Source: a virus
Length of the DNA: 49,992 nt
IMG/VR virus record: IMGVR_UViG_3300025011_000064
Coordinates: 1-49,992 of that record
Reading direction: 5' to 3' (one strand)
In this document: positions 1 through 49,992 of the stretch, one piece after another
How positions within the stretch are numbered: position 1 is the stretch's first letter
Layout: each line of letters starts with the position of its first letter
Translations under genes and position numbers: made by a program
Notes under the pieces: model-generated
Database searches by the model: none
Seen by the model: only the letters and a program-made list of their open reading frames with translations
What the model was told of the DNA's origin: nothing

Positions 1-1244
1 CCGTCAGAGTCAGCGCAGTCCGTCGTTGCTCCATAGATAACATTATAGTTGTCGGTGCTATTTGTGCTGCGGATTCCTGTTGCGAAGCCGGATATGATAT
101 TATTTGCCTGAACTCCACCAGTAACCGACACGGGTTCATGGATTCCATAGCCGGTCGAAGCGGCGCTTCCAGCATAAACAAAGGTGTTATTGTGCTGGTT
201 CACGTCATTTGCAAATACATATGAGCCCCGGTCGGCTGCTTGAGTAGCAACAACATAGTTGTCATAAAATTCACTGCCGGTAGACGAAGCTGAGAAAAAT
301 ACCGGGCCAACTGTCCCACTTCCCCTAATCTTCAATCGGCGGGCAACTGTCCCGGGAGATTGATTGTAAAAGCAATTCCCCACTGAAGACACACCCTCAT
401 AACAATTCAGTGTCACGTCCTCTATAACTCCAGACCCAGCGGTGGAAGCGGCGTTAAATGCCTGCTTCTCATCATGCTGCGGGTGGGTGATAGTGCCTCC
501 ATGCACCAACCATCCTGTGCCAGTGGTTAACTGGATCTCGTCGCCTGTAACCAATGATCCTTGCCCAGAACCGGAAAAATTCGGCCTGATAATTTGTAGA
601 TTGTCTCCGCCACCATAAAAGCCATCGGTGGATATATTATCTATGGTGACATCTATAAGTTGTAGCCCGCCGTTACTAACTGCACGAATCCCGTTTGCAA
701 AGTTCGCCGCTGCCTCATCAATCAAGATATCATGAACATATACCCTCCGAATGATGTTATCATAATCAGTGCTTACTGTTCCACCTGATGAAGGACACGC
801 AATGCCTATACGATTCGCTTGTGTTGAAACATCGTCGTAGACAATTTCAAGGTCCTGGATGGTCCAATGGTACTTGTTGCCTGAATTTATTACACGGTCC
901 TGACTGTTTCCAAATCCGTCAAGAATTGCTTTAGATGTCGAGACAGCCCCACCGGTCGAATAACTGCCGATTACCAGTCTATCAGTGGTAGAATTTCCAC
1001 CTGTCGAGATATTCACATATGCAGCAGATACAGTTTTTCCTGAGCTGAACAAGTACCAATTCGTCCCGGAGTACGTTACCCCGGCAGTTGTATTGAAAGC
1101 ACCTGCTCCGCCAGTAGTTTCGGCACACGCGAACGACAGCCCATTCCCATGGTTAGCACAATCCGGGTCTGTATAGTAGACAGCAGCCCCAGCCGCAGAA
1201 GGAAGAAGCAGCAGGGCCGTGATGGTGAGGAGTTTCTGTCTCAT
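1..1244 (-). CDS. Signal-peptide right-handed beta-helix protein, C-terminus cut by window edge
   Basis: The open frame runs off the left edge; 414 residues are visible. Residues 1-20 are a Sec signal peptide: charged MRQK, then a Leu/Ala-rich core ending SAAGA. The mature part opens with VYYTDPDCANHGNG, as in pectate-lyase-like or DUF1565-type beta-helix proteins, and continues with Asn/Gly/Ser-rich short strands typical of polysaccharide-degrading spikes. The ATG at 1244 overlaps the stop of the upstream gene (ATGA), so it is translationally coupled. Likely role, inferred: binding or depolymerising surface sugar. A Sec signal on a phage spike is odd because virion proteins normally assemble in the cytoplasm; a secreted enzyme is possible. 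If the molecule is circular, it would continue in frame into the gene at the right edge. Confidence 0.75.
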   Translation of the reverse strand, partial: MRQKLLTITALLLLPSAAGAAVYYTDPDCANHGNGLSFACAETTGGAGAFNTTAGVTYSGTNWYLFSSGKTVSAAYVNISTGGNSTTDRLVIGSYSTGGAVSTSKAILDGFGNSQDRVINSGNKYHWTIQDLEIVYDDVSTQANRIGIACPSSGGTVSTDYDNIIRRVYVHDILIDEAAANFANGIRAVSNGGLQLIDVTIDNISTDGFYGGGDNLQIIRPNFSGSGQGSLVTGDEIQLTTGTGWLVHGGTITHPQHDEKQAFNAASTAGSGVIEDVTLNCYEGVSSVGNCFYNQSPGTVARRLKIRGSGTVGPVFFSASSTGSEFYDNYVVATQAADRGSYVFANDVNQHNNTFVYAGSAASTGYGIHEPVSVTGGVQANNIISGFATGIRSTNSTDNYNVIYGATTDCADSD

Positions 1245-1552
1245 TCTGATACCCTCGTCAGCGTAAATTCAAATCTGCGTCGCTCTGCTTTATACAATAC
1301 CCCTTTTGCCGTTCCGTCTGGCAAAATCTCCACGATATCGACAATATCTTTGAAAAATTCATCGTTGCGCGGGTGGTTATAATCAAGAATGTATCTGTTA
1401 CCAGTAGCAGGGGCTGTGTAAAACCAAGCCCCCTCAATCCCCACGGCCCGGTTGAATCCCTCCCCGCCTTGGATGACTTTGTGATCATTCAGCGGATTGA
1501 AGATTGCCGCCCAGCCTAAGCATGTCACTAACCATTCTCCGTCCAGACTCAT
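1241..1552 (-). CDS. Unknown small protein between endolysin and spike
   Basis: A 103-residue protein of unrecognised family. The sequence alternates short beta-like stretches (GVLYKAERRRFEFTL near the end) with Gly/Asp turns, suggesting a small beta-rich domain. It overlaps the end of the endolysin gene by 4 nt and the start of the beta-helix gene by 4 nt, so it sits in one tight operon. Its ATG lies 7 nt after a copy of the 25-bp palindrome, whose AGGA end serves as ribosome binding site. No catalytic motif is visible; a chaperone or structural accessory role is only a guess from position. Confidence 0.7.
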   Translation of the reverse strand: MSLDGEWLVTCLGWAAIFNPLNDHKVIQGGEGFNRAVGIEGAWFYTAPATGNRYILDYNHPRNDEFFKDIVDIVEILPDGTAKGVLYKAERRRFEFTLTRVSE

Positions 1553-2157
1553 AATGATTCCTGTGTTGATTTAATTAACGAAGCATCATAACATCCTTCA
1601 GACAGCACCCCTATCAAGTCCGCCACTCGACCAACCCACCCGGAGAAGTATTCAGCATGGGTCTTACGCAAGGAGTAATAGTAGAAGAGTCTCACATTTA
1701 GGAGACTGAGGGTGAGTAGGTCTTGAGGGCAGTACTTGAGGGCTTCAATGGTAAGAGTGCCTATCACCCCATCTATCTCTATATAGTTACGTGGAAGATA
1801 TCCATTGATGGAGGCCTGGAGCCACTTACCAGCCCGCGCCTTTCCACAATTCACGGCTGAGTCAAAGTACAAGAGGTCAATAGGGCAGGAGAGGTTAGGT
1901 GAGAAGTAATCCCTGAAGTAGATTTCAGTGGCATCTTCCAGTGTGAGACTTACTATATCAAGCTCAGGATAAGCCTTCTGACTAATCCCCCACTTAGTCA
2001 CCCCACCTGAGTCCCTATTCACCCTCCCCATGCCCTCATGGGCCAGCACAAACTGGAGACATTGGGTGAAGCGGAGGGGATAAGAGGATGGGAAATCTGC
2101 CCCAGATAAATCACTGTGTGTGATAGGTGGAGTCATGATCCTACTATTTTTGTCCAT
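1549..2157 (-). CDS. Endolysin, GH108-type muramidase with peptidoglycan-binding C-terminus
   Basis: The 202-residue protein has an N-terminal GH108 (N-acetylmuramidase) domain, about residues 28-130. The catalytic Glu is probably E41 in AHEGMGRVNRDSGGVTKWGIS, followed by the family pattern of an Asp-x-GG turn, then T-x-x-GI. The C-terminal part (DGVIGTLTIEAL, about 115-130 onward) matches the PG_binding_3 region usually paired with GH108. It cuts the glycan backbone of peptidoglycan at lysis. No signal peptide is seen, so it needs the holin-like proteins. The start at 2157 is chosen for the perfect AGGAGG seven bases upstream; longer in-frame starts exist up to 2181. It overlaps the upstream membrane-protein gene. 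Confidence 0.88.
   Translation of the reverse strand: MDKNSRIMTPPITHSDLSGADFPSSYPLRFTQCLQFVLAHEGMGRVNRDSGGVTKWGISQKAYPELDIVSLTLEDATEIYFRDYFSPNLSCPIDLLYFDSAVNCGKARAGKWLQASINGYLPRNYIEIDGVIGTLTIEALKYCPQDLLTLSLLNVRLFYYYSLRKTHAEYFSGWVGRVADLIGVLSEGCYDASLIKSTQESL
1560..1584. repeat. 25-bp start-associated palindrome, copy 1
   Basis: Family pattern: left arm GCTAYRTTRATT, one central A/T, right arm AATYAAYRTAGC. Read on the minus strand this copy ends CACAGGA, 7 nt before the ATG at 1552, and forms its Shine-Dalgarno. It lies inside the 3' part of the endolysin gene. Confidence 0.8.
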
Positions 2158-2426
2158 AGGTAACCTCCTATCAACGCACAAAGAGCAGCGACGAAGCCTA
2201 AGATGCCTCTTTTAATTAACACCCTTACTTCTCTGCCAAATCTTAAGTCACTTTGGAACTCTGCTACTGACTCTGGATCATCTACCTTCACTCCACATAT
2301 GAAGAGGATCTCTTTTACGGCTGCCCTCGCAGCCCGTTCAGGCTCTCTGCACCCTGGGTTGGGGCAGCTAGAGTGATCATCCTCTCTGCGGAAAGGCCCA
2401 GTGTATCCTGGGTCACTCCCACTCAT
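2133..2426 (-). CDS. Small membrane-anchored phage protein, holin-like
   Basis: This 97-residue protein has a basic/acidic N-terminus, a helical centre (AARAAVKEILFICGVKV, then DPESVAEFQSDLRFGREVR) and one C-terminal membrane segment, about residues 75-94. This layout is common next to phage endolysins, and such proteins are annotated as holins or accessory membrane proteins. The gene is coupled to the small terminase by ATGA and overlaps the endolysin start. Inference: part of the lysis system. A second holin candidate lies at 46279-46518, so which one forms the lethal hole is open. Confidence 0.72.
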   Translation of the reverse strand: MSGSDPGYTGPFRREDDHSSCPNPGCREPERAARAAVKEILFICGVKVDDPESVAEFQSDLRFGREVRVLIKRGILGFVAALCALIGGYLWTKIVGS

Positions 2427-2968
2427 GCAGATTGCCCCGATGTAGAGGCGAGTTCCTTAGCGCGATTCTTGATACGCTCAATATCTTCCATCGTGAGATG
2501 TCCGTGGAGATTACGGGTTTCAACTCGTTGGGTTGGGCGCCCCATTTCTCTATCAAGAATCCCATTAGCTTCTTTCAGAATCCCCGTTGCAGAAACTTCC
2601 TTCCCATTTACCATCCCGGTCTCGAGAGCTTCCTTCACCTTTTGCAAGGCAATGGGGGCAAGAGTGGCAATTTCCCTGGAGAGGTCAATCGCTCCAACGT
2701 CCCTCGCCGCTTTCATAATGGTGAGTTTTTCCTGGACAACTGGAGAGTTCCTCACATTGCTTACTTGCTCTTTTGTGATCCCTAGTGAGGCTGCAACCTC
2801 TACGTTAGAATGCCCTAGGAGAATCATCCTAGCAATCTCATGGTGGCTCTCCCACATAGTGGCTACTTGCCACCCAGCTCTGGGGCCATTCTTCCTGCGC
2901 ATATCCTTGCGGTTGGGATCCGTGTAGTCACTCTCACTCCCATCCTGTCTAATATATTCCATCGCCAT
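2423..2968 (-). CDS. Terminase small subunit-like DNA-binding protein
   Basis: A 181-residue protein. Residues about 50-75 (NVEVAASLGITKEQVSNVR) form a clear helix-turn-helix like that of terminase small subunits, followed by helical oligomerisation-type sequence and a short basic tail (RIKNRAKELA). Role: recognises the packaging site and loads DNA onto the large subunit encoded at 40723-42270. The ATG at 2968 has AAGGAG upstream. It is the first gene behind a consensus leftward promoter and heads the lysis operon. A transcriptional regulator is an alternative, but position and length favour terminase. Confidence 0.75.
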   Translation of the reverse strand: MAMEYIRQDGSESDYTDPNRKDMRRKNGPRAGWQVATMWESHHEIARMILLGHSNVEVAASLGITKEQVSNVRNSPVVQEKLTIMKAARDVGAIDLSREIATLAPIALQKVKEALETGMVNGKEVSATGILKEANGILDREMGRPTQRVETRNLHGHLTMEDIERIKNRAKELASTSGQSA

Positions 2969-2994
2969 ATCAAAAGTCTCCTTAGATTATCCCA

Positions 2995-3023
2995 ATTATA
3001 CCATACTATTGGGAAGGGGTCAA
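2995..3023 (-). promoter_or_regulatory. Sigma70-type promoter, leftward
   Basis: On the minus strand TTGACC (3018-3023) is separated by exactly 17 bp from a perfect TATAAT (2995-3000). It lies directly upstream of the small terminase gene and is the only consensus promoter seen for the minus strand. Confidence 0.8.
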
Positions 3024-3090
3024 GGTGGTAATTTCCATTTAGAGAAGTTCTAGTTACCCATTTCTAAGCATTCACGCAGTGAATGGGCTG

Positions 3091-3115
3091 GCTGCATTGA
3101 TTTAATCAACATAGC
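3091..3115. repeat. 25-bp palindrome, copy 2
   Basis: One of the best copies: both outer arms match, with only the expected Y/R differences. It sits between the divergent promoters, about 70 bp upstream of the leftward -35 box, a position fit for an operator. Confidence 0.85.
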
Positions 3116-3262
3116 CATCCTCTCCATATCTCTACCCATGGAGCGGGATTTGTGGGAAATGCCACATCCTTTCAACTTATGCCATAATGTATATACAGGG
3201 GTCTATGGGTGGCCGTCGATGAGATACCCCCTTAGGGGAGGCCCTACCCATTCAACATAAAT

Positions 3263-3291
3263 TTGACATCTATCCCCGAATATGTTATAAT
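3263..3291 (+). promoter_or_regulatory. Early promoter 1, perfect sigma70 consensus
   Basis: TTGACA at 3263-3268, a 17-bp spacer and TATAAT at 3286-3291. The transcript would start near 3298. It drives the leader and the 3558 gene. The TGTTATAAT core is shared with promoters 2 and 3. Confidence 0.92.
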
Positions 3292-3304
3292 GTATTCAAC
3301 ATTG

Positions 3305-3324
3305 GGGCATTATGTGTGATGCCC
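3305..3324 (+). ncRNA. 5' stem-loop of early transcript 1
   Basis: GGGCAT (3305-3310) pairs with ATGCCC (3319-3324) around an 8-nt loop, beginning about 7 nt after the predicted transcription start. Similar hairpins follow promoters 2 and 3. Likely an mRNA-stabilising or regulatory 5' structure. Confidence 0.6.
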
Positions 3325-3557
3325 ACCGTTGTGGGGTTGGATGTACGGCCTCATGTAATGCGGGTGTGAGTGGTCTTTGACATAACAACTGGGTGCGGGA
3401 ATGGGCCAGTTGCCCACACTGGAAGGATATGAGACAGGGGAGAGCCCTGGAGCATGTGAACTGGGTAGGTGTGGACGGGGAAGGGATAAGGTATGAATCA
3501 CCTTAATCAACCTTCACGGGTTCCATAATCGGGCAAGATGCCCAAGGAGAGTGAGTT

Positions 3558-4004
3558 ATGGAAAAGATGACACAGAAGGTTGAGTTTAAAGTAAGTATGT
3601 GTGAGGATGATAGGAAGGCAGGGAAGACCAAGAAGGTGGAGTTTGAGGTGGATTTCACTGGAGTGAGTCAGGACACACTGAGGACATTGGCCATTTCGTG
3701 CCAGGTTATTAGGTGGCAGGCCCAGATCAAAAGCCACTGGACAGAGTTCCTGGAGGGGAAATTGCCCAAGGTTGTACAGTTTGGGGCACCCTTATTCTCC
3801 GGCATGAAGGGCGCACCTGCTCCCATGACCACGGAGAGGGCTACTGAGTTTTTGAAAGGGCAGAGTAGGCTGGAACAGGTCCGGGTCATCATCAGTATGA
3901 TGGAGTCTAGCAAGATGGACGTCCCGCAGGGGTTGTACGATGAGGAGGAACTCCTCACGATGGAACAGGCAGAGGCCAAGATTGCGGAAGGGATGCAGGA
4001 GTAG
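3558..4004 (+). CDS. Unknown early protein, first gene of the rightward early region
   Basis: The 148-residue protein is not recognised. The N-terminus is beta-like and Lys-rich (KVEFEVDFTG), followed by an amphipathic helix and a helical C-terminus ending in acidic EEELLTMEQAEAKIAEG. The ATG has AAGGAG nine bases upstream. It is the first cistron of early promoter 1, so it is probably made early and strongly. The coding strand is unusually G-rich compared with the C-rich coding strands of later plus-strand genes. The order of elements loosely recalls the 8837-9229 product (beta start, then a helix-rich part), but real homology needs a profile comparison. Confidence 0.8.
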   Translation: MEKMTQKVEFKVSMCEDDRKAGKTKKVEFEVDFTGVSQDTLRTLAISCQVIRWQAQIKSHWTEFLEGKLPKVVQFGAPLFSGMKGAPAPMTTERATEFLKGQSRLEQVRVIISMMESSKMDVPQGLYDEEELLTMEQAEAKIAEGMQE

Positions 4005-4049
4005 TTAGGATATCGGAATCCGTGTGGGTTGGTTAGGGTGATTCGTGTG

Positions 4050-4074
4050 GCTATGTTGATTTAATTAATGTAGG
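4050..4074. repeat. 25-bp palindrome, copy 3
   Basis: Matches the family on both arms; the last base is G instead of C. It lies 46 bp after the 3558 gene stop, in the low-complexity non-coding stretch, not next to a start codon. Confidence 0.85.
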
Positions 4075-4277
4075 GAGCCCATATGTGGGAATGGTGTGTC
4101 CATATGCACCATATCCACCAATCCCACCATTGTGTGACTCCTCAGACACCCCCCCCTCGTGCCCTCCCCCAATTGTGTCCAATGGTGTGTGTCCCATGTC
4201 ACCTATGTGTAAATATCTCCTCTAATACATATATTAGATATATATATAGATAATAATTATCTAACGAAGAGGTGAAT
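4075..4277. other. Low-complexity C-rich tract followed by AT-rich dyads
   Basis: From 4080 to about 4175 the plus strand is C-rich, with a run of eight C at 4151-4158 and another C5 tract near 4168. From about 4212 to 4263 it becomes almost pure A/T, with two inverted repeats: CTAATA/TATTAG and AGATAAT/ATTATCT. A G-rich tract follows from 4300. I see no gene. A replication origin, promoter region or recombination spacer are all possible. Confidence 0.5.
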
Positions 4278-4454
4278 ATGATAGGGATGAGGATAGGCTA
4301 CAGGGGAGACATATTGGGGGGGATGGGGATGGAATGGGAAGGGTGCGGGAAGGGGGTACCTGAGGAGCCGGACAAATGGGACATTGGGGACCATTGGGAC
4401 AATGGGAACATTGGATACAAAGTGGGACTAACGTCCCAAACTCACCCATTGTGA
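4278..4454 (+). CDS. Doubtful small G/W-rich ORF
   Basis: A 58-residue frame starting MIGMRIGYRGDILGG, with AGAGG five bases before the ATG. Composition is odd: Gly, Trp, Asp and Met dominate because the DNA is a series of GGG tracts and near-repeats of the type GGGACATTGG. It may be a real early peptide, or an open frame created by the low-complexity DNA. The good ribosome site is the only positive evidence. Confidence 0.35.
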   Translation: MIGMRIGYRGDILGGMGMEWEGCGKGVPEEPDKWDIGDHWDNGNIGYKVGLTSQTHPL

Positions 4455-4458
4455 GGAT

Positions 4459-4474
4459 CACGACTCAAGTCGTG
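4459..4474. repeat. Hairpin with CAAG-type centre
   Basis: CACGACT and AGTCGTG form a perfect 7-bp stem around CA. It belongs with the three ATCAC/GTGAT hairpins downstream, which share a TCAAG centre. Confidence 0.55.
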
Positions 4475-4523
4475 CGTAGACCTATGGGATTACATCTCAA
4501 GGTGGTAAGGAGGAGGCAAGACT

Positions 4524-4649
4524 ATGAAAGTTCACACTAGGATTACAAAGTTGGAGTGTCTACGTGCCTTGATGCTAAGCCCAATGTACCTCAGGGTGTA
4601 TAGTGTGAGGGAACGTCTGGAGTTGCTCAAGGAATGCTATGCACTATGA
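4524..4649 (+). CDS. Unknown 41-residue early protein
   Basis: A frame beginning MKVHTRITKLECLRALM and ending LLKECYAL, preceded by a strong AAGGAGGAGG six to seven bases upstream. It is Leu/Arg-rich and predicted all-helical, with no recognisable motif. It sits between hairpin repeats and the next small gene in the early cluster. The strong ribosome site and normal amino-acid composition support it as a real small gene. Confidence 0.6.
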   Translation: MKVHTRITKLECLRALMLSPMYLRVYSVRERLELLKECYAL

Positions 4650-4665
4650 AATTACACCTCACCAC

Positions 4666-4680
4666 ATCACATCAAGTGAT
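4666..4680. repeat. 15-bp hairpin element, copy 1
   Basis: ATCAC and GTGAT arms around ATCAA. Two near-identical copies (loop CTCAA) follow within 320 bp. Confidence 0.6.
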
Positions 4681-4727
4681 GCCAACTGGGGTATTCTAGC
4701 AAATGCTCCCAACAAGAAGAGGATAGT

Positions 4728-4910
4728 ATGAACAGGAGGAAATTGGATCAGTTGGTGGCCCAAATCGATACCTTTATCAGACAGGTGGCCCGTATCGAGC
4801 CAGATGGAGATGAGATTGACCAAGTACTCATCACCATAGGTGAAGATGTAGATAGGTGGCTCGAAGACTTAGAGGTGATAGAGATGGCAGATAAGTGGGA
4901 AGAGGCCTAA
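4728..4910 (+). CDS. Unknown 60-residue acidic early protein
   Basis: A helical, acidic protein (MNRRKLDQLVAQIDTF, then many Asp/Glu, ending MADKWEEA). GAAGAGGA lies just upstream of the ATG. No known family recognised. Small acidic early proteins of phages often bind host enzymes, but nothing in the sequence identifies a target. It is flanked on both sides by ATCAC/GTGAT hairpin elements. Confidence 0.65.
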   Translation: MNRRKLDQLVAQIDTFIRQVARIEPDGDEIDQVLITIGEDVDRWLEDLEVIEMADKWEEA

Positions 4911-4926
4911 TCTCTTGGGTAGCCTA

Positions 4927-4941
4927 ATCACCTCAAGTGAT
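4927..4941. repeat. 15-bp hairpin element, copy 2
   Basis: ATCAC, loop CTCAA, GTGAT, 16 bases after the stop of the 4728 gene. Confidence 0.6.
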
Positions 4942-4968
4942 TTACCTGCTCCCATTCTCACCTGAACC

Positions 4969-4983
4969 ATCACCTCAAGTGAT
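4969..4983. repeat. 15-bp hairpin element, copy 3
   Basis: Identical in all 15 bases to copy 2, 42 bp further on. No U-tract follows, so it is not an obvious terminator. Confidence 0.6.
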
Positions 4984-5014
4984 TCCAAGTATGGTATTCC
5001 AGACAAAGTGGAAT

Positions 5015-5039
5015 GCTGTATTAATTAAATCAATGTAGC
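5015..5039. repeat. 25-bp palindrome, copy 4
   Basis: Full-length copy with outer arms GCTG and TAGC. It ends 48 bp upstream of the -35 box of early promoter 2. Confidence 0.85.
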
Positions 5040-5087
5040 ATTCCCACCTCACCTATCACCCCATCCCACGCAGTGGGTGGGTAGGTA

Positions 5088-5116
5088 TTGACACCATACA
5101 TGGAGTGTGTTATAAT
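5088..5116 (+). promoter_or_regulatory. Early promoter 2, perfect sigma70 consensus
   Basis: TTGACA at 5088-5093, 17-bp spacer, TATAAT at 5111-5116; predicted start near 5123. Confidence 0.92.
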
Positions 5117-5134
5117 TGTGACATAATGAACCAA

Positions 5135-5151
5135 TGTGGCATTGGGCCACA
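5135..5151 (+). ncRNA. 5' stem-loop of early transcript 2
   Basis: TGTGGC (5135-5140) pairs with GCCACA (5146-5151) around ATTGG, about 12 nt into the predicted RNA; same arrangement as after promoters 1 and 3. Confidence 0.6.
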
Positions 5152-5173
5152 CATCTAACAAGGAGGCATCTAT

Positions 5174-5365
5174 ATGAAACATCGTGAAACTTGTCCCTAC
5201 TGCGTAGGCACAGGGGTTGGCTCAGGGCCTGCTAACTCCTGTATGGCATGTGACGGGAAGGGTTACTACACCTGGGACTCTGTCCCAAACTGGCCAGCTA
5301 TCGTAGTGTGGATTATCATCCCGGCCATTTTCCTCCTGACGGGGTATGTAGAATTCATGCCCTAA
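5174..5365 (+). CDS. Small zinc-finger membrane protein
   Basis: A 63-residue protein with an N-terminal DnaJ-like zinc knuckle: CPYCVGTG near residues 7-14 and CMACDGKG near 23-30, the CxxCxGxG-type repeat. A single membrane helix follows (WPAIVVWIIIPAIFLLTGYV, about 39-59). AAGGAGG lies upstream of the ATG. It is the first gene after promoter 2. A membrane-tethered zinc finger made early could act on a host membrane or protein-folding target; that is inference only. Confidence 0.75.
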   Translation: MKHRETCPYCVGTGVGSGPANSCMACDGKGYYTWDSVPNWPAIVVWIIIPAIFLLTGYVEFMP

Positions 5366-5436
5366 ACCTAGACGTAGCACCGTTGGGTGCTAACAACTGG
5401 GTCAGTACTCACTATCTACACTTAAGGAGTTAATTT

Positions 5437-5595
5437 ATGCGAAATTATGGAATATATTCCAACGAAACACATATAATCGAGGTGTTTGAGCAATTTGAAG
5501 AGTCCCTTGGGTACTCCTTCGGGGATGAGCCTGAAGACTTCATGCCTAACTATATGTGTTTTCGGGCTGGTTTTTATGCTGGTGGTTGTTCCTAA
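5437..5595 (+). CDS. Unknown 52-residue early protein
   Basis: A frame from ATG at 5437 with AAGGAG eight bases upstream. The product begins MRNYGIYSNETHIIEVFEQF, is acidic in the middle (GDEPEDF) and ends MCFRAGFYAGGCS. No family recognised. It follows the zinc-finger membrane protein in the same transcript and has a clean ribosome site, so it is probably translated. Confidence 0.6.
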   Translation: MRNYGIYSNETHIIEVFEQFEESLGYSFGDEPEDFMPNYMCFRAGFYAGGCS

Positions 5596-5645
5596 ATGAG
5601 CCACCCTCCACCCTCACCCTAAACACTTACCATAAGGAGGTAGTT

Positions 5646-5846
5646 ATGGGTTGTTACTTGAGATCCTCATCTGACCCCACCCACTCTGGGCATGCTGAAC
5701 ATTGGTGTTCCACCTGTGCCAACTTCACCTCGGATTCAGAATCCGAGCCTTGTTACTCATGTATGTACCGAGGTGGCTCCTGGCCCATTTCCATGACTGA
5801 GAACACAGACCAGCAATGTGCCTGGACCCCCAGCGAACCCACCTAA
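5646..5846 (+). CDS. Small Cys-rich protein
   Basis: A 66-residue protein with cysteines spaced as CSTC near residue 21, then CYSC near 36, plus C3 and C59. HAEHWCSTCANF resembles a zinc-binding treble-clef or ribbon of unknown type. A strong TAAGGAGGT precedes the ATG at 5646. No function can be assigned. It is one of several metal-binding microproteins in this early cluster. Confidence 0.7.
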   Translation: MGCYLRSSSDPTHSGHAEHWCSTCANFTSDSESEPCYSCMYRGGSWPISMTENTDQQCAWTPSEPT

Positions 5847-5861
5847 AGACGGGGAGTAATC

Positions 5862-5886
5862 CCTACATTAATTAATTCAACGCAGC
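5862..5886. repeat. 25-bp palindrome, copy 5
   Basis: Right arm ends ACGCAGC and runs straight into AAAGGAGG, the ribosome site of the gene at 5902 (15 nt to the ATG). Confidence 0.8.
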
Positions 5887-5901
5887 AAAGGAGGAACTCT
5901 C

Positions 5902-6189
5902 ATGATAAACGCGAAAGACGAACTTCTCAAACACATACAAGAAGTAGGTAAAACTCCCACATTTATTAGCATCAAATGTATCAACTACCATTCCCCGGTT
6001 ACAGCCAAAGGACAATTATCCACAGTCTTGCCACACCTAAACTTTGAATACGATAATGGATACGGAACACAGGAACTCTTCGGTTATGTCTGGTTTACAG
6101 ATGGCTCCTGGTCTGAGCGTGATGAGTATGATGGCTCAGAAAGATGGACACACAAATCACGCCCTAACTATGATGAGGAACTCTCATGA
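5902..6189 (+). CDS. Unknown 95-residue early protein
   Basis: A short helical start (MINAKDELLKHIQE) is followed by an aromatic, beta-like centre (FEYDNGYGTQELFGYVWFTDGSW) and an acidic end. Family not recognised. AAAGGAGGAA precedes the ATG. The stop overlaps the next ATG (ATGA), giving coupled translation. The Trp/Tyr-rich part suggests a small folded beta domain. Confidence 0.75.
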   Translation: MINAKDELLKHIQEVGKTPTFISIKCINYHSPVTAKGQLSTVLPHLNFEYDNGYGTQELFGYVWFTDGSWSERDEYDGSERWTHKSRPNYDEELS

Positions 6190-6488
6190 TAACCGGAACA
6201 ATCCACACTAGAATTCGCACTCGCACCTCGACCCATCGCCTCAAGCGATCTACCCGTGGGCATTCCCACTCTGATTCCCCACAATCTCACCCAGGTGAGC
6301 CTCACTCCCCCAAAGTAACTCGCATCTATATCCGCCCCTGTTACTATGGAAACTGCTGGCATGAGGGTATCTCGGCTCTCCGCTCCTTCATCCGCTCTAT
6401 GCGCCTAAAAGGTGCTTATGGTATCCTCGTGTCAACCATTACTGGGGAGTGTAAGAAAGTCACCCCCCGCACTGTTAAGGAGGTCTAA
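6186..6488 (+). CDS. Unknown basic protein
   Basis: A 100-residue protein. The first half is Arg/His/Ser/Thr/Pro-rich and probably disordered (RIRTRTSTHRLKRSTRGHS). The second half looks folded (RIYIRPCYYGNCWHEGISAL, then SMRLKGAYGILVSTITGE). Coupled to the upstream gene by ATGA and followed by a strong AAGGAGGT for the next gene. The basic first half could bind nucleic acid. No family recognised. Confidence 0.65.
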   Translation: MITGTIHTRIRTRTSTHRLKRSTRGHSHSDSPQSHPGEPHSPKVTRIYIRPCYYGNCWHEGISALRSFIRSMRLKGAYGILVSTITGECKKVTPRTVKEV

Positions 6489-6491
6489 ACC

Positions 6492-6698
6492 ATGCCCACT
6501 AAAAAGTCCCAATCAATTGAATCCCTTCTCACATCCCTCACTGGGATCTCTCGCCAAGATGCAGCCACGCAGAGAATCTGCACCTGGTGCAAGAAACCTA
6601 TCACTCCATTCAGAGATCAACTCTCTGCCAAGGAGTACTCTATCTCCGGTATGTGTCAGACGTGCCAAGATGCCACTTTTGAAGAGGTCTCAGTATGA
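6492..6698 (+). CDS. Zinc-ribbon microprotein
   Basis: A 68-residue protein with CTWC near residue 32 and CQTC near 55, separated by about 20 residues: a four-Cys zinc ribbon of the kind common in phage early genes. The N-terminal third is Ser/Thr-rich. An AAGGAGGT site precedes the ATG. It is coupled to the downstream 6695 gene by ATGA, which suggests a joint role with that putative DNA-binding protein. Confidence 0.75.
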   Translation: MPTKKSQSIESLLTSLTGISRQDAATQRICTWCKKPITPFRDQLSAKEYSISGMCQTCQDATFEEVSV

Positions 6699-7225
6699 CC
6701 AAACTATCCAACATGCACGGGCGCCCCCCTACTGTCGCCATCCACGTACGCCTGGACGCTCGCCACCTAGCCACCCTGGCCACCTTCTGGCTATCCAACG
6801 GTGAGACTCCGCGCTCTGTGAGTGAACTCACCCGTCTATCACTCGAATCCCTTGTCCAACTCCTAGTCGACATGGGCAAAGTTGAGTTCATCACTACTCA
6901 AGCCGACGCTACTGAGGTACTCTCTCGAATGGGCCTCCGCACTACCACCATCCCTACTAAGTTAGTAGAAGCCCTCCGCATCGAAGACGCCCCTGACCAC
7001 ATGATCGATAGCCTCACCCGATCCCTACGCCCTGATGCCTCCGCCGTGCGCCATCGTCAAGAATCCCCCACTACTCCATCCAAACTCGAAATCGACGGAA
7101 TGGTGGCCAAAATGGAGGAGTTAATGTCTACTACTCCTCCTGCTCATACCCCAGTAGATACCAGTGCCGAAGACATCCGCAAACACTTTGGCATTCCACC
7201 TAACCCTGTGGAGGTAGAGGAATGA
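6695..7225 (+). CDS. Putative ribbon-helix-helix-like DNA-binding protein
   Basis: A 176-residue protein. Residues about 13-55 (VAIHVRLDARHLATLATFW, then SVSELTRLSLESLVQLLVD) read as a beta strand plus two helices, resembling ribbon-helix-helix DNA-binding domains. The middle is helical and the end is Pro/Thr-rich. It lies in the early region and is coupled to a zinc-ribbon protein. RHH dimers usually bind short inverted repeats, so this is one candidate for recognising the 25-bp palindromes. That link is inference; the RHH call itself is from pattern only. Confidence 0.6.
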   Translation: MTKLSNMHGRPPTVAIHVRLDARHLATLATFWLSNGETPRSVSELTRLSLESLVQLLVDMGKVEFITTQADATEVLSRMGLRTTTIPTKLVEALRIEDAPDHMIDSLTRSLRPDASAVRHRQESPTTPSKLEIDGMVAKMEELMSTTPPAHTPVDTSAEDIRKHFGIPPNPVEVEE

Positions 7226-7473
7226 AAGTAGCAGTAAACTCTAATCGCACCTTAGCAGGAGTCTCTAAAAGTATGAGCTCCTTATCTAGACTACTCCATC
7301 ATGTAAGTAATGAACTTGGAGAAAGAGTAGACATCACCTTATCCACTGCAGAAGTTGCTTACATCCATATAGGCCTAAAGTGTTGGTGTCTTCTTACCCG
7401 AATCGACACTTTCAACATGCTATCACTCATAATCGACTCAACCCTCAAAGAGAGGAATTCAGATGAAACTTAA
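7222..7473 (+). CDS. Unknown 83-residue early protein
   Basis: A mostly helical protein (SKSMSSLSRLLHHVSNELG, then LSTAEVAYIHIGLKCWCLL). Overlaps the upstream stop by four bases (GGAATGA) and the downstream start by 11 bases, so it is part of a translationally coupled run. No recognised family or motif. Confidence 0.7.
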   Translation: MKVAVNSNRTLAGVSKSMSSLSRLLHHVSNELGERVDITLSTAEVAYIHIGLKCWCLLTRIDTFNMLSLIIDSTLKERNSDET

Positions 7474-7792
7474 CTACCCCGAACTCCGCGGAACTGAGAT
7501 ACTCATCACCCGTGGTGAGCACCTCTTACCCATCAAATGTATTGTGATTGGTGCTGAGTACCACAAAGGTATCACAATTGTAGACTCCCTCGATCCTGAG
7601 ATGATTAGATCATGTCTCATTCGAGGGGTGGCCGTCAGAAATAAATATCTCCTTCGATATCGTAGAATGTTTCATGCACTAATTAAAGCTATCCATCAAG
7701 GAGAGATCCACAAAGACGAACTTTACAAGATATTTGATCTCAAAGGACCCTATGGATATATCCCCCCATCTTCTTGCCCTTTCAGTAAGTAA
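7463..7792 (+). CDS. Unknown 109-residue early protein
   Basis: Beta-like N-terminus (GTEILITRGEHLLPIKCIVIG), then a basic helical part (RYRRMFHALIKAIHQGEIH). No family recognised. It is the last gene of the coupled run begun at 5902; a palindrome copy follows seven bases after its stop. Confidence 0.7.
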   Translation: MKLNYPELRGTEILITRGEHLLPIKCIVIGAEYHKGITIVDSLDPEMIRSCLIRGVAVRNKYLLRYRRMFHALIKAIHQGEIHKDELYKIFDLKGPYGYIPPSSCPFSK

Positions 7793-7798
7793 TGTGTG

Positions 7799-7823
7799 GC
7801 TACATTAATTAAATCAACATAGC
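7799..7823. repeat. 25-bp palindrome, copy 6
   Basis: Near-ideal copy; both outer GCTA/TAGC arms are complete. It is followed by ATAAGGAG, the ribosome site for the gene at 7840. Confidence 0.88.
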
Positions 7824-7839
7824 ATAAGGAGCGTAGCTA

Positions 7840-8004
7840 ATGTTCGATCATGACAAAATACCTACAAACGACAGACCTACTATAATCCACGACTTTAAAG
7901 ACGGAGTAATCTACTTCGCCCAACCTGCTAATCACTCCACTTGTGGATATGGAAGCACAGAATCAGAAGCTCTAGACGATCTAATTGACAATCTCTTTAA
8001 ATAG
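7840..8004 (+). CDS. Unknown 54-residue early protein
   Basis: Begins MFDHDKIPTNDRPTIIHDF and ends SEALDDLIDNLFK. The central beta-type stretch (DGVIYFAQPANH) followed by a Glu/Asp-rich helix recalls HicB-like or DUF1902-like folds, but it is too short to be sure. AAGGAG lies upstream, directly behind a palindrome copy. It has good composition and is too short for standard gene-finding cut-offs. Confidence 0.6.
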   Translation: MFDHDKIPTNDRPTIIHDFKDGVIYFAQPANHSTCGYGSTESEALDDLIDNLFK

Positions 8005-8016
8005 GAGGCCCAGCTA

Positions 8017-8046
8017 ATGCCCACCCCTAATTATTATGAACCCTAA
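8017..8046 (+). CDS. Possible nine-residue leader peptide
   Basis: A tiny frame, MPTPNYYEP, has its own GGAGG site. Its stop overlaps the start of the 8036 gene, which lacks a ribosome site of its own. This looks like a coupling or attenuation leader. Its MPTP start is shared with the 8363 product, so it could also be the debris of a duplicated gene start. Confidence 0.35.
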   Translation: MPTPNYYEP

Positions 8047-8359
8047 AAAATTTGTAGCAAAACTAAAAGATGCCAACTTAGACGCCTATCTATACCATAT
8101 TGCTCTAACTGGCTCAATCTATATTAAATTCAAAGGAGGTGATAGTTTCTTAGGCTCTCTACGCATTGGGGATCATCCAGGTAAATCTAAATATAAATAT
8201 ACTTGGAATTTACGTTATGACATTTCTACCTATTTCGAAGAATTTGATCGAGGTACATTACGTAAATACTACCCAATATCTATGCTCTCTCAGATGATAT
8301 CAGACATGACTCAGATGTCATCTATTAAGAATTCCAATATAGTAATTACTGAGGAATAA
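8036..8359 (+). CDS. Unknown 107-residue protein
   Basis: Mixed alpha/beta protein with an N-terminal Lys-rich helix (MNPKKFVAKLKDANLDAYLY) and Gly/Lys-rich beta stretches (YIKFKGGDSFLGSLRI). The start at 8036 has no Shine-Dalgarno; translation probably depends on coupling to the nine-residue leader. No family recognised. Confidence 0.7.
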   Translation: MNPKKFVAKLKDANLDAYLYHIALTGSIYIKFKGGDSFLGSLRIGDHPGKSKYKYTWNLRYDISTYFEEFDRGTLRKYYPISMLSQMISDMTQMSSIKNSNIVITEE

Positions 8360-8362
8360 ACA

Positions 8363-8707
8363 ATGCCCACCCCTGAACGCACCAACTATCTCAAATCCCG
8401 ACTCTCTGACCTCCCTCGTGAGATCCGCTCAGTTGAGGACTCCCTCAAAGCCCTCAAACAGGAGTATTCCACTCTCTCCCTCGAATACAAAGAGATCCAA
8501 ATCTCCACTCTTGTCTCCGCAGGTAAAGTAACCCATCTCCGATCCCCCTCTACTCCACGTTCCCTAACTCTGCCCCCAGAGCCAACCATCACCACGACTA
8601 AAGTCCAATCTTACATGGACTCTCTGGATTCCGAAGCTAGAGAAGTCTTCATCTCCAGCCTCCTAACCGACTTAAAAATCCAGAGCGGAGCTCTAGGTAG
8701 AAAATAA
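8363..8707 (+). CDS. Unknown coiled-coil protein
   Basis: A 114-residue protein. Residues about 8-52 form a long helix with heptad spacing (LPREIRSVEDSLKALKQEYS), then a Pro/Thr/Ser-rich linker and a short helical end. GAGGA upstream. It closes the transcript unit before promoter 3. Function unknown; the coiled coil suggests dimerisation or a partner protein. Confidence 0.7.
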   Translation: MPTPERTNYLKSRLSDLPREIRSVEDSLKALKQEYSTLSLEYKEIQISTLVSAGKVTHLRSPSTPRSLTLPPEPTITTTKVQSYMDSLDSEAREVFISSLLTDLKIQSGALGRK

Positions 8708-8722
8708 ATAATATCCCCCTCA

Positions 8723-8750
8723 TTGACATTCCCAATAAATATGTTATAAT
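8723..8750 (+). promoter_or_regulatory. Early promoter 3
   Basis: TTGACA at 8723-8728, 16-bp spacer, TATAAT at 8745-8750. The stretch AATATGTTATAAT-type core is almost the same as in promoter 1. Predicted start near 8757. Confidence 0.9.
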
Positions 8751-8760
8751 AAGCCCACAT

Positions 8761-8807
8761 TGGCAATGATGCCACAACTCACCAGGGTGCGCCACTATGG
8801 CCACCCT
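8761..8807 (+). ncRNA. Two 5' stem-loops of early transcript 3
   Basis: TGGCA/TGCCA around ATGA (8761-8774) starts at the predicted RNA 5' end. A second hairpin (8784-8807) pairs AGGGTG with CACCCT and GCCA with TGGC, with one bulged C and a CTA loop. Confidence 0.6.
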
Positions 8808-8836
8808 ACCCACCCAAAATAAGGAGAACAATCATC

Positions 8837-9229
8837 ATGGCAAAAGAAGTAGTCGAAGCCCGCTATCAGCTCAAAGACACCGAAGGCAATGTGATCATGG
8901 ACGAAGAGGGCAAGCCCTCCTGGCGCTCCGCCACTATCGAATACGATTTCGGTGATGACCTGGACGCTGCCGTCGCCCTCTGTGGCGCTGAGACAGTCCA
9001 TAGTAATTACAGAGCCAACTCCCGCGTCGCTCTTCAGGGCGTAATGCGTGCCCAACTCAGGGCCGGCAAAACTCCTGACCAGATCGCCTCTGCCCTCACC
9101 GCATGGAAACCCGGCATGGTTATGGAGAAAACTCAGGTCGATCCTGAGACTGCCATCAAGTCTGCCTTCGCCACCTGGTCTCCCGAGAAGCAGCGGGAAT
9201 TCCTGGCGAGCATTGGAGTGCAGATGTAA
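8837..9229 (+). CDS. Unknown protein with its own promoter and terminator
   Basis: A 130-residue protein. N-terminal beta-like part (EARYQLKDTEGNVIMDEEG), an acidic YDFGDDLD stretch, and a helical second half (RVALQGVMRAQLRAGKTPDQ, then SPEKQREFLASIG). The gene is bounded by promoter 3 and a strong intrinsic terminator, so it is a single-gene unit and probably one of the most abundant early proteins. AAGGAG upstream. Family not recognised. Abundance would fit a DNA-coating or host-takeover protein, which is inference. Confidence 0.8.
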   Translation: MAKEVVEARYQLKDTEGNVIMDEEGKPSWRSATIEYDFGDDLDAAVALCGAETVHSNYRANSRVALQGVMRAQLRAGKTPDQIASALTAWKPGMVMEKTQVDPETAIKSAFATWSPEKQREFLASIGVQM

Positions 9230-9261
9230 CTAGAGTTTTACAAGTGGTGTAACTTAAAGTG

Positions 9262-9301
9262 ATTCCCACTCATCTATCCCAGCGGTGAGTGGGAATTTTT
9301 T
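9262..9301 (+). terminator. Rho-independent terminator
   Basis: ATTCCCACTCA (9262-9272) pairs perfectly with TGAGTGGGAAT (9286-9296) and is followed by a run of T to 9301. It lies 32 bp after the stop of the 8837 gene; the clearest terminator in the window. Confidence 0.93.
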
Positions 9302-9349
9302 CTAACCCCAGAATGTGTCAAGTCCCTCAAAACAATAAGGAGACCTCTC

Positions 9350-9670
9350 ATGCCTAACACTGCCAGCAAACAAACCCTCGATAACATAAACAAGTTATCT
9401 GCCATCTACGACTCCACCATCGAAATTGTCAATCTCCCTAAATCTGCCATCGTGTTAGAGGAACAAGCCAAAGACATCTCCGCGGCTATGGGCTTATTCC
9501 TCCACGCCTACCTTCGTGCTACTGCTATACTCATCTTAACTCATGACATCAAAACTTACATGAATATAGCGGTGAATCTCTCAACTGAGGTCTCGGCCGT
9601 ATCCATTCCTGGACACGATTCCGATCTGATCTCCGAGCTATTTGCCACCCTTAGCAAGAAGGCCAACTAA
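9350..9670 (+). CDS. Unknown helical protein upstream of DNA ligase
   Basis: A 106-residue, mainly helical protein (MPNTASKQTLDNINKLSAIY). One apolar stretch (GLFLHAYLRATAILILTHD) is too polar at its edges to call a membrane helix with confidence. AAGGAG upstream. It is the first gene after the terminator and leads into the replication operon; the ligase ATG follows one base after its stop. No family recognised, and no promoter is seen in the 48-bp gap. Confidence 0.7.
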   Translation: MPNTASKQTLDNINKLSAIYDSTIEIVNLPKSAIVLEEQAKDISAAMGLFLHAYLRATAILILTHDIKTYMNIAVNLSTEVSAVSIPGHDSDLISELFATLSKKAN

Positions 9671-9671
9671 C

Positions 9672-10535
9672 ATGGCCATCCGCAAAGGAATCCAACTAGC
9701 GGAGCCCTTCTCCCTCCGCCGCCTTAGCAACTCCGGGAGGTTCCACCTTAAGTGGTACCCCCCATACTTGGTCCAACCCAAGTTAAACGGAGAACGCTGC
9801 AGATGCATAGTCTCCTCAGGACGCTGCATCCTTCTATCCTCCTCAGAGGATATAATCCCCGCAGTGCCCCACATCAACTTGCATGCTCTGCGGTGCCTGC
9901 CAGATGGGGAATATGATGGGGAGTTATACACTCATGGGCTCACCTTCTCGGAGATCCACTCTATTGTGTCCCGAGAAGTTAACCTCCATCCGGAGCATGA
10001 AAAGATTGATTATCACATCTTTGATCTCGTCACAGATGGCCCCCAACACGAGAGGCTCCGTAGGTTGAATGCCATATCCTTCCCCACATCTGGACCCATC
10101 AAACGTGTGCCCACGCACATAGCTCACACCTACACTGAGCTTATGAATCTCTATGACACTTTTATAGGAGAAGGTTACGAAGGCTTCATCATCCGACACA
10201 TAGACTCACCCTATGAGCGCAAGCGAATAGCTGGAATGATGAAGTTCAAACCTAAGTGCCGTGACACCTACACCCTCCTCAGCATCTACGAAGCCACCTC
10301 GGAGTCAGGAGTCCCTCTGGGCATGGTAGGTGGATTCGTCTGCTGCGATGATATGCAAACTCAATTCTCAGTGGGTGCAGGAAAGCTCTCCCACTCAGAC
10401 CGCAAACTCATCTGGGCTAAGTACTGTGACTCTCCCCACGAAGTAGTATTCGGCAGGATGCTTGAGGTGGAGTACCAAACTATGTCTGACAAAGCTAAAG
10501 TGCCCTTATTCTCTCGGGCTGTGAGGATTATCTAA
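9672..10535 (+). CDS. ATP-dependent DNA ligase
   Basis: The 287-residue protein carries the nucleotidyltransferase motifs in order: motif I KLNGER with the AMP-accepting Lys at residue 37, motif III YDGELY, motif IV EGYEGFIIR and motif V MMKFKP. A short OB-fold-like C-terminus ends in KVPLFSRAVRI. It seals nicks in phage DNA during replication and recombination using ATP. The length fits small phage ligases without extra domains. The ATG at 9672 is used because longer frames would overlap the upstream gene. The stop shares its last base with the next ATG (TAATG). Confidence 0.93.
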   Translation: MAIRKGIQLAEPFSLRRLSNSGRFHLKWYPPYLVQPKLNGERCRCIVSSGRCILLSSSEDIIPAVPHINLHALRCLPDGEYDGELYTHGLTFSEIHSIVSREVNLHPEHEKIDYHIFDLVTDGPQHERLRRLNAISFPTSGPIKRVPTHIAHTYTELMNLYDTFIGEGYEGFIIRHIDSPYERKRIAGMMKFKPKCRDTYTLLSIYEATSESGVPLGMVGGFVCCDDMQTQFSVGAGKLSHSDRKLIWAKYCDSPHEVVFGRMLEVEYQTMSDKAKVPLFSRAVRII

Positions 10536-10744
10536 TGCGACCACAGGAAGCTGAAAAGAACTGGTGCCCCTTCGGTCGCTACCCACAGTACGAACTCAAT
10601 GGAGTAGCCACCTCAGTAAATCGTAATCGCAATGACTATCCAATAACCCTCTGCTACGCCGAAGGTTGTATGGCCTGGAGATGGGAATCCTCCCGCAGTG
10701 GCTACTGTGGGCTTGCAGGTAAGCCTAATCCCTGTATTGATTAA
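10535..10744 (+). CDS. Conserved phage Cys-rich protein (WCPF...CMAW...GYCGL type)
   Basis: The 69-residue protein has the pattern WCPFGR near residue 10, CYAEGCMAWRW in the middle and GYCGL near the end. This is a small zinc-binding protein often seen near phage replication genes; its function is not known. It overlaps the ligase stop by one base. Its own stop codon lies inside a palindrome copy. Confidence 0.8.
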   Translation: MRPQEAEKNWCPFGRYPQYELNGVATSVNRNRNDYPITLCYAEGCMAWRWESSRSGYCGLAGKPNPCID

Positions 10745-10755
10745 ATAAACATAGC
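10731..10755. repeat. 25-bp palindrome, copy 7
   Basis: Central part GATTAAATAAAC; outer right arm complete. Supplies the stop codon of the 10535 gene and lies 26 nt before the ATG at 10782. Confidence 0.82.
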
Positions 10756-10781
10756 ATCAACCCTCCTACTAGGAGCCCCTA

Positions 10782-11126
10782 ATGCCAAAAGTCTACATAA
10801 CCAACCGTGGGTGTCATGACTTCTCCGCAGCCACTGAGTTCGGAGAACTCATCTACCTCACCACTGGCAAATTTAACCTAACTTCTTTGGGCGCTATGTA
10901 CCGTCACATGGCCCCCATCCTCGCTACCTCAACCCCAGAGGATTACATCCTCGTATGTGGCCCCACAGTGATGAATATGGTAGCAACTTCCATCTTCACT
11001 GGGCTGCACAATCGCCTTAACCTACTCCTGTACTCAGTAGGTAAGGACAACATCGGTCGCTACAAACGTCGGCACTTAACTTTAGCTACTATATACAGTA
11101 ATTGTGATGAGGAGACAACATTATGA
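10782..11126 (+). CDS. Conserved phage protein of unknown function
   Basis: The 114-residue protein starts MPKVYITNRGCHDFSAATEF and contains YILVCGPTVMNMVATSIFTG, then HNRLNLLLY. I recognise this as a widespread phage family without known role: an N-terminal 'TNRGGHDFSAA'-like motif and a central helical core. AGGAG upstream. It is coupled to the next gene by ATGA. A regulatory role near ligase and nuclease is possible but unsupported. Confidence 0.75.
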   Translation: MPKVYITNRGCHDFSAATEFGELIYLTTGKFNLTSLGAMYRHMAPILATSTPEDYILVCGPTVMNMVATSIFTGLHNRLNLLLYSVGKDNIGRYKRRHLTLATIYSNCDEETTL

Positions 11127-11332
11127 TTTTGGGGAAGAACTTTAAAGGTCAAGTAGTCTTACTTCGCTGTGGATGCTCACATAGCTGGTCAGGTGACAAG
11201 GAAAAGTATGGGGATATAGATCAGGGAATTTTAACTATGGGCTACGACAATAGCCAGTGTTCTAAATGTCGCTTGTTTGGCTGGCGCATCTCTATCCTTA
11301 CTGACGCCCAACAAGGTAGGAGGGAAGTATGA
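11123..11332 (+). CDS. Small zinc-ribbon protein
   Basis: A 69-residue protein with CGC near residue 16 and CSKC near 45: a four-Cys zinc-binding arrangement around SHSW. GAGGAG upstream, with ATGA coupling at both ends. No precise family; likely a structural zinc fold for protein or nucleic-acid contact. Confidence 0.7.
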   Translation: MILGKNFKGQVVLLRCGCSHSWSGDKEKYGDIDQGILTMGYDNSQCSKCRLFGWRISILTDAQQGRREV

Positions 11333-11517
11333 CTAAAAAACAATACTCAAAAATCTGCACCCTTTATAAAGAGGGTATCTCAGCTGAAATCTGCGTGGGA
11401 ATGATCCTGGAGCTCAACAAGGGTGGTGCCCATCCAAGTAGCACATCCACTTGGATCAACTCCTTTTACATGGAAGTAGTTCTTCCTACCTGGACAGGAG
11501 TAGAGGTACGAGTATGA
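11329..11517 (+). CDS. Unknown 62-residue protein
   Basis: Starts MTKKQYSKICTLYKEGISAE, helical, then Ser/Thr/Trp-rich. It overlaps the upstream stop and the downstream nuclease start (both ATGA). A helix-turn-helix reading of the first half is possible but weak. No family recognised. Confidence 0.6.
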   Translation: MTKKQYSKICTLYKEGISAEICVGMILELNKGGAHPSSTSTWINSFYMEVVLPTWTGVEVRV

Positions 11518-12482
11518 ACCTCCCTATCCTCCCCATCCCTTACCACCCATCTATGGAGATCCTGGACTCAACCAAGATCAAAACCTACCAACAGTGCCCC
11601 AGGCTATTCTTCTACGAATACGCCCTCGGCTGGAGAGCCTCTCGCCCATCCAACCATCTCGTCTTTGGTAAGGCCGTCCACAAGGCCATGGAACACATCT
11701 ACCTCCACGGATACCGAGTCGAAGCAGTAATGGAAGCACTTGAAATCTTCAACTCATGCTATCGTGCTACCTTTCCTGAAGAGACAGACGTCTTATTCGA
11801 ACCCAAGACACCCCTCCGCTTCTTTGACATGCTCCTGGAATATATCAAGAAATACCCCTCTGACCCGGACCGCTTCACCGTGTATAAGACGGAGATAGGG
11901 GGCACTGTTGACCTGTCCCCCCTCCCTCACCATCGCATCGCATGGAAAATGGACACTGTCCTTTGGGATCGGGAAATAGAAAGGTATTGTTCCCACGAGC
12001 ACAAAACCAAAGGTGGGAACTACCTCAGTGACTCCTACACTTACGAGCATTTCCTCGGAATCCAGTGTGGCACCTATACTCATGTCCTCAACTGCCTCTT
12101 CCCTCCTGACCAAGTCAGCGGCATCACAATCAACTGCCTATGCTTCAAGAAAACTAAAAAACCCGAGTTCATCCTCGAACGTTTCCCCATCCTCTACTCC
12201 AACGCTCAGATGTACAACTGGCTTGAACTCACCAAACTCTGGATGGATCGTATCCATGAGGACTTTCTCCTCTTGAGCACCCACTCTGACAAGAATGATC
12301 TCATGCGATGCTTCCCCACCAACAGTAATGCCTGCACTAACTGGGGCCGAGTCTGCCAATACATGGACTTTTGTACCACTTGGAATAATCCTATCCAACA
12401 TCAGCATTCTCTCCCCGTGGATATGCATATAGAATTCTGGAATCCCTTGGAGGAAGAGCTTAATGAGAGGTTAGTATTATGA
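11514..12482 (+). CDS. PD-(D/E)XK nuclease of the RecB/Cas4 type with probable Fe-S cluster
   Basis: A 322-residue protein. The N-terminus has STKIKTYQQCPRLFFYEY, the first Cys motif of the Cas4/AddB-like exonuclease family; FGKAVHKAMEHIY is the conserved helix with His. The catalytic core is Asp147 in KMDTVLWD and the E162-x-K164 pair in HEHKTKGG. Near the C-terminus, CFPTNSNACTNWGRVCQYMDFC supplies further Cys for a 4Fe-4S cluster. It degrades or trims DNA ends, probably with the Sak4-like ATPase and ssDNA-binding protein in phage recombination. The ATG at 11514 is set by ATGA coupling; longer frames overlap the upstream gene. Confidence 0.9.
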   Translation: MNLPILPIPYHPSMEILDSTKIKTYQQCPRLFFYEYALGWRASRPSNHLVFGKAVHKAMEHIYLHGYRVEAVMEALEIFNSCYRATFPEETDVLFEPKTPLRFFDMLLEYIKKYPSDPDRFTVYKTEIGGTVDLSPLPHHRIAWKMDTVLWDREIERYCSHEHKTKGGNYLSDSYTYEHFLGIQCGTYTHVLNCLFPPDQVSGITINCLCFKKTKKPEFILERFPILYSNAQMYNWLELTKLWMDRIHEDFLLLSTHSDKNDLMRCFPTNSNACTNWGRVCQYMDFCTTWNNPIQHQHSLPVDMHIEFWNPLEEELNERLVL

Positions 12483-12844
12483 CCTGGAACTTCTATCTAC
12501 TCAATGCTTCAGTAGCATTACTATTCCTTGCCTTCCTGCTTCAACTCCTCCGTGATTTGAAAAAGGCTAACAAGGAACTGAAATCTGTAAGGGGTATGGT
12601 AGACGATCAATCTCTCCGCGGTCGTATCCTTGAAGAGGGTATTGCAGCTCTTATGGCTCGCCCTAAACCTGACAAAATACTCGAGAGGTTAAGATTAAAT
12701 CTTAAGCCAGATGTCCAGATATACTCCGGGCCTGAAGGTTATGTAGCATATCACTATGAGGGTTATTTATCTATATACGATATAGAAGGCAATCGTATAC
12801 TCAATGGCTCAATAATATCAGATGACTGGAGTAAGCGCTCATGA
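12479..12844 (+). CDS. Membrane-anchored coiled-coil protein
   Basis: A 121-residue protein with one N-terminal membrane helix (residues about 5-24, FYLLNASVALLFLAFLLQLL), then a charged coiled-coil stretch (RDLKKANKELKSVRGMVDD) and a beta-like C-terminal part. ATGA coupling on both sides within the replication operon. Family unknown. A replication gene neighbour with a membrane anchor could tether DNA work to the membrane; this is speculative. Confidence 0.7.
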   Translation: MTWNFYLLNASVALLFLAFLLQLLRDLKKANKELKSVRGMVDDQSLRGRILEEGIAALMARPKPDKILERLRLNLKPDVQIYSGPEGYVAYHYEGYLSIYDIEGNRILNGSIISDDWSKRS

Positions 12845-13113
12845 CCCCTTGCATCTTATGTGGTGACCCTGCTCACTCGGCCCAAGATTGTAGGCTCTCT
12901 CCTAACATAAAAATTGAGACTGACTACGATCGCAGCCTCCGTGCTGAGCGTACTCTCTTAGCCCTCACTCACGAGATGGGGCCTATCGCCTTAGATATCT
13001 TCCTTCGTGAACATGGAATTCCTAAGGACGAGTACTTACTCATCAAAGACAAGCACAAACATCTGCTTGCAGCATACGATAAACAATTAAAAGTTGAGGC
13101 CAAGAATGACTAG
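12841..13113 (+). CDS. Zinc-knuckle (CCHC) protein
   Basis: A 90-residue protein whose N-terminus reads CILCGDPAHSAQDC, an exact CX2CX4HX4C zinc knuckle of the retroviral type, known to bind single-stranded nucleic acid. The rest is helical (ERTLLALTHEMGPIALDIFL) with a Lys-rich tail. It is coupled to the upstream gene and overlaps the start of the Sak4-like ATPase, so a role with ssDNA handling is plausible. The knuckle is seen directly; the function is inferred. Confidence 0.78.
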   Translation: MTPCILCGDPAHSAQDCRLSPNIKIETDYDRSLRAERTLLALTHEMGPIALDIFLREHGIPKDEYLLIKDKHKHLLAAYDKQLKVEAKND

Positions 13114-14035
13114 TCCCAATCCCACTCCACCTCCCAAGCCGCCAGAACCCCCTGCTCAGCTAAATGCTAAGCAAATCAAGATCTCCACAACGGCTGCAGA
13201 CCTGAGGAAAATGTACTCATCTTCCCCCTCTGCAACCTCTACCAACTTTATAATCTACGGAGGCTCAGGTTCAGGTAAGACTTCCATCCTTCGTACCTGC
13301 CGCACTCCTATCCTCCTTCACTCATTTGACCCGGGAGGCGGCTCAGTTCTCCAATCCCAAGTCCCCTGGTCCCACTATGACTCTTGCATAGATAATGGCA
13401 AGATACTTGTAGACTCTCGCTTCGAGAATGAGGACCCGGCCAATCCTACGAAATTTGAACTGTGGGACAAAGTCTACCATCAACTCAAACGTGACGACTT
13501 TTTCAACCAACTTGGCACCTATGCCCTCGACCTCACCACTTTCTCTCAGTGTATCATGTACTATATCCTCAAACAAGAAGGCCGCGCTGGATCAGGGATG
13601 GTAGTAAAACCCTCACTGGACCCCAAGGAGAAGAAAATGGTCTACGCCGGCGTTCCTCACCAGAATGACTGGATGCCTCAGATGATGTACATTGAGAACG
13701 CCATCCGTGATCTCCTCTCCTACTCTTGCGACGTAGTACTCATCGGCCACGATGCACTTGTCAAGGATGAAATCACCGGGGCAGTCCTCAAGGATCTCAT
13801 GGTCACGGGCAAACTCACCCGACGTATCCCCCTCCTATTCAACGAAATGTACCATGCCGAGGTAGCAACTTCAGCCTCTGGCAATACTTATAAACTCTTA
13901 ACTCAAAAGACTGGCACCTACCAGGCCAAGACCCGAATGGGATGTGCGGGTCAACTTGCAATCCGCGAAGATGCTGACATCAAAGCGATGCTTAAGAAGT
14001 GTGGAAAGAATTATTCAGATAAACCTAACATTTAA
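13106..14035 (+). CDS. Sak4-like (AAA_24) RecA-fold ATPase
   Basis: A 309-residue protein. A Pro-rich N-terminus leads to the Walker A loop GGSGSGKT (residues 52-59). YALDLTTFSQ and CDVVLIGHD fit the Walker B and sensor strands of phage RecA-like proteins (AAA_24, Sak4 group), which anneal or pair single strands together with a phage SSB. The SSB-like gene two cistrons downstream and the PD-(D/E)XK nuclease upstream make this look like a phage recombination set. ATG at 13106 overlaps the upstream stop. Confidence 0.88.
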   Translation: MTSPNPTPPPKPPEPPAQLNAKQIKISTTAADLRKMYSSSPSATSTNFIIYGGSGSGKTSILRTCRTPILLHSFDPGGGSVLQSQVPWSHYDSCIDNGKILVDSRFENEDPANPTKFELWDKVYHQLKRDDFFNQLGTYALDLTTFSQCIMYYILKQEGRAGSGMVVKPSLDPKEKKMVYAGVPHQNDWMPQMMYIENAIRDLLSYSCDVVLIGHDALVKDEITGAVLKDLMVTGKLTRRIPLLFNEMYHAEVATSASGNTYKLLTQKTGTYQAKTRMGCAGQLAIREDADIKAMLKKCGKNYSDKPNI

Positions 14036-14044
14036 GGAGCCTAA

Positions 14045-14329
14045 ATGACTGACGAACCCAAGAAATACTACGGAGCTGGGCCTAGCACCTCAAGTGCTTC
14101 TCCCTCTCCCCCACTCACTATCCCCAACGTACTCGAAACCCTAACTAAGGAGGTAGAATCAACCACCACTATAACCACCTACATTTCCCAGATCCAAGCA
14201 ATAATCAAGTCAATGAACCAGACTCACCCCAAAGACGATAGAGTCATCCTCGCCATTGGGAAACTCAACGGGGCAATCTTACGCCTCACTCACGAGGGGT
14301 CATCTACAACCTCTCACACAAAACGCTAA
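14045..14329 (+). CDS. Unknown 94-residue protein between ATPase and SSB
   Basis: N-terminus Ser/Pro-rich and probably disordered; the rest is helical (PNVLETLTKEVESTTTITTY, then ISQIQAIIKSMNQTH). AAGGAG upstream and AAGGAG again before the next gene. Position between Sak4-like and SSB-like genes suggests an accessory of recombination. No family recognised. Confidence 0.72.
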   Translation: MTDEPKKYYGAGPSTSSASPSPPLTIPNVLETLTKEVESTTTITTYISQIQAIIKSMNQTHPKDDRVILAIGKLNGAILRLTHEGSSTTSHTKR

Positions 14330-14340
14330 GGAGCTACAAC

Positions 14341-14811
14341 ATGACAACTGAGAACTGTGAAGATCCCACCGATTTCAACCCTGCTGACTATGCCGACGAA
14401 GATATGGGCGACACCTTTCTCGACATCGACACCTCGGGTGCTATCGAACCTACTGTCGCGGATGAAGGTGAGCACCTGATCCGTATCACCGGCTTCAAGA
14501 AGGATAAGGAAAGTGGGAAAGTGGTCAGAACCTCTGACTCAGGGATGAGATATTTCCTCGTAACTTTCGACCTGCCCAATGATTTGGCAGCGAAGAGTTT
14601 TACTCAGATCTACTCCCTGCCCACGGACTCCATGGAACCTAAGCGGAAGAACTCCTGCCTGTGGGAACTGGATTGTTTTAAGAGGTGCTTCGCCCTCACC
14701 GAGCTCAACTTCTCCACCATGGTCGGGGCTGAGGGCTATGCCATTCTTGGGATCAAGGAAGATTCTTATGGCCGGCAGAATTATATCAAGAAACTCGTGA
14801 CACCTGCGTGA
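14341..14811 (+). CDS. Phage single-stranded DNA-binding protein, DUF669-like
   Basis: A 156-residue protein. The acidic N-terminus (EDPTDFNPADYADEDMGDTF) precedes an OB-like core with EGEHLIRITGFKKDKESGK, MRYFLVTFDLP and AEGYAILGIKEDSYGRQNYI. This order is typical of phage SSB/DUF669-type proteins that pair with Sak4 ATPases. Role: coats ssDNA in replication and recombination. AAGGAG upstream. Here the acidic tail is at the N-terminus rather than the usual C-terminus of bacterial SSB. Confidence 0.8.
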   Translation: MTTENCEDPTDFNPADYADEDMGDTFLDIDTSGAIEPTVADEGEHLIRITGFKKDKESGKVVRTSDSGMRYFLVTFDLPNDLAAKSFTQIYSLPTDSMEPKRKNSCLWELDCFKRCFALTELNFSTMVGAEGYAILGIKEDSYGRQNYIKKLVTPA

Positions 14812-14817
14812 TATAAT
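14809..14817 (+). promoter_or_regulatory. Possible extended -10 promoter
   Basis: TGATATAAT (TG at 14809, TATAAT at 14812-14817) is an extended -10 element with no good -35 box. It lies after the SSB gene and upstream of the small ORF and tRNA-like gene, overlapping the start of a palindrome copy. Confidence 0.45.
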
Positions 14818-14842
14818 TCTGTGTTAATTTAATCAACATAGC
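14818..14842. repeat. 25-bp palindrome, copy 8
   Basis: Good copy (GTTAATTTAATCAAC core, TAGC right arm). Sits between the extended -10 element and the terminator-like hairpin, 43 nt before the ATG at 14886. If the -10 is active, the site covers the transcription start. Confidence 0.85.
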
Positions 14843-14844
14843 AT

Positions 14845-14874
14845 TGACCCTTTCTATTGAGAGGGTCAGTGTTT
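14845..14874 (+). terminator. Terminator-like hairpin
   Basis: TGACCCT (14845-14851) pairs with AGGGTCA (14862-14868), followed by GTGTTTT. A weaker U-tract than the 9262 terminator; it may end the SSB transcript or act as attenuator before the tRNA-like gene. Confidence 0.55.
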
Positions 14875-14885
14875 TGGGCACTACA

Positions 14886-15068
14886 ATGAAATTAGATATA
14901 AGTAGTAATGAAATTAGAATATCATTTTCTGGGCCTAATGAAGAAGGTTATATTCACACTTTAATATCACGTCTAATATTCGTATTTGAGCCTGAAATAA
15001 CTACTTGGGTTCATGGAGTTAAAGTCATAGGGAATGCTACTCAAGTTGGCTCGGAAGATGTAACATGA
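14886..15068 (+). CDS. Unknown 60-residue protein
   Basis: Starts MKLDISSNEIRISFSGPNEE and alternates beta-like stretches (LISRLIFVFEPEITTWVHGV). There is no clear Shine-Dalgarno before the ATG at 14886; the frame is open upstream to a TTG at 14844. It ends eight bases before the tRNA-like gene. Reasonable amino-acid pattern but weak translation signals. Confidence 0.5.
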   Translation: MKLDISSNEIRISFSGPNEEGYIHTLISRLIFVFEPEITTWVHGVKVIGNATQVGSEDVT

Positions 15069-15075
15069 AATATAA

Positions 15076-15224
15076 GCAAATGGTGGCGGAATTGGTAGAC
15101 GCGAAGACACTGGTGGTTCTTGATTACTGACTTAGAAATCCAGCGTACCTGGTGAGTGTTCATGAGCACTATGACTCAGGCAGTACCTCAAACATCGTGC
15201 AGGTTCGAGTCCTGCCCATTTGCT
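15076..15224 (+). tRNA. tRNA-Leu-like gene with oversized centre
   Basis: The ends fold as a good tRNA: an 8-bp acceptor stem (GCAAATGG with CCATTTGC, 15076-15083 and 15216-15223), a leucine-type D-arm (15086-15102) and a perfect T-arm (GCAGG, loop TTCGAGT, CCTGC, 15199-15215). Between D-arm and T-arm lie 96 nt, where a normal leucine tRNA has about 33. The centre can form two extended hairpins: CTGG/CCAG with an inner TTCT/AGAA, and ACCT..GAGT with ACTC..AGG. A CTTAGAA sequence (15131-15137) looks like a Leu(UAG) anticodon loop but lacks a correct 5-bp stem in the unspliced form. It may be a tRNA with inserted or intron-like sequence, or a tRNA mimic. Its 3' end overlaps a palindrome copy. 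Confidence 0.6.
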
Positions 15225-15246
15225 TCATTAATTAAATCAACATAGG
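15222..15246. repeat. 25-bp palindrome, copy 9
   Basis: Begins within the last two bases of the tRNA-like gene and ends CATAGG, which with the next A forms the ribosome site for the ATG at 15254. Identical in all 25 bases to copy 11 (22536). Confidence 0.88.
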
Positions 15247-15253
15247 AATCCAA

Positions 15254-15577
15254 ATGAACTCAATAGATGAAGTGGGCCTCATAGTCTCTACCCTGGGTAC
15301 GTGCACCCTTTGCACCAACCCATCATCTGACATCTATACTGCTGAATTCATTCATCCCACCGATCCTACCCCACTTCATCTATCTTACAAAGTATGCACC
15401 CCCTGTATAAAAGAGATATCTACACTCTTCTCCCGATGGATCCCCATCTTCTGCACCCATTGCTTCCAAGGTTCGTGGCTCCTGCGCAACGCTGACGTTC
15501 CTGACCAAGCCCACGCCGGGTTCACCGATGGGTGTTGGGAATGTACTGGGGTAATAAAGAAAGGTTGGTGGCTATAA
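15254..15577 (+). CDS. Multi-cysteine zinc-binding protein
   Basis: A 107-residue protein with CTLC near residue 17, CTPC near 49, CTHC near 67 and CWEC near 94: four CxxC pairs, enough for two zinc sites. The rest is mixed and Trp-rich at the end (IKKGWWL). The ATG lies seven bases after a palindrome copy whose AGGA serves as ribosome site. Family not recognised; likely a zinc-ribbon pair involved in binding nucleic acid or protein. Confidence 0.75.
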   Translation: MNSIDEVGLIVSTLGTCTLCTNPSSDIYTAEFIHPTDPTPLHLSYKVCTPCIKEISTLFSRWIPIFCTHCFQGSWLLRNADVPDQAHAGFTDGCWECTGVIKKGWWL

Positions 15578-15580
15578 CTC

Positions 15581-15793
15581 ATGAGCAACAAGCCCCGCCA
15601 CTCTCCTCACCCTTACCTCCTACTCCCCAAGAACGAAGTTCCCACTGAGGCCATCTGCCCTATGTGTCAAAAGACTCACTACCCCATCATCTTCTGGACC
15701 GGACGTGGCATTCCAAGAATCTACTGCCTCCGATGTAGAGAAAGACTTGACAACATTTCCACTATAACCCCAGCCGTAGTGAGGATATCTTAA
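15581..15793 (+). CDS. Zinc-ribbon protein
   Basis: A 70-residue protein with CPMC near residue 26 and CLRC near 49, a standard CxxC-x20-CxxC ribbon (HYPIIFWTGRGIPRIYCLRC). Starts three bases after the upstream stop. Function unknown. It follows another cysteine-rich gene, so the two may be made together. Confidence 0.73.
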   Translation: MSNKPRHSPHPYLLLPKNEVPTEAICPMCQKTHYPIIFWTGRGIPRIYCLRCRERLDNISTITPAVVRIS

Positions 15794-15794
15794 C

Positions 15795-16091
15795 ATGCCA
15801 CCTAACGACTACAGAATGCGACTTTCGACTGAACTAACCAGTGAGCAATCTCACTTAATCTCCCAGGTCCTCCCCCATGGGTGGCAGAAACCTCTCATCC
15901 AAGCCCTCTTAAACGGGGTCCTTGAACTCTACCAACGTGGGGGAATTGAGGCCATAGGTGCGATAATCTCACGTCACTTAGACCTCACCACTATCGTCAC
16001 CGTGGGCTTTGAGCGTACTAAGAGACTCCAGATTATAGAACTTGAGAAGAAACTCAGAGAATTCAAAGGTAGTGATGGGAATCCAGATTGA
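15795..16091 (+). CDS. Unknown conserved-looking helical phage protein
   Basis: A 98-residue helical protein (LTSEQSHLISQVLPHGWQKP, then ALLNGVLELYQRGGIEAIGA) with a short coiled-coil end. The sequence looks like common phage proteins of unknown role near replication genes. It starts one base after the upstream stop with no strong ribosome site, so translation is likely coupled. Confidence 0.7.
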   Translation: MPPNDYRMRLSTELTSEQSHLISQVLPHGWQKPLIQALLNGVLELYQRGGIEAIGAIISRHLDLTTIVTVGFERTKRLQIIELEKKLREFKGSDGNPD

Positions 16092-16428
16092 ATATCCCTA
16101 CTGCTCAGATCTATGTTGGGATCACAGATGTGCTTTACATTACTGTCACTCATTCTATGACTTGGAGAATCCAATGGCCACGATTGATCACTTAGGCACT
16201 TCCATTACTCAACTCTCCCCTGATGACCTCTTCTCCCTGATCCGCACCATCAGGGAGACCCGTCGCACTAGACCTCCTGCTCGCAAAGCAGCTCCTGCCA
16301 AGGTAGCTCGTGCACCCTCTGGCAAGAGACCTAAGCAACAAGACCTCTTTGCTATTGCAAAGGGCATGACCACAGCTCAAAAGAAACAACTTGCCATGTT
16401 TCTTCATGGCAAGGCAAAAGGAGAATGA
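16075..16428 (+). CDS. Unknown basic protein with Cys-rich start
   Basis: A 117-residue frame. Residues 1-33 contain CSDLCWDHRCALHYC, possibly zinc-binding; the middle is Ala/Arg/Pro/Lys-rich (RKAAPAKVARAPSGKRPKQQ) and likely binds nucleic acid; the end is helical. A shorter start at 16174 (MATIDHLGTS) has a better GGAG site and would drop the Cys part. Both starts are possible and I cannot decide between them. Confidence 0.6.
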   Translation: MGIQIEYPYCSDLCWDHRCALHYCHSFYDLENPMATIDHLGTSITQLSPDDLFSLIRTIRETRRTRPPARKAAPAKVARAPSGKRPKQQDLFAIAKGMTTAQKKQLAMFLHGKAKGE

Positions 16429-16429
16429 T

Positions 16430-16642
16430 ATGCGATTTGCTCTTACAACCGGTGGAATAATAAAAATAACAGCCACTGAACGAGAGTGGCACGAGGGATA
16501 TTCCGTGGGACGGTGGTGCCCATTTTTTACTACTGGCAACACATTGACTCGCCCGCCTGAATCTGACGGACATAATCCGTACCCTAAGAATTCAGAATCA
16601 TATTGGCGCTGGAGAATTGGATTTAATTCAGCAGTAATGTAA
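16430..16642 (+). CDS. Unknown 70-residue protein, possibly the front part of a split gene
   Basis: Starts [20 protein letters not shown] and ends [12 protein letters not shown], with AAAAGGAG upstream of the ATG at 16430. No family recognised by itself. Its stop (16640-16642) is followed at once by a frame encoding a KPDIF-type phage domain in the +1 frame, and by a long stem (16643-16649 with 16683-16689). It may be an independent gene or the 5' half of a frameshifted one. Confidence 0.6.
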
Positions 16643-16790
16643 GAGAGGCCGGCGGGCCGCCACACTTGAGGGGCCATTGCACGCCTCTCCCGGCGATTTC
16701 ATTATCAAGGGTATCAAGGGCGAATTTTACCCTTGTAAACCTGACATCTTTTATATCACCTACGATTTAGTGGAGATCACAAATGACTAA
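16638..16790 (+). pseudogene. KPDIF-type phage domain lacking a start codon
   Basis: An open frame from 16638 to a stop at 16788-16790 reads [17 protein letters not shown] and then [17 protein letters not shown]. This is the highly conserved C-terminal part of a common phage protein family (PGDWIIKG...[11 protein letters not shown]). There is no ATG and no clear ribosome site; a TTG at 16677 is the only candidate. The family normally has 40-80 more residues in front. A +1 shift at the stop of the 16430 gene would fuse the two frames. Either the gene is broken, or it is expressed by frameshifting. It overlaps the start of the next gene by 8 bases. Confidence 0.65.
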
Positions 16791-18147
16791 CACCACCACT
16801 CCTCTCATCCCCCGTAACCAGATTGAACTGGGCTCTCGCTTCCGAAAGGACTACGGGGATATAGACCAGCTCAGCTATTCCATAAATAAGAATGGCCTCA
16901 TCTCACCAGTCGCCATAGGGGTAGCCTCCAAAGTAAACATCCCCCGCGAAACCGATCTCCCTTACATCCTGCTCGCTGGTGGTAGGCGCATGATGGCTAT
17001 GGATAAACTCGGGTGGACCTCCATCCCTGTCCGCATCTATGACCAGCCCATCTCTGAACTCGACCTCCGAGCTATCGAGCTAGCTGAAAACCTCGACCGT
17101 AAAGAGATGTCTTACGAAGAGGATCTAGCCCTCAAGCTCGAAATCCATAACCTCCAACAATCTATCCATGGTGAGAAAATCTCCCGTACTCCTGACTCCC
17201 CCGGGTGGTCCCAAGCAGACACTGCTCGCCTCCTACATATCTCCCCTGCTGCCCTCTCCAAAGATATGGAGCTCGCTAAGGCTATCAAAAAGTTCCCTGA
17301 AATGCAACTTGACCAATGCAAGAACAAAGCCGAAGCTATGAAGCGTCTCAAAGACGTCGGCAAGATTCTTGTAAACAGTCACAACGCTGCCACATACTCC
17401 ACTCAGATGGCGGATAAATCTAAGACCTTCTCCAAACTCTCATCTGCCTTCATCATCGGGGATTGCTTAGATATCATGGCCAAGATCCCATCTAACTCAC
17501 TCAACATAATTGAGATCGACCCTCCTTATGCAATAGACCTGGCTAGTGTAAAGAAGGACAACTCCTGTATAGGTTACAACGAAATCGAGTCCAAGAACTA
17601 CATCTCCTTTATGACTCAGGTCTTCACCGAATCCTACCGCATTCTCAAGGAGGGCAGCTGGCTCCTTTGCTGGTTCGCTCAAGACCCCTGGTTCCAACCT
17701 ATCGCCTCAGCTATCCAGGAAGTAGGCTTCAAGATGAATCTAATCCCCGCAGTATGGACAAAGGCTCAGGGCCAGACAGCTCAACCCGAGACCTATCTCG
17801 GAAACTCTTATGAAGCCATGTTCTACGCCCGTAAGGGCAAGGCCCGTCTCAACAAACCTGGCCGAAGCAACGTATTCCCCTTCCCTACTATTCCCCATAC
17901 TCAAAAGTACCACCCTACTCAACGCCCGATTGACCTGATGAGTGAAATCCTCACCACTTTCTGCCCACCTGGCTCCAATGGCTTCGTCCCCTTCGCTGGC
18001 TCAGGCGTAACTATCCTCGCCGGCCACTTGAACAGTATCAACTTAATCGGCACAGACCTCACTGCCATCTACAAAGATGGCTATATCTTACAACTTAAAG
18101 AGGTACTCGGATATGAGACTCCAGCAGAACTCCCCTCAGAACTATGA
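16783..18147 (+). CDS. ParB-like domain fused to DNA methyltransferase
   Basis: A 454-residue protein. Residues about 8-115 are a ParB/Srx N-terminal domain, with GGRRMMAM near 66 and [12 protein letters not shown] near 105. A ParB-type helix-turn-helix follows ([19 protein letters not shown]). The C-terminal half is an N6-adenine or N4-cytosine methyltransferase with DPPY at 246-249 placed before FAGSG near 404, so class beta order, and a TQRP motif near 385. Known phage ParB-methylase fusions are orphan enzymes thought to protect DNA. There is no restriction partner here. The DNA-binding half makes it a candidate reader or modifier of dispersed sites. Confidence 0.9.
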
Positions 18148-18247
18148 CCACATCTACACCTGCCCAAACTGTGGGACGCAAGTCCCCAGGTATACTCGGA
18201 AGTGCCCTAATTGTGGGGCGATCATTTGTACAACTTGTGGAGACTAA
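18113..18247 (+). CDS. Double zinc-ribbon microprotein overlapping the methyltransferase end
   Basis: A 44-residue frame starting [20 protein letters not shown], with three CxxC pairs: CPNCG at 17-21, CPNCG about 14 residues on, and CTTCG at the end. The first 35 bases overlap the methyltransferase 3' end in another frame. AGAGG precedes the ATG at 18113. The spacing matches zinc-ribbon (zf-ribbon) domains exactly, so it is very likely real, although short. Partner or target unknown. Confidence 0.72.
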   Translation: MRLQQNSPQNYDHIYTCPNCGTQVPRYTRKCPNCGAIICTTCGD

Positions 18248-18253
18248 CTAACT

Positions 18254-18844
18254 ATGTACCTCTTCTTCGACACCGAAACCTCAGGCCTTCCCAACTTCAA
18301 GGCCTCCAACTCAGACCCATCTCAACCTTGGGTAGTGCAGCTCGCCGCTGTACTCACCAATGAACTTAACCACCCTCTCCAAACTATGTCCCTCATGATC
18401 CGATCAGAAGGTCTTCCTATGTCCCCTGAAGCCGAGGCCACTCATGGGATCTCCGTAGCTGTAGCCGATGTCTATGGCATCATGCCTGCTGAGGCTCTGG
18501 GAATGTTCATTAACCTCGCCAGAAAGTCTACCCTCCTCATCGCCCACAATCTCACCTTCGACATGCGCCTCCTTAAGATTATGGCCACCAGGATATGCTC
18601 CGAGGCTAAGGACGACATCTACTACATGGATGATAACATTCCCAAAGTATGCACCATGATGTCTACCACTAAACTATGCAATCTTCCATATCCCTCTGGT
18701 AAGAAAGGTTGCAAGTGGCCGAAGCTTGAGGAACTCTACTACTTCCTCTTCAACCGGGAGTTGCAAGGTGCTCATGACGCCTTAGTAGATGTCAACGCTA
18801 CAAGGGAATGTTACTTTGAGCTAGTAAGGAGGGGGCTGATATGA
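18254..18844 (+). CDS. DnaQ-like DEDDh 3'-5' exonuclease
   Basis: A 196-residue protein with the DEDDh motifs: ExoI FFDTETSG at residues 4-11, ExoII AHNLTFDMR near 97, and ExoIII GAHDALVDVNATR near 176. Length fits a stand-alone proofreading-type exonuclease. The PolA protein in this operon has its own exonuclease domain, so this enzyme probably serves repair, recombination or RNA removal. Coupled to the next gene by ATGA. Confidence 0.9.
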   Translation: MYLFFDTETSGLPNFKASNSDPSQPWVVQLAAVLTNELNHPLQTMSLMIRSEGLPMSPEAEATHGISVAVADVYGIMPAEALGMFINLARKSTLLIAHNLTFDMRLLKIMATRICSEAKDDIYYMDDNIPKVCTMMSTTKLCNLPYPSGKKGCKWPKLEELYYFLFNRELQGAHDALVDVNATRECYFELVRRGLI

Positions 18845-19404
18845 GTATGATTCCTGAAGATCCAGTCTACACCATAAATAGCTACAGCCCTGCAGAAGGC
18901 TGCCCTTGGATTGTCTGGCCTAATGATCAGCGTATCTACCATTCTGATTTAGAGGCTATGATAGGTCCCAAGTATCAACACTTCGCTGGCATCCAATTTC
19001 ACGCTCTTAAGATGGACAGTGGAAATGAGTGGGACACAGTGAATGGGTGGCGTCACACTATTGATGATCCAGATTTTTATCTTAGACCTGGGTCAATCAT
19101 AAGTAGCCAATCTTTTGAAGATGGATTTAATGAGAAATTAGATTCACTAATCCCTAATTGTAGGCCTACTTACCCAACCCCACCTACTACCTCCCCCGCA
19201 TTGGCTCAACAAGTAGGAGGTTCACATTACAAACACATGACTATCCAACCCATCGAGTTCTTCATAGCTAACTCCATTCCCTATGCCGAGGCTGCGGTAT
19301 GCAAATACGCTATCCGCCACCGTGAAAAAGGTGGTGCTGAAGACCTCAAGAAAGCAATCCACATTCTCCAGATTCTTCTGGAAAAGGAGTACCCTAATGA
19401 ATAA
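18841..19404 (+). CDS. Protein with C-terminal DUF3310 domain (T7 gp1.7-like)
   Basis: A 187-residue protein. Residues about 125-185 contain QVGGSHYKHMTIQPIEFFIA and AAVCKYAIRHREKGGAEDLK, the hallmark of DUF3310, the family of T7 gp1.7, a nucleotide kinase. The N-terminal 110 residues, aromatic and beta-like, are not part of that family and are unrecognised, so this is a fusion. Likely role: nucleotide pool adjustment, supported by the MazG-like gene next door, which overlaps by 8 bases. Confidence 0.8.
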   Translation: MSMIPEDPVYTINSYSPAEGCPWIVWPNDQRIYHSDLEAMIGPKYQHFAGIQFHALKMDSGNEWDTVNGWRHTIDDPDFYLRPGSIISSQSFEDGFNEKLDSLIPNCRPTYPTPPTTSPALAQQVGGSHYKHMTIQPIEFFIANSIPYAEAAVCKYAIRHREKGGAEDLKKAIHILQILLEKEYPNE

Positions 19405-19783
19405 GCAATCCCTAGTGTCTGAATTCATGCGCACCTTCGGGCAGGGTGTCGCTCCCTATCCATCCATCCCCTCTATGGACACCATCCTGTTGCGCCAACG
19501 ATTGATCATCGAAGAGAGCAACGAACTCTTCCTGGCCCTACACAAAGGTGATATAGTGGACGCAGCCGATGGGCTTGCCGACTTACTCTATGTAGTCTAT
19601 GGCACCGCAAGTGCCTGCGGCATTGACATTAATCCTATCTTCCAAGAAGTCCACAGGAGTAATATGTCCAAGACTGGAGGAGTAATTAATGAACATGGAA
19701 AGTTGATCAAACCCCCTACATACAGCCCACCTAAGCTCCAATCCCTGATTGATGCCCAACTGGGTGAGGCTTCCCTGTATTAA
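19397..19783 (+). CDS. MazG-like nucleotide pyrophosphohydrolase
   Basis: A 128-residue protein with EESNELFLALHKGDIVDAAD and GLADLLYVVYGTASACGIDI, matching the ExxE...ExxD-type metal-binding helices of the all-alpha NTP pyrophosphatase (MazG/PRA-PH) superfamily. It hydrolyses non-canonical or excess NTPs to NMP and PPi. The ATG at 19397 overlaps the DUF3310 gene. Its stop codon is provided by a palindrome copy. A role with the uracil glycosylase-polymerase in nucleotide quality control is plausible. Confidence 0.85.
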   Translation: MNKQSLVSEFMRTFGQGVAPYPSIPSMDTILLRQRLIIEESNELFLALHKGDIVDAADGLADLLYVVYGTASACGIDINPIFQEVHRSNMSKTGGVINEHGKLIKPPTYSPPKLQSLIDAQLGEASLY

Positions 19784-19798
19784 TTAAATCAACACAGC
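19774..19798. repeat. 25-bp palindrome, copy 10
   Basis: Core TTAATTAAATCAAC intact. Contains the stop codon of the MazG-like gene and is followed by AATGGAG, the ribosome site of the polymerase gene (GTG at 19811). Confidence 0.87.
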
Positions 19799-19810
19799 AA
19801 TGGAGACCAC

Positions 19811-22357
19811 GTGAAACCCAAAGCCACTTACGTAAAACCCTCAGGCTCCCCATCTGATGCTAAGTATCTAATAGTAGGGGAACAGCCTGGAATCAACGAG
19901 GTCCGTCGCGGAGTCCCTTTCATAGGCCCTGCTGGTCAGGAACTAGAATCCGATCTCAACGCCGCAGGTATAAACCGTGCTGATTGTTACTTCACTAATG
20001 TAATCAAGGACATCGACAGACCCCTTGGTTACTATATTGAGTTCGGCAAGAAGGGTGGTCCTATCATCCACCCTGAAGGACAGGAGTACATCAACCTTCT
20101 GGCCCAAGAACTGGCTGCCTGCTCAGCCAAAGTAATCATCTCCCTCGGCAACGTGGCCCTCTTTGCACTCTCTGATCGTAGTGGCATAAACAAGTGGAGG
20201 GGATCAGTTATCAAACCCACTCTTCTAAGTGACAAGATACTCATCCCCTCACTCCATCCCGCTACTATCATTCCCCCCAAGAATGTTTACAAGAACAAAC
20301 GTCTTCTCATCTGGGACCTCAAACGGGCTAAGTTAGTACAAGAAGGGAAGTGGCAATCTAAATCCCGCCACATTATCATCCGTCCATCCTTCTCCCAATG
20401 TCTACAGTTCCTTGAAACCTGCCGCCAGTATGGTCTCCTGGGTAACACTATCTACTATGACATCGAGGTAGATGTCTTCAACGGGGAGATGACTTGCATA
20501 TCCTTCGCATATTCTCCCACCGATATAATCTCCATCCCTTTCACCCATGAGCATGGGGACTACTTCACTATCCCCCAAGAAGCTGAGATCCTCTTGAAGA
20601 TAGCCTATATTCTCGAACATCCTGACATCCCCATTGGAGGTCAAAACCTAACCTTCGACTCTCATTACATGCTCCGTAAGTATGGCATAAGAGTTCGCAA
20701 CATCCACGATACGATGGTGGCTCAGAAAATTCTCGCACCGGACTACCCAGTAGGCCTCCACTTTGTCTGCTCTATGTGGACTGACATCCCTTACTACAAA
20801 GACGATGGGAAGTATTGGCTAAAGGGTATCGGCTCATTCGAGAGTGGGTGGAACTATAATGCTCTGGACTCGGCAGTCTGCGCTGATGCATTGCCTAAAC
20901 AATTGGCCGCAATCAAGCACCAGCAAAATTACTACACCTACCTACGCAAAACCGCGGCTATCCCTGCCTATGTCTACATCATGGAGAAGGGAATCCGCAT
21001 CAATGTAGCCAGCATGGAACAAGCTTACGATGATATGGGAAGGGAAGCTGATGCTACCCTCAAGCAACTTCACACTATGTGTGGCTTTGAACTCAACCCT
21101 AACTCACCCAAACAGGTCGCAGGATATTTCTATGGACTTAAGAAACTCCCACCTTACAAGAACAAAGATGGTGGAACAACAACTGATGAAAAGGCGCTTA
21201 AGAGAATTTCTAGAAAGGGTTTCAAAGAGGCTGCATGCATCCTTAAACTTCGAGGACTCTCTAAAGAAAGATCCACTTTCCTGGATCCAAATAAAGTGGA
21301 CACCGATGGGAGAATGCGTTGTTCATACAATCCCGTGGGAACACGTTTTGCCAGAGCTTCCTCCAGTGAAAACATATTCGGAACGGGTAACAACCTACAG
21401 AATCAACCACATAGAGTACTTACTCATTTCCTTGCCGACTCTGGTTACGTCTTCTACGGCATGGACTTATCTCAAGCAGAGAATAGAATCGTAGCATACG
21501 TAGGCCGCATTACTCAAATGATCGAAGCCTTCGAGAAAGGTGAAGACATCCACGGACTCACCGCCCGTATCATGATCAATATTTTCTATGGCCCTGAAAA
21601 AGGTGCCTCTATTGACATCCGTAGTATGGCCCCCATCGGAGATGGCAAGCACACTTGGCGTGACTGGGGCAAGAAAGCTAACCATGGTCTCAACTATGAC
21701 CTCGGCTATAAGACTTTCAGTCTATACAATGAAATCACTGAGCGCGATGGCAAGGTAATCGTCGACATATACCACCGCGCCTACCCTGGTGTACGAGGAG
21801 GCTTTCACGCTTATGTCAAACAATGTATTAACAAAAATAGGACCCTCACAAATCTCATGGGCCGAAAGACAGTCTTCACTGATCGTCTTGACGATGCCCT
21901 CTACAAAGATGGCTACGCTTGCATCCCACAAGGGACGGTTGGAGATCTTATTGACCAACGGGGTCTTAATTACATTTATTACAACAGGTCCCCTCTATTT
22001 CGATACGTCGAGCTTCTCATCCAGGTTCATGATCAGATCGGTTTTCAAATCCCAACTCCGTACCATCCAGACCATCCGGTATCGTGGGAAGACCATTCTA
22101 AAATTCTCACCCTGATCAAAGCCTCCCTTGAGATCCCCCTCTACACTCACTACAAACACAAGTTTGTAATTCCAGTGGACACTACGATGGGAGTTTGTTT
22201 TAACAAAGAGTTAAGTTTTGATAATCTAAAGAAACGTTACCCGGCACATATAGCAACTAACCTGACACAGGCCAAGGATCTTGACTCATTAGATCCTAAC
22301 TACTTAGAACAATCTTATTGGGAGATAACAAAGGGATGGCTACCGACGATAATCTAA
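19811..22357 (+). CDS. Uracil-DNA glycosylase / 3'-5' exonuclease / family A DNA polymerase fusion
   Basis: An 848-residue protein. Residues about 1-180 are a family-4-like uracil-DNA glycosylase, with GEQPG at 23-27 and HPAT at 149; the Fe-S cysteines usual in that family are missing (TNVIKD instead of TNVVKC). Residues about 205-390 are an exonuclease domain: DIE at 217-219, NLTFDSHY, YNALDSAV. The polymerase palm and fingers follow: motif A DLSQAENRI near 552, motif B GKKANHGLNYDLG near 620-632, motif C VHDQIGF with HD at 740-741. It replicates phage DNA with built-in proofreading and perhaps uracil sensing. The GTG start is used with GGAG upstream. Confidence 0.93.
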   Translation: MKPKATYVKPSGSPSDAKYLIVGEQPGINEVRRGVPFIGPAGQELESDLNAAGINRADCYFTNVIKDIDRPLGYYIEFGKKGGPIIHPEGQEYINLLAQELAACSAKVIISLGNVALFALSDRSGINKWRGSVIKPTLLSDKILIPSLHPATIIPPKNVYKNKRLLIWDLKRAKLVQEGKWQSKSRHIIIRPSFSQCLQFLETCRQYGLLGNTIYYDIEVDVFNGEMTCISFAYSPTDIISIPFTHEHGDYFTIPQEAEILLKIAYILEHPDIPIGGQNLTFDSHYMLRKYGIRVRNIHDTMVAQKILAPDYPVGLHFVCSMWTDIPYYKDDGKYWLKGIGSFESGWNYNALDSAVCADALPKQLAAIKHQQNYYTYLRKTAAIPAYVYIMEKGIRINVASMEQAYDDMGREADATLKQLHTMCGFELNPNSPKQVAGYFYGLKKLPPYKNKDGGTTTDEKALKRISRKGFKEAACILKLRGLSKERSTFLDPNKVDTDGRMRCSYNPVGTRFARASSSENIFGTGNNLQNQPHRVLTHFLADSGYVFYGMDLSQAENRIVAYVGRITQMIEAFEKGEDIHGLTARIMINIFYGPEKGASIDIRSMAPIGDGKHTWRDWGKKANHGLNYDLGYKTFSLYNEITERDGKVIVDIYHRAYPGVRGGFHAYVKQCINKNRTLTNLMGRKTVFTDRLDDALYKDGYACIPQGTVGDLIDQRGLNYIYYNRSPLFRYVELLIQVHDQIGFQIPTPYHPDHPVSWEDHSKILTLIKASLEIPLYTHYKHKFVIPVDTTMGVCFNKELSFDNLKKRYPAHIATNLTQAKDLDSLDPNYLEQSYWEITKGWLPTII

Positions 22358-22545
22358 ATCTTGATGAAGCTTCAATATTCTTTGAAATTCCCACATTCAC
22401 TCCTACAAATTTAGTGGGTAAGACGCTGAAAATCTGCAGATTTACAGGGACTGATTATGGTAAAGGTTTTGACGAATCAGTTACTATAATTGTAGGTATA
22501 GATGTAAATACTGGGGTAATATATGTACTGGATATGCTTCATTAA
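22336..22545 (+). CDS. Unknown 69-residue protein
   Basis: Starts MATDDNLNLDEASIFFEIPT, inside the last codons of the polymerase gene in another frame, with GGAG further upstream. Beta-like second half (ESVTIIVGIDVNTGVIYVLD). No family recognised. Its stop codon lies in a palindrome copy. The overlap with the polymerase suggests coupled synthesis. Confidence 0.65.
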   Translation: MATDDNLNLDEASIFFEIPTFTPTNLVGKTLKICRFTGTDYGKGFDESVTIIVGIDVNTGVIYVLDMLH

Positions 22546-22560
22546 TTAAATCAACATAGG
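22536..22560. repeat. 25-bp palindrome, copy 11
   Basis: Same 25 bases as copy 9. Ends CATAGGA, the ribosome site of the helicase-like gene at 22567 (6 nt to the ATG). Confidence 0.88.
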
Positions 22561-22566
22561 AACAAT

Positions 22567-23769
22567 ATGCCTCGTAAACTAACAGACTGGATAGACTCCT
22601 ACATAAAGTACACTTACAATTCCGAACCCCCGGAGTTATTCCACACTTGGGTCGCCATATCTACCATAGCCTCAGCCCTAGAACGTAAGTGTGTAATCAA
22701 CTGGGGGCCTCTTCGCTTCTACCCCAATATGTACATCGTGCTATGTGCCCCTCCTGGTAAGGCCCGCAAGGGTACAGCTATGTCTTATGGGGAAAGTTTC
22801 CTCTCTCGGATAGGAGTGAAACTCGCAGCAGAGTCCTCATCTCGTGAGGCCTTAGTTCGCTTCATCATGGATTCCTTCGACGCTACAATCAACGAAGAGA
22901 CAGGGGACATCTACCATCACTCCTCAGTTACTATCTACTCCCCTGAACTAACCGTGCTCCTAGGCTACAAGCAACAACAACTCATGATGGACTTGACAGA
23001 TTGGTTCGACTGTGGAAGGGGGCCTGAGGGCCGGTGGACTTACCGCACCAAGCACCAGGGAGTGGATGAAATCATCGGGATATGGGTGAACTTGCTCGGT
23101 GCTACTACTCCCGACCTCCTCCGGTCCACCCTCTCGCTTGACGCATTCGGAGGTGGCCTCACCTCTCGCATGATCTTTGTATTTGAGGAAGACAAACGTA
23201 AATCTTGCCCCGCTCCATTCTTAAGCAAGGAGGAGCAACGTATAGGAGAGGATCTCTACTACGACCTGGAACAAATCCGCATCTTAAAAGGATCTTTCAA
23301 ACCCGATTCCCAGTTCATAGATAGATGGGTCGAGTGGTATATGTCCCAGGATCAAACCAAAATCTTTGACGATCCCCACTTAGCCCCTTACTGCGAACGT
23401 CGCCCAGTCCATATAATGAAACTAAGTATGATCCTCTCCGCAGCTCGTGGTGATAGTATGATCCTAACAGTGGATGACCTAAACAGGGCAATAGGTCTAC
23501 TGGAGCGCACCGAACTGAAAATGCCCAAGACATTCTCCGGCATCGGTAAGTCCCCTCATGCTGAAGTCTTGAGCAAAGTCATGGCTGAAATTGGCATGGC
23601 TGGAACCATAACCAAGTCTGCCCTCATGAGGAAGTTCTACCAAGATGCAGATGACCGAGTGATGGAAATCATCATCGAGACCCTGCGCAGTATGGGATTT
23701 ATAGATAGGAAGGAAAGTGGAGAGGATACCATCTTAGTCTATCGTCGCAAGAAGGAGGTGATTGTATGA
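22567..23769 (+). CDS. DUF3987-like helicase/ATPase
   Basis: A 400-residue protein. The N-terminus matches the phage DUF3987 group: PPELFHTWVAISTIASALERK, then GPLRFYPNMYIVL and the nucleotide-binding loop APPGKARKG near residues 61-69. A Walker B-like stretch (SVTIYSPELTVLL) and LDAFGGGLTSRMIFVFEE follow. A winged-helix-like C-terminus (KSALMRKFYQDADDRVMEII) is probably DNA-binding. Likely the replicative helicase; no separate primase or DnaB-type helicase is visible. The ATG follows a palindrome copy. Confidence 0.85.
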   Translation: MPRKLTDWIDSYIKYTYNSEPPELFHTWVAISTIASALERKCVINWGPLRFYPNMYIVLCAPPGKARKGTAMSYGESFLSRIGVKLAAESSSREALVRFIMDSFDATINEETGDIYHHSSVTIYSPELTVLLGYKQQQLMMDLTDWFDCGRGPEGRWTYRTKHQGVDEIIGIWVNLLGATTPDLLRSTLSLDAFGGGLTSRMIFVFEEDKRKSCPAPFLSKEEQRIGEDLYYDLEQIRILKGSFKPDSQFIDRWVEWYMSQDQTKIFDDPHLAPYCERRPVHIMKLSMILSAARGDSMILTVDDLNRAIGLLERTELKMPKTFSGIGKSPHAEVLSKVMAEIGMAGTITKSALMRKFYQDADDRVMEIIIETLRSMGFIDRKESGEDTILVYRRKKEVIV

Positions 23770-24089
23770 AGAATCACACCCTCCCCGACATCATCCACAT
23801 TATTCTATGCAGAGATCACCATGTCTATGACATGCTTAAACTCTCTCCACGTTTACCCAATCACTGTTACTATTATCTGGAACACGATATTGCTGAAGGG
23901 GACTCTATGCCTGATCACTTAAGGTGGCAAGGAATAGTAGAGAAACTAAAAGATTCTCTCCACCTCTCCACTGACTCCGAGGCTATAGAGTTCATAAGGA
24001 AAGCCATCACCATCTCACAAGAACTTAGGGAACTTGTAGATGGTAATGACTATAGACTGGAATTTATAAAGGGATTGATAAAGTTATAG
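23766..24089 (+). CDS. Unknown protein ending the rightward operon
   Basis: A 107-residue, mostly helical, acidic protein (MKNHTLPDIIHIILCRDHHV). ATGA coupling to the helicase-like gene. Its stop codon (24087-24089) abuts the stop of the convergent giant virion gene with no spacer and no terminator. No family recognised; position suggests a helicase accessory. Confidence 0.72.
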   Translation: MKNHTLPDIIHIILCRDHHVYDMLKLSPRLPNHCYYYLEHDIAEGDSMPDHLRWQGIVEKLKDSLHLSTDSEAIEFIRKAITISQELRELVDGNDYRLEFIKGLIKL

Positions 24090-27000
24090 TTACTCTCCAA
24101 ATCCACCTAACCCCTCCAACCCTCCCATCCCACTAAACCCAGGAGGCTCGCCACCCTTACGGGCCTCTTCTATATAAATCCCCAGGATGATCTCATAAGG
24201 ATTCCCTCCCTGGCTAGCAGTCCTAAGACTCTTCTTAATCTGTCTAGTCATAGGTATCCCATAATACATCCCAAGCATCTCCCCTATAAAAAGCGCAGTA
24301 TTAAACTTCTGCTTATCACTCATCCTCTCCCAATCCAGCGCCTTAACCGCCTCAGTCACACCCTTAGGAATATCACTAGCTAACTCCCCTACTGGCCCCA
24401 TCAAACTGGAACCATACTTAGCACTCCCACCCAGCAGGGGAATCATCTCAGCAAACTCCATCGCCACCTTAGCCATCGCTACTTTCCTATCATCTGTCTC
24501 ATCCATAGACTCATTGTAGGCCTGGATAGGAGAGGGATTAGGAGCATCCATTCCTGCAAACTGGAACGCTTGATTAATCAATGATGCCCCTACTATATAC
24601 TTAACCACTCTCTTCACTTGCTCACTCTTCTTAATATCCGGATTCTTGATCCCCAAGATATCCCGCGCAAGAAAGTTAAAATCAGCTATGGCATATGTCT
24701 GCAACATTGTCAGCCATTTGAGTGCTCTGGTAGTCTGGATAGATGCAACCGCCCCTCTAATCCCCATACCCTGAGTCTTTGCTACCAAATCATCCGCCCA
24801 AACAATTGCTTCCGGCTCCCCTAACTTAAGCACCCTCTTGGCATGAGAGTACCCTGCATTCCACGAGGCTTCTGCAGTAAGCATATCCACTATATTCATA
24901 GGCGCAGATGTAACTTGTATAGCCAGCTTCTTTCCCCCTTTAATCGTCCCCAACTGAATCGACTCTACAAACTCACTTATGAGAAGCTCTGACCTACGAA
25001 TGTCTAACACCCTAGACTTTTTCTGCGCAGTAGTCTCTCCCCATCTAATCGGCTTCTCCACCATTAACTTACTAATTCCATATATAAAATCCGGGATGGA
25101 GGTCATAGCGAAAGTCCCCTTAAGTGCAGTCGGCTGCTTAAGCACCGTACCTACATTTCCAAAGATCATAGCCGCAACTAAGTTCCTATTAGCATCACTA
25201 AATGTCCTGGCAATGAATGGGTGTTTCTGCTGGGTAACATTAGTGACTGTGTCTATACCTAAAATCTCATCAGACCAGTTAATAAGTAACTTAGCCAATC
25301 CTGGATTTGTATCTACCAATCTCTTAGCACTCTTAGGACTCTTCATTCCCCTAGGCTTGATCCTCTCCCCTGCTAACTCCTTAGCCAAGGCTGCTACCGG
25401 TGTTATATGAATCTCTTTCATGGCATACGATAGATACTGCTCATACGCATTAAACACATCTAACTCAATAGGAATCTGACTCTTACCCCTAGGTTTCTCA
25501 AACGGAAAGAATGTCCCCTTAAATCTAGTAGAGTTCGCTTGAATTCTACTAAGTGGGGTAGCCACTAAACTATCCAAAATTCCTGCATTCCTCAGAGCAT
25601 TCTGCTGCCTAATAAATGGGAAGTAATTTTCCAGTTTGGGAATTGGTGCTAAGCCAATCTTGGACCGGACATAGTTAATCCTATCCAGCAACTCTCCAAA
25701 CTTCTTATTCATCTCCATACGCACGGCCAACTGCTTAGCATTCATAAGTGGGATCTCAGTAATCCCATCAGCACGTAGTGCCTCAACTCCACCCTTCTGG
25801 TCTGCGGCCCATGCTATAGCAAGCCCCTCTCGTTCCCCCTTACTAAGAGTCCCTCTCAACCTCTTAGCCTCAACAATCCTACTCTTTCTTTCCTTCTCAC
25901 TATCACTAAGTTTCTCAATCCACTTATCCCAGAACAACTTCTTAATTGTCTTATTATACCTCTCAAACCCATGAAGTCTAGTCTCCGTAGCTTCCATGAA
26001 CCTACCTGAAAGTTTCCCCAGATCCCAATCCCTCTTAGGTGCTTTAAACACGGCATCAAAATACTCATCCGTTATAGGAATATGAGTTCTAATTGTCCCA
26101 TTCTTCAACTTCCTCACTCTTTGATGCATAACTGTAGCAGGTTCAGGATTCACTAGACCCTCAGTAATAGGATCCAACTTCCTCAACTTCTGCTCATCCT
26201 GCGGCAACCTAGCAAGCGCCGCCTTAAATGCCTCCACAGATTCGGGCTTCATCCCTAGCCCACTCAAGAAATCATCCGCAGTCTTCCCCAACTCCTTCAT
26301 CAACCTAAGTACTTCTTTCCTCTTCTCGATCGCATTACGAAGGGCAGTAATATCGACACTCCCCCTCTCATTATTAATTATATCTACCAGATCTCGGAGT
26401 CCCCCCGAAGATATATCATATCCACTATCTGGCCCATCATAACTCCGATCCAGACTCCGAACCTCCTCTACATCCTCAAGTGAAGTCTCCCATCCGTAAT
26501 CATCCAAGTCCTCAAACTTCGGCTCTATGATCCACTGATCACTCAACCCATCATGCTTAACCCTCTCCGGTTCCACCCCACTAGCCTCCGCATAAGCACG
26601 AGCCTCTGCTTCAGTTTTAAAAATTGCGAAGTCTGGATTGACTGGGGCTAAGTCAGATGGTTCAACTGGTGCAGGCTTTCCTGCATTAATTTTTTCAACA
26701 TAGCGTTTCTTCCACCTCTCCAACCCCGCCAGAATCTCAGGCCTAACTTCTTTAGCCTTAACTGGATCTACCTCAGGAACCTGCTCCTCTAACAACTTCT
26801 TCAGCCCTAGCTCTTCAGCCTTAAGTTCACTCTCCGTAGGCTCATACTCATCATCTTCAAACTTGAATCTCTCCTCCTCAACCTTAGGCGCAGCTCCGCG
26901 CTCCCTAGGCATCTCACTCTTAACCACTGTTCTATAATACTTATCTCCCACTTTAGCCACCCCAAACTCAGGGGCCTCAGGAACCTCAGCCTCAAGTAGG

Positions 27001-28922
27001 GCCTGCTCCTTGGGGATGTCCACTCCTACATCAAACTTACTCTTGAGTTCCTCTAGTGTATAGAATTCAGGAATTACTATCTCTGACTTAGGGGTCTCAG
27101 CTATCGAAGCTACAGGAGTACTCATCTCCTCAACTTTCTTACTAAACACCTCCTCAGCTTTCTTCACTTCTGCCTCAATAGTAGCAGGCTCCAGATCCCT
27201 CACACTTCTAGTCGCCCCCTTAGCTGGCCCCTCTTGAATCGTAATAGACTCCAGCTTCATCTCCCCCAACTGATGCGCTCCGTCATACTTAACTTTAATT
27301 CCACCTACATCAAGGATATCTCCAGGGGTATGCGTAACAGTTTCAGCAACAGGAGTGCTCTCAAACCCTGTATCTCCTTCCACCTCAGGGATGTTTGGCT
27401 TACCTTTTAAGTCCATTACTTTGATTGCATCAGTAGGAACTTCTGAGATAGGAGGAATAACAGGCGCAGTCTCCGCTATAGGAATCTCACCTCCCATCCA
27501 TTCTGGGGCATTAGCAGGAGATTCAAGTGGGGCAGAAGTATGAGGTTCTATCTGACCCTCTACAAGTGGTGGAGTCTGTGCGTCTTCCATCTTTTTAGCT
27601 TTCTTCATCATCTCTGCAGATGCTTCAAAATGCACATATGGAGCTGTCATACTAGTGCCAGTATCATCGAATGATTTTTGAAGTAGGGGACTATTTTCAG
27701 GGACATCTATATATTGTATAATTCCTCCTGATTTATCAGCATAGCCTTGAGCGTATTTTATATCAGGTGTTACCCATCTAGATCCATCACCAGGAATACC
27801 ACCGTGATAAAATCTTACAGTTTTAATTTCATTCTTTGCTCTCCTACTCAACAAATCTGCTACAAATTTCCTAGTCCCTTTCTTCGGATCTTTCCCAAAT
27901 ATACTCAGAGCTTCAGGAGTAATCTCCTCTGGATGCTGAAGCGCCTTCTCTAATGCAATTGTATAAGCCCTCTTCCCATACCCTTGCTTCCTCCCCCCTT
28001 CCACATTCAACGCATCTACAATATCCTGATTCCCCTTAAACGTAGCTTCCCCAGCTGGGGCAGGTGGCGGAGTAGACTCCTCGCGTAGCACCTTAAGTGC
28101 TTCATCAAACTCATCCACCTTAGCATCAGAAGCCTCTTGTTTAATCCTCTCCCTCACCTGCTTAGTCTCATCAGATGTAAGAGCCTTCCCTTTGCCAAGT
28201 TTCTTAGCAACATGAGGCAGGCCGAGGAGAGCAGAGTTGAATACGTATTGGGCTGCTTTAACCCTGTTCTCTACCTCCTCAAGAGAGATGTCTTTAGACA
28301 ACGTTCTTACGGCCCTGTCTATGCTCCCCATAGCAGTGCCAAACAACACTTCGATAGGCTTGAGGAGGAGCTGTCCAGTACTGGTGACAGGAGTATATCC
28401 CCCACCTTCACCAAACTTCTCAGCTTGACGCTGCGCTTCGGCTAGACCCCTAGTGAGACTCCCCTCTTCACCACTCCCCGGGAGGCCCTCCAATACTTTT
28501 GGTGCCCCAGTCGCTTGCCCACCTATGAATGTACCTATTCCTGAGGCCAGACCTACTACTGCCTCTGGGACTCCATATAGTACATCCTGAATATCTCCGA
28601 GTACTCCACTGGCTTTAGGTATACCTAGAGGTAACTTGTCTGATTTAGGCACTGGGGCACTAGACTCCATGAAGGAGGGGGCTACTATACCCTTCACCGT
28701 ATCCACTATCCCACTCTTCCCATACTGCTGGTCATAGGCCTTCTGAGCAAGTGCCTTCATAGTGGGATCGATAATCCCATCTATCTCACTCTGCACCTGT
28801 GCAGGATCACCTTGAAACTCCCCCTTAACAGGTGAATCTAGAGTAGGCTTAGGAGGATCAAACTGATCAAAGGGGTTAGACTTAGGAGCATCAAACTGGT
28901 CGAATGGATTAGGAGCAGGCAT
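24090..28922 (-). CDS. Giant polyvalent virion/ejection protein with ART-like domain
   Basis: A 1610-residue protein. The N-terminus repeats NPFDQFD twice, a motif known at the start of phage ejected polyvalent proteins. Around residues 365-440, TVRFYHGGIPGDG, then WVTPDIKYAQGYADKSGGII and VPENSPLLQKSF resemble an ADP-ribosyltransferase fold of the PSE type found in such proteins. A long Glu/Pro/Lys-rich region (about 450-850) looks like a flexible linker with coiled coils. The last 600 residues are helical with apolar stretches typical of large internal virion proteins, ending in Gly-rich repeats. Probable role: ejected with DNA to form a conduit and modify host proteins. Contains one palindrome copy in frame. 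Confidence 0.82.
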   Translation of the reverse strand: MPAPNPFDQFDAPKSNPFDQFDPPKPTLDSPVKGEFQGDPAQVQSEIDGIIDPTMKALAQKAYDQQYGKSGIVDTVKGIVAPSFMESSAPVPKSDKLPLGIPKASGVLGDIQDVLYGVPEAVVGLASGIGTFIGGQATGAPKVLEGLPGSGEEGSLTRGLAEAQRQAEKFGEGGGYTPVTSTGQLLLKPIEVLFGTAMGSIDRAVRTLSKDISLEEVENRVKAAQYVFNSALLGLPHVAKKLGKGKALTSDETKQVRERIKQEASDAKVDEFDEALKVLREESTPPPAPAGEATFKGNQDIVDALNVEGGRKQGYGKRAYTIALEKALQHPEEITPEALSIFGKDPKKGTRKFVADLLSRRAKNEIKTVRFYHGGIPGDGSRWVTPDIKYAQGYADKSGGIIQYIDVPENSPLLQKSFDDTGTSMTAPYVHFEASAEMMKKAKKMEDAQTPPLVEGQIEPHTSAPLESPANAPEWMGGEIPIAETAPVIPPISEVPTDAIKVMDLKGKPNIPEVEGDTGFESTPVAETVTHTPGDILDVGGIKVKYDGAHQLGEMKLESITIQEGPAKGATRSVRDLEPATIEAEVKKAEEVFSKKVEEMSTPVASIAETPKSEIVIPEFYTLEELKSKFDVGVDIPKEQALLEAEVPEAPEFGVAKVGDKYYRTVVKSEMPRERGAAPKVEEERFKFEDDEYEPTESELKAEELGLKKLLEEQVPEVDPVKAKEVRPEILAGLERWKKRYVEKINAGKPAPVEPSDLAPVNPDFAIFKTEAEARAYAEASGVEPERVKHDGLSDQWIIEPKFEDLDDYGWETSLEDVEEVRSLDRSYDGPDSGYDISSGGLRDLVDIINNERGSVDITALRNAIEKRKEVLRLMKELGKTADDFLSGLGMKPESVEAFKAALARLPQDEQKLRKLDPITEGLVNPEPATVMHQRVRKLKNGTIRTHIPITDEYFDAVFKAPKRDWDLGKLSGRFMEATETRLHGFERYNKTIKKLFWDKWIEKLSDSEKERKSRIVEAKRLRGTLSKGEREGLAIAWAADQKGGVEALRADGITEIPLMNAKQLAVRMEMNKKFGELLDRINYVRSKIGLAPIPKLENYFPFIRQQNALRNAGILDSLVATPLSRIQANSTRFKGTFFPFEKPRGKSQIPIELDVFNAYEQYLSYAMKEIHITPVAALAKELAGERIKPRGMKSPKSAKRLVDTNPGLAKLLINWSDEILGIDTVTNVTQQKHPFIARTFSDANRNLVAAMIFGNVGTVLKQPTALKGTFAMTSIPDFIYGISKLMVEKPIRWGETTAQKKSRVLDIRRSELLISEFVESIQLGTIKGGKKLAIQVTSAPMNIVDMLTAEASWNAGYSHAKRVLKLGEPEAIVWADDLVAKTQGMGIRGAVASIQTTRALKWLTMLQTYAIADFNFLARDILGIKNPDIKKSEQVKRVVKYIVGASLINQAFQFAGMDAPNPSPIQAYNESMDETDDRKVAMAKVAMEFAEMIPLLGGSAKYGSSLMGPVGELASDIPKGVTEAVKALDWERMSDKQKFNTALFIGEMLGMYYGIPMTRQIKKSLRTASQGGNPYEIILGIYIEEARKGGEPPGFSGMGGLEGLGGFGE
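26680..26704. repeat. 25-bp palindrome, copy 12 (inside coding sequence)
   Basis: Outer arms well kept, centre changed to TTAATTTTTTCAAC. Read on the minus strand it encodes RYVEKINAG within the giant protein's linker. A close cousin at 44020 encodes RYVNLINAG. Confidence 0.75.
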
Positions 28923-29653
28923 TAGAATCCCTCAGGTAAGTATCCATACTTCTCTTTAAATGCATCCTTATACTCAGGATGCTTTGTGAGATAATCAATT
29001 GCAGCAGATGGGGCAGTTGTAGGGGGAGGCGCCGCACCTTTAGGAGTAACCACCAACTTAGGTGGTATCTCTGAAGTCAATGGACTTCTCCAATTCCAAG
29101 GAGTCCCTTCTACAATTTCATAGTTATTATTCGGATCCTGAGCATTCAAGAAATCTACCTGACTCTTGAATATGGGCAAGTCCTCTGGCTTATAACTCTT
29201 ATGTTTCCCCGCGGAGATAGCCTCAAGATCAGTCCTCATCTTAGCAATCCCTGCATCTACATTAATCGCTTGCATAGGAGTCAACTCTTGGTTACGAGTA
29301 ACCACTGCTGTCCATCCAGGAGGGGGAGAGTCACCTTCCTTAAATGCCTGAATCTGCCCAGTAGGACTTTGCCAATACTTATAGTCCTTATCCACTGGCC
29401 CTAATTCCTCTCTCCCTACCACTGCACCAGTATAGTCCATCTTATCTCTATACTTCTTTCCATCTTTCTCATATGGGGTAGAATAAGACACCTTCATCTT
29501 CTCCTCCCCCTCTTTCCTCTTCCTCTCAGCCTCTGCTTGCTGAGCCTTAAGAATATCCAACTCACGATTAGCTAGATTACTCGCATCCCTCCCGGTCATA
29601 TCCCTTAGATTCAACGCCCCTGAAAGTATAACTTTCAAATCATCCGGTGTCAA
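28922..29653 (-). CDS. Unknown virion-cassette protein
   Basis: A 243-residue protein. N-terminal coiled coil (NRELDILKAQQAEAERKRKE), a central beta-type domain with Trp/Tyr (DYKYWQSPTGQIQAFKEGDS), a Pro/Ala-rich linker and a short helical end. The stop shares one base with the giant gene's ATG. The start is uncertain: TTG at 29653 follows the upstream gene closely, while the ATG at 29599 (MTGRDASNLANRE) has AAGGGA upstream. Probably an internal virion or scaffold-like protein. Confidence 0.75.
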   Translation of the reverse strand: MTPDDLKVILSGALNLRDMTGRDASNLANRELDILKAQQAEAERKRKEGEEKMKVSYSTPYEKDGKKYRDKMDYTGAVVGREELGPVDKDYKYWQSPTGQIQAFKEGDSPPPGWTAVVTRNQELTPMQAINVDAGIAKMRTDLEAISAGKHKSYKPEDLPIFKSQVDFLNAQDPNNNYEIVEGTPWNWRSPLTSEIPPKLVVTPKGAAPPPTTAPSAAIDYLTKHPEYKDAFKEKYGYLPEGF

Positions 29654-29664
29654 CCCTCTTAGAT

Positions 29665-30177
29665 CTATTCCAGACCCAAGAGAGTCTTGAAGAAAGGGTT
29701 AGCTCCAGGGCTACCTCCACTTTGCGGTGGGGGAGTAGCAGTCATCGCTTCAGGTGGGACATTTTTCCCAAAAGTAGCCAGATTCTTAGCTGATGGCGAA
29801 GTTACCTTCATCGTAGTGCCATCAGCTGTCTGACTCCAATCTACCTTATCAGGCCCAGGAGTTCCGATGGGAGTAGGGGTAATCAACTTCTGCCACTCGC
29901 TCATCATATCTACTCCACTATTAGTACTTGCTGAGTCTGAAGGGGGTGTAGTACCCGAGGTATTAGGAGGCGCAGTAAGTTGCCCACCCCCCTGAGCCAA
30001 AATCTGCCTCATCATATCCCCTACTGCTTTCTGATTCTGAATCCTATTAATCAACCCAGAAGGATTCAATGCCTCTGACATTGGCTCACCTGCGCCAATA
30101 CTCTGGCCCATGTCTCCAATAGCCATAAGCATATTCGGGTCTTGAAGTAGTTTAGTAAAATCAATTCCTGCTACCAT
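29665..30177 (-). CDS. Unknown virion-cassette protein
   Basis: A 170-residue protein. Helical N-terminus (MVAGIDFTKLLQDPNMLMAI, GQSIGAGEPM) like minor internal proteins of podoviruses, then a Pro/Ser/Thr-rich disordered part. AAGGAG precedes the ATG. Lies between two likely ejection proteins, so probably packaged with them. No family name can be given. Confidence 0.75.
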   Translation of the reverse strand: MVAGIDFTKLLQDPNMLMAIGDMGQSIGAGEPMSEALNPSGLINRIQNQKAVGDMMRQILAQGGGQLTAPPNTSGTTPPSDSASTNSGVDMMSEWQKLITPTPIGTPGPDKVDWSQTADGTTMKVTSPSAKNLATFGKNVPPEAMTATPPPQSGGSPGANPFFKTLLGLE

Positions 30178-30192
30178 GATAGTCTCCTTATC

Positions 30193-31140
30193 TTAAGATG
30201 CTAAAAGTCCACCTATTCCACCTATTACTGCGCCACCAGCTGTCGCATAGGGATTACCCCCACTAATAGCCGCACCAGTGGCGGCCCCACTCAATGCCCC
30301 ACCCAGAACTGAAGCCCCAGTAGAGGGCATCCTCTCTTTACTAACCGCTGCACCAGAGATACTTGATAACATGTTAGCACCGTGCTGAAACAGTTCAATG
30401 CCCCAAGTTATATTCTTATCATCTATATCCAACTGCTCTTTAAGTTCCTCCTTCTTGAGAATAGCCTTCATCCTCCGAGCTTCCAGACCCACCTTAGTAA
30501 CTGTATCTCGATATGTTAACTTGGCAATAGCCAGTTGGATTTGATCTCTAACTCCCGAAACTATCAACCCATGATTCTCGAGTCTAAGCTTTGCCCCGAA
30601 GTCTGCAACTTCCCTCGTGTTGAATGCCTCTATCACAGCCTGCCCTACTACGAATGAAGAAGAGACTACTGCATTAATGTCCCTCATCCCTGCTTGAAAC
30701 CTAGGAAGCACATCACTATTCAACCTATCATCTAACGCATCCCCATGGGCAGTCATAGCAGCGTTTATAAGAGTAGCATCTAATGACCCACTTGCGGTAG
30801 TTACTAGATCATCATAACTTGTGGCCTCAAGAGAAGCTACCTTTCCTTCAAGAGTAGTAACTAGCGCCAAGAATGCAGTAATGTCAGCATCTGGATCAAA
30901 CGCCACTTCCCCCGAGTAAGGTGAGTTCGTAACTGCATCCTCTATCTTCTGCATCAAACAGGTGGAGGCTGTAAAGTGGACGTATGAGGTAGAAGTATAA
31001 TCTCCCCCATCCATCATATTTTCATGCTGCACCTTCATGTACTGGGGGTAGTCTACCACACCCGATGATCCACCTCCCCCACTTCCCCCCTTCCAACAAG
31101 TAGCAAGAATCTCAACTTTAGTAAGGCGCATTATACTCAT
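30193..31140 (-). CDS. Internal virion-like protein with Gly/Ala-rich end
   Basis: A 315-residue protein. The central part is long helices (RLENHGLIVSGVRDQIQLAI, KVGLEARRMKAILKKEELKE); the C-terminus is Gly/Ala-rich (GGALSGAATGAAISGGNPYA), a pattern typical of phage ejection proteins that insert into membranes. AGGAG in the preceding palindrome/leader gives the start at 31140. It resembles the 'virion associated protein' upstream of the giant ejection protein in other podoviruses. Confidence 0.78.
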   Translation of the reverse strand: MSIMRLTKVEILATCWKGGSGGGGSSGVVDYPQYMKVQHENMMDGGDYTSTSYVHFTASTCLMQKIEDAVTNSPYSGEVAFDPDADITAFLALVTTLEGKVASLEATSYDDLVTTASGSLDATLINAAMTAHGDALDDRLNSDVLPRFQAGMRDINAVVSSSFVVGQAVIEAFNTREVADFGAKLRLENHGLIVSGVRDQIQLAIAKLTYRDTVTKVGLEARRMKAILKKEELKEQLDIDDKNITWGIELFQHGANMLSSISGAAVSKERMPSTGASVLGGALSGAATGAAISGGNPYATAGGAVIGGIGGLLAS

Positions 31141-31148
31141 GGTGATCT

Positions 31149-31173
31149 CCTATGTTAATTAATTCAACACAGT
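31149..31173. repeat. 25-bp palindrome, copy 13
   Basis: On the minus strand the repeat ends CATAGG and, with the following AGATC, gives the ribosome site of the gene at 31140 (8 nt). It touches the stop of the upstream acetyltransferase-like gene. Confidence 0.82.
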
Positions 31174-31613
31174 TAAATTGGGAATGATACAAAGGTATAC
31201 TTAGTATCCGCCCCTATTGAGGCCGCATACTTAATTATTGACTTAACATCTGTATACCCAATCATCCTATGGCATCCTTGAGACTTAGCATATTTGAGAA
31301 GGGTCTCTCCTCCAGTAGCCCAACTCTCCAACTTCCCCTCACCATATCCATACACGCAGTAAATAAGTAAGGACCTAGTCCCACTGATCCCATCGAAGAG
31401 GATCGTAGTAAGTACCATCCCCGTGAGCACCGTCCCACTTTCCCGCTTCTCTGCACTCACCCACACGGTAATCTCACCTGTCATTACCGCGGTGAGAATG
31501 TTACTCATCCTGTCACTTTGCATTCCAACTGTAGGGGGAAGGGAGGCTTCTATAGCAACTCTCACATCTCCCCAATGTTTAGCAGCCTGTTCAGGCAGTA
31601 GCTTTATAAGCAT
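31173..31613 (-). CDS. GNAT-like protein of the virion cassette
   Basis: A 146-residue protein with the order of a GCN5-type acetyltransferase fold: strands TVLTGMVLTTILFDGI and SLLIYCVYGYG, then a helix (WATGGETLLKYAKSQGC) and RMIGYTDVKSIIKYAASIGA followed by a last strand. The acetyl-CoA loop is not a classical Q/RxxGxG/A, so activity is uncertain. GNAT-fold genes are recurrent in podovirus structural cassettes. The start overlaps the tail gene by 23 bases. Confidence 0.7.
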   Translation of the reverse strand: MLIKLLPEQAAKHWGDVRVAIEASLPPTVGMQSDRMSNILTAVMTGEITVWVSAEKRESGTVLTGMVLTTILFDGISGTRSLLIYCVYGYGEGKLESWATGGETLLKYAKSQGCHRMIGYTDVKSIIKYAASIGADTKYTFVSFPI

Positions 31614-32985
31614 CAGTTCCCCTCACAAATCTCTTATCGTCGAACTTAACCCTAGCTTTCACATACTTGATCTCAAGTCCTAGATAAGAGGCACAGTTAA
31701 TTTTTATCTTAAAATCCACCCCTTTACATGGTATAGTAACTACCCCTTGAGGATTAACATCTACCCATCCCGTATCTTCAAAAGCTGCTTCATTACTGTA
31801 TCTATAAGAAATAGCCACTTGGAGTACCGATGGACACACCCCACCTATCTCCACAGTATCTATAGTCTTCATTCCTCGAGTACCAAAGTCTATAACATCT
31901 GAGGTAAGATGGCCACTATTATCCCCACTATCCACCACTACGCCTCTGAGAACCCCTGCCATAACTCCAAGAGTAGTGGGTAGAATGGACACCTGCCCTA
32001 ATCCATACTTAGTATAGACATACCCCACTTCCCCATTCGTAATGTAGATCTCATCCATAGTGGGATTGTGAGATACTATAATCTCATCACCTAACATAGG
32101 TGAGAAATACTCTTGATACTCAGGCTCCGACATCTTCAGGTCCTTAGTCAGAACCCTAAAGTTTCCGGCTGTATCTACGAGGCCATGAAAGTTAACTCCC
32201 CCACCTACAGCCCCTCTACTTGCAACTCCAAAGTCAAAGGTCTCTATTATTCCAGGAGCCACACCTTCAAATTTAATGATTGCAATTCCACTTGCCCCGT
32301 ACACTACCACAACCCCGGGATTCCCCAACTTCATAACATGATAGATCTCCCCATACCAAGGCATGGGCCTATATCCTGAAACATTCCCCTGATCCAACCT
32401 AAAGGATGCAGCACCAATCTTACCCCAGAGTAGATAGTTAGAATCTACCTCACTTGCATCTGGATGGGTAGTCTTAGGGTCTCCTACTATAGCCTCTCGC
32501 CCACTCCCAACCAACTGCCCATTATAATTGCATACTGTGCCAAGGGTGGGCATTGTTGCTACATCATTATACTCCCAGATTCCACTCACGGGATCATAGT
32601 TAATCGTCACCCCTCCATTCGTCAACACTACATAATCATGAAAATCGGCCATTCTCCATACTCCCTGCGGAGCAGTGGGAAAGGAGTTATAATACACGGA
32701 GAGGTCTAGCTGAAGAGTAACAGTGTAATCACCGTTGATAGTATACACCTTATCTCTTGTACAGCAGACCCAATGCCTGAATCCGAAGAATATCTGAGGG
32801 AATGGGTAGTCAGCACTAATCCCTACCAAGGACCCAATTATAGTAGGCGCAGGGACCAGGCCCTGAACTCGGGGAATTACATTAAAACATTCAGTAAGAG
32901 CCTCACTGTTAAACGGCCCATCTGAATGTTTCCTCAACCCTTGAGTAATCTTGGTAAGTGTAATCCCTTGCTCTTTCACTCTCAC
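31591..32985 (-). CDS. Tail nozzle/stabilisation-type protein
   Basis: A 464-residue protein with many beta strands and propeller-like repeats: FFGFRHWVCCTRDKVYTING, VWRMADFHDYVVLTNGGVTI, then IWEYNDVATMPTLGT. This pattern is found in phage tail proteins such as P22 gp10-like or T7 gp12-like nozzle components. It starts at 32985, overlapping the adaptor gene stop. Likely forms the lower part of the short tail. The family call is from pattern only. Confidence 0.7.
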   Translation of the reverse strand: MRVKEQGITLTKITQGLRKHSDGPFNSEALTECFNVIPRVQGLVPAPTIIGSLVGISADYPFPQIFFGFRHWVCCTRDKVYTINGDYTVTLQLDLSVYYNSFPTAPQGVWRMADFHDYVVLTNGGVTINYDPVSGIWEYNDVATMPTLGTVCNYNGQLVGSGREAIVGDPKTTHPDASEVDSNYLLWGKIGAASFRLDQGNVSGYRPMPWYGEIYHVMKLGNPGVVVVYGASGIAIIKFEGVAPGIIETFDFGVASRGAVGGGVNFHGLVDTAGNFRVLTKDLKMSEPEYQEYFSPMLGDEIIVSHNPTMDEIYITNGEVGYVYTKYGLGQVSILPTTLGVMAGVLRGVVVDSGDNSGHLTSDVIDFGTRGMKTIDTVEIGGVCPSVLQVAISYRYSNEAAFEDTGWVDVNPQGVVTIPCKGVDFKIKINCASYLGLEIKYVKARVKFDDKRFVRGTDAYKATA

Positions 32986-33734
32986 CCCTCCATCTGATCA
33001 ACATCAGCACATTCTTGTGCTACACCATCCATATCTATACCAATCACCTCAGAGGCAATTGCATCTTCCCAATCCAACCTTCCCTCTCTATTCCTATGCA
33101 CGATCTCTAACTGCCTCATAGTGGCCATAATGAGAATATTAGGATGCTGCTCAGACCAGAATGAGGTGGAGGTATCACTGGTTAGGGGATCAGAGTAGAA
33201 GTTACCTATTACCTCAATAGTATAACTCCCATCAGCAGGAGGCATAAGAAACACCCCGTTATAAATTTGGTAGCCATCTACAAGTACATCCATCATGCCA
33301 CCAATCCCCCCACCTGGGACACCCGAATCTTGAACCATCCTCAACTGGGCAATTGCATAGTACTGTGGCCTCTCCTGCTCAATCCCTCCAAACACTCCTA
33401 CATAAGCTTGCTCAAGAGTCTTCTTATCCACCCCTCTAAGTTCATTATTCTGTACCTTAGTAAGTGGCAACCTAACAATATCACCAGCATCATCTACTCC
33501 TATACACCACACCTCAAGGACACTCCTAGAGTTAGTAAACTTAACCACATAATCCCCCGCTGCTATGTCGATGAATCTACGCCCAATGTTAGAAGGGATG
33601 TCTGCTACCCTATCCAGATACTTCTGTCCAGCATTTACATAAAAGTCTAACCCATTATCAGATCCATCTGAATTCACTAGGTCATACCGGCCAGTCTGAG
33701 TGCGGAAGAGTTGACGAAAGGTAAGTAAGTTCAT
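32982..33734 (-). CDS. Head-tail adaptor / tail tubular-like protein
   Basis: A 250-residue protein. NLLTFRQLFRTQTGRYDLVN, then GLDFYVNAGQKYLDRVADIP match phage adaptor proteins (gp6/tail-tubular-A group) that sit under the portal. The C-terminus has SEQHPNILIMATMRQLEIVH, a conserved helix of the same group. GGAG precedes the ATG. Placed between capsid and nozzle genes as expected. Confidence 0.78.
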   Translation of the reverse strand: MNLLTFRQLFRTQTGRYDLVNSDGSDNGLDFYVNAGQKYLDRVADIPSNIGRRFIDIAAGDYVVKFTNSRSVLEVWCIGVDDAGDIVRLPLTKVQNNELRGVDKKTLEQAYVGVFGGIEQERPQYYAIAQLRMVQDSGVPGGGIGGMMDVLVDGYQIYNGVFLMPPADGSYTIEVIGNFYSDPLTSDTSTSFWSEQHPNILIMATMRQLEIVHRNREGRLDWEDAIASEVIGIDMDGVAQECADVDQMEG

Positions 33735-33735
33735 A

Positions 33736-33972
33736 TTATAACTCCATATTCAAACTGGCATTAACACTCACTACATTTCCCTTATCTTCATTATACCACA
33801 TCGGGGCGCAACAAGTTTCCCTCTCTTGCTGATCCCGCTTTCTAACCGTATCTATATATCCCACTCTGATACCAGTATCACTTTCGAAACTCTGAATTGC
33901 TTCGGCAATAGTAGTATTTAACTTCGACCGTAAATCTTCAACTTCCTTAATAGTCAAATTTTTGTTAGCCAT
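33736..33972 (-). CDS. Small unknown protein between capsid and adaptor
   Basis: A 78-residue protein: Lys/Glu-rich helices (LTIKEVEDLRSKLNTTIAEA), then GIRVGYIDTVR, a feature seen in small phage proteins next to adaptors. The ATG at 33972 lies 8 nt after a palindrome copy (TAGGAAA). No assigned role; may be a head-completion or regulatory factor. Confidence 0.72.
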   Translation of the reverse strand: MANKNLTIKEVEDLRSKLNTTIAEAIQSFESDTGIRVGYIDTVRKRDQQERETCCAPMWYNEDKGNVVSVNASLNMEL

Positions 33973-33980
33973 TTTAATTT

Positions 33981-34005
33981 CCTACATTAATTTATTCAAC
34001 AAAGG
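33981..34005. repeat. 25-bp palindrome, copy 14
   Basis: Core TTAATTTATTCAAC; minus-strand 3' end ATGTAGGA supplies the ribosome site of the 33972 start. The outer right arm is degraded (AAAGG). Confidence 0.75.
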
Positions 34006-34057
34006 GATGGGAGACTTGCTCCCACCCCTCACTACACCCCAACCTACTTACCCTAAA

Positions 34058-35362
34058 CTACACAGCATTATCCGTACCAAACCCATACAGATAACCCCAA
34101 CCATCCGGGTGATGATACTCCATGCCACCCTCAGTGAGGTACTCTTCCTTGATTCCATCCCTGGAAGTCCAGCCACCTTTCTTCAGCCTATCATCGGCCT
34201 TATACATCGTGTCATCGATGAAGCGGAATTTCAAATCCTTCGGTTCAAAGATAACCATCGAGTGGCGAGTGGTGGTCTCGTAGGAGAAGAGAGGATGCCG
34301 CATCATGTTGATCACACCGAAGGCAGTCACCCAACGAGTCACCTTAATCCCGTAGGATTCAGTTGACTCAGTGTAGTCAAAGTTCCCACCTGACTTGATC
34401 AACTTGTTGATTGCCTGGATGGCGCCTGATCCAGCCAGAGCCAACTTCTCAGTACTGCCCTTCCTGAAGATAACCTCAAGCTGGGTATCCAGCCAATCCT
34501 CCCCACCCTGCAACCACGTCTGCCCAGCATAATCAGTGTTGGTGACAAAGTTATTCACCGTACCTGTTGATCCACCCTGTCCAGTATACCCTCCACGGAT
34601 AGCAGGGATCAGGCCCAAAGTAGTGCGCTCAGGCTTACCATTATCCCCGGTACGCTCCGACGGAACGCCGAACAAGAAGGCCTTCTCCATCTCGATTCCG
34701 TGCAACTCAAGTGCTTCTCTCTTAGCCTCCTTATACTGCTCACCTGTTCTCAATCGAGTCTTCATAGCCGTACGAGTCATCTCCAGAGGAGTCCTGAAGA
34801 TCTGGGTAAAGTTGTACCACTTCACCGGGTCATATGCAATAGCATCCGGCATCGCCGCACCCTCGCTATTGATATTACCCACAATGAGAAGAGTGTCACA
34901 ATTGCTGAGATCCCCAGCAGTGGAGTTGTCATCAGCTTCCAGCAACACCACTTGAATGTACGAGCTAGATCCATTGGAAGATCTCCCTACTACTTTACCA
35001 TTCACATCTACCGAGAGATCACTGGCGTCTCTCAATAAGACCTGATGCCCGATCCTGATCTGAGTCAGGTCCGCTGCGGACATCTTGAAGTAGAGGACAT
35101 CCTCTGCAGTGGCCCCAGACACGTAGGCCGAACTGAGGCCCGAGTCAGAGTAGACGCCCGTAACGGTGGCATTCTGAGTAGCCAGATCCTTAGTCCACCA
35201 GTTAAACTCTGGGTCATCTGTCTTCTCACTTGCCATCTTACTCATGATAGCAGTCAAGGGCATATCCCCATTCGGATAACGATAGAGAATCGCCTCCCTC
35301 CAATTCTTCGGGCGCTGATCAGTTACCCAGTCACCATTTCCACGCATACCTAAAAATGCCAT
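34058..35362 (-). CDS. Major capsid protein, SU10/DUF5309-like
   Basis: A 434-residue protein. The N-terminus RPKNWREAILYRYPNGDMPL, TAIMSKMASEKTDDPEFNWW and later FTQIFRTPLEMTRTAMKTRL are typical of the SU10/phiEco32-type major capsid family with HK97 fold. The C-terminal part (YLTEGGMEYHHPDGWGYLYG) matches the same family. GGAGGT precedes the ATG. The scaffold-like gene lies upstream (transcriptionally) and adaptor genes downstream. No protease is seen. Confidence 0.85.
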   Translation of the reverse strand: MAFLGMRGNGDWVTDQRPKNWREAILYRYPNGDMPLTAIMSKMASEKTDDPEFNWWTKDLATQNATVTGVYSDSGLSSAYVSGATAEDVLYFKMSAADLTQIRIGHQVLLRDASDLSVDVNGKVVGRSSNGSSSYIQVVLLEADDNSTAGDLSNCDTLLIVGNINSEGAAMPDAIAYDPVKWYNFTQIFRTPLEMTRTAMKTRLRTGEQYKEAKREALELHGIEMEKAFLFGVPSERTGDNGKPERTTLGLIPAIRGGYTGQGGSTGTVNNFVTNTDYAGQTWLQGGEDWLDTQLEVIFRKGSTEKLALAGSGAIQAINKLIKSGGNFDYTESTESYGIKVTRWVTAFGVINMMRHPLFSYETTTRHSMVIFEPKDLKFRFIDDTMYKADDRLKKGGWTSRDGIKEEYLTEGGMEYHHPDGWGYLYGFGTDNAV

Positions 35363-35397
35363 ATCTATACCTCCGAAATATTTACTTAAAGTTTAAT

Positions 35398-35422
35398 GCT
35401 ACGTTTCAAAATTAAACATAGC
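35398..35422. repeat. 25-bp palindrome, divergent copy 15
   Basis: Arms GCTACGTTT and AAACATAGC kept, centre changed to CAAAATT. It lies 35 nt upstream of the capsid gene start, between the capsid and decoration-like genes. Confidence 0.65.
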
Positions 35423-35424
35423 AA

Positions 35425-36663
35425 TTAGGTTATAGCTGCTCCACTAACTCCAATCACTGTCCACTTAGCCCCACATGCTACGAGGATAGCCGTATCCCCT
35501 ACTGCATCAAAGGTAAGTGTGGTTCCTGCTGACGCACCCGCGACATTCAGCACCTCAGTAAGGGCCATAGTAACGTCACCATTATCAACTGTCATCCTGA
35601 TAGTTTTAATCTGCCCAGTCATGATACTATTCGGGGCAGCCAACGTCACCGCACCTGCCCCAACCAGTTCAAGATTAGTGTTCTTCAATAGTACAGACAC
35701 AGCACCAGCAGCAGTCACTGTCTCAGTCTGGGCACTAACATCTGAGGAAAAGTTAATTTCCGCTGTGGTAGCAGTTACCCCATCCAAGATGTTAAGCTCC
35801 GCAGCATCTGCTGTAACCTGGGTCTCAGCACCTGAGGCCCCAATATGCAGAGCTGTTATCTTAGCTACCCCAGTATTAACATTGGCATCTGCAATCACCG
35901 CCTTAGATGCCACTTGCGTGCCCGCAGTAGCACCCTGGAGAACATCCATCTCAGCAAGTGAAAGGGCAGCAGTGGACATTGCAACATATGCTGAAGCTGC
36001 ACCTGGATCGGAATATGCGATAGTGGTGGCCTGACCCATCTCCAGAAATGACTGAATTACTGTGGTATCCCCAGTCTGGTCACCCACACGAATGCTAAGT
36101 TTACCTCGGGCAGCCGTAGATGGGAATATATCAACTGTACCCGCCACGCCTGAAGACCCAGCATCCAAATCCCCACCTGCAACTTGGAAGTCTCCAGTGG
36201 ACTTAGTCACCGTGACTACACCGGCATTAGTGATAGTAGCATCACCTGAAAGTGACACGCTAGTCATCGTAGTACCATTACCTACAAGAATCTTAGCATC
36301 TCCTTCACCTGCCAGAGCAGTAGCTGCACCAGCTGCATTCCCGATCAACACGCTACCCTGTGCCAGGGCAATCTCTCCAGCAGTCACCGCACCTATGGCA
36401 TTGAAGTTACATGAAGTGTTCGTTCCGATATTCTCATACAACCCAGTAGCCCCCGTGGCTACATTCCTATCGATAAACAAACACCCTTTAGCATATCCAG
36501 AAGTAGCACCCGTAGGAACATCAGTACCAGTAGCAATGAGTACATCATTGCTCTTATCTCGCATCAGCACGAGAATCTGGCCTGTTGTCCCCGCTAAGGT
36601 GGCCGATACTGGATCGCCCCAGGGATTGATCCCAACCTTAGATAATCTTCCAGCTAAACTCAT
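35425..36663 (-). CDS. Repetitive head-fibre or decoration-type structural protein
   Basis: A 412-residue Ala/Gly/Thr/Val-rich protein. It contains fibre-type repeats such as GDATITNAGVVTVTKSTGDF and AAELNILDGVTATTAEINFS, seen in phage head fibres, tail fibres and decoration proteins. The ATG at 36663 with AAGGAGGTG is better than the GTG three bases earlier. Position just upstream of the capsid gene, in the same operon, suggests a capsid-attached fibre rather than a receptor-binding tail fibre. Confidence 0.7.
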   Translation of the reverse strand: MSLAGRLSKVGINPWGDPVSATLAGTTGQILVLMRDKSNDVLIATGTDVPTGATSGYAKGCLFIDRNVATGATGLYENIGTNTSCNFNAIGAVTAGEIALAQGSVLIGNAAGAATALAGEGDAKILVGNGTTMTSVSLSGDATITNAGVVTVTKSTGDFQVAGGDLDAGSSGVAGTVDIFPSTAARGKLSIRVGDQTGDTTVIQSFLEMGQATTIAYSDPGAASAYVAMSTAALSLAEMDVLQGATAGTQVASKAVIADANVNTGVAKITALHIGASGAETQVTADAAELNILDGVTATTAEINFSSDVSAQTETVTAAGAVSVLLKNTNLELVGAGAVTLAAPNSIMTGQIKTIRMTVDNGDVTMALTEVLNVAGASAGTTLTFDAVGDTAILVACGAKWTVIGVSGAAIT

Positions 36664-36674
36664 CACTCACCTCC

Positions 36675-37457
36675 TTACAGGTAAGAACTTTCGAATTCTT
36701 CCAGAACAAGTGCCCCAGTCTGAGATGCATTTGCCTGGAGGAAGAACAAGAAGGGAATAACCGTCTCACCTGCATCAAAGGAGAAAGCCGCGGTAACAGT
36801 AGGAGCAGCGCCATCGATCTTATACGTTACTACCCCAGCCGCAGATACATCCACCCGCAACTCATGAATCCCTGCATCGGCCCAATCGTCAGTAGTGTCA
36901 GTGGTAGCAGTAGCACCCCCATTGAGAATGGTCTCAATAGTGATATTTCCACTAATCACATTCAACACTGCCATCTCATCATAGTCGTCCAAATTCGCCT
37001 GAGCTGCCTCCGCCTTGCGGAACCCGAAGGCACAATCATCGGTACCGGCTACAGTCGCGATGGAGAATCTGAGGCGTGCATAGAAGGCGGTGCCTACTGT
37101 ATAAGCCCTCGGGGCCTTGGAGGTAATACCCCCAGCAAATGCCACCTCCCTACCATCGTTATCAGTCTGGTCCCCTGCCACTGAGCACCCAGTAGCTGCA
37201 AGCACTCCGAGCCCCGTGATAGTCTGTGTGCCTCTGGCACTATACTCGAATGAGTTTCCAGACCCAGGAAAGAATGCGGTATTCGCGGCTGACCCAGTCC
37301 CACTTGCCAATGCCACCGTAGCCGCATTAGACAGGCAGAAAGGCTGAGTGTCAAATTTCTCCAAGCAATACCTCTTGGAATTATCCGCTTTGACAGCGCC
37401 AGTTACGGCGATATCACCTACCATCAACTTGTCAATAAATCTTCCTTCACCAGCCAT
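36675..37457 (-). CDS. Beta-sandwich structural protein, possibly capsid decoration
   Basis: A 260-residue protein rich in beta-type stretches: FYARLRFSIATVAGTDDCAF, then AGIHELRVDVSAAGVVTYKI and VIPFLFFLQANASQTG. The order (capped strands with a long loop and the final ALVLEEFESSYL) resembles a concanavalin-like jelly roll. AAGGAGG upstream. Two consecutive non-capsid structural genes lie between scaffold and capsid, so a decoration role is the best guess. Confidence 0.65.
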   Translation of the reverse strand: MAGEGRFIDKLMVGDIAVTGAVKADNSKRYCLEKFDTQPFCLSNAATVALASGTGSAANTAFFPGSGNSFEYSARGTQTITGLGVLAATGCSVAGDQTDNDGREVAFAGGITSKAPRAYTVGTAFYARLRFSIATVAGTDDCAFGFRKAEAAQANLDDYDEMAVLNVISGNITIETILNGGATATTDTTDDWADAGIHELRVDVSAAGVVTYKIDGAAPTVTAAFSFDAGETVIPFLFFLQANASQTGALVLEEFESSYL

Positions 37458-37469
37458 ATTCTAACCTCC

Positions 37470-38408
37470 TTAGTCAGAAATGAGATCGTTGATTTCATCT
37501 ATCAAGCCCCCACTAGGGGCAGGTTTACTCTTCACACTCTGCGAACCGCCGGGAAGGGAGGGCTTAGTCGGCTTAGCCGCATCTTCCTTCTCCTGCTTCT
37601 TAACCTCCTTAGCAATCCCCAGAGTTGTGTAAGCACGAGTAGCTGCTTCACTAAGCACCTGTACTACATTCCACTCCGGATGCTCAGCCGCTACTTCATT
37701 CGCCACGTTCCCTACAAACACCTTAACAGGTTTCAAGTTGGGATGCTCACCATAAAACTGCTTGGCAATATCCCTCATCGCCGATTGCCTGTTGACATAA
37801 GATCCTACTACATTCGGCACTGCTGTCAGCACGTGCTCAGATGTAGAGTTCCTGATAGCCCCCGCGAATTGCTTCATAAAGTCTATGAAACTCTCCTTGG
37901 TTTCCATCGTCTTGTCGTAATCAATCTTGGACAAGAAATCTTCCAGGATGGCATCTGGAGTGGCTACTGCCACAACCGCAGACGCTGGAGTCGGTACTGT
38001 GGAGGGAGTAGTCACAGGGGGAGTTGGAGCAACCCCACTACTCAACTTCTCCACAAGACTCTGCAAAGTTGCAATCTGCGCCTTGAGAGCAGCCAACTCA
38101 CTATCCCCTGTCGGCGTAGCAGAGGGGGTAGGTACAACTTCACCAGTAGGACTAGGAATCTCACCAACTCCAGGATCTGCCTCAGGAGGCGTTACCTCTG
38201 GGGTAGGAGTTACACTTTCCCCACTGAGATTATCTCCAGAAGGTGCTTCAGGCACACTTCCTTCTTCACCCAAGGGTACATCACCCACCGGCTCTACAAC
38301 CTCAGTTACATCTAACAAGTCATTAATTTCATCTTCCATTGTAGGAAGAGGGTTCCCAACTGTAGTATCATCAGGCCCAAACACTACTCGTGCATAAAAC
38401 TTTCTCAT
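37470..38408 (-). CDS. Scaffolding-like protein
   Basis: A 312-residue protein. The first half is acidic and Pro/Thr/Ser-rich; then comes a coiled coil (ELAALKAQIATLQSLVEKLS), a helical domain and a basic Lys/Pro/Ser end. Length, composition and position between portal and capsid fit a scaffolding protein that directs procapsid assembly and leaves before DNA packaging. Scaffolds are poorly conserved in sequence, so the call rests on these traits. Confidence 0.75.
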   Translation of the reverse strand: MRKFYARVVFGPDDTTVGNPLPTMEDEINDLLDVTEVVEPVGDVPLGEEGSVPEAPSGDNLSGESVTPTPEVTPPEADPGVGEIPSPTGEVVPTPSATPTGDSELAALKAQIATLQSLVEKLSSGVAPTPPVTTPSTVPTPASAVVAVATPDAILEDFLSKIDYDKTMETKESFIDFMKQFAGAIRNSTSEHVLTAVPNVVGSYVNRQSAMRDIAKQFYGEHPNLKPVKVFVGNVANEVAAEHPEWNVVQVLSEAATRAYTTLGIAKEVKKQEKEDAAKPTKPSLPGGSQSVKSKPAPSGGLIDEINDLISD

Positions 38409-38410
38409 AA

Positions 38411-38716
38411 CTAATCCTCTTTGTTTTGATTATATCTTTCAGTATTAGACACACTGTTCTCATACAGGTCAGTAAAGATTCCAGATACCAACCTAAGTGC
38501 CTGAATACCTCCTTGGGTTTTAAGAAATGTTTTCGAATCTGCTACCTCAATCACATCGCGCATCTGCTCTATTCTTATAGCAAGTTCGCGCAAGAAATCT
38601 AGGTGAATACTTCCTTCGAGAAATGACTTGAGGATGTCAGGTGAAGTTCTAGGAGAATAATCTCTAACCTGCTCAATCACATTCTTTAATTCTTCAGGTG
38701 TTAACTTATCACTCAT
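38411..38716 (-). CDS. Small unknown protein between portal and scaffold
   Basis: A 101-residue helical protein (LTPEELKNVIEQVRDYSPRT) ending in a Gln/Asn-rich tail. It overlaps the portal stop by 8 bases. No family recognised. Position suggests a minor head-assembly factor. Confidence 0.72.
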   Translation of the reverse strand: MSDKLTPEELKNVIEQVRDYSPRTSPDILKSFLEGSIHLDFLRELAIRIEQMRDVIEVADSKTFLKTQGGIQALRLVSGIFTDLYENSVSNTERYNQNKED

Positions 38717-40682
38717 TTACTACACCTCTCATAGGAATGATGTTCCCAGCTTGAGCCTGTTTCAGAACAGCTTCATCTGGCATAACTTGAGCATTTACAT
38801 TGCCACCTTTCCTCACAAAATCGTTGACATTTTTGGCCCCTAAGTTACGGGCTATGTGAGTAAAGATTCTCACTACATCAAAGTTCTGAGCTAGTTCAGG
38901 ATTGTTTCCCAAGATTTGAAACAACTGTACCCATGTCTCAGCATAATTCCCACCTGGTACCGATCCATCTCGTACTATAGTATCAAAGTGCACATTGACA
39001 GTGCTAGGATCGACTTGAATTCTACCACGGTCTATAGACTTGCCATATTCCTTAATGAGAACCTCTTGCCAATCCCCTGACAACTTAACATACGCAGGAG
39101 ACTTCATCATCTGTCTGTTGTGGATGCCAAAGAAGGTTCCGATATCCTGCATCCCCTGCATACCTACTATCCTCGCGATCCTCTCCAAGCGATTAACTCC
39201 ACCTGCTCGAGTTCCTTGGAACTCTGCACCCGTGAGACGATCAGGACCTCCAGTCCTCAGAGCCCCCTGCATACTAGAATCTGCCCCAGATATCCGATCC
39301 ATCCACTGAACGATCCAAGTAGAATCTGCTACATTTCCCCTAGTGACGTCATTCACTTGAAGCTGCTGAGCTACATCCTTAACTCCCTTCCCCCATGCGG
39401 GACGACGGAGTCTGATCAACTTACCTGGCTCTGGATTCTTGAGATCATTACTGTTCACCAAGTAAGGATCATAGATAATCATATCATTGATTGCTTTCCT
39501 CACATTAGCAACATGGGAGTTAAACATGAAGTCTAACACCCCTTGCATACCATGCAAGATTTCAATCCTTGAGATAGGGGTCATAGAGTAGCCATCAAAA
39601 TCTGGAGCAATTACACTCACTGGGATCTTATTGTGATCCAGACCAGCAGGCTTAGCCTTGACTATCACCTCATCAGCCACCACTTCGAAATACCACAACT
39701 CGGGATACTCACCCTTACCCAGCCCCTCATCTTTAGGAATAAGTTTGATGAACATCTTAATCCTGTCAGTAGCAGTGCTAGTCATATTTGAGAGATAACT
39801 TCTCGAAGGCATGTTAGATTTAGTGTTACGTCCAGAGTTATCTCCTACATATATTCCAGTTCTCCTACCAATCAATTTCTTAATATACTTAACATTGAAC
39901 ATCTCTGGATCATTCTGCTCTTCAGAGAGTAGAGACATGTAGTTAGTATTATTCACCCACCCTGAGTATTCACCTTCCTGAGGCTTATGAATGGGAACAC
40001 TTACATCGGGGAGATACAGATAAGGGTCTATATTTTCCAATGCATTCCCCTCAAACAGTAGCTGGTTCTCAAGAATCTGAGTCTCCTTTCTAGTCCCCAT
40101 CCCAAAGAACCTAGGAATTTCCTGCACTACAGACTTCTTACCATACTCAGATACCCAGGTAGGGGTCACTACTCCAAATCCATAAGCAAAGGCATCCCTT
40201 GCCATAGTGTGAAGATTGAGCCCTACCTTATTCTTAATACACTGGATGGCAATCAACTTCTCCAGCAGGATGGCTCCAATCACTGTATCCGGACTCGTAC
40301 CCTCATAGCGAAAGTAGGGGTCCTGTAAGAAGGATGAGACGTAGTAAGAGAGAAGAGTCTCCAATACTGTATACGAGTAAGGAAAGACTATACTCACTGG
40401 TCTACGCTTATCACTATCCTTAATTGCATTCTCTTCCTCATCCACTGGGATGTAAGCAGTAAGGGTGTGATCTATAGAATTCCAATCGGAATGCCGAGTA
40501 CACATAACCCGTGCACTATCATAAGCATTCTGCATAACTTTATCTCTGATTCGATTATGCAATTTACTTCCAGGCTTAAGATCCAACCCCTCAGGATAAT
40601 CATAGTCATAATTATCCCTAAATTCAGGCTTCTTAGACCTGTAAAGCCCACCGTTAGAATCCCCTACGATTATACTAGGCAT
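38709..40682 (-). CDS. Portal (head-tail connector) protein
   Basis: A 657-residue protein directly after the large terminase. Early region: DSARVMCTRHSDWNSIDHTL; then PVSIVFPYSYTVLETLLSYY and FAYGFGVVTPTW, typical of the large portal proteins of podoviruses with SU10-like capsids. The C-terminal part contains VRKAINDMIIYDPYLVNSND and LTGAEFQGTRAGGVNR, the crown/clip region. It forms the dodecameric ring through which DNA is packed. ATG at 40682 follows GGGGA and a palindrome copy. Confidence 0.83.
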   Translation of the reverse strand: MPSIIVGDSNGGLYRSKKPEFRDNYDYDYPEGLDLKPGSKLHNRIRDKVMQNAYDSARVMCTRHSDWNSIDHTLTAYIPVDEEENAIKDSDKRRPVSIVFPYSYTVLETLLSYYVSSFLQDPYFRYEGTSPDTVIGAILLEKLIAIQCIKNKVGLNLHTMARDAFAYGFGVVTPTWVSEYGKKSVVQEIPRFFGMGTRKETQILENQLLFEGNALENIDPYLYLPDVSVPIHKPQEGEYSGWVNNTNYMSLLSEEQNDPEMFNVKYIKKLIGRRTGIYVGDNSGRNTKSNMPSRSYLSNMTSTATDRIKMFIKLIPKDEGLGKGEYPELWYFEVVADEVIVKAKPAGLDHNKIPVSVIAPDFDGYSMTPISRIEILHGMQGVLDFMFNSHVANVRKAINDMIIYDPYLVNSNDLKNPEPGKLIRLRRPAWGKGVKDVAQQLQVNDVTRGNVADSTWIVQWMDRISGADSSMQGALRTGGPDRLTGAEFQGTRAGGVNRLERIARIVGMQGMQDIGTFFGIHNRQMMKSPAYVKLSGDWQEVLIKEYGKSIDRGRIQVDPSTVNVHFDTIVRDGSVPGGNYAETWVQLFQILGNNPELAQNFDVVRIFTHIARNLGAKNVNDFVRKGGNVNAQVMPDEAVLKQAQAGNIIPMRGVVNE

Positions 40683-40695
40683 CTATATCCCCATT

Positions 40696-40720
40696 CCTGT
40701 GTTGATTTAATCAAGATAGC
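40696..40720. repeat. 25-bp palindrome, copy 16
   Basis: Full copy in the gap between terminase and portal; one change in the right arm (AAGATAGC). The minus-strand end CACAGGAATGGGG precedes the portal ATG by 13 nt. Confidence 0.85.
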
Positions 40721-40722
40721 AT

Positions 40723-42270
40723 TCATATAATCAGCCCCATCTCCATAGCACCCATCTCACTCTCACATTCCAACGTATCGTACTCGTCAGATGGGGGCTC
40801 TTCTTCCATCTCATCAGAAGGGTCGAAATAGATAGCATGCTTATCCATTATGAAAGTGATATAAGCTAACGCATCCATCAAGTCCCAGAGTTTAGACTTG
40901 GGGAAGCTAAGGAGTTGACCCTCTAATTTACCACAATTACTTTTGTTATGATAGATATAACCCAGCCTATAATATGGCCCCAGGGTAGCTATTCTTTCTG
41001 CTTTCCCCTTCTCATTAACTCCTCTCTTAGCACTCAACTCAACCAAGATAGGGTGGATGTTACGTTGGCGGCACTCATTCTCAACTGGCTGCTTTATAAA
41101 CTCACTCAACCCCGTGGTCTCATACCCAAGCATAAAGGAGTTGTAAAATTTCAACTGTCGAAACATCTCATCATAGAGTTCATCTGGATAGACTTTTCCA
41201 CTGAAGAGCTCTCTCACAAATACTTTCCTACTCGTGCGATCTACAGCCACTGTAATAATGGCAGTATCGGCAGATTTCAACTTAACTGTCTTAGCAGGAT
41301 CTACTATAGTAATATGATGCATACCATAGGTGCGACACTCTTCTTTATTCGGAAGTACTATCTTATCCAACTGGTCATCAAAATACTTAAAGTATTCCTG
41401 CTTGAAGACTGCATCTTCTTTGGCTATAGGAATATTCATCCTCTCCATATAGAACTCATCAAGAGTCCCCTTCCTACGATGCTCCTCAACCTCTGCCATC
41501 ACCTCCTCATCGGTCATGTAGTTAGTATCAAGGGACTTATAGTTTTCATCACAGATGGAGAGTTGTACAGTCTTCCACTCGGGAGACTCCATTAAGTCGG
41601 CTAAGATAGAATCCTCATGTTTGATGGTATCTATATAAATAAAGGTAGTCTTCTTCGCACTATACCTCCCCTCAGTCTTCATGAGATCGCCATCAAACCA
41701 GGTACGGAGTTTCTCACGATTCTCCTTACTACGGATTTCATCTTTATTCTCTAAGTCATCTATGATGACTAGATCTGGGCGATAGTTAGCCCAGTTAAGT
41801 CCACGTACCTGCTGCCCGGCGCCACGTGGGAGGATGAATGTGGAACCATAAGCAGTCCAGGCACTCTTGGAGAAGGTCTCATCCATGGACTTATCTTCAC
41901 CAATAACATCTTTGATGTTTCCAAAGAGGGCCTTTACCTGGGGATTGGACAGTAAGTCACGCTTAATATTCTCAGTTTGCATCTCCGCAGATGTAGCACT
42001 ATTACTTAGGTATACAATAAAGTTAGCTAACCTAAACAAGATAGCTCTCATTACTACTGTCCTAGCAATAGAGGTCTTCCCAATACCCCGAGGTGCAGCA
42101 ATAGCTATCTTATGATACCCAGAGTTGATTAGGTCAAAGATGGCCTGATGAAGAGATGAGAAGTCTGCATAAAAGATCTCAGGGAATAGTGTGCCGCAAC
42201 ACACCTTGATGTCAATCACGCAGAGACTTAGAATCTCTTCTAACTCTTGATCCTTAGCTAAATCTGTCAT
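40723..42270 (-). CDS. terL: Terminase large subunit
   Basis: A 515-residue protein. The ATPase half has Walker A APRGIGKTS (59-67) and Walker B DLVIIDDLE (166-174). The nuclease half begins HITIVDPAKTVKLKSADTAI with catalytic Asp near 324, then YETTG near 376 and a C-terminal KSKLWDLMDALAY with the last acidic residue. It pumps DNA into the prohead and cuts the concatemer. ATG at 42270 is coupled by ATGA to the spike gene; the longer frame would overlap that gene. The small subunit is far away at 2423-2968. Confidence 0.93.
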   Translation of the reverse strand: MTDLAKDQELEEILSLCVIDIKVCCGTLFPEIFYADFSSLHQAIFDLINSGYHKIAIAAPRGIGKTSIARTVVMRAILFRLANFIVYLSNSATSAEMQTENIKRDLLSNPQVKALFGNIKDVIGEDKSMDETFSKSAWTAYGSTFILPRGAGQQVRGLNWANYRPDLVIIDDLENKDEIRSKENREKLRTWFDGDLMKTEGRYSAKKTTFIYIDTIKHEDSILADLMESPEWKTVQLSICDENYKSLDTNYMTDEEVMAEVEEHRRKGTLDEFYMERMNIPIAKEDAVFKQEYFKYFDDQLDKIVLPNKEECRTYGMHHITIVDPAKTVKLKSADTAIITVAVDRTSRKVFVRELFSGKVYPDELYDEMFRQLKFYNSFMLGYETTGLSEFIKQPVENECRQRNIHPILVELSAKRGVNEKGKAERIATLGPYYRLGYIYHNKSNCGKLEGQLLSFPKSKLWDLMDALAYITFIMDKHAIYFDPSDEMEEEPPSDEYDTLECESEMGAMEMGLII

Positions 42271-44051
42271 GGAATTACAGTCCCTAACCCAGCCCACCCG
42301 GTGTTGCTAGTACCTGTACGTTTTATGTAGATGGCGTACTCACCACTACCCAAAGGATTGTTTGTATTTACGCAGATTGATCCAGGTCTTGCTGATTTCC
42401 CCGCCTCAGGAGTTCCGGCATAGGAGGTCAGTATAGGATTATTAGCACCGCCTATCATCATATCTTTGTATAGTGCCCAAAGGTCAGATGATATATCATA
42501 TGTCAACTTATTATCAGCGGCTGTCTCATCCCTAAAACGCAATACATCCTCAAACATACTAATAGAAATGGCGTCTGCTCCAGTATCCATTACAATTTTA
42601 GGCAGGACACTTTTAATATCTGTGCGTAATACAGTCACGTTGTTTAAATTCTTTATGTCCCCACTAATTGAAAGGTAGGACGTAGAGGTATCTTCAACAT
42701 ACTGATCAGTGGTGAGGACGGAAGATAGCCACTCACCACCACTTATCTTTGTATTCTCCTGAGCATTCAGAATAAGCCTACCGCCACTTGCATAACCCCT
42801 GATCTGATTCTGCTCGTTATGGCAATAAATAAATTCGTGATGAGAACTGGCCGCATTCGAAGGTAAGTCAATTCCGAGTTCCCAGGCTAGAGAAAAACTA
42901 CAGAATGCAAATATATTGTGAGCTCCATCGTCGACCCGTACATTGGTTCCTTGGTAACTGAGATCACACGATATAAACTTGTTATTATTTACATGCCCTG
43001 TTCCTGTTGAAACAATATCAACCCCATGGTAGGAATTAGTTCCTGCTCTATCTCCTAGAAATATACAGTCGTTGAAGGTGTTATACCAAGTGCCTGACGC
43101 CCCAGCATCCATTAATAACTGAGCAGACCCGCCAATCATGAGAAGGTCATAAAAAGACCCCCTCTTTATATCCCTCATGTAAAAAAGAGGTCCAGCATAA
43201 TCAAGGCGCTGGAATGTAAGATCTTGCATGCGAGGATTATACCCTATAGACTCTGCTATTAGATCACCGTCAAGAGTAAAGGCTGCATCAGTACTTGTTA
43301 CCCCAGATAGCAATCCTGAAGAATCAGCTCTATCAAGAGTTGCATCTGTTATTCCCCTATATTTTCCATTAGGATTAAAGTTTACAGTTGTCTCGCAATA
43401 ATACTTGCCAGTAAACGCAACCTCAACGCTCTGCCCAGCAGACACTATGGCGGCATTAACGGCTGTAGCCATGGGGGTTGTTCCTGGCGTAGTATTTTCT
43501 GCCCATATATCTGGATCAATTTCTGAAACTCCAGAGTTACTTAAATCAATAGTAACATTTTCCCCTGCCCATGTTAGTCTAGGTGTGTGCTTATAATGCA
43601 ATGGAGCGAATGTTTCTACCCCACCCCCTGCAACCCCCTGTACCACACATCCTTGCTCGGGCTCGAAAGTTATGGTTTTAGGTGGGGATACAGTAGTACC
43701 ATCAGGTATAGTAATAGTCCCTGTACATTTAAGAGTGGTAGGGGTAGTACCTATATCAGTAAGTGCAGTAGCCAAAGATGCCCAATCAGAGACATTTACT
43801 AATTGAGTAGATAACTTATTTTCAATAGTGGTATCTACCGCATTATTTCCACCTTGATTATAGATTACTCCTTCGGCAGAAGGGGTTATCTTACCGGCTG
43901 CAGTAATATCACCCCCAGTGATGCTGCCCGTAGTATTGAGATTCTTATCAGTGTTAGTCCAATCTGTGCCCACATTTAGTGCAGAGACATAAGAGGGGAG
44001 AAGAAGTAACCCAAGAATTCCTGCATTGATTAAATTAACGTAGCGTTTCAT
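42267..44051 (-). CDS. Tail-spike-like beta-helix protein with signal-like N-terminus
   Basis: A 594-residue protein. The first 24 residues (MKRYVNLINAGILGLLLLPS, then YVSA) look exactly like a Sec signal peptide. The body has right-handed beta-helix character: EGVIYNQGGNNAVDTTIENK, WYNTFNDCIFLGD, HVNNNKFISCDLSYQGTNVR and FCSFSLAWELGI. The C-terminal RPGSICVNTNNPLGSGEYAI motif with TSNTGWAGLGTVIP is common at the ends of phage spikes. It probably binds or cuts surface polysaccharide. The 5' codons contain a palindrome copy in frame. Overlaps the terminase start. Confidence 0.78.
   Translation of the reverse strand: MKRYVNLINAGILGLLLLPSYVSALNVGTDWTNTDKNLNTTGSITGGDITAAGKITPSAEGVIYNQGGNNAVDTTIENKLSTQLVNVSDWASLATALTDIGTTPTTLKCTGTITIPDGTTVSPPKTITFEPEQGCVVQGVAGGGVETFAPLHYKHTPRLTWAGENVTIDLSNSGVSEIDPDIWAENTTPGTTPMATAVNAAIVSAGQSVEVAFTGKYYCETTVNFNPNGKYRGITDATLDRADSSGLLSGVTSTDAAFTLDGDLIAESIGYNPRMQDLTFQRLDYAGPLFYMRDIKRGSFYDLLMIGGSAQLLMDAGASGTWYNTFNDCIFLGDRAGTNSYHGVDIVSTGTGHVNNNKFISCDLSYQGTNVRVDDGAHNIFAFCSFSLAWELGIDLPSNAASSHHEFIYCHNEQNQIRGYASGGRLILNAQENTKISGGEWLSSVLTTDQYVEDTSTSYLSISGDIKNLNNVTVLRTDIKSVLPKIVMDTGADAISISMFEDVLRFRDETAADNKLTYDISSDLWALYKDMMIGGANNPILTSYAGTPEAGKSARPGSICVNTNNPLGSGEYAIYIKRTGTSNTGWAGLGTVIP
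44020..44044. repeat. 25-bp palindrome, copy 17 (inside coding sequence)
   Basis: Lies inside codons 3-11 of the spike gene, encoding RYVNLINAG at the start of its signal-like peptide. Both arms match. Confidence 0.82.
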
Positions 44052-44061
44052 TCTCTACTCC

Positions 44062-44499
44062 TTATGCCCAAGTTCCATAAATAGCATGAATCATCCACTG
44101 ACCCACAGCTACACAACGGAGAATAGCATTAGCTGCTTTAGCCTCGGCGGCAGTGGTGTTGGCAATACTTGTGCCCGCTCCACCATCAGCTATAGTGTCA
44201 GAACCTCCAGCAGTTATGGTAAGATTTCCTATTCCCAATTTATGAATTTCAAGAAAGGTTCCCACATCAGCTGCTACAGTCTCACGCAGTGTAAGCGTGA
44301 CTGCGGAGGCCGAGTTCACAGTATACACCTGGTTGAATGTACTAATAGTCGCCGACACATTAGCCGCACTCACTGTGGGCATATACTCCCCGGCTATAGC
44401 AGATTCGTTAGTATTAGCTAGTGTAGCTATGGCCCTAATCAGGGCTGGCCAAGTGCTTACAAAGCTATCATCTGTTGGTTGGGTAGCATCTACTGACAT
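44062..44499 (-). CDS. Small beta-rich tail/fibre-associated protein
   Basis: A 145-residue Ala/Thr-rich protein with AGEYMPTVSAANVSATISTF, VTLTLRETVAADVGTFLEIH and a beta-type end (NAILRCVAVGQWMIHAIYGTW). The last part recalls the C-terminal domain found in many phage fibres and appendage proteins. GGAG upstream. No signal peptide, unlike its neighbours. Probably a virion appendage. Confidence 0.7.
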   Translation of the reverse strand: MSVDATQPTDDSFVSTWPALIRAIATLANTNESAIAGEYMPTVSAANVSATISTFNQVYTVNSASAVTLTLRETVAADVGTFLEIHKLGIGNLTITAGGSDTIADGGAGTSIANTTAAEAKAANAILRCVAVGQWMIHAIYGTWA

Positions 44500-44514
44500 A
44501 GTAATATCTCCATA

Positions 44515-44862
44515 TTAAGGTACGTAAGTAATTCCAGTTAAAAGGCCTGCTGTAAAGGTAAGAGATGCTACATCCCCACTTCCCCCACCTCCAAAGGTGC
44601 AAGTGCCATCTAGGACAGTAGTCCCTGCCAACTGGGCAGAGGTTACATTGTGGGGATTACTTGTGTCATTAAGATGGCTAGTTAAATCTCCATCTGGAGC
44701 ATAAGCAGCATCTGCCTCTCCTTTAGTAATTAAATGTTCAGGAAGCACAGCAGCAGCATTTACTCTGATAGGCCCGTCACTTTCAATAGCATTAACCGTG
44801 GTGGCATCATCGTAACTGTGAACATATCTCATGCTTCCCAAGTGTATATGCTTAATAGCCAT
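44515..44862 (-). CDS. Short tail-fibre-type protein
   Basis: A 115-residue protein with SHLNDTSNPHNVTSAQL near residues 62-78, the SHxxxxxPHxVTxxQ motif of phage fibre shaft repeats, and a Gly-rich end. Start at 44862 lies nine bases after a palindrome copy, with AGGA as ribosome site. May be a linker or collar fibre. Confidence 0.72.
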   Translation of the reverse strand: MAIKHIHLGSMRYVHSYDDATTVNAIESDGPIRVNAAAVLPEHLITKGEADAAYAPDGDLTSHLNDTSNPHNVTSAQLAGTTVLDGTCTFGGGGSGDVASLTFTAGLLTGITYVP

Positions 44863-44871
44863 TTTAATTTT

Positions 44872-44896
44872 CCTGAGTTAATTTAATCAACATAGC
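44872..44896. repeat. 25-bp palindrome, copy 18
   Basis: Good copy; minus-strand end ACTCAGGA precedes the ATG at 44862 by 9 nt. It is the last copy before the repeat-free spike region. Confidence 0.87.
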
Positions 44897-44898
44897 AA

Positions 44899-45399
44899 TC
44901 AATTTGCCAGTCCGAGTCTATCTATCTCAAGGTAGAATGTAGCACTGGCTACACCGTTATCAGTAAGGGCTACTATCCAAGGATCACCTGACCATGCTGT
45001 AGGTGTGGATTGATCTACACTACCATCAGTCGGCCCTTCAAAGAATGTCCACCTGGTGGAAGTATCATCTACCAAGTCCAGCCCCTTAACAGTTGCGGCG
45101 ATAAGTACCTTACCATTTGTACTGGTGATTGATAGGTCACTATCTGTGGTAGGGGCTACACTCCCTGGACGAGCTAGTAGAGTGTAGCTTAGCCCCTCAA
45201 GAGATTTCATAATAGAATCACTCAGTGTAACTGAAAGAGTTCCATCTGTGTGAGCTGTACATAGGAGGACAATCCTAGCAGCGTTAAAGCTCCCACCTCC
45301 ATACTCAGTTGTTACTTTGGTACAGGTTCCTACATCAGCCCCACTAACCATTGAGGGCAGGGCTAAGAATGCGAGGATGAGTAATTTGATATATCTCAT
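44899..45399 (-). CDS. Small secreted-type protein with Sec signal peptide
   Basis: A 166-residue protein. Residues 1-20, MRYIKLLILAFLALPSMVSG, form a clear signal peptide; the mature part starts ADVGTCTKV and is beta-rich (ARIVLLCTAHTDGTLSVTLS, then VIAA-like strands and ATFYLEIDRLGLAN). The start at 45399 has AAGGAG upstream; the frame extends further back, but that part belongs to the truncated holin copy. Likely exported or a structural appendage; function unknown. Confidence 0.75.
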   Translation of the reverse strand: MRYIKLLILAFLALPSMVSGADVGTCTKVTTEYGGGSFNAARIVLLCTAHTDGTLSVTLSDSIMKSLEGLSYTLLARPGSVAPTTDSDLSITSTNGKVLIAATVKGLDLVDDTSTRWTFFEGPTDGSVDQSTPTAWSGDPWIVALTDNGVASATFYLEIDRLGLAN

Positions 45400-45400
45400 T

Positions 45401-45604
45401 TTAAATCTCCTTTTCACTCCCATTGAGTTTCGATCTTTGACTTTTGTCATTCTTAATTGACCTAAGTTTGCTCCTTATCACTGGCGCCATTACACCGACT
45501 GAAACAAGGGCGGCCATGATCAGTTCTATCCCGAGCTGCTTGTGCTCCGCGGTAAGTTCAATCCCGCGACTTGCGACGGCCAGGACACGGCCCTGTATGT
45601 CTCT
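45401..45604 (-). pseudogene. Truncated second copy of the holin gene
   Basis: The frame reads GRVLAVASRGIELTAEHKQL and continues GIELIMAALVSVGVMAPVIR, closely matching the intact holin-like protein at 46279-46518 (ELTDEHRQLGIELIMAALVS). Relative to that copy it lacks the start codon and first residues and has an exact 30-nt in-frame deletion that removes the first membrane helix core (between direct ACGGCC repeats). An internal ATG could still give a one-helix protein, for example an antagonist, but no good ribosome site is seen. Confidence 0.72.
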
Positions 45605-45702
45605 TTACCACGGTACGCGCCTGCCGGCAAGGTATCGTCACGCATGGCCACCCGGCAATTCATGCAGTGCTGACAGGCTTCCGCTTCAATCTTGACGGTC
45701 AT
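45526..45702 (-). CDS. Small CxxCxxC protein coupled to the PP-loop ATPase
   Basis: A 58-residue protein, MTVKIEAEACQHCMNCRVAM and onward, with a CxxCxxC cluster at residues 10-16. GGGAGG precedes the ATG, which overlaps the ATPase stop (ATGA). From about residue 38 the frame reads out of phase through the truncated holin copy, so the C-terminus may be an artefact of recombination. The Cys cluster could bind zinc or Fe-S and act with the ATPase as sulfur or metal partner; this is inference. Confidence 0.6.
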   Translation of the reverse strand: MTVKIEAEACQHCMNCRVAMRDDTLPAGAYRGKETYRAVSWPSQVAGLNLPRSTSSSG

Positions 45703-46295
45703 TTTACGCCTCCCATCGCCAGAAGGCAACGCGTACTCGTATCCCCCGGGATGTTGGATTCCCATGAAAATAATTTCTTGATCGTTTGCAGTACCTCTGG
45801 GAGGTTCTGTTTATGCTCTACCCAATAGTCAATTTTTCTGACTTTAGGGGGATGCATCGTGCCTAGACTCAACTTATTTCTGGTTGCAAACTCCTTCGCT
45901 TCCTGAAGGTGCCGACCATATTCACCGTCGTCTTTCCCGTCTGAGCCCGTTATAACAACCCCTCCTCTTTTGTGTGCCAGTGCATACCCAAATGCATAAT
46001 AATCCGACTGGAAGCAAGTACACATGCCGCAGACGTCTGTTTTTCTGGCCTCGTGGTCGGAGATATAACTATCGTACCAATCCGCACGTTTAAAAAATGT
46101 TACGTGTTCACACCCAGTAACTCTCACCACGTTCTCAATGTTTCTACGGGCCTGCGGGCTGAGGAATCCATTATCGTATGTGTATGCTAAAAATGTTTTC
46201 CCTGCCAAAAACAACGCTGCTGCAACTCCGCACGAATCTTTTCCGCCAGATAGGAATAAAACCGGCATAACCAGCCGCTCAATTTTTATGGTCAT
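45699..46295 (-). CDS. PP-loop (N-type ATP pyrophosphatase) enzyme
   Basis: A 198-residue protein with the PP-loop SGGKDSCG near residues 14-21, followed by AYTYDNGFLSPQARRNIENV, a DVCGMCTCF cysteine group and GSDGKDDGEYGRH. PP-loop enzymes adenylate a carbonyl or tRNA base and release PPi (QueC, TtcA, PAPS reductase, sugar amidotransferases). The YDNGFLS...NI pattern is closest in feel to N-acetyl sugar amidotransferases (WbpG/PseA), which would suit surface-sugar modification, but tRNA or DNA modification cannot be excluded. ATG at 46295 overlaps the holin-like gene. Lies in a cassette between two holin copies. Confidence 0.78.
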   Translation of the reverse strand: MTIKIERLVMPVLFLSGGKDSCGVAAALFLAGKTFLAYTYDNGFLSPQARRNIENVVRVTGCEHVTFFKRADWYDSYISDHEARKTDVCGMCTCFQSDYYAFGYALAHKRGGVVITGSDGKDDGEYGRHLQEAKEFATRNKLSLGTMHPPKVRKIDYWVEHKQNLPEVLQTIKKLFSWESNIPGDTSTRCLLAMGGVK

Positions 46296-46518
46296 TGGTC
46301 TTTTTCTTTGCCCTCTTGAGCGACCGCAATTTGCTCCGAACAACTGGCACCATGGCACCAGCTGAAACAAGAGCGGCCATGATCAGTTCAATCCCAAGTT
46401 GCCTATGCTCATCGGTAAGCTCAATCCCACGACTTGCGAGGTAGGCCGCCACAACGGCCATTATTGCCACGGCCAGGACACGGCCTCTGCTTGCCGATTT
46501 TGCTATTGAGTCTGTCAT
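46279..46518 (-). CDS. Holin-like two-helix membrane protein
   Basis: A 79-residue protein with two membrane segments (residues about 12-30, VLAVAIMAVVAAYLASRG; and about 42-60, LGIELIMAALVSAGAMVPVV) and a strongly basic C-terminus (RSLKRAKKKTNDHK). This is the layout of class II holins. ATGA coupling to the upstream beta-helix gene. It would permeabilise the inner membrane for the endolysin at 1549-2157. A damaged second copy lies at 45401-45604. Confidence 0.75.
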   Translation of the reverse strand: MTDSIAKSASRGRVLAVAIMAVVAAYLASRGIELTDEHRQLGIELIMAALVSAGAMVPVVRSKLRSLKRAKKKTNDHKN

Positions 46519-47909
46519 CTGTGATTACCCATCCCTGAGAATGAACCGCCTCCGTGGTTTTGCGAGAATAAAAATCCACCAATGTTTGTTCCGTTAATAC
46601 CCAATCCGCGTCCTGGGTATGATTCGGACGCAATTGCTGTGTAACTTATTTCATCGTAAGTTATATCAAAAGATACAGCAACAATATCATTGGCATAATA
46701 ACCTAACGATGAAATATCTACTCCGCTGTCATTTGGTGGTGGGCCAATAGGTAAGATTGTTTTATCGGATGCATCTATCCACAAGTTGTAATTAAAAATA
46801 TCAGGAAAATTCTTAATATCATCAGAATTTGCATTATCAGACAACTCAAAAGCTAACCCATCAATTACATTATTATAAAAATCTCCATGAACTGACCATT
46901 CCTGATTGTCGCTATTTAAATACATAAAAAATGCCCCCCATACTGGTATACTCAGCGCGACGTTATTATAAATACTTATTTCGCCAGAATTTGTTAAATC
47001 ATTTGTAAAATAAAACGGATTATCTGTGGAGTAGAATAAATTTTCATATATCGAACCATTAAATTCATCACCCTGCACAGCATATGATATACCACCTACG
47101 CAGTTTATAAATTTATTATATCTAACCGTCGCATTATTTATTGCCCCTTTATAATATATACTACCTCCCTGATATAAGTTTCTGTTGTCTATAAATAGAT
47201 TGTATTCGATCAATATAGTATTTAGACTGAACAGCCTTATGCATGTGTTTCTGTTGTATGTTGGGAGAGCAATTGAATCACGGAATGTATTATGTGAAAT
47301 TACAGTATTTGTTGTTGTGTCATTAACTGGTACAGATAGCATTGAAGGATTATAATCCCCACCATTTTCAATACCAGTTAAAAAATCAACACCAGATACT
47401 TGTATAAAATCACCTGATACAGTAGCGCCGCCATCTATTTGTATACCGTAGGAACTACCTACCAGTGTACCGATCAATTTTACGTAATCTGCCTGTAATG
47501 TTAATAACCAACCGGAGTCGTCACCACCATCGGTGAATACCGCTATTTCACCAGGGTAATTTGTTACAACTATAGGATTTTCAACGGTTCCTGACACTGC
47601 CAAGTTATTATTACTATATGCAAAGCTTGCTTGACCAGCATCAGCATAAGAACCGCCTCGGAGATAAATCAAACTTCCCGGCGCAACAACTGCTGAAGCG
47701 CCAGCGAGATTTAGCCACGGATTACCGATAGTTCCATCCCCTGTTGAGTTATCGCCAGATGGTGAACAGTAGTAAGTATTTAATGGATTGGCTAAAAAAT
47801 CGGAGACGAATGGAGGAACACCGACCGGCGGAAATAATTCAGATACGGCATAAGAATTTCCAGGTGTAAAGAAAAATAATAATAGAAATACAAACAATAT
47901 ATTAATCAT
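46515..47909 (-). CDS. Signal-peptide right-handed beta-helix protein, AT-rich
   Basis: A 464-residue protein. Residues 1-20 (MINILFVFLLLFFFTPGNSY) are a signal peptide. NTYYCSPSGDNSTGDGTIGN, then PWLNLAGASAVVAPGSLIYL are the classic opening of pectate-lyase/DUF1565 beta-helix enzymes; Asn-rich rungs follow (NTVISHNTFRDSIALP). The gene is visibly more AT-rich than its neighbours and uses many A/T-ending codons, a sign of recent acquisition. ATGA coupling on both sides. Probable polysaccharide binding or depolymerase. Confidence 0.78.
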   Translation of the reverse strand: MINILFVFLLLFFFTPGNSYAVSELFPPVGVPPFVSDFLANPLNTYYCSPSGDNSTGDGTIGNPWLNLAGASAVVAPGSLIYLRGGSYADAGQASFAYSNNNLAVSGTVENPIVVTNYPGEIAVFTDGGDDSGWLLTLQADYVKLIGTLVGSSYGIQIDGGATVSGDFIQVSGVDFLTGIENGGDYNPSMLSVPVNDTTTNTVISHNTFRDSIALPTYNRNTCIRLFSLNTILIEYNLFIDNRNLYQGGSIYYKGAINNATVRYNKFINCVGGISYAVQGDEFNGSIYENLFYSTDNPFYFTNDLTNSGEISIYNNVALSIPVWGAFFMYLNSDNQEWSVHGDFYNNVIDGLAFELSDNANSDDIKNFPDIFNYNLWIDASDKTILPIGPPPNDSGVDISSLGYYANDIVAVSFDITYDEISYTAIASESYPGRGLGINGTNIGGFLFSQNHGGGSFSGMGNHR

Positions 47910-48742
47910 CTGTCACTCGCAAAGCCATTTACAAGAATTTCATTTATTTCGCTTTCAGTCAACAAGTCAGACATTGTAAAACATTCGTCTACTGACCCAG
48001 CCAGCAAGTCCGCATTAAAAGCACGACGGCCCGACACTAGTGCTGCTGTTCCACGGAAAACAGCCAGTGTAGCGTCCGCTGTTTGATATGCTGAGACTGC
48101 GGCGTCCCCATCCTCACCTACATATAGATTAACTCCGACATTGCCGTCAAATGTCGCCACAACCAGAGTCCATATTTCTGCTGTAGCTCCAACCGTGGCA
48201 GGCAAATTCACTACATTTCCCCATCCAACCTCTGACCACTCTACTGCAAAATCATCAGCCGATTGATCATAAAATATCCTATACGACATTTGCCCCCCGG
48301 CTAAATCCCATTTCCCTATTATATGCATATCAGCTGCTGGAGCAGCATCTAGCCTAACCCAACAACCGATGGAAAATTCATTCTGCGCTCCTGTTGTTGA
48401 TTTTCCTGGGAATGTACTCGGAGCTAGTGATGCGTCAGTGCAAGAAAGATATTCGTTTGCATCTATTGCTGCATCAATGTTTACGCTTGAGTTACCCTGG
48501 ATATAGTTGGTGGCATCCTGAGCAACATTACCATTCCAGCTAAGGTCATTATTATTATCTGAGCCGTCCAAAGACGAAGTGGCCGCATCCTCAAAAAACC
48601 ACCATGAGATGACGTTTGAATTTATAGTAAAATCGGTCCCTGCTAATGCAATTTTCTGTGAAGCCCCCTCAATATACCCATTCGTGCCAGCAAAACAGAT
48701 AACAGGGATAAACCAGAACAAAAAAGTGAGTTTTTTAATCAT
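47906..48742 (-). CDS. LamG/concanavalin-like protein with signal peptide
   Basis: A 278-residue protein. Residues 1-18 (MIKKLTFLFWFIPVICFA) are a signal peptide. The rest is a LamG/ConA-like jelly roll: NVISWWFFEDAATSSLDGSD, FSIGCWVRLDAAPAADMHII, WTLVVATFDGNVGVNLYVGE and the last-strand SVDECFTMSDLLTESEINEI. Such domains bind carbohydrate. ATGA link downstream, 8-base overlap with the upstream fibre gene. Probably an accessory sugar-binding appendage or a secreted lectin. Confidence 0.82.
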   Translation of the reverse strand: MIKKLTFLFWFIPVICFAGTNGYIEGASQKIALAGTDFTINSNVISWWFFEDAATSSLDGSDNNNDLSWNGNVAQDATNYIQGNSSVNIDAAIDANEYLSCTDASLAPSTFPGKSTTGAQNEFSIGCWVRLDAAPAADMHIIGKWDLAGGQMSYRIFYDQSADDFAVEWSEVGWGNVVNLPATVGATAEIWTLVVATFDGNVGVNLYVGEDGDAAVSAYQTADATLAVFRGTAALVSGRRAFNADLLAGSVDECFTMSDLLTESEINEILVNGFASDR

Positions 48743-49992
48743 TACTCAATGCCCTCGAATACTTAAATTCCACTCCGGTCACGGTAAAATCTTGCGCGTA
48801 GGTGTCAGTGGTTGTCGCAAGCCGTATCACAGCGGCGGCGCACTCTTCACCGGCTGCAATACTTCCTGCCGGGGTGATCGCCGATGAATAAGCGGTGTCG
48901 AGGTTGTCATATTGCGCATAAGTGGCATCTGCCGTTAAACTTGTGGTCTGCGCCGTGCCAACTGCCAAAGTACTTGCCTCACTGTTTGCATAACATGCCA
49001 GAGCCACGGAAAAGGCAACTACTTCAGTATTAGCCGGGGCCGTTGCGCCAGATACCACACCAGTCACACGAGCTGTTACGGTGGTGCCGGTGAAGTCTGT
49101 CGGCACTCTCCAGATAAAGGTCACATCCTCATTTGCTGCGCCGTCAAATGCCCGTCCTACCTTCCGAGTTGTCCCGGTAATAGCCGCCGCAGCCGCTGGA
49201 GCTGTTGAGCCATCTTCTGCCCACTCTATCGGGAGCCAGTCGGCATCCTTGACGGTTATCTCATTGGTGTTCAGGTCAAGATTGCCTCCGAGCTGGGGCG
49301 TGGTATCTTCAACGACATTAAGCAGCGGGGTTATCCAGGTTCCGACAGAGGCAATCTTTGTGGTTCCGTCCCCCATGGTTTGGTTGCCAGGAACAGCGAA
49401 GGCCATCACTTGCCCGGCGGTAGGATCAGCCAATGGTGGAATGTGAATCCTGCTTGCAGAAACGTCGCCATAAATACCCCATCCAAGATAGTTTGTGCCG
49501 TTGTCGGTATCCTCCAGGAAATAAATATACTGTCCACCTGAAGCAGTGCCGGGGGCAGAGAACGAAGAGGCGATTACTGGCTTGTTGAAAGTGAAATCAG
49601 TATCACTAACCGTCATTGTCGGGTCTGTCCCGGCACCAGTATCAAATGTGTGGACCTGTGAACCTCCGGCGGCAGTGCCCCATGTCACACCGTCATAGGC
49701 GGTAAAGTCCACACCACCTCCCAGGGTTTCGGCGAACGTCTCTAATGCCTGGATAGCCGCTTTTACGGTTTGATTGTCCGTAATCGTTGATCCGGTGAAG
49801 GCCCCGAGGTTAACCGCGCCTTCCGCCACACCTGAAAGAGTGATCAAATCGTCAACTGCAAGGCTGGCAGCAGTTGGAACAGCAACCCATGACCTGACCC
49901 CGGCATCTGTTGAGCTAAGGACAAATCCAGTTGTGGCTGGATTATCCAGGGATGGTTCATACACCCCCGCCCCGATAATGGCCTGGATCTCT
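48735..49992 (-). CDS. Tail-fibre-like protein, N-terminus cut by window edge
   Basis: The open frame enters from the right edge; 418 residues are visible. EIQAIIGAGVYEPSLDNPAT, GFVLSSTDAGVRSWVAV and AAIQALETFAETLGGG are typical fibre-shaft sequence; LLNVVEDTTPQLGGNLDLNT is a common fibre repeat; the C-terminus is a beta-sandwich (FIWRVPTDFTGTTVTARVTG, then FTVTGVEFKYSR). It overlaps the LamG gene start by eight bases. On a circular map it would be in frame with the beta-helix gene at 1-1244. Confidence 0.8.
   Translation of the reverse strand, partial: EIQAIIGAGVYEPSLDNPATTGFVLSSTDAGVRSWVAVPTAASLAVDDLITLSGVAEGAVNLGAFTGSTITDNQTVKAAIQALETFAETLGGGVDFTAYDGVTWGTAAGGSQVHTFDTGAGTDPTMTVSDTDFTFNKPVIASSFSAPGTASGGQYIYFLEDTDNGTNYLGWGIYGDVSASRIHIPPLADPTAGQVMAFAVPGNQTMGDGTTKIASVGTWITPLLNVVEDTTPQLGGNLDLNTNEITVKDADWLPIEWAEDGSTAPAAAAAITGTTRKVGRAFDGAANEDVTFIWRVPTDFTGTTVTARVTGVVSGATAPANTEVVAFSVALACYANSEASTLAVGTAQTTSLTADATYAQYDNLDTAYSSAITPAGSIAAGEECAAAVIRLATTTDTYAQDFTVTGVEFKYSRALSND

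Follow-up and report, generated by a model that had tools for sequence, protein, structure and literature searches.

The window analysed here is the whole of a single IMG/VR record, IMGVR_UViG_3300025011_000064, a podovirus-like genome (~50 kb) of 49,992 bases and 53 genes, in which TerL, portal, major head protein, DNA polymerase, primase and endolysin are recognized by PHROG matches. The closest isolate record is that of Desulfofustis phage LS06-2018-MD01, with a portal identity of 38.8%. The two ends of the record join in frame: the gene starting at 1244 leaves the window at position 1 and resumes at 49992-48735, so that the product at 1-1244, rightly credited with a signal peptide (SP) in the preliminary description, is only part of a longer protein of 833 aa. 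Because of this join, the record is most likely a complete genome, permuted or circular; the 27-mer spanning the junction was absent from the other IMG/VR contigs searched. Elsewhere in the window, a 454-aa protein (16783-18147) combines a ParB-like N-terminal part with a DNA methyltransferase part, according to PHROG matches.

The module under study runs, in coding order, from the endolysin through a 103-aa product, the SP-bearing 833-, 278- (LamG) and 464-aa proteins, a 79-aa holin-like protein, a protein with a PP-loop motif, the SP-bearing 166-aa protein, two products of 115 and 145 aa and the SP-bearing 594-aa protein, to TerL. Its features, with all SPs being predicted ones, are the following:

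1549..2181, minus strand: endolysin, upstream border of the module (PHROG 315, 2.6e-32)
1..1244, minus strand: 5' part of the 833-aa gene, SP (1185-1244) and beta-rich body (in-frame join; SP score 17.4)
48735..49992, minus strand: 3' part of the 833-aa gene, with a fibre-like region, DLITLSGVAEGAVNLGAFTGSTI, recognized by eye (in-frame join)
47906..48742, minus strand: 278-aa gene, SP (48689-48742) and Laminin_G_3 lectin-type domain (SP score 10.0; Pfam PF13385, 1.2e-11)
46515..47909, minus strand: 464-aa gene, SP (47847-47909) and beta-helix-like body (SP score 11.2; SP-less homologue of the N-terminal domain in MW202608)
46279..46518, minus strand: 79-aa holin-like gene with two hydrophobic segments, overlapping the 464-aa gene by ATGA
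45699..46295, minus strand: 198-aa gene, SGGKDS PP-loop motif, without Pfam match
44899..45399, minus strand: 166-aa gene, corrected start, SP (45340-45399) and beta-rich body (SP score 14.0 from M18; Shine-Dalgarno AAAGGAG)
44515..44862, minus strand: 115-aa SP-less fibre-type gene, IGS..YDD family, NPHNVT motif (weak PHROG tail-fibre matches)
44062..44499, minus strand: 145-aa SP-less gene, whose first ~45 residues match the head at the N-terminus of an SP-less tailspike from the relatives L037 and L052 (HMM E 7e-6)
42267..44051, minus strand: 594-aa spike gene, SP (43980-44051), conserved NVGTDWTNTDKNLNT head and variable body (SP score 12.0; alignments of relatives)
40723..42297, minus strand: TerL, large terminase subunit, on which the comparison is anchored (PHROG 38, 4.9e-64)

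A partial copy of the holin-like gene, without most of the part coding for the first hydrophobic segment, lies about 0.8 kb away from it, at 45430-45610. The PP-loop protein, which sits amid the SP genes, carries a motif of the PAPS-reductase/ATP-pyrophosphatase kind, and sulfotransferases occupy the same slot in relatives.

SPs were predicted by a home-made scorer rather than by SignalP, trained on a small set, 36 signal peptides known from E. coli. In 265 genes of six control phages, a small sample of phages in general, 95% of the scores lay below 8.8, and two exported controls, lambda Lom (18.2) and T5 Llp (12.0), ranked high. The five top scores among the 53 window genes, 17.4, 10.0, 11.2, 14.0 and 12.0, belong to the 833-, 278-, 464-, 166- and 594-aa proteins, precisely those whose N-termini had been described as convincing signal peptides. 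The predicted peptides, each given with the residues following the cleavage site, are MRQKLLTITALLLLPSAAGA before AVYY (gene starting at 1244), MIKKLTFLFWFIPVICFA before GTNG (48742), MINILFVFLLLFFFTPGNSYA before VSEL (47909), MRYIKLLILAFLALPSMVSG before ADVG (45399) and MKRYVNLINAGILGLLLLPSYVSA before LNVG (44051). For the gene described as 44899-45450, of 183 aa, the start had to be moved: no SP is predicted from 45450, while one is found from the internal ATG at 45399, the most likely start. By this scorer, the window proteins display the features of Sec export and signal peptidase I cleavage, namely a positive n-region, a hydrophobic core and small residues at -3/-1; no lipobox was found in them, and they are large. 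All five SP genes fall among the 11 genes spanning the endolysin to the spike preceding TerL (hypergeometric 1.6e-4). The DNA stretches encoding the five signals are mutually unrelated, which rules out a single duplicated signal cassette, save for one marginal pair, in the 833- and 278-aa genes, similar above the level of 300 simple shuffles.

The bodies following these signals had been described as beta-helix, LamG or beta-rich. The LamG domain was confirmed in the 278-aa protein; the beta-helix label of the genes at 46515 and 42267 found no Pfam counterpart, its basis being motifs, a weak homologue and low-confidence models. A fold search was abandoned, as AlphaFold models were too poor (pLDDT 41 for the 594-aa spike, 36 for the 464-aa protein), and PDB sequence searches returned no credible match. 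Isolate-phage matches were found neither for the 594-, 278- and 166-aa proteins nor for several SP-bearing relatives. The term "receptor-binding", earlier applied to the module, relies within the window on position, the LamG domain and a shared architecture; it is better supported for those relatives whose proteins match PHROG tail-spike and tail-fibre families.

These relatives, denoted here by L numbers, were gathered by a TerL search of IMG/VR, yielding 54, then 80 loci of 329 relatives; near-duplicates were removed before counting, and gene starts were picked by rule (Shine-Dalgarno or overlap), which may err in places. Long genes situated in the 8 kb that precede TerL, or between it and the portal gene, were compared with those from the portal onward: 48 out of 191 were scored as SP-bearing in the former slot, versus 4 out of 215 in the latter (Fisher 2e-13). 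What had been noticed as a feature of one genome is thus the property of a phage clade. A few of the 48 calls look doubtful by eye; among the other four, three look like false positives and one, the only convincing call, is a tailspike (L033). In L033 18531 the SP is followed by ADVKISDLTELNATPTHDDDFVVVDTSEATT, with a PHROG tail spike match (6.5e-10) and an endosialidase N-terminus. In the set of 48, chosen by a score rewarding both traits, 45 carry a net positive charge over residues 2-7, and the motif [AVST]x[AG] occurs near the end of the core 36 times against 26 expected. Predicted SPs are mostly of the signal-peptidase-I type, some being of the lipoprotein type. SP genes often come in runs of two to four, as in L053, where four consecutive ones lie between TerL and portal; three are found in L083, L075, L091 and L105, and two in L019 and L082. 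PHROG tail spike matches were obtained for SP-bearing genes of L053 (11808) and L078 (2223), a tail fibre match for L083 (7221), and the 115-aa fibre-type family recurs in L007, L020, L033, L035 and L053. As far as can be predicted from their genes, these are uncultivated podovirus-like phages in which spike-, fibre- and lectin-type products of TerL-adjacent genes begin with Sec SPs. In GTDB, the contigs holding TerL relatives come from MAGs assigned to Nanohaloarchaea, Nitrospirae, WOR-3 and Micrarchaeum, assignments which are probably binning errors; L074 and L077, which sit in Nanohaloarchaea and Micrarchaeum bins, are probable cases of phage-contig contamination.

Alignments of the relatives reveal a conserved N-terminal head followed by swapped C-terminal bodies, a hallmark of tailspikes and tail fibres. 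Seven diverse relatives of the 594-aa spike share the same layout, in which a diverged signal precedes an invariant NVG.DWTN head and unrelated bodies. In a second family the SP and APVAGDKVLIVDSQDSW are kept, everything downstream being swapped; divergence of the SP ahead of unchanging residues past the cleavage site is likewise seen in the APVAGDKVLIVDS family. Matching heads also exist without any signal. The SP-less L036 protein begins with Met at the mature position of the head found in L053, L078 and L035; the L134 protein does so with respect to the L083 head, in a neighbourhood of tail-tube and tape-measure genes (by eye); and an SP-less homologue in MW202608 begins, with MTTYYIAPS, at the mature position of the 464-aa window protein (tblastn residues 42-125, 36%). 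In L132 and L133, the head matching those of L134 and L083 stands behind a textbook lipoprotein signal, MRKLLVISLLLSLTAC, and the L020 spike has a possible lipobox, LTAC; among these SP-bearing proteins, a lipobox is confined to L132 and possibly L020 and L080. The ~45-residue head of the 145-aa window protein is fused to an SP-less tailspike in L037 (4493-6862; PHROG tail spike 3.8e-8) and L052, and is elsewhere a separate small gene beside an SP-bearing spike; the head of the Desulfofustis phage spike resembles it by eye, with no support from HMM comparison. Since matching heads occur in SP-bearing, SP-less and lipoprotein versions, predicted export is a trait gained, lost or switched in type by spike and fibre proteins that are in other respects ordinary for phages.

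The hydrophobic N-termini might also stay uncleaved and serve as anchors, which would hold spikes at the membrane while particles assemble or would insert into the particle, and a K/R-rich start with a hydrophobic core is indeed present in nearly all of them. We deem this very unlikely, because small polar residues at -3/-1, found in most, fit cleavable signals better, and because turnover to lipobox forms and total absence on matching heads fit export better than a needed anchor. Together with the clade-wide enrichment and the divergence of signals before conserved heads, this strongly supports genuine export signals and makes membrane anchoring the least likely of the three readings first offered for these genes. 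Of the other two, an action of secreted enzymes or lectins on the surface of the host is favoured over a coating of released virions.

It can also be argued that these proteins are passengers captured from host secreted proteins, their export signals being of no consequence to the phage, all the more so as the secreted proteins of bacteria often contain LamG and beta-helix domains. The heads are of phage type (APVAGDKVLIVDS, ISDLTEL, endosialidase N-terminus), the signals are kept while their sequence changes, and a search of GTDB species genomes yielded no NVGTDW motif, so that such an origin appears scarcely credible.

Phage spikes are normally assembled inside the cell and treated as cytoplasmic virion parts. 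The proteins described here share with known tailspikes and fibres (P22 gp9, K1-5 gp46/gp47, epsilon15 gp20, T7 gp17; PHROG 2234) the conserved N-terminal head and swapped beta-helix or lectin bodies, some relatives matching PHROG 2234 and the endosialidase N-terminus. RBP-type bodies also occupy the receptor-binding slot, as Laminin_G_3 beside TerL in the window and as PHROG tail spike or fibre matches in relatives. They differ by their signals: in the handful of isolate spikes and fibres tested no SP was found, the highest score being 8.6 and most below 0, whereas the proteins of the clade do carry SPs by the same scorer. Gene order is partly shared with Desulfofustis phage LS06-2018-MD01, which has a related portal and a long gene right after TerL in coding order, with one small gene between, and with Stenotrophomonas phage Jojan60, where a spike and a ConA-like lectin precede TerL; in both, however, the spike and lectin genes lack SPs.

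Export of these spike- and fibre-type proteins by the host Sec machinery before lysis is, from the predicted signals, very probable. Passage ahead of lysis is the only benefit an SP offers beyond what lysis itself gives. As to their role, the closest precedents among phages are T5 Llp and lambda Lom, Sec-exported proteins encoded, like the SP proteins of the window, beside RBP or tail genes. In T5 the RBP gene oad adjoins the gene of a lipoprotein inactivating the receptor FhuA (PMC9586334), so that Llp blocks the phage's own receptor, and comparison with oad/lpp places the predicted exported proteins of the window in an equivalent position. Llp, a 77-aa lipoprotein, and Lom, a 206-aa outer-membrane protein, are nevertheless devoid of the RBP-like bodies found here.

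Other relatives encode, in the slot preceding TerL, GT2 glycosyltransferases, sulfotransferases and an FkbM methyltransferase, which suggests that this zone is devoted to the host surface glycan and that the phage drives its change. Such glycosyltransferase 2, sulfotransferase and FkbM methyltransferase genes lie shortly before TerL at L037 601-1581, L040 2110-3250 and L042 6094-7700. A further family, of phage lipoproteins of ~255 aa, is encoded near fibre genes (L083 1327-2091, L099 1429-2208, L095 7600-8352, L096 3188-3937); its members feature a GGCS/VGCS lipobox, a Pro/Thr-rich middle and a C-terminal GGVYLHAPYG.SS...FYYN, the one member tested having no Pfam match, and might be exclusion or spanin-like factors.

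Our preferred reading, to which we assign a little less than an even chance, is that Sec-exported RBP-type proteins act on the receptor glycan and confer superinfection exclusion. The Sec machinery of the infected cell would ship the SP-bearing spike, fibre and lectin proteins across the membrane ahead of lysis; after reaching the periplasm or the outer membrane, these would bind, mask or trim the glycan used as receptor, a step we infer with moderate confidence. With the receptor blocked or destroyed, superinfection would be prevented and the progeny would not be caught on the remains of the dying cell or on the cell itself, the whole amounting to a receptor-destroying or -blocking set built from RBP-type domains. 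A site in the envelope is indicated by the retention of export when the peptide turns into a lipoprotein signal (L132; LTAC in L020), and the lipoprotein forms, the glycan-enzyme slot and the T5 precedent together favour envelope-located binders or trimmers of the receptor. Some points speak against receptor blocking: spikes in the periplasm would need access to the glycans before or after these reach the outer surface, and up to four exported proteins, as in some relatives, exceed what simple blocking needs.

The same proteins could instead be the virion's own RBPs, passing through Sec, folding and trimerising in the periplasm and joining fibre-less particles at lysis. This is rather unlikely, yet it agrees with the virion-spike architecture and the tail-spike family matches, and no large SP-less RBP was recognized in the window, so that the exported proteins may have to fill that role. 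The 145-aa protein, encoded beside the spike and matching the head of an SP-less spike, could then be a particle-side adaptor, and the P22 tailspike can attach to particles in vitro. Lipoprotein versions (L132, possibly L020), on the other hand, would be tethered to the membrane, and long SP-less beta-type genes, though without family match, adjoin the exported set in relatives (962 aa in L083, 432 aa in L105). Cysteine content is alike in SP-bearing and SP-less slot proteins (p 0.78), which leaves no signature of periplasmic folding; disulfide-driven folding in that compartment is accordingly unsupported. That a clade of tailed phages exports its RBPs via Sec and finishes its virions only once lysis has occurred, outside the cytoplasm, is a doubtful proposition; if true, it would break the rule of spikes built and attached in the cytoplasm.

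A role in lysis or release, with exported enzymes or lectins loosening capsule, exopolysaccharide or outer envelope late in infection, is suggested by the 833-, 278- and 464-aa genes, which lie downstream of the endolysin and share a few bases at their ends (ATGA or similar) with one another and with the holin-like gene. A single SP-bearing protein of Xanthomonas phage PBR31, gp40, resembles tail-associated hydrolases and has been proposed to aid lysis (PMC10975493); it is an SGNH esterase encoded beside spanins, and the passage describing it mentions no spike head or multi-gene set. In the window proteins, however, Pfam and PHROG disclosed no catalytic family, proteins of the lectin or fibre-head type are not evident candidates for lysis enzymes, and lysis would free cytoplasmic enzymes anyway. 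We regard this role as improbable.

Outside phages, exported proteins of similar build are already described in bacteria. The MAT fibres of Bdellovibrio (PMC10769870) are, by their description, alike in having an SP, a conserved beta-rich head (~130 aa) and swapped phage-fibre-like tips, but are encoded by bacterial genes and used by a predator. Pantoea WceF (PMC7949094) is an exported glycan hydrolase of tailspike fold; it differs in its Tat signal and in being a bacterial gene within an exopolysaccharide cluster. A search of the literature available without subscription turned up no description of Sec signals on a phage tailspike, or of a phage clade bearing them on a spike and fibre set; the sole phage parallel found is one gene, that of the PBR31 gp40 esterase.

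The receptor-blocking reading and the alternative of virion RBPs differ in what they entail. Repeated export signals on spikes would mean either that RBP domains have given rise to a new class of factors for superinfection exclusion or receptor destruction, or that virions mature outside the cytoplasm. Annotation pipelines labelling such genes as "tail fibre" from the body alone should be used with caution, and the clade may offer a supply of glycan-binding or glycan-cutting domains ready for secretion.

Follow-up and report, generated by a model that had tools for sequence, protein, structure and literature searches.

A compact PP-loop gene between a holin-like gene and a holin relic in the late region of a tailed-phage genome

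Morons and mosaic joints at gene borders are familiar features of phage genomes. The locus described here resembles them in that an extra gene sits among core late genes, its joints fall at gene borders and it is absent from relatives. It differs from them in that the extra gene overlaps translationally with both of its neighbours and a holin relic marks one of the joints. What we see is phage mosaicism whose cargo gene is unusual and compact; we call its product P0001. The gene looks like shuffled cargo and not like part of the core phage machinery.

Among described proteins, the N-acetyl sugar amidotransferase (NASAT)/WbuX/WbpG family (TIGR03573; 8WEX, PMC10607449) shares with P0001 an SGGKDS PP-loop and a Rossmann-like domain, the sequence similarity being weak and the fold similarity clear. 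Its defining feature, according to PMC10607449, is a zinc-binding tetracysteine, CXXCXn[GN]XCXXC. Unlike NASAT, P0001 lacks both the N-terminal zinc tetracysteine (only 15 residues precede its PP-loop) and the C-terminal part, and it carries a CXXC-C motif that is absent from 10 of 11 canonical NASAT rows (the exception being L186). These rows are the 11 of 15 fetched loci that passed a filter which itself demanded a tetracysteine before the PP-loop, so the set is informative only for the missing CXXC-C. NRPS-embedded and stand-alone bacterial PP-loop domains (loci L073-L152) have SGGKDS, DNG, CxxC and DT...C in common with P0001, whereas P0001 is a free 198-aa protein without their zinc ribbon and their approximately 58 C-terminal residues. 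In the [4Fe-4S] sulfur transferases LarE, TtuA, NcsA and TtcA, too, the PP-loop precedes a CXXC and a single distant Cys, and their fold class is that of P0001, but no sequence similarity places P0001 inside any of them. In PMC9283937, the CXXC-C cysteines of Thermotoga maritima LarE (Cys92, Cys95 and Cys172) are described as holding a [4Fe-4S] cluster. Full-text literature searches, judged by their listings, turned up no publication about a phage gene of this kind.

Layout of the locus

The window, by which we mean the whole stretch of DNA analysed, is an IMG/VR virus record, linear and 49,992 bp long. It carries tailed-phage genes for a terminase (40723-42297), portal-like and major head proteins, DNA polymerase A, primase and ligase, with the late genes on the minus strand. 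The locus reads, in transcription order, fibre-like gene, holin-like gene A, PP-loop gene, small gene, holin relic B and the gene at 44899-45399 (Table 1). The initial annotation had noticed an intact holin and a decayed copy on either side of the PP-loop and small genes, and a BLAST of the window against itself bore this out. Holin A shares 17 nt with the start of the PP-loop gene, whose stop in turn meets the start of the small gene in an ATGA overlap, and the end of relic B extends into the ribosome-binding site of the gene that follows.

Table 1. Features of the late-region locus, in transcription order (window coordinates)
Feature	Coordinates	Strand	Evidence and remarks
Fibre-like gene	46515..47909	-	ORF list; C-terminal end HGGGSFSGMGNHR; stop overlaps holin A start
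Holin-like gene A, 79 aa, intact, two hydrophobic segments	46279..46518	-	91% identical protein in G001
Seam 1, ATGACCATAAAAATTGA	46279..46295	-	Exact match; encodes holin C terminus (DHKN*) and PP-loop start (MTIKIE)
PP-loop gene, 198 aa (P0001)	45699..46295	-	SGGKDS 16-21, C89, C92, C190
Seam 2, diverged seam copy (3/17 mismatches), small-gene start	45686..45702	-	Pattern scan
Small CxxCxxC gene, 58 aa as read	45526..45702	-	ORF list; L169 comparison
Holin relic B	45401..45592	-	BLAST; lacks a start, codons 1-11 and 30 nt of helix 1
Gene downstream of relic B, signal peptide-like start MRYIKLLILAF	44899..45399	-	30% identical homologue in G001

Gene A is a putative holin, judging from its size, its hydrophobic segments (residues 8-34 and 40-62), its basic tail and the presence of a GH108 endolysin gene on the same strand (window 1549-2181). 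As expected of a phage holin, its product is predicted to be a small membrane protein with at least two TM helices and is encoded in the late region. It has no holin family match in Pfam, PHROGs or NCBIfam and no match in the phage records.

The PP-loop protein

No family in Pfam, PHROGs or PADLOC matches P0001, and its best curated family, WbuX (E = 5.5e-5), scores 22.7 bits, below the cut-off of 203.2 bits. Bacterial PP-loop domains do align with it, the full-length matches spanning residues 12/14-197 at 25-31% identity (alignment A1). We compared it with the best 80 of 283 relatives confirmed among 590 bacterial stretches, chosen by SGGKDS and DNG patterns. A scan found CxxC in all 80, DT...C in 78 of them and an N-terminal zinc ribbon in all but one. 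P0001 keeps CxxC and DT...C, lacks the ribbon and stops 8 residues past C190, where the relatives continue for approximately 58 residues or more. Its C89, C92 and C190 align with the CXXC and distant Cys of the relatives, with one other alignment putting C94 in the place of C92. P0001 is related to NASAT/WbuX-like domains, from which it has diverged very far. The PP-loop domain with zinc ribbon and CXXC-C (L073-L152) is itself widespread, being found in several phyla and mostly in large NRPS-like proteins.

At E = 1e-5, P0001 matched 12 of 80 Krumholzibacteriota, 2 of 301 Chloroflexota and 1 of 398 Pseudomonadota genomes, counts that include the centre genome, which was chosen for having a match. 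Three plasmid records matched, all of them NRPS-type PP-loop domains or unannotated, with one annotated as NRPS. No relative was found in phage records, in 50 terminase-relative records, in L169, L016 and L017 (0 of 3) or, with the single query, in genome_contigs (0 of 79). In viral_contigs the single query confirmed 2 of 5 candidates, both of them contigs with the window's own sequence, and alignment A1 recovered none (0 of 59). The cargo is a PP-loop protein pared down to an ATP site and CXXC-C, and has no relatives in the searched phage records, nor in the viral contigs beyond fragments of the same sequence.

Modelling from the single sequence gave a pLDDT of 36.7 and was discarded, and an alignment-based model reached a pLDDT of 72.9 and a pTM of 0.73. 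The C-terminal stretch that bears C190 is poorly defined (pLDDT 43-56 around C190 and <50 at residues 192-198). Fold comparison with the alignment-based model returned NASAT 8wex (VIA Z = 11.4 over 185 residues), NcsA 6scy (11.3) and the Methanococcus maripaludis LarE structure 8cnz (10.5). NAD synthetase scored 12.0 and many PP-loop enzymes of other functions tied with NASAT, NcsA and LarE, so the fold does not choose among functions. In a BFVD fold search, the phage proteins matched were of the QueC, PAPS reductase and Asn synthase types, a similarity that goes no further than the shared fold. A profile of alignment A2 matched 8cnz at 1e-9 with CxxC aligned. In a 28-row tree, which holds no LarE, TtuA or QueC rows, P0001 fell on the CXXC-C side (97/96), a position that is uncertain given its very long branch.

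We consider ATP-dependent sulfur (or ammonia) transfer the likely activity of P0001, as its motifs suggest. The protein would bind ATP at SGGKDS, adenylate a substrate carbonyl or carboxylate and swap that substrate oxygen for sulfur from a [4Fe-4S] cluster on C89, C92 and C190, or for ammonia; the cluster at these cysteines is predicted by analogy. The sequence does not single out any of the substrates (sugars, tRNA or DNA) that the initial annotation had put forward. It is rather doubtful that P0001 instead forms amides on host or phage sugars in the manner of NASAT and is not a sulfur transferase. Although WbuX is its best curated family and NASAT 8wex is among its top structural matches, the tetracysteine is missing from P0001, and its CXXC-C is in turn missing from nearly all canonical NASAT rows. 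We also think it rather unlikely that the gene is a truncated, inactive recombination fragment. Both of its ends coincide with seams, the relatives' zinc ribbon and some 58 C-terminal residues are missing and the branch is very long, all of which fit a fragment, but the 198-codon frame is open, the ATP-site and cysteine motifs are intact and the gene overlaps in order with both neighbours. If P0001 is active, it would offer a minimal example of an ATP-dependent sulfur or amide transferase, and with it a test of how little of the PP-loop fold suffices.

Holin relic, small gene and seam

Holin A and relic B are 80.2% identical over 126 nt (46314-46439 and 45451-45576, respectively; E = 6e-26). 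The relic frame (GRVLAV...SEKEI*) is preceded by a TAA four codons upstream, with no ATG, GTG or TTG in between, in agreement with the initial annotation of a decayed copy without a start. That annotation placed the copy at 45401-45604. The 45401 end is confirmed, but at the other end detectable homology stops near 45592. It also described a 30-nt deletion between ACGGCC repeats; there is indeed an in-frame gap of this length, equal to 10 residues of the first hydrophobic helix, but the hexamers (coding strand, GGCCGT) do not bracket the missing 30 nt, being located at one of its edges and in its interior. Sequencing error can be excluded, as contigs 3300025000_001510 and 3300024999_001146 carry the same 5122 bp at 100% identity.

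Comparison of the 48 codons common to A and B gives 5, 6 and 17 differences at first, second and third positions (binomial P = 0.003 for the third-position excess; dN = 0.11, dS = 0.72). Holin A and the holin of G001, a relative described below, differ at 3, 3 and 20 positions over all 80 codons. Divergence so biased to third positions implies that relic B diverged while functional and is not a copy that decayed in place. Relic B is best understood as a separately evolved allele that was functional during most of its history and was broken later, and its divergence probably took place in another phage lineage. The mostly synonymous differences rule out a single holin split by the cargo.

The same bias would fit equally well two selected genes in one genome, that is, an old tandem pair of working paralogues of which B broke recently, with the PP-loop gene unconnected to the second copy. 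We regard this as unlikely: holin A matched only 3 of 10 records searched, once each (the intact holin of G001 and two fragments of the window's own relic), and no record has two intact copies, although the relatives are few and partial. Relatives with two intact holins were also what the initial annotation had named as evidence against its own scheme. No holin of the A/B type was seen upstream of the terminase in the terminase relatives L019, L025 and L032.

Two relatives inform on the locus. G001 (IMGVR 3300025010_000098, 46 kb) is a different phage that has the fibre module in common with the window; its holin is followed directly by a 36-aa gene (MTIKIEAAACQHC...). L169 (IMGVR 3300024999_000410, 23 kb) has a similar fibre tag, followed by an unrelated 77-aa TM gene ending in DDHKN* and a 32-aa gene (MTIKIEAESCQHCMNCRVALADDTLPVSDNIF). 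The C-terminal fibre tag is common to the window and G001 in 14 of 14 residues, and 61% identical over 18 residues with L169. Both relatives thus have the order fibre gene, holin or other TM gene, tiny CQHC gene, and neither has the PP-loop gene. G001 is the kind of single-holin relative without cargo that the initial annotation had suggested looking for. Of the nearer terminase relatives, L017 and L018 break off within the 44899 gene and L016 has little sequence before the terminase, which makes all three uninformative on the locus. In viral_contigs the 44899 gene occurs just in the two contigs identical to the window, and window 44500-47000, searched as DNA, had no match in the phage records.

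The small gene starts at 45702, an ATG at 45765 falling inside the PP-loop gene, and runs out of frame into the decayed holin, as had been noted from the sequence. Residues 1-28 match the small gene of L169, the agreement ending at about DDTLP, and the tail is out-of-frame relic B sequence. The initial annotation took this gene for a cargo partner of the PP-loop gene, a role we rule out because in G001 and L169 it follows the holin or TM gene directly, with no PP-loop gene. The small gene is, as far as three sequences allow, an old neighbour of the holin, with the holin/small-gene pair older and the PP-loop gene the addition. The L169 small protein had no match in the phage records. Judged from the sequence alone, a frameshift fusion of the relic with the small gene was rejected, the relic-frame stop lying four codons upstream and no clear slippery heptamer being seen by eye.

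The 17 nt of seam 1 are also, identically, the overlap of TM gene and small gene in both G001 and L169. When up to 3 mismatches are allowed, exactly two copies occur in the window, and they mark the two ends of the PP-loop gene; the chance expectation is 0.15, and at least two copies were found in 0 of 100 shuffles. In viral_contigs the pattern occurs in eight stretches, two in the TM/CQHC context (G001 and the contig of L169) and six in other contexts. Released from its double-coding role, seam 2 has accumulated changes at 3 of its 17 positions, which implies either that the insertion is not very recent or that its source had diverged. We therefore read the joint as being formed by the overlap seam as much as by the holin.

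Origin of the arrangement

Our main reading, to which we give a probability of roughly 0.55, is that the locus is a mosaic joint in the fibre/lysis late region, where a recombinant block was placed onto a resident holin and the PP-loop protein carries out ATP-using sulfur or ammonia transfer. The block, made up of holin A, the PP-loop gene and the small gene, would have been joined to the resident genome within the holin that this genome already had, of which relic B is what remains, while holin A does the work. The PP-loop gene could have entered the seam before or during this joining. This order of events draws on three sequences, the window and the two seam-bearing relatives found.

The initial annotation saw the PP-loop and small genes as cargo that entered together by homologous recombination between holin sequences. 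Holin homology does lie on either side of the two genes and a single-holin relative without the PP-loop gene exists, yet we find this scheme improbable, as the small gene follows a TM gene without the PP-loop gene in G001 and L169, and the borders of the PP-loop gene are 17-nt seams and not holin sequence. What survives of it is that the PP-loop gene looks like inserted cargo. At most the downstream joint, at codon 12 of relic B, may be due to holin homology.

Contigs from two other samples share an end at base 45823, within the PP-loop gene, which points to a branching of the assembly graph at this position. Misassembly at this point is unlikely, since the parts of P0001 on both sides of it (around residue 158) align to the same bacterial proteins.

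More tentatively, the seam (DHKN*/MTIKIE) might be a recurrent exchange point of late modules, at which TM genes on its left (related or not) and CQHC variants on its right are swapped between phages. Cargo, a compact Fe-S PP-loop enzyme for instance, could then be inserted there in a translationally coupled state. A doubly coding overlap could in this way serve as a joint that lets cargo enter without breaking a crowded late operon, because a gene that arrives at this point would take over a start codon whose use is coupled to the holin. It is possible that the overlap seam is reusable.

Several further features of these genomes were observed. A near-identical tag, HGGG(S/H)FSGMGN(H/F)R, ends different fibre-like proteins just before the holin or TM gene (window 46515-47909, L004 1697-2488 and L169 2182-3771). 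The same fibre-type gene (PATTGFVLSSTDAGVRSWV...) lies at both ends of the G001 contig (1-956 and 45309-46256) in two different versions, and occurs with different continuations in window 48735-49992 and L169 1-665; these versions look as if fibre cassettes had been exchanged. The genes after the G001 holin (L004 2938-3362) are cysteine-rich (MNCIGCKTPCCN...) without a Pfam match, one of them being ferredoxin-like by eye. Elsewhere in the window, the DNA polymerase A gene (19811-22357, plus strand) encodes an N-terminal uracil-DNA-glycosylase-type domain (residues 12-154) within the same 848-aa protein. Finally, a repeat of approximately 30-37 bp occurs at 15218-15248, 22532-22562 and 1550-1586, two copies being direct and one inverted, with 89-97% identity.
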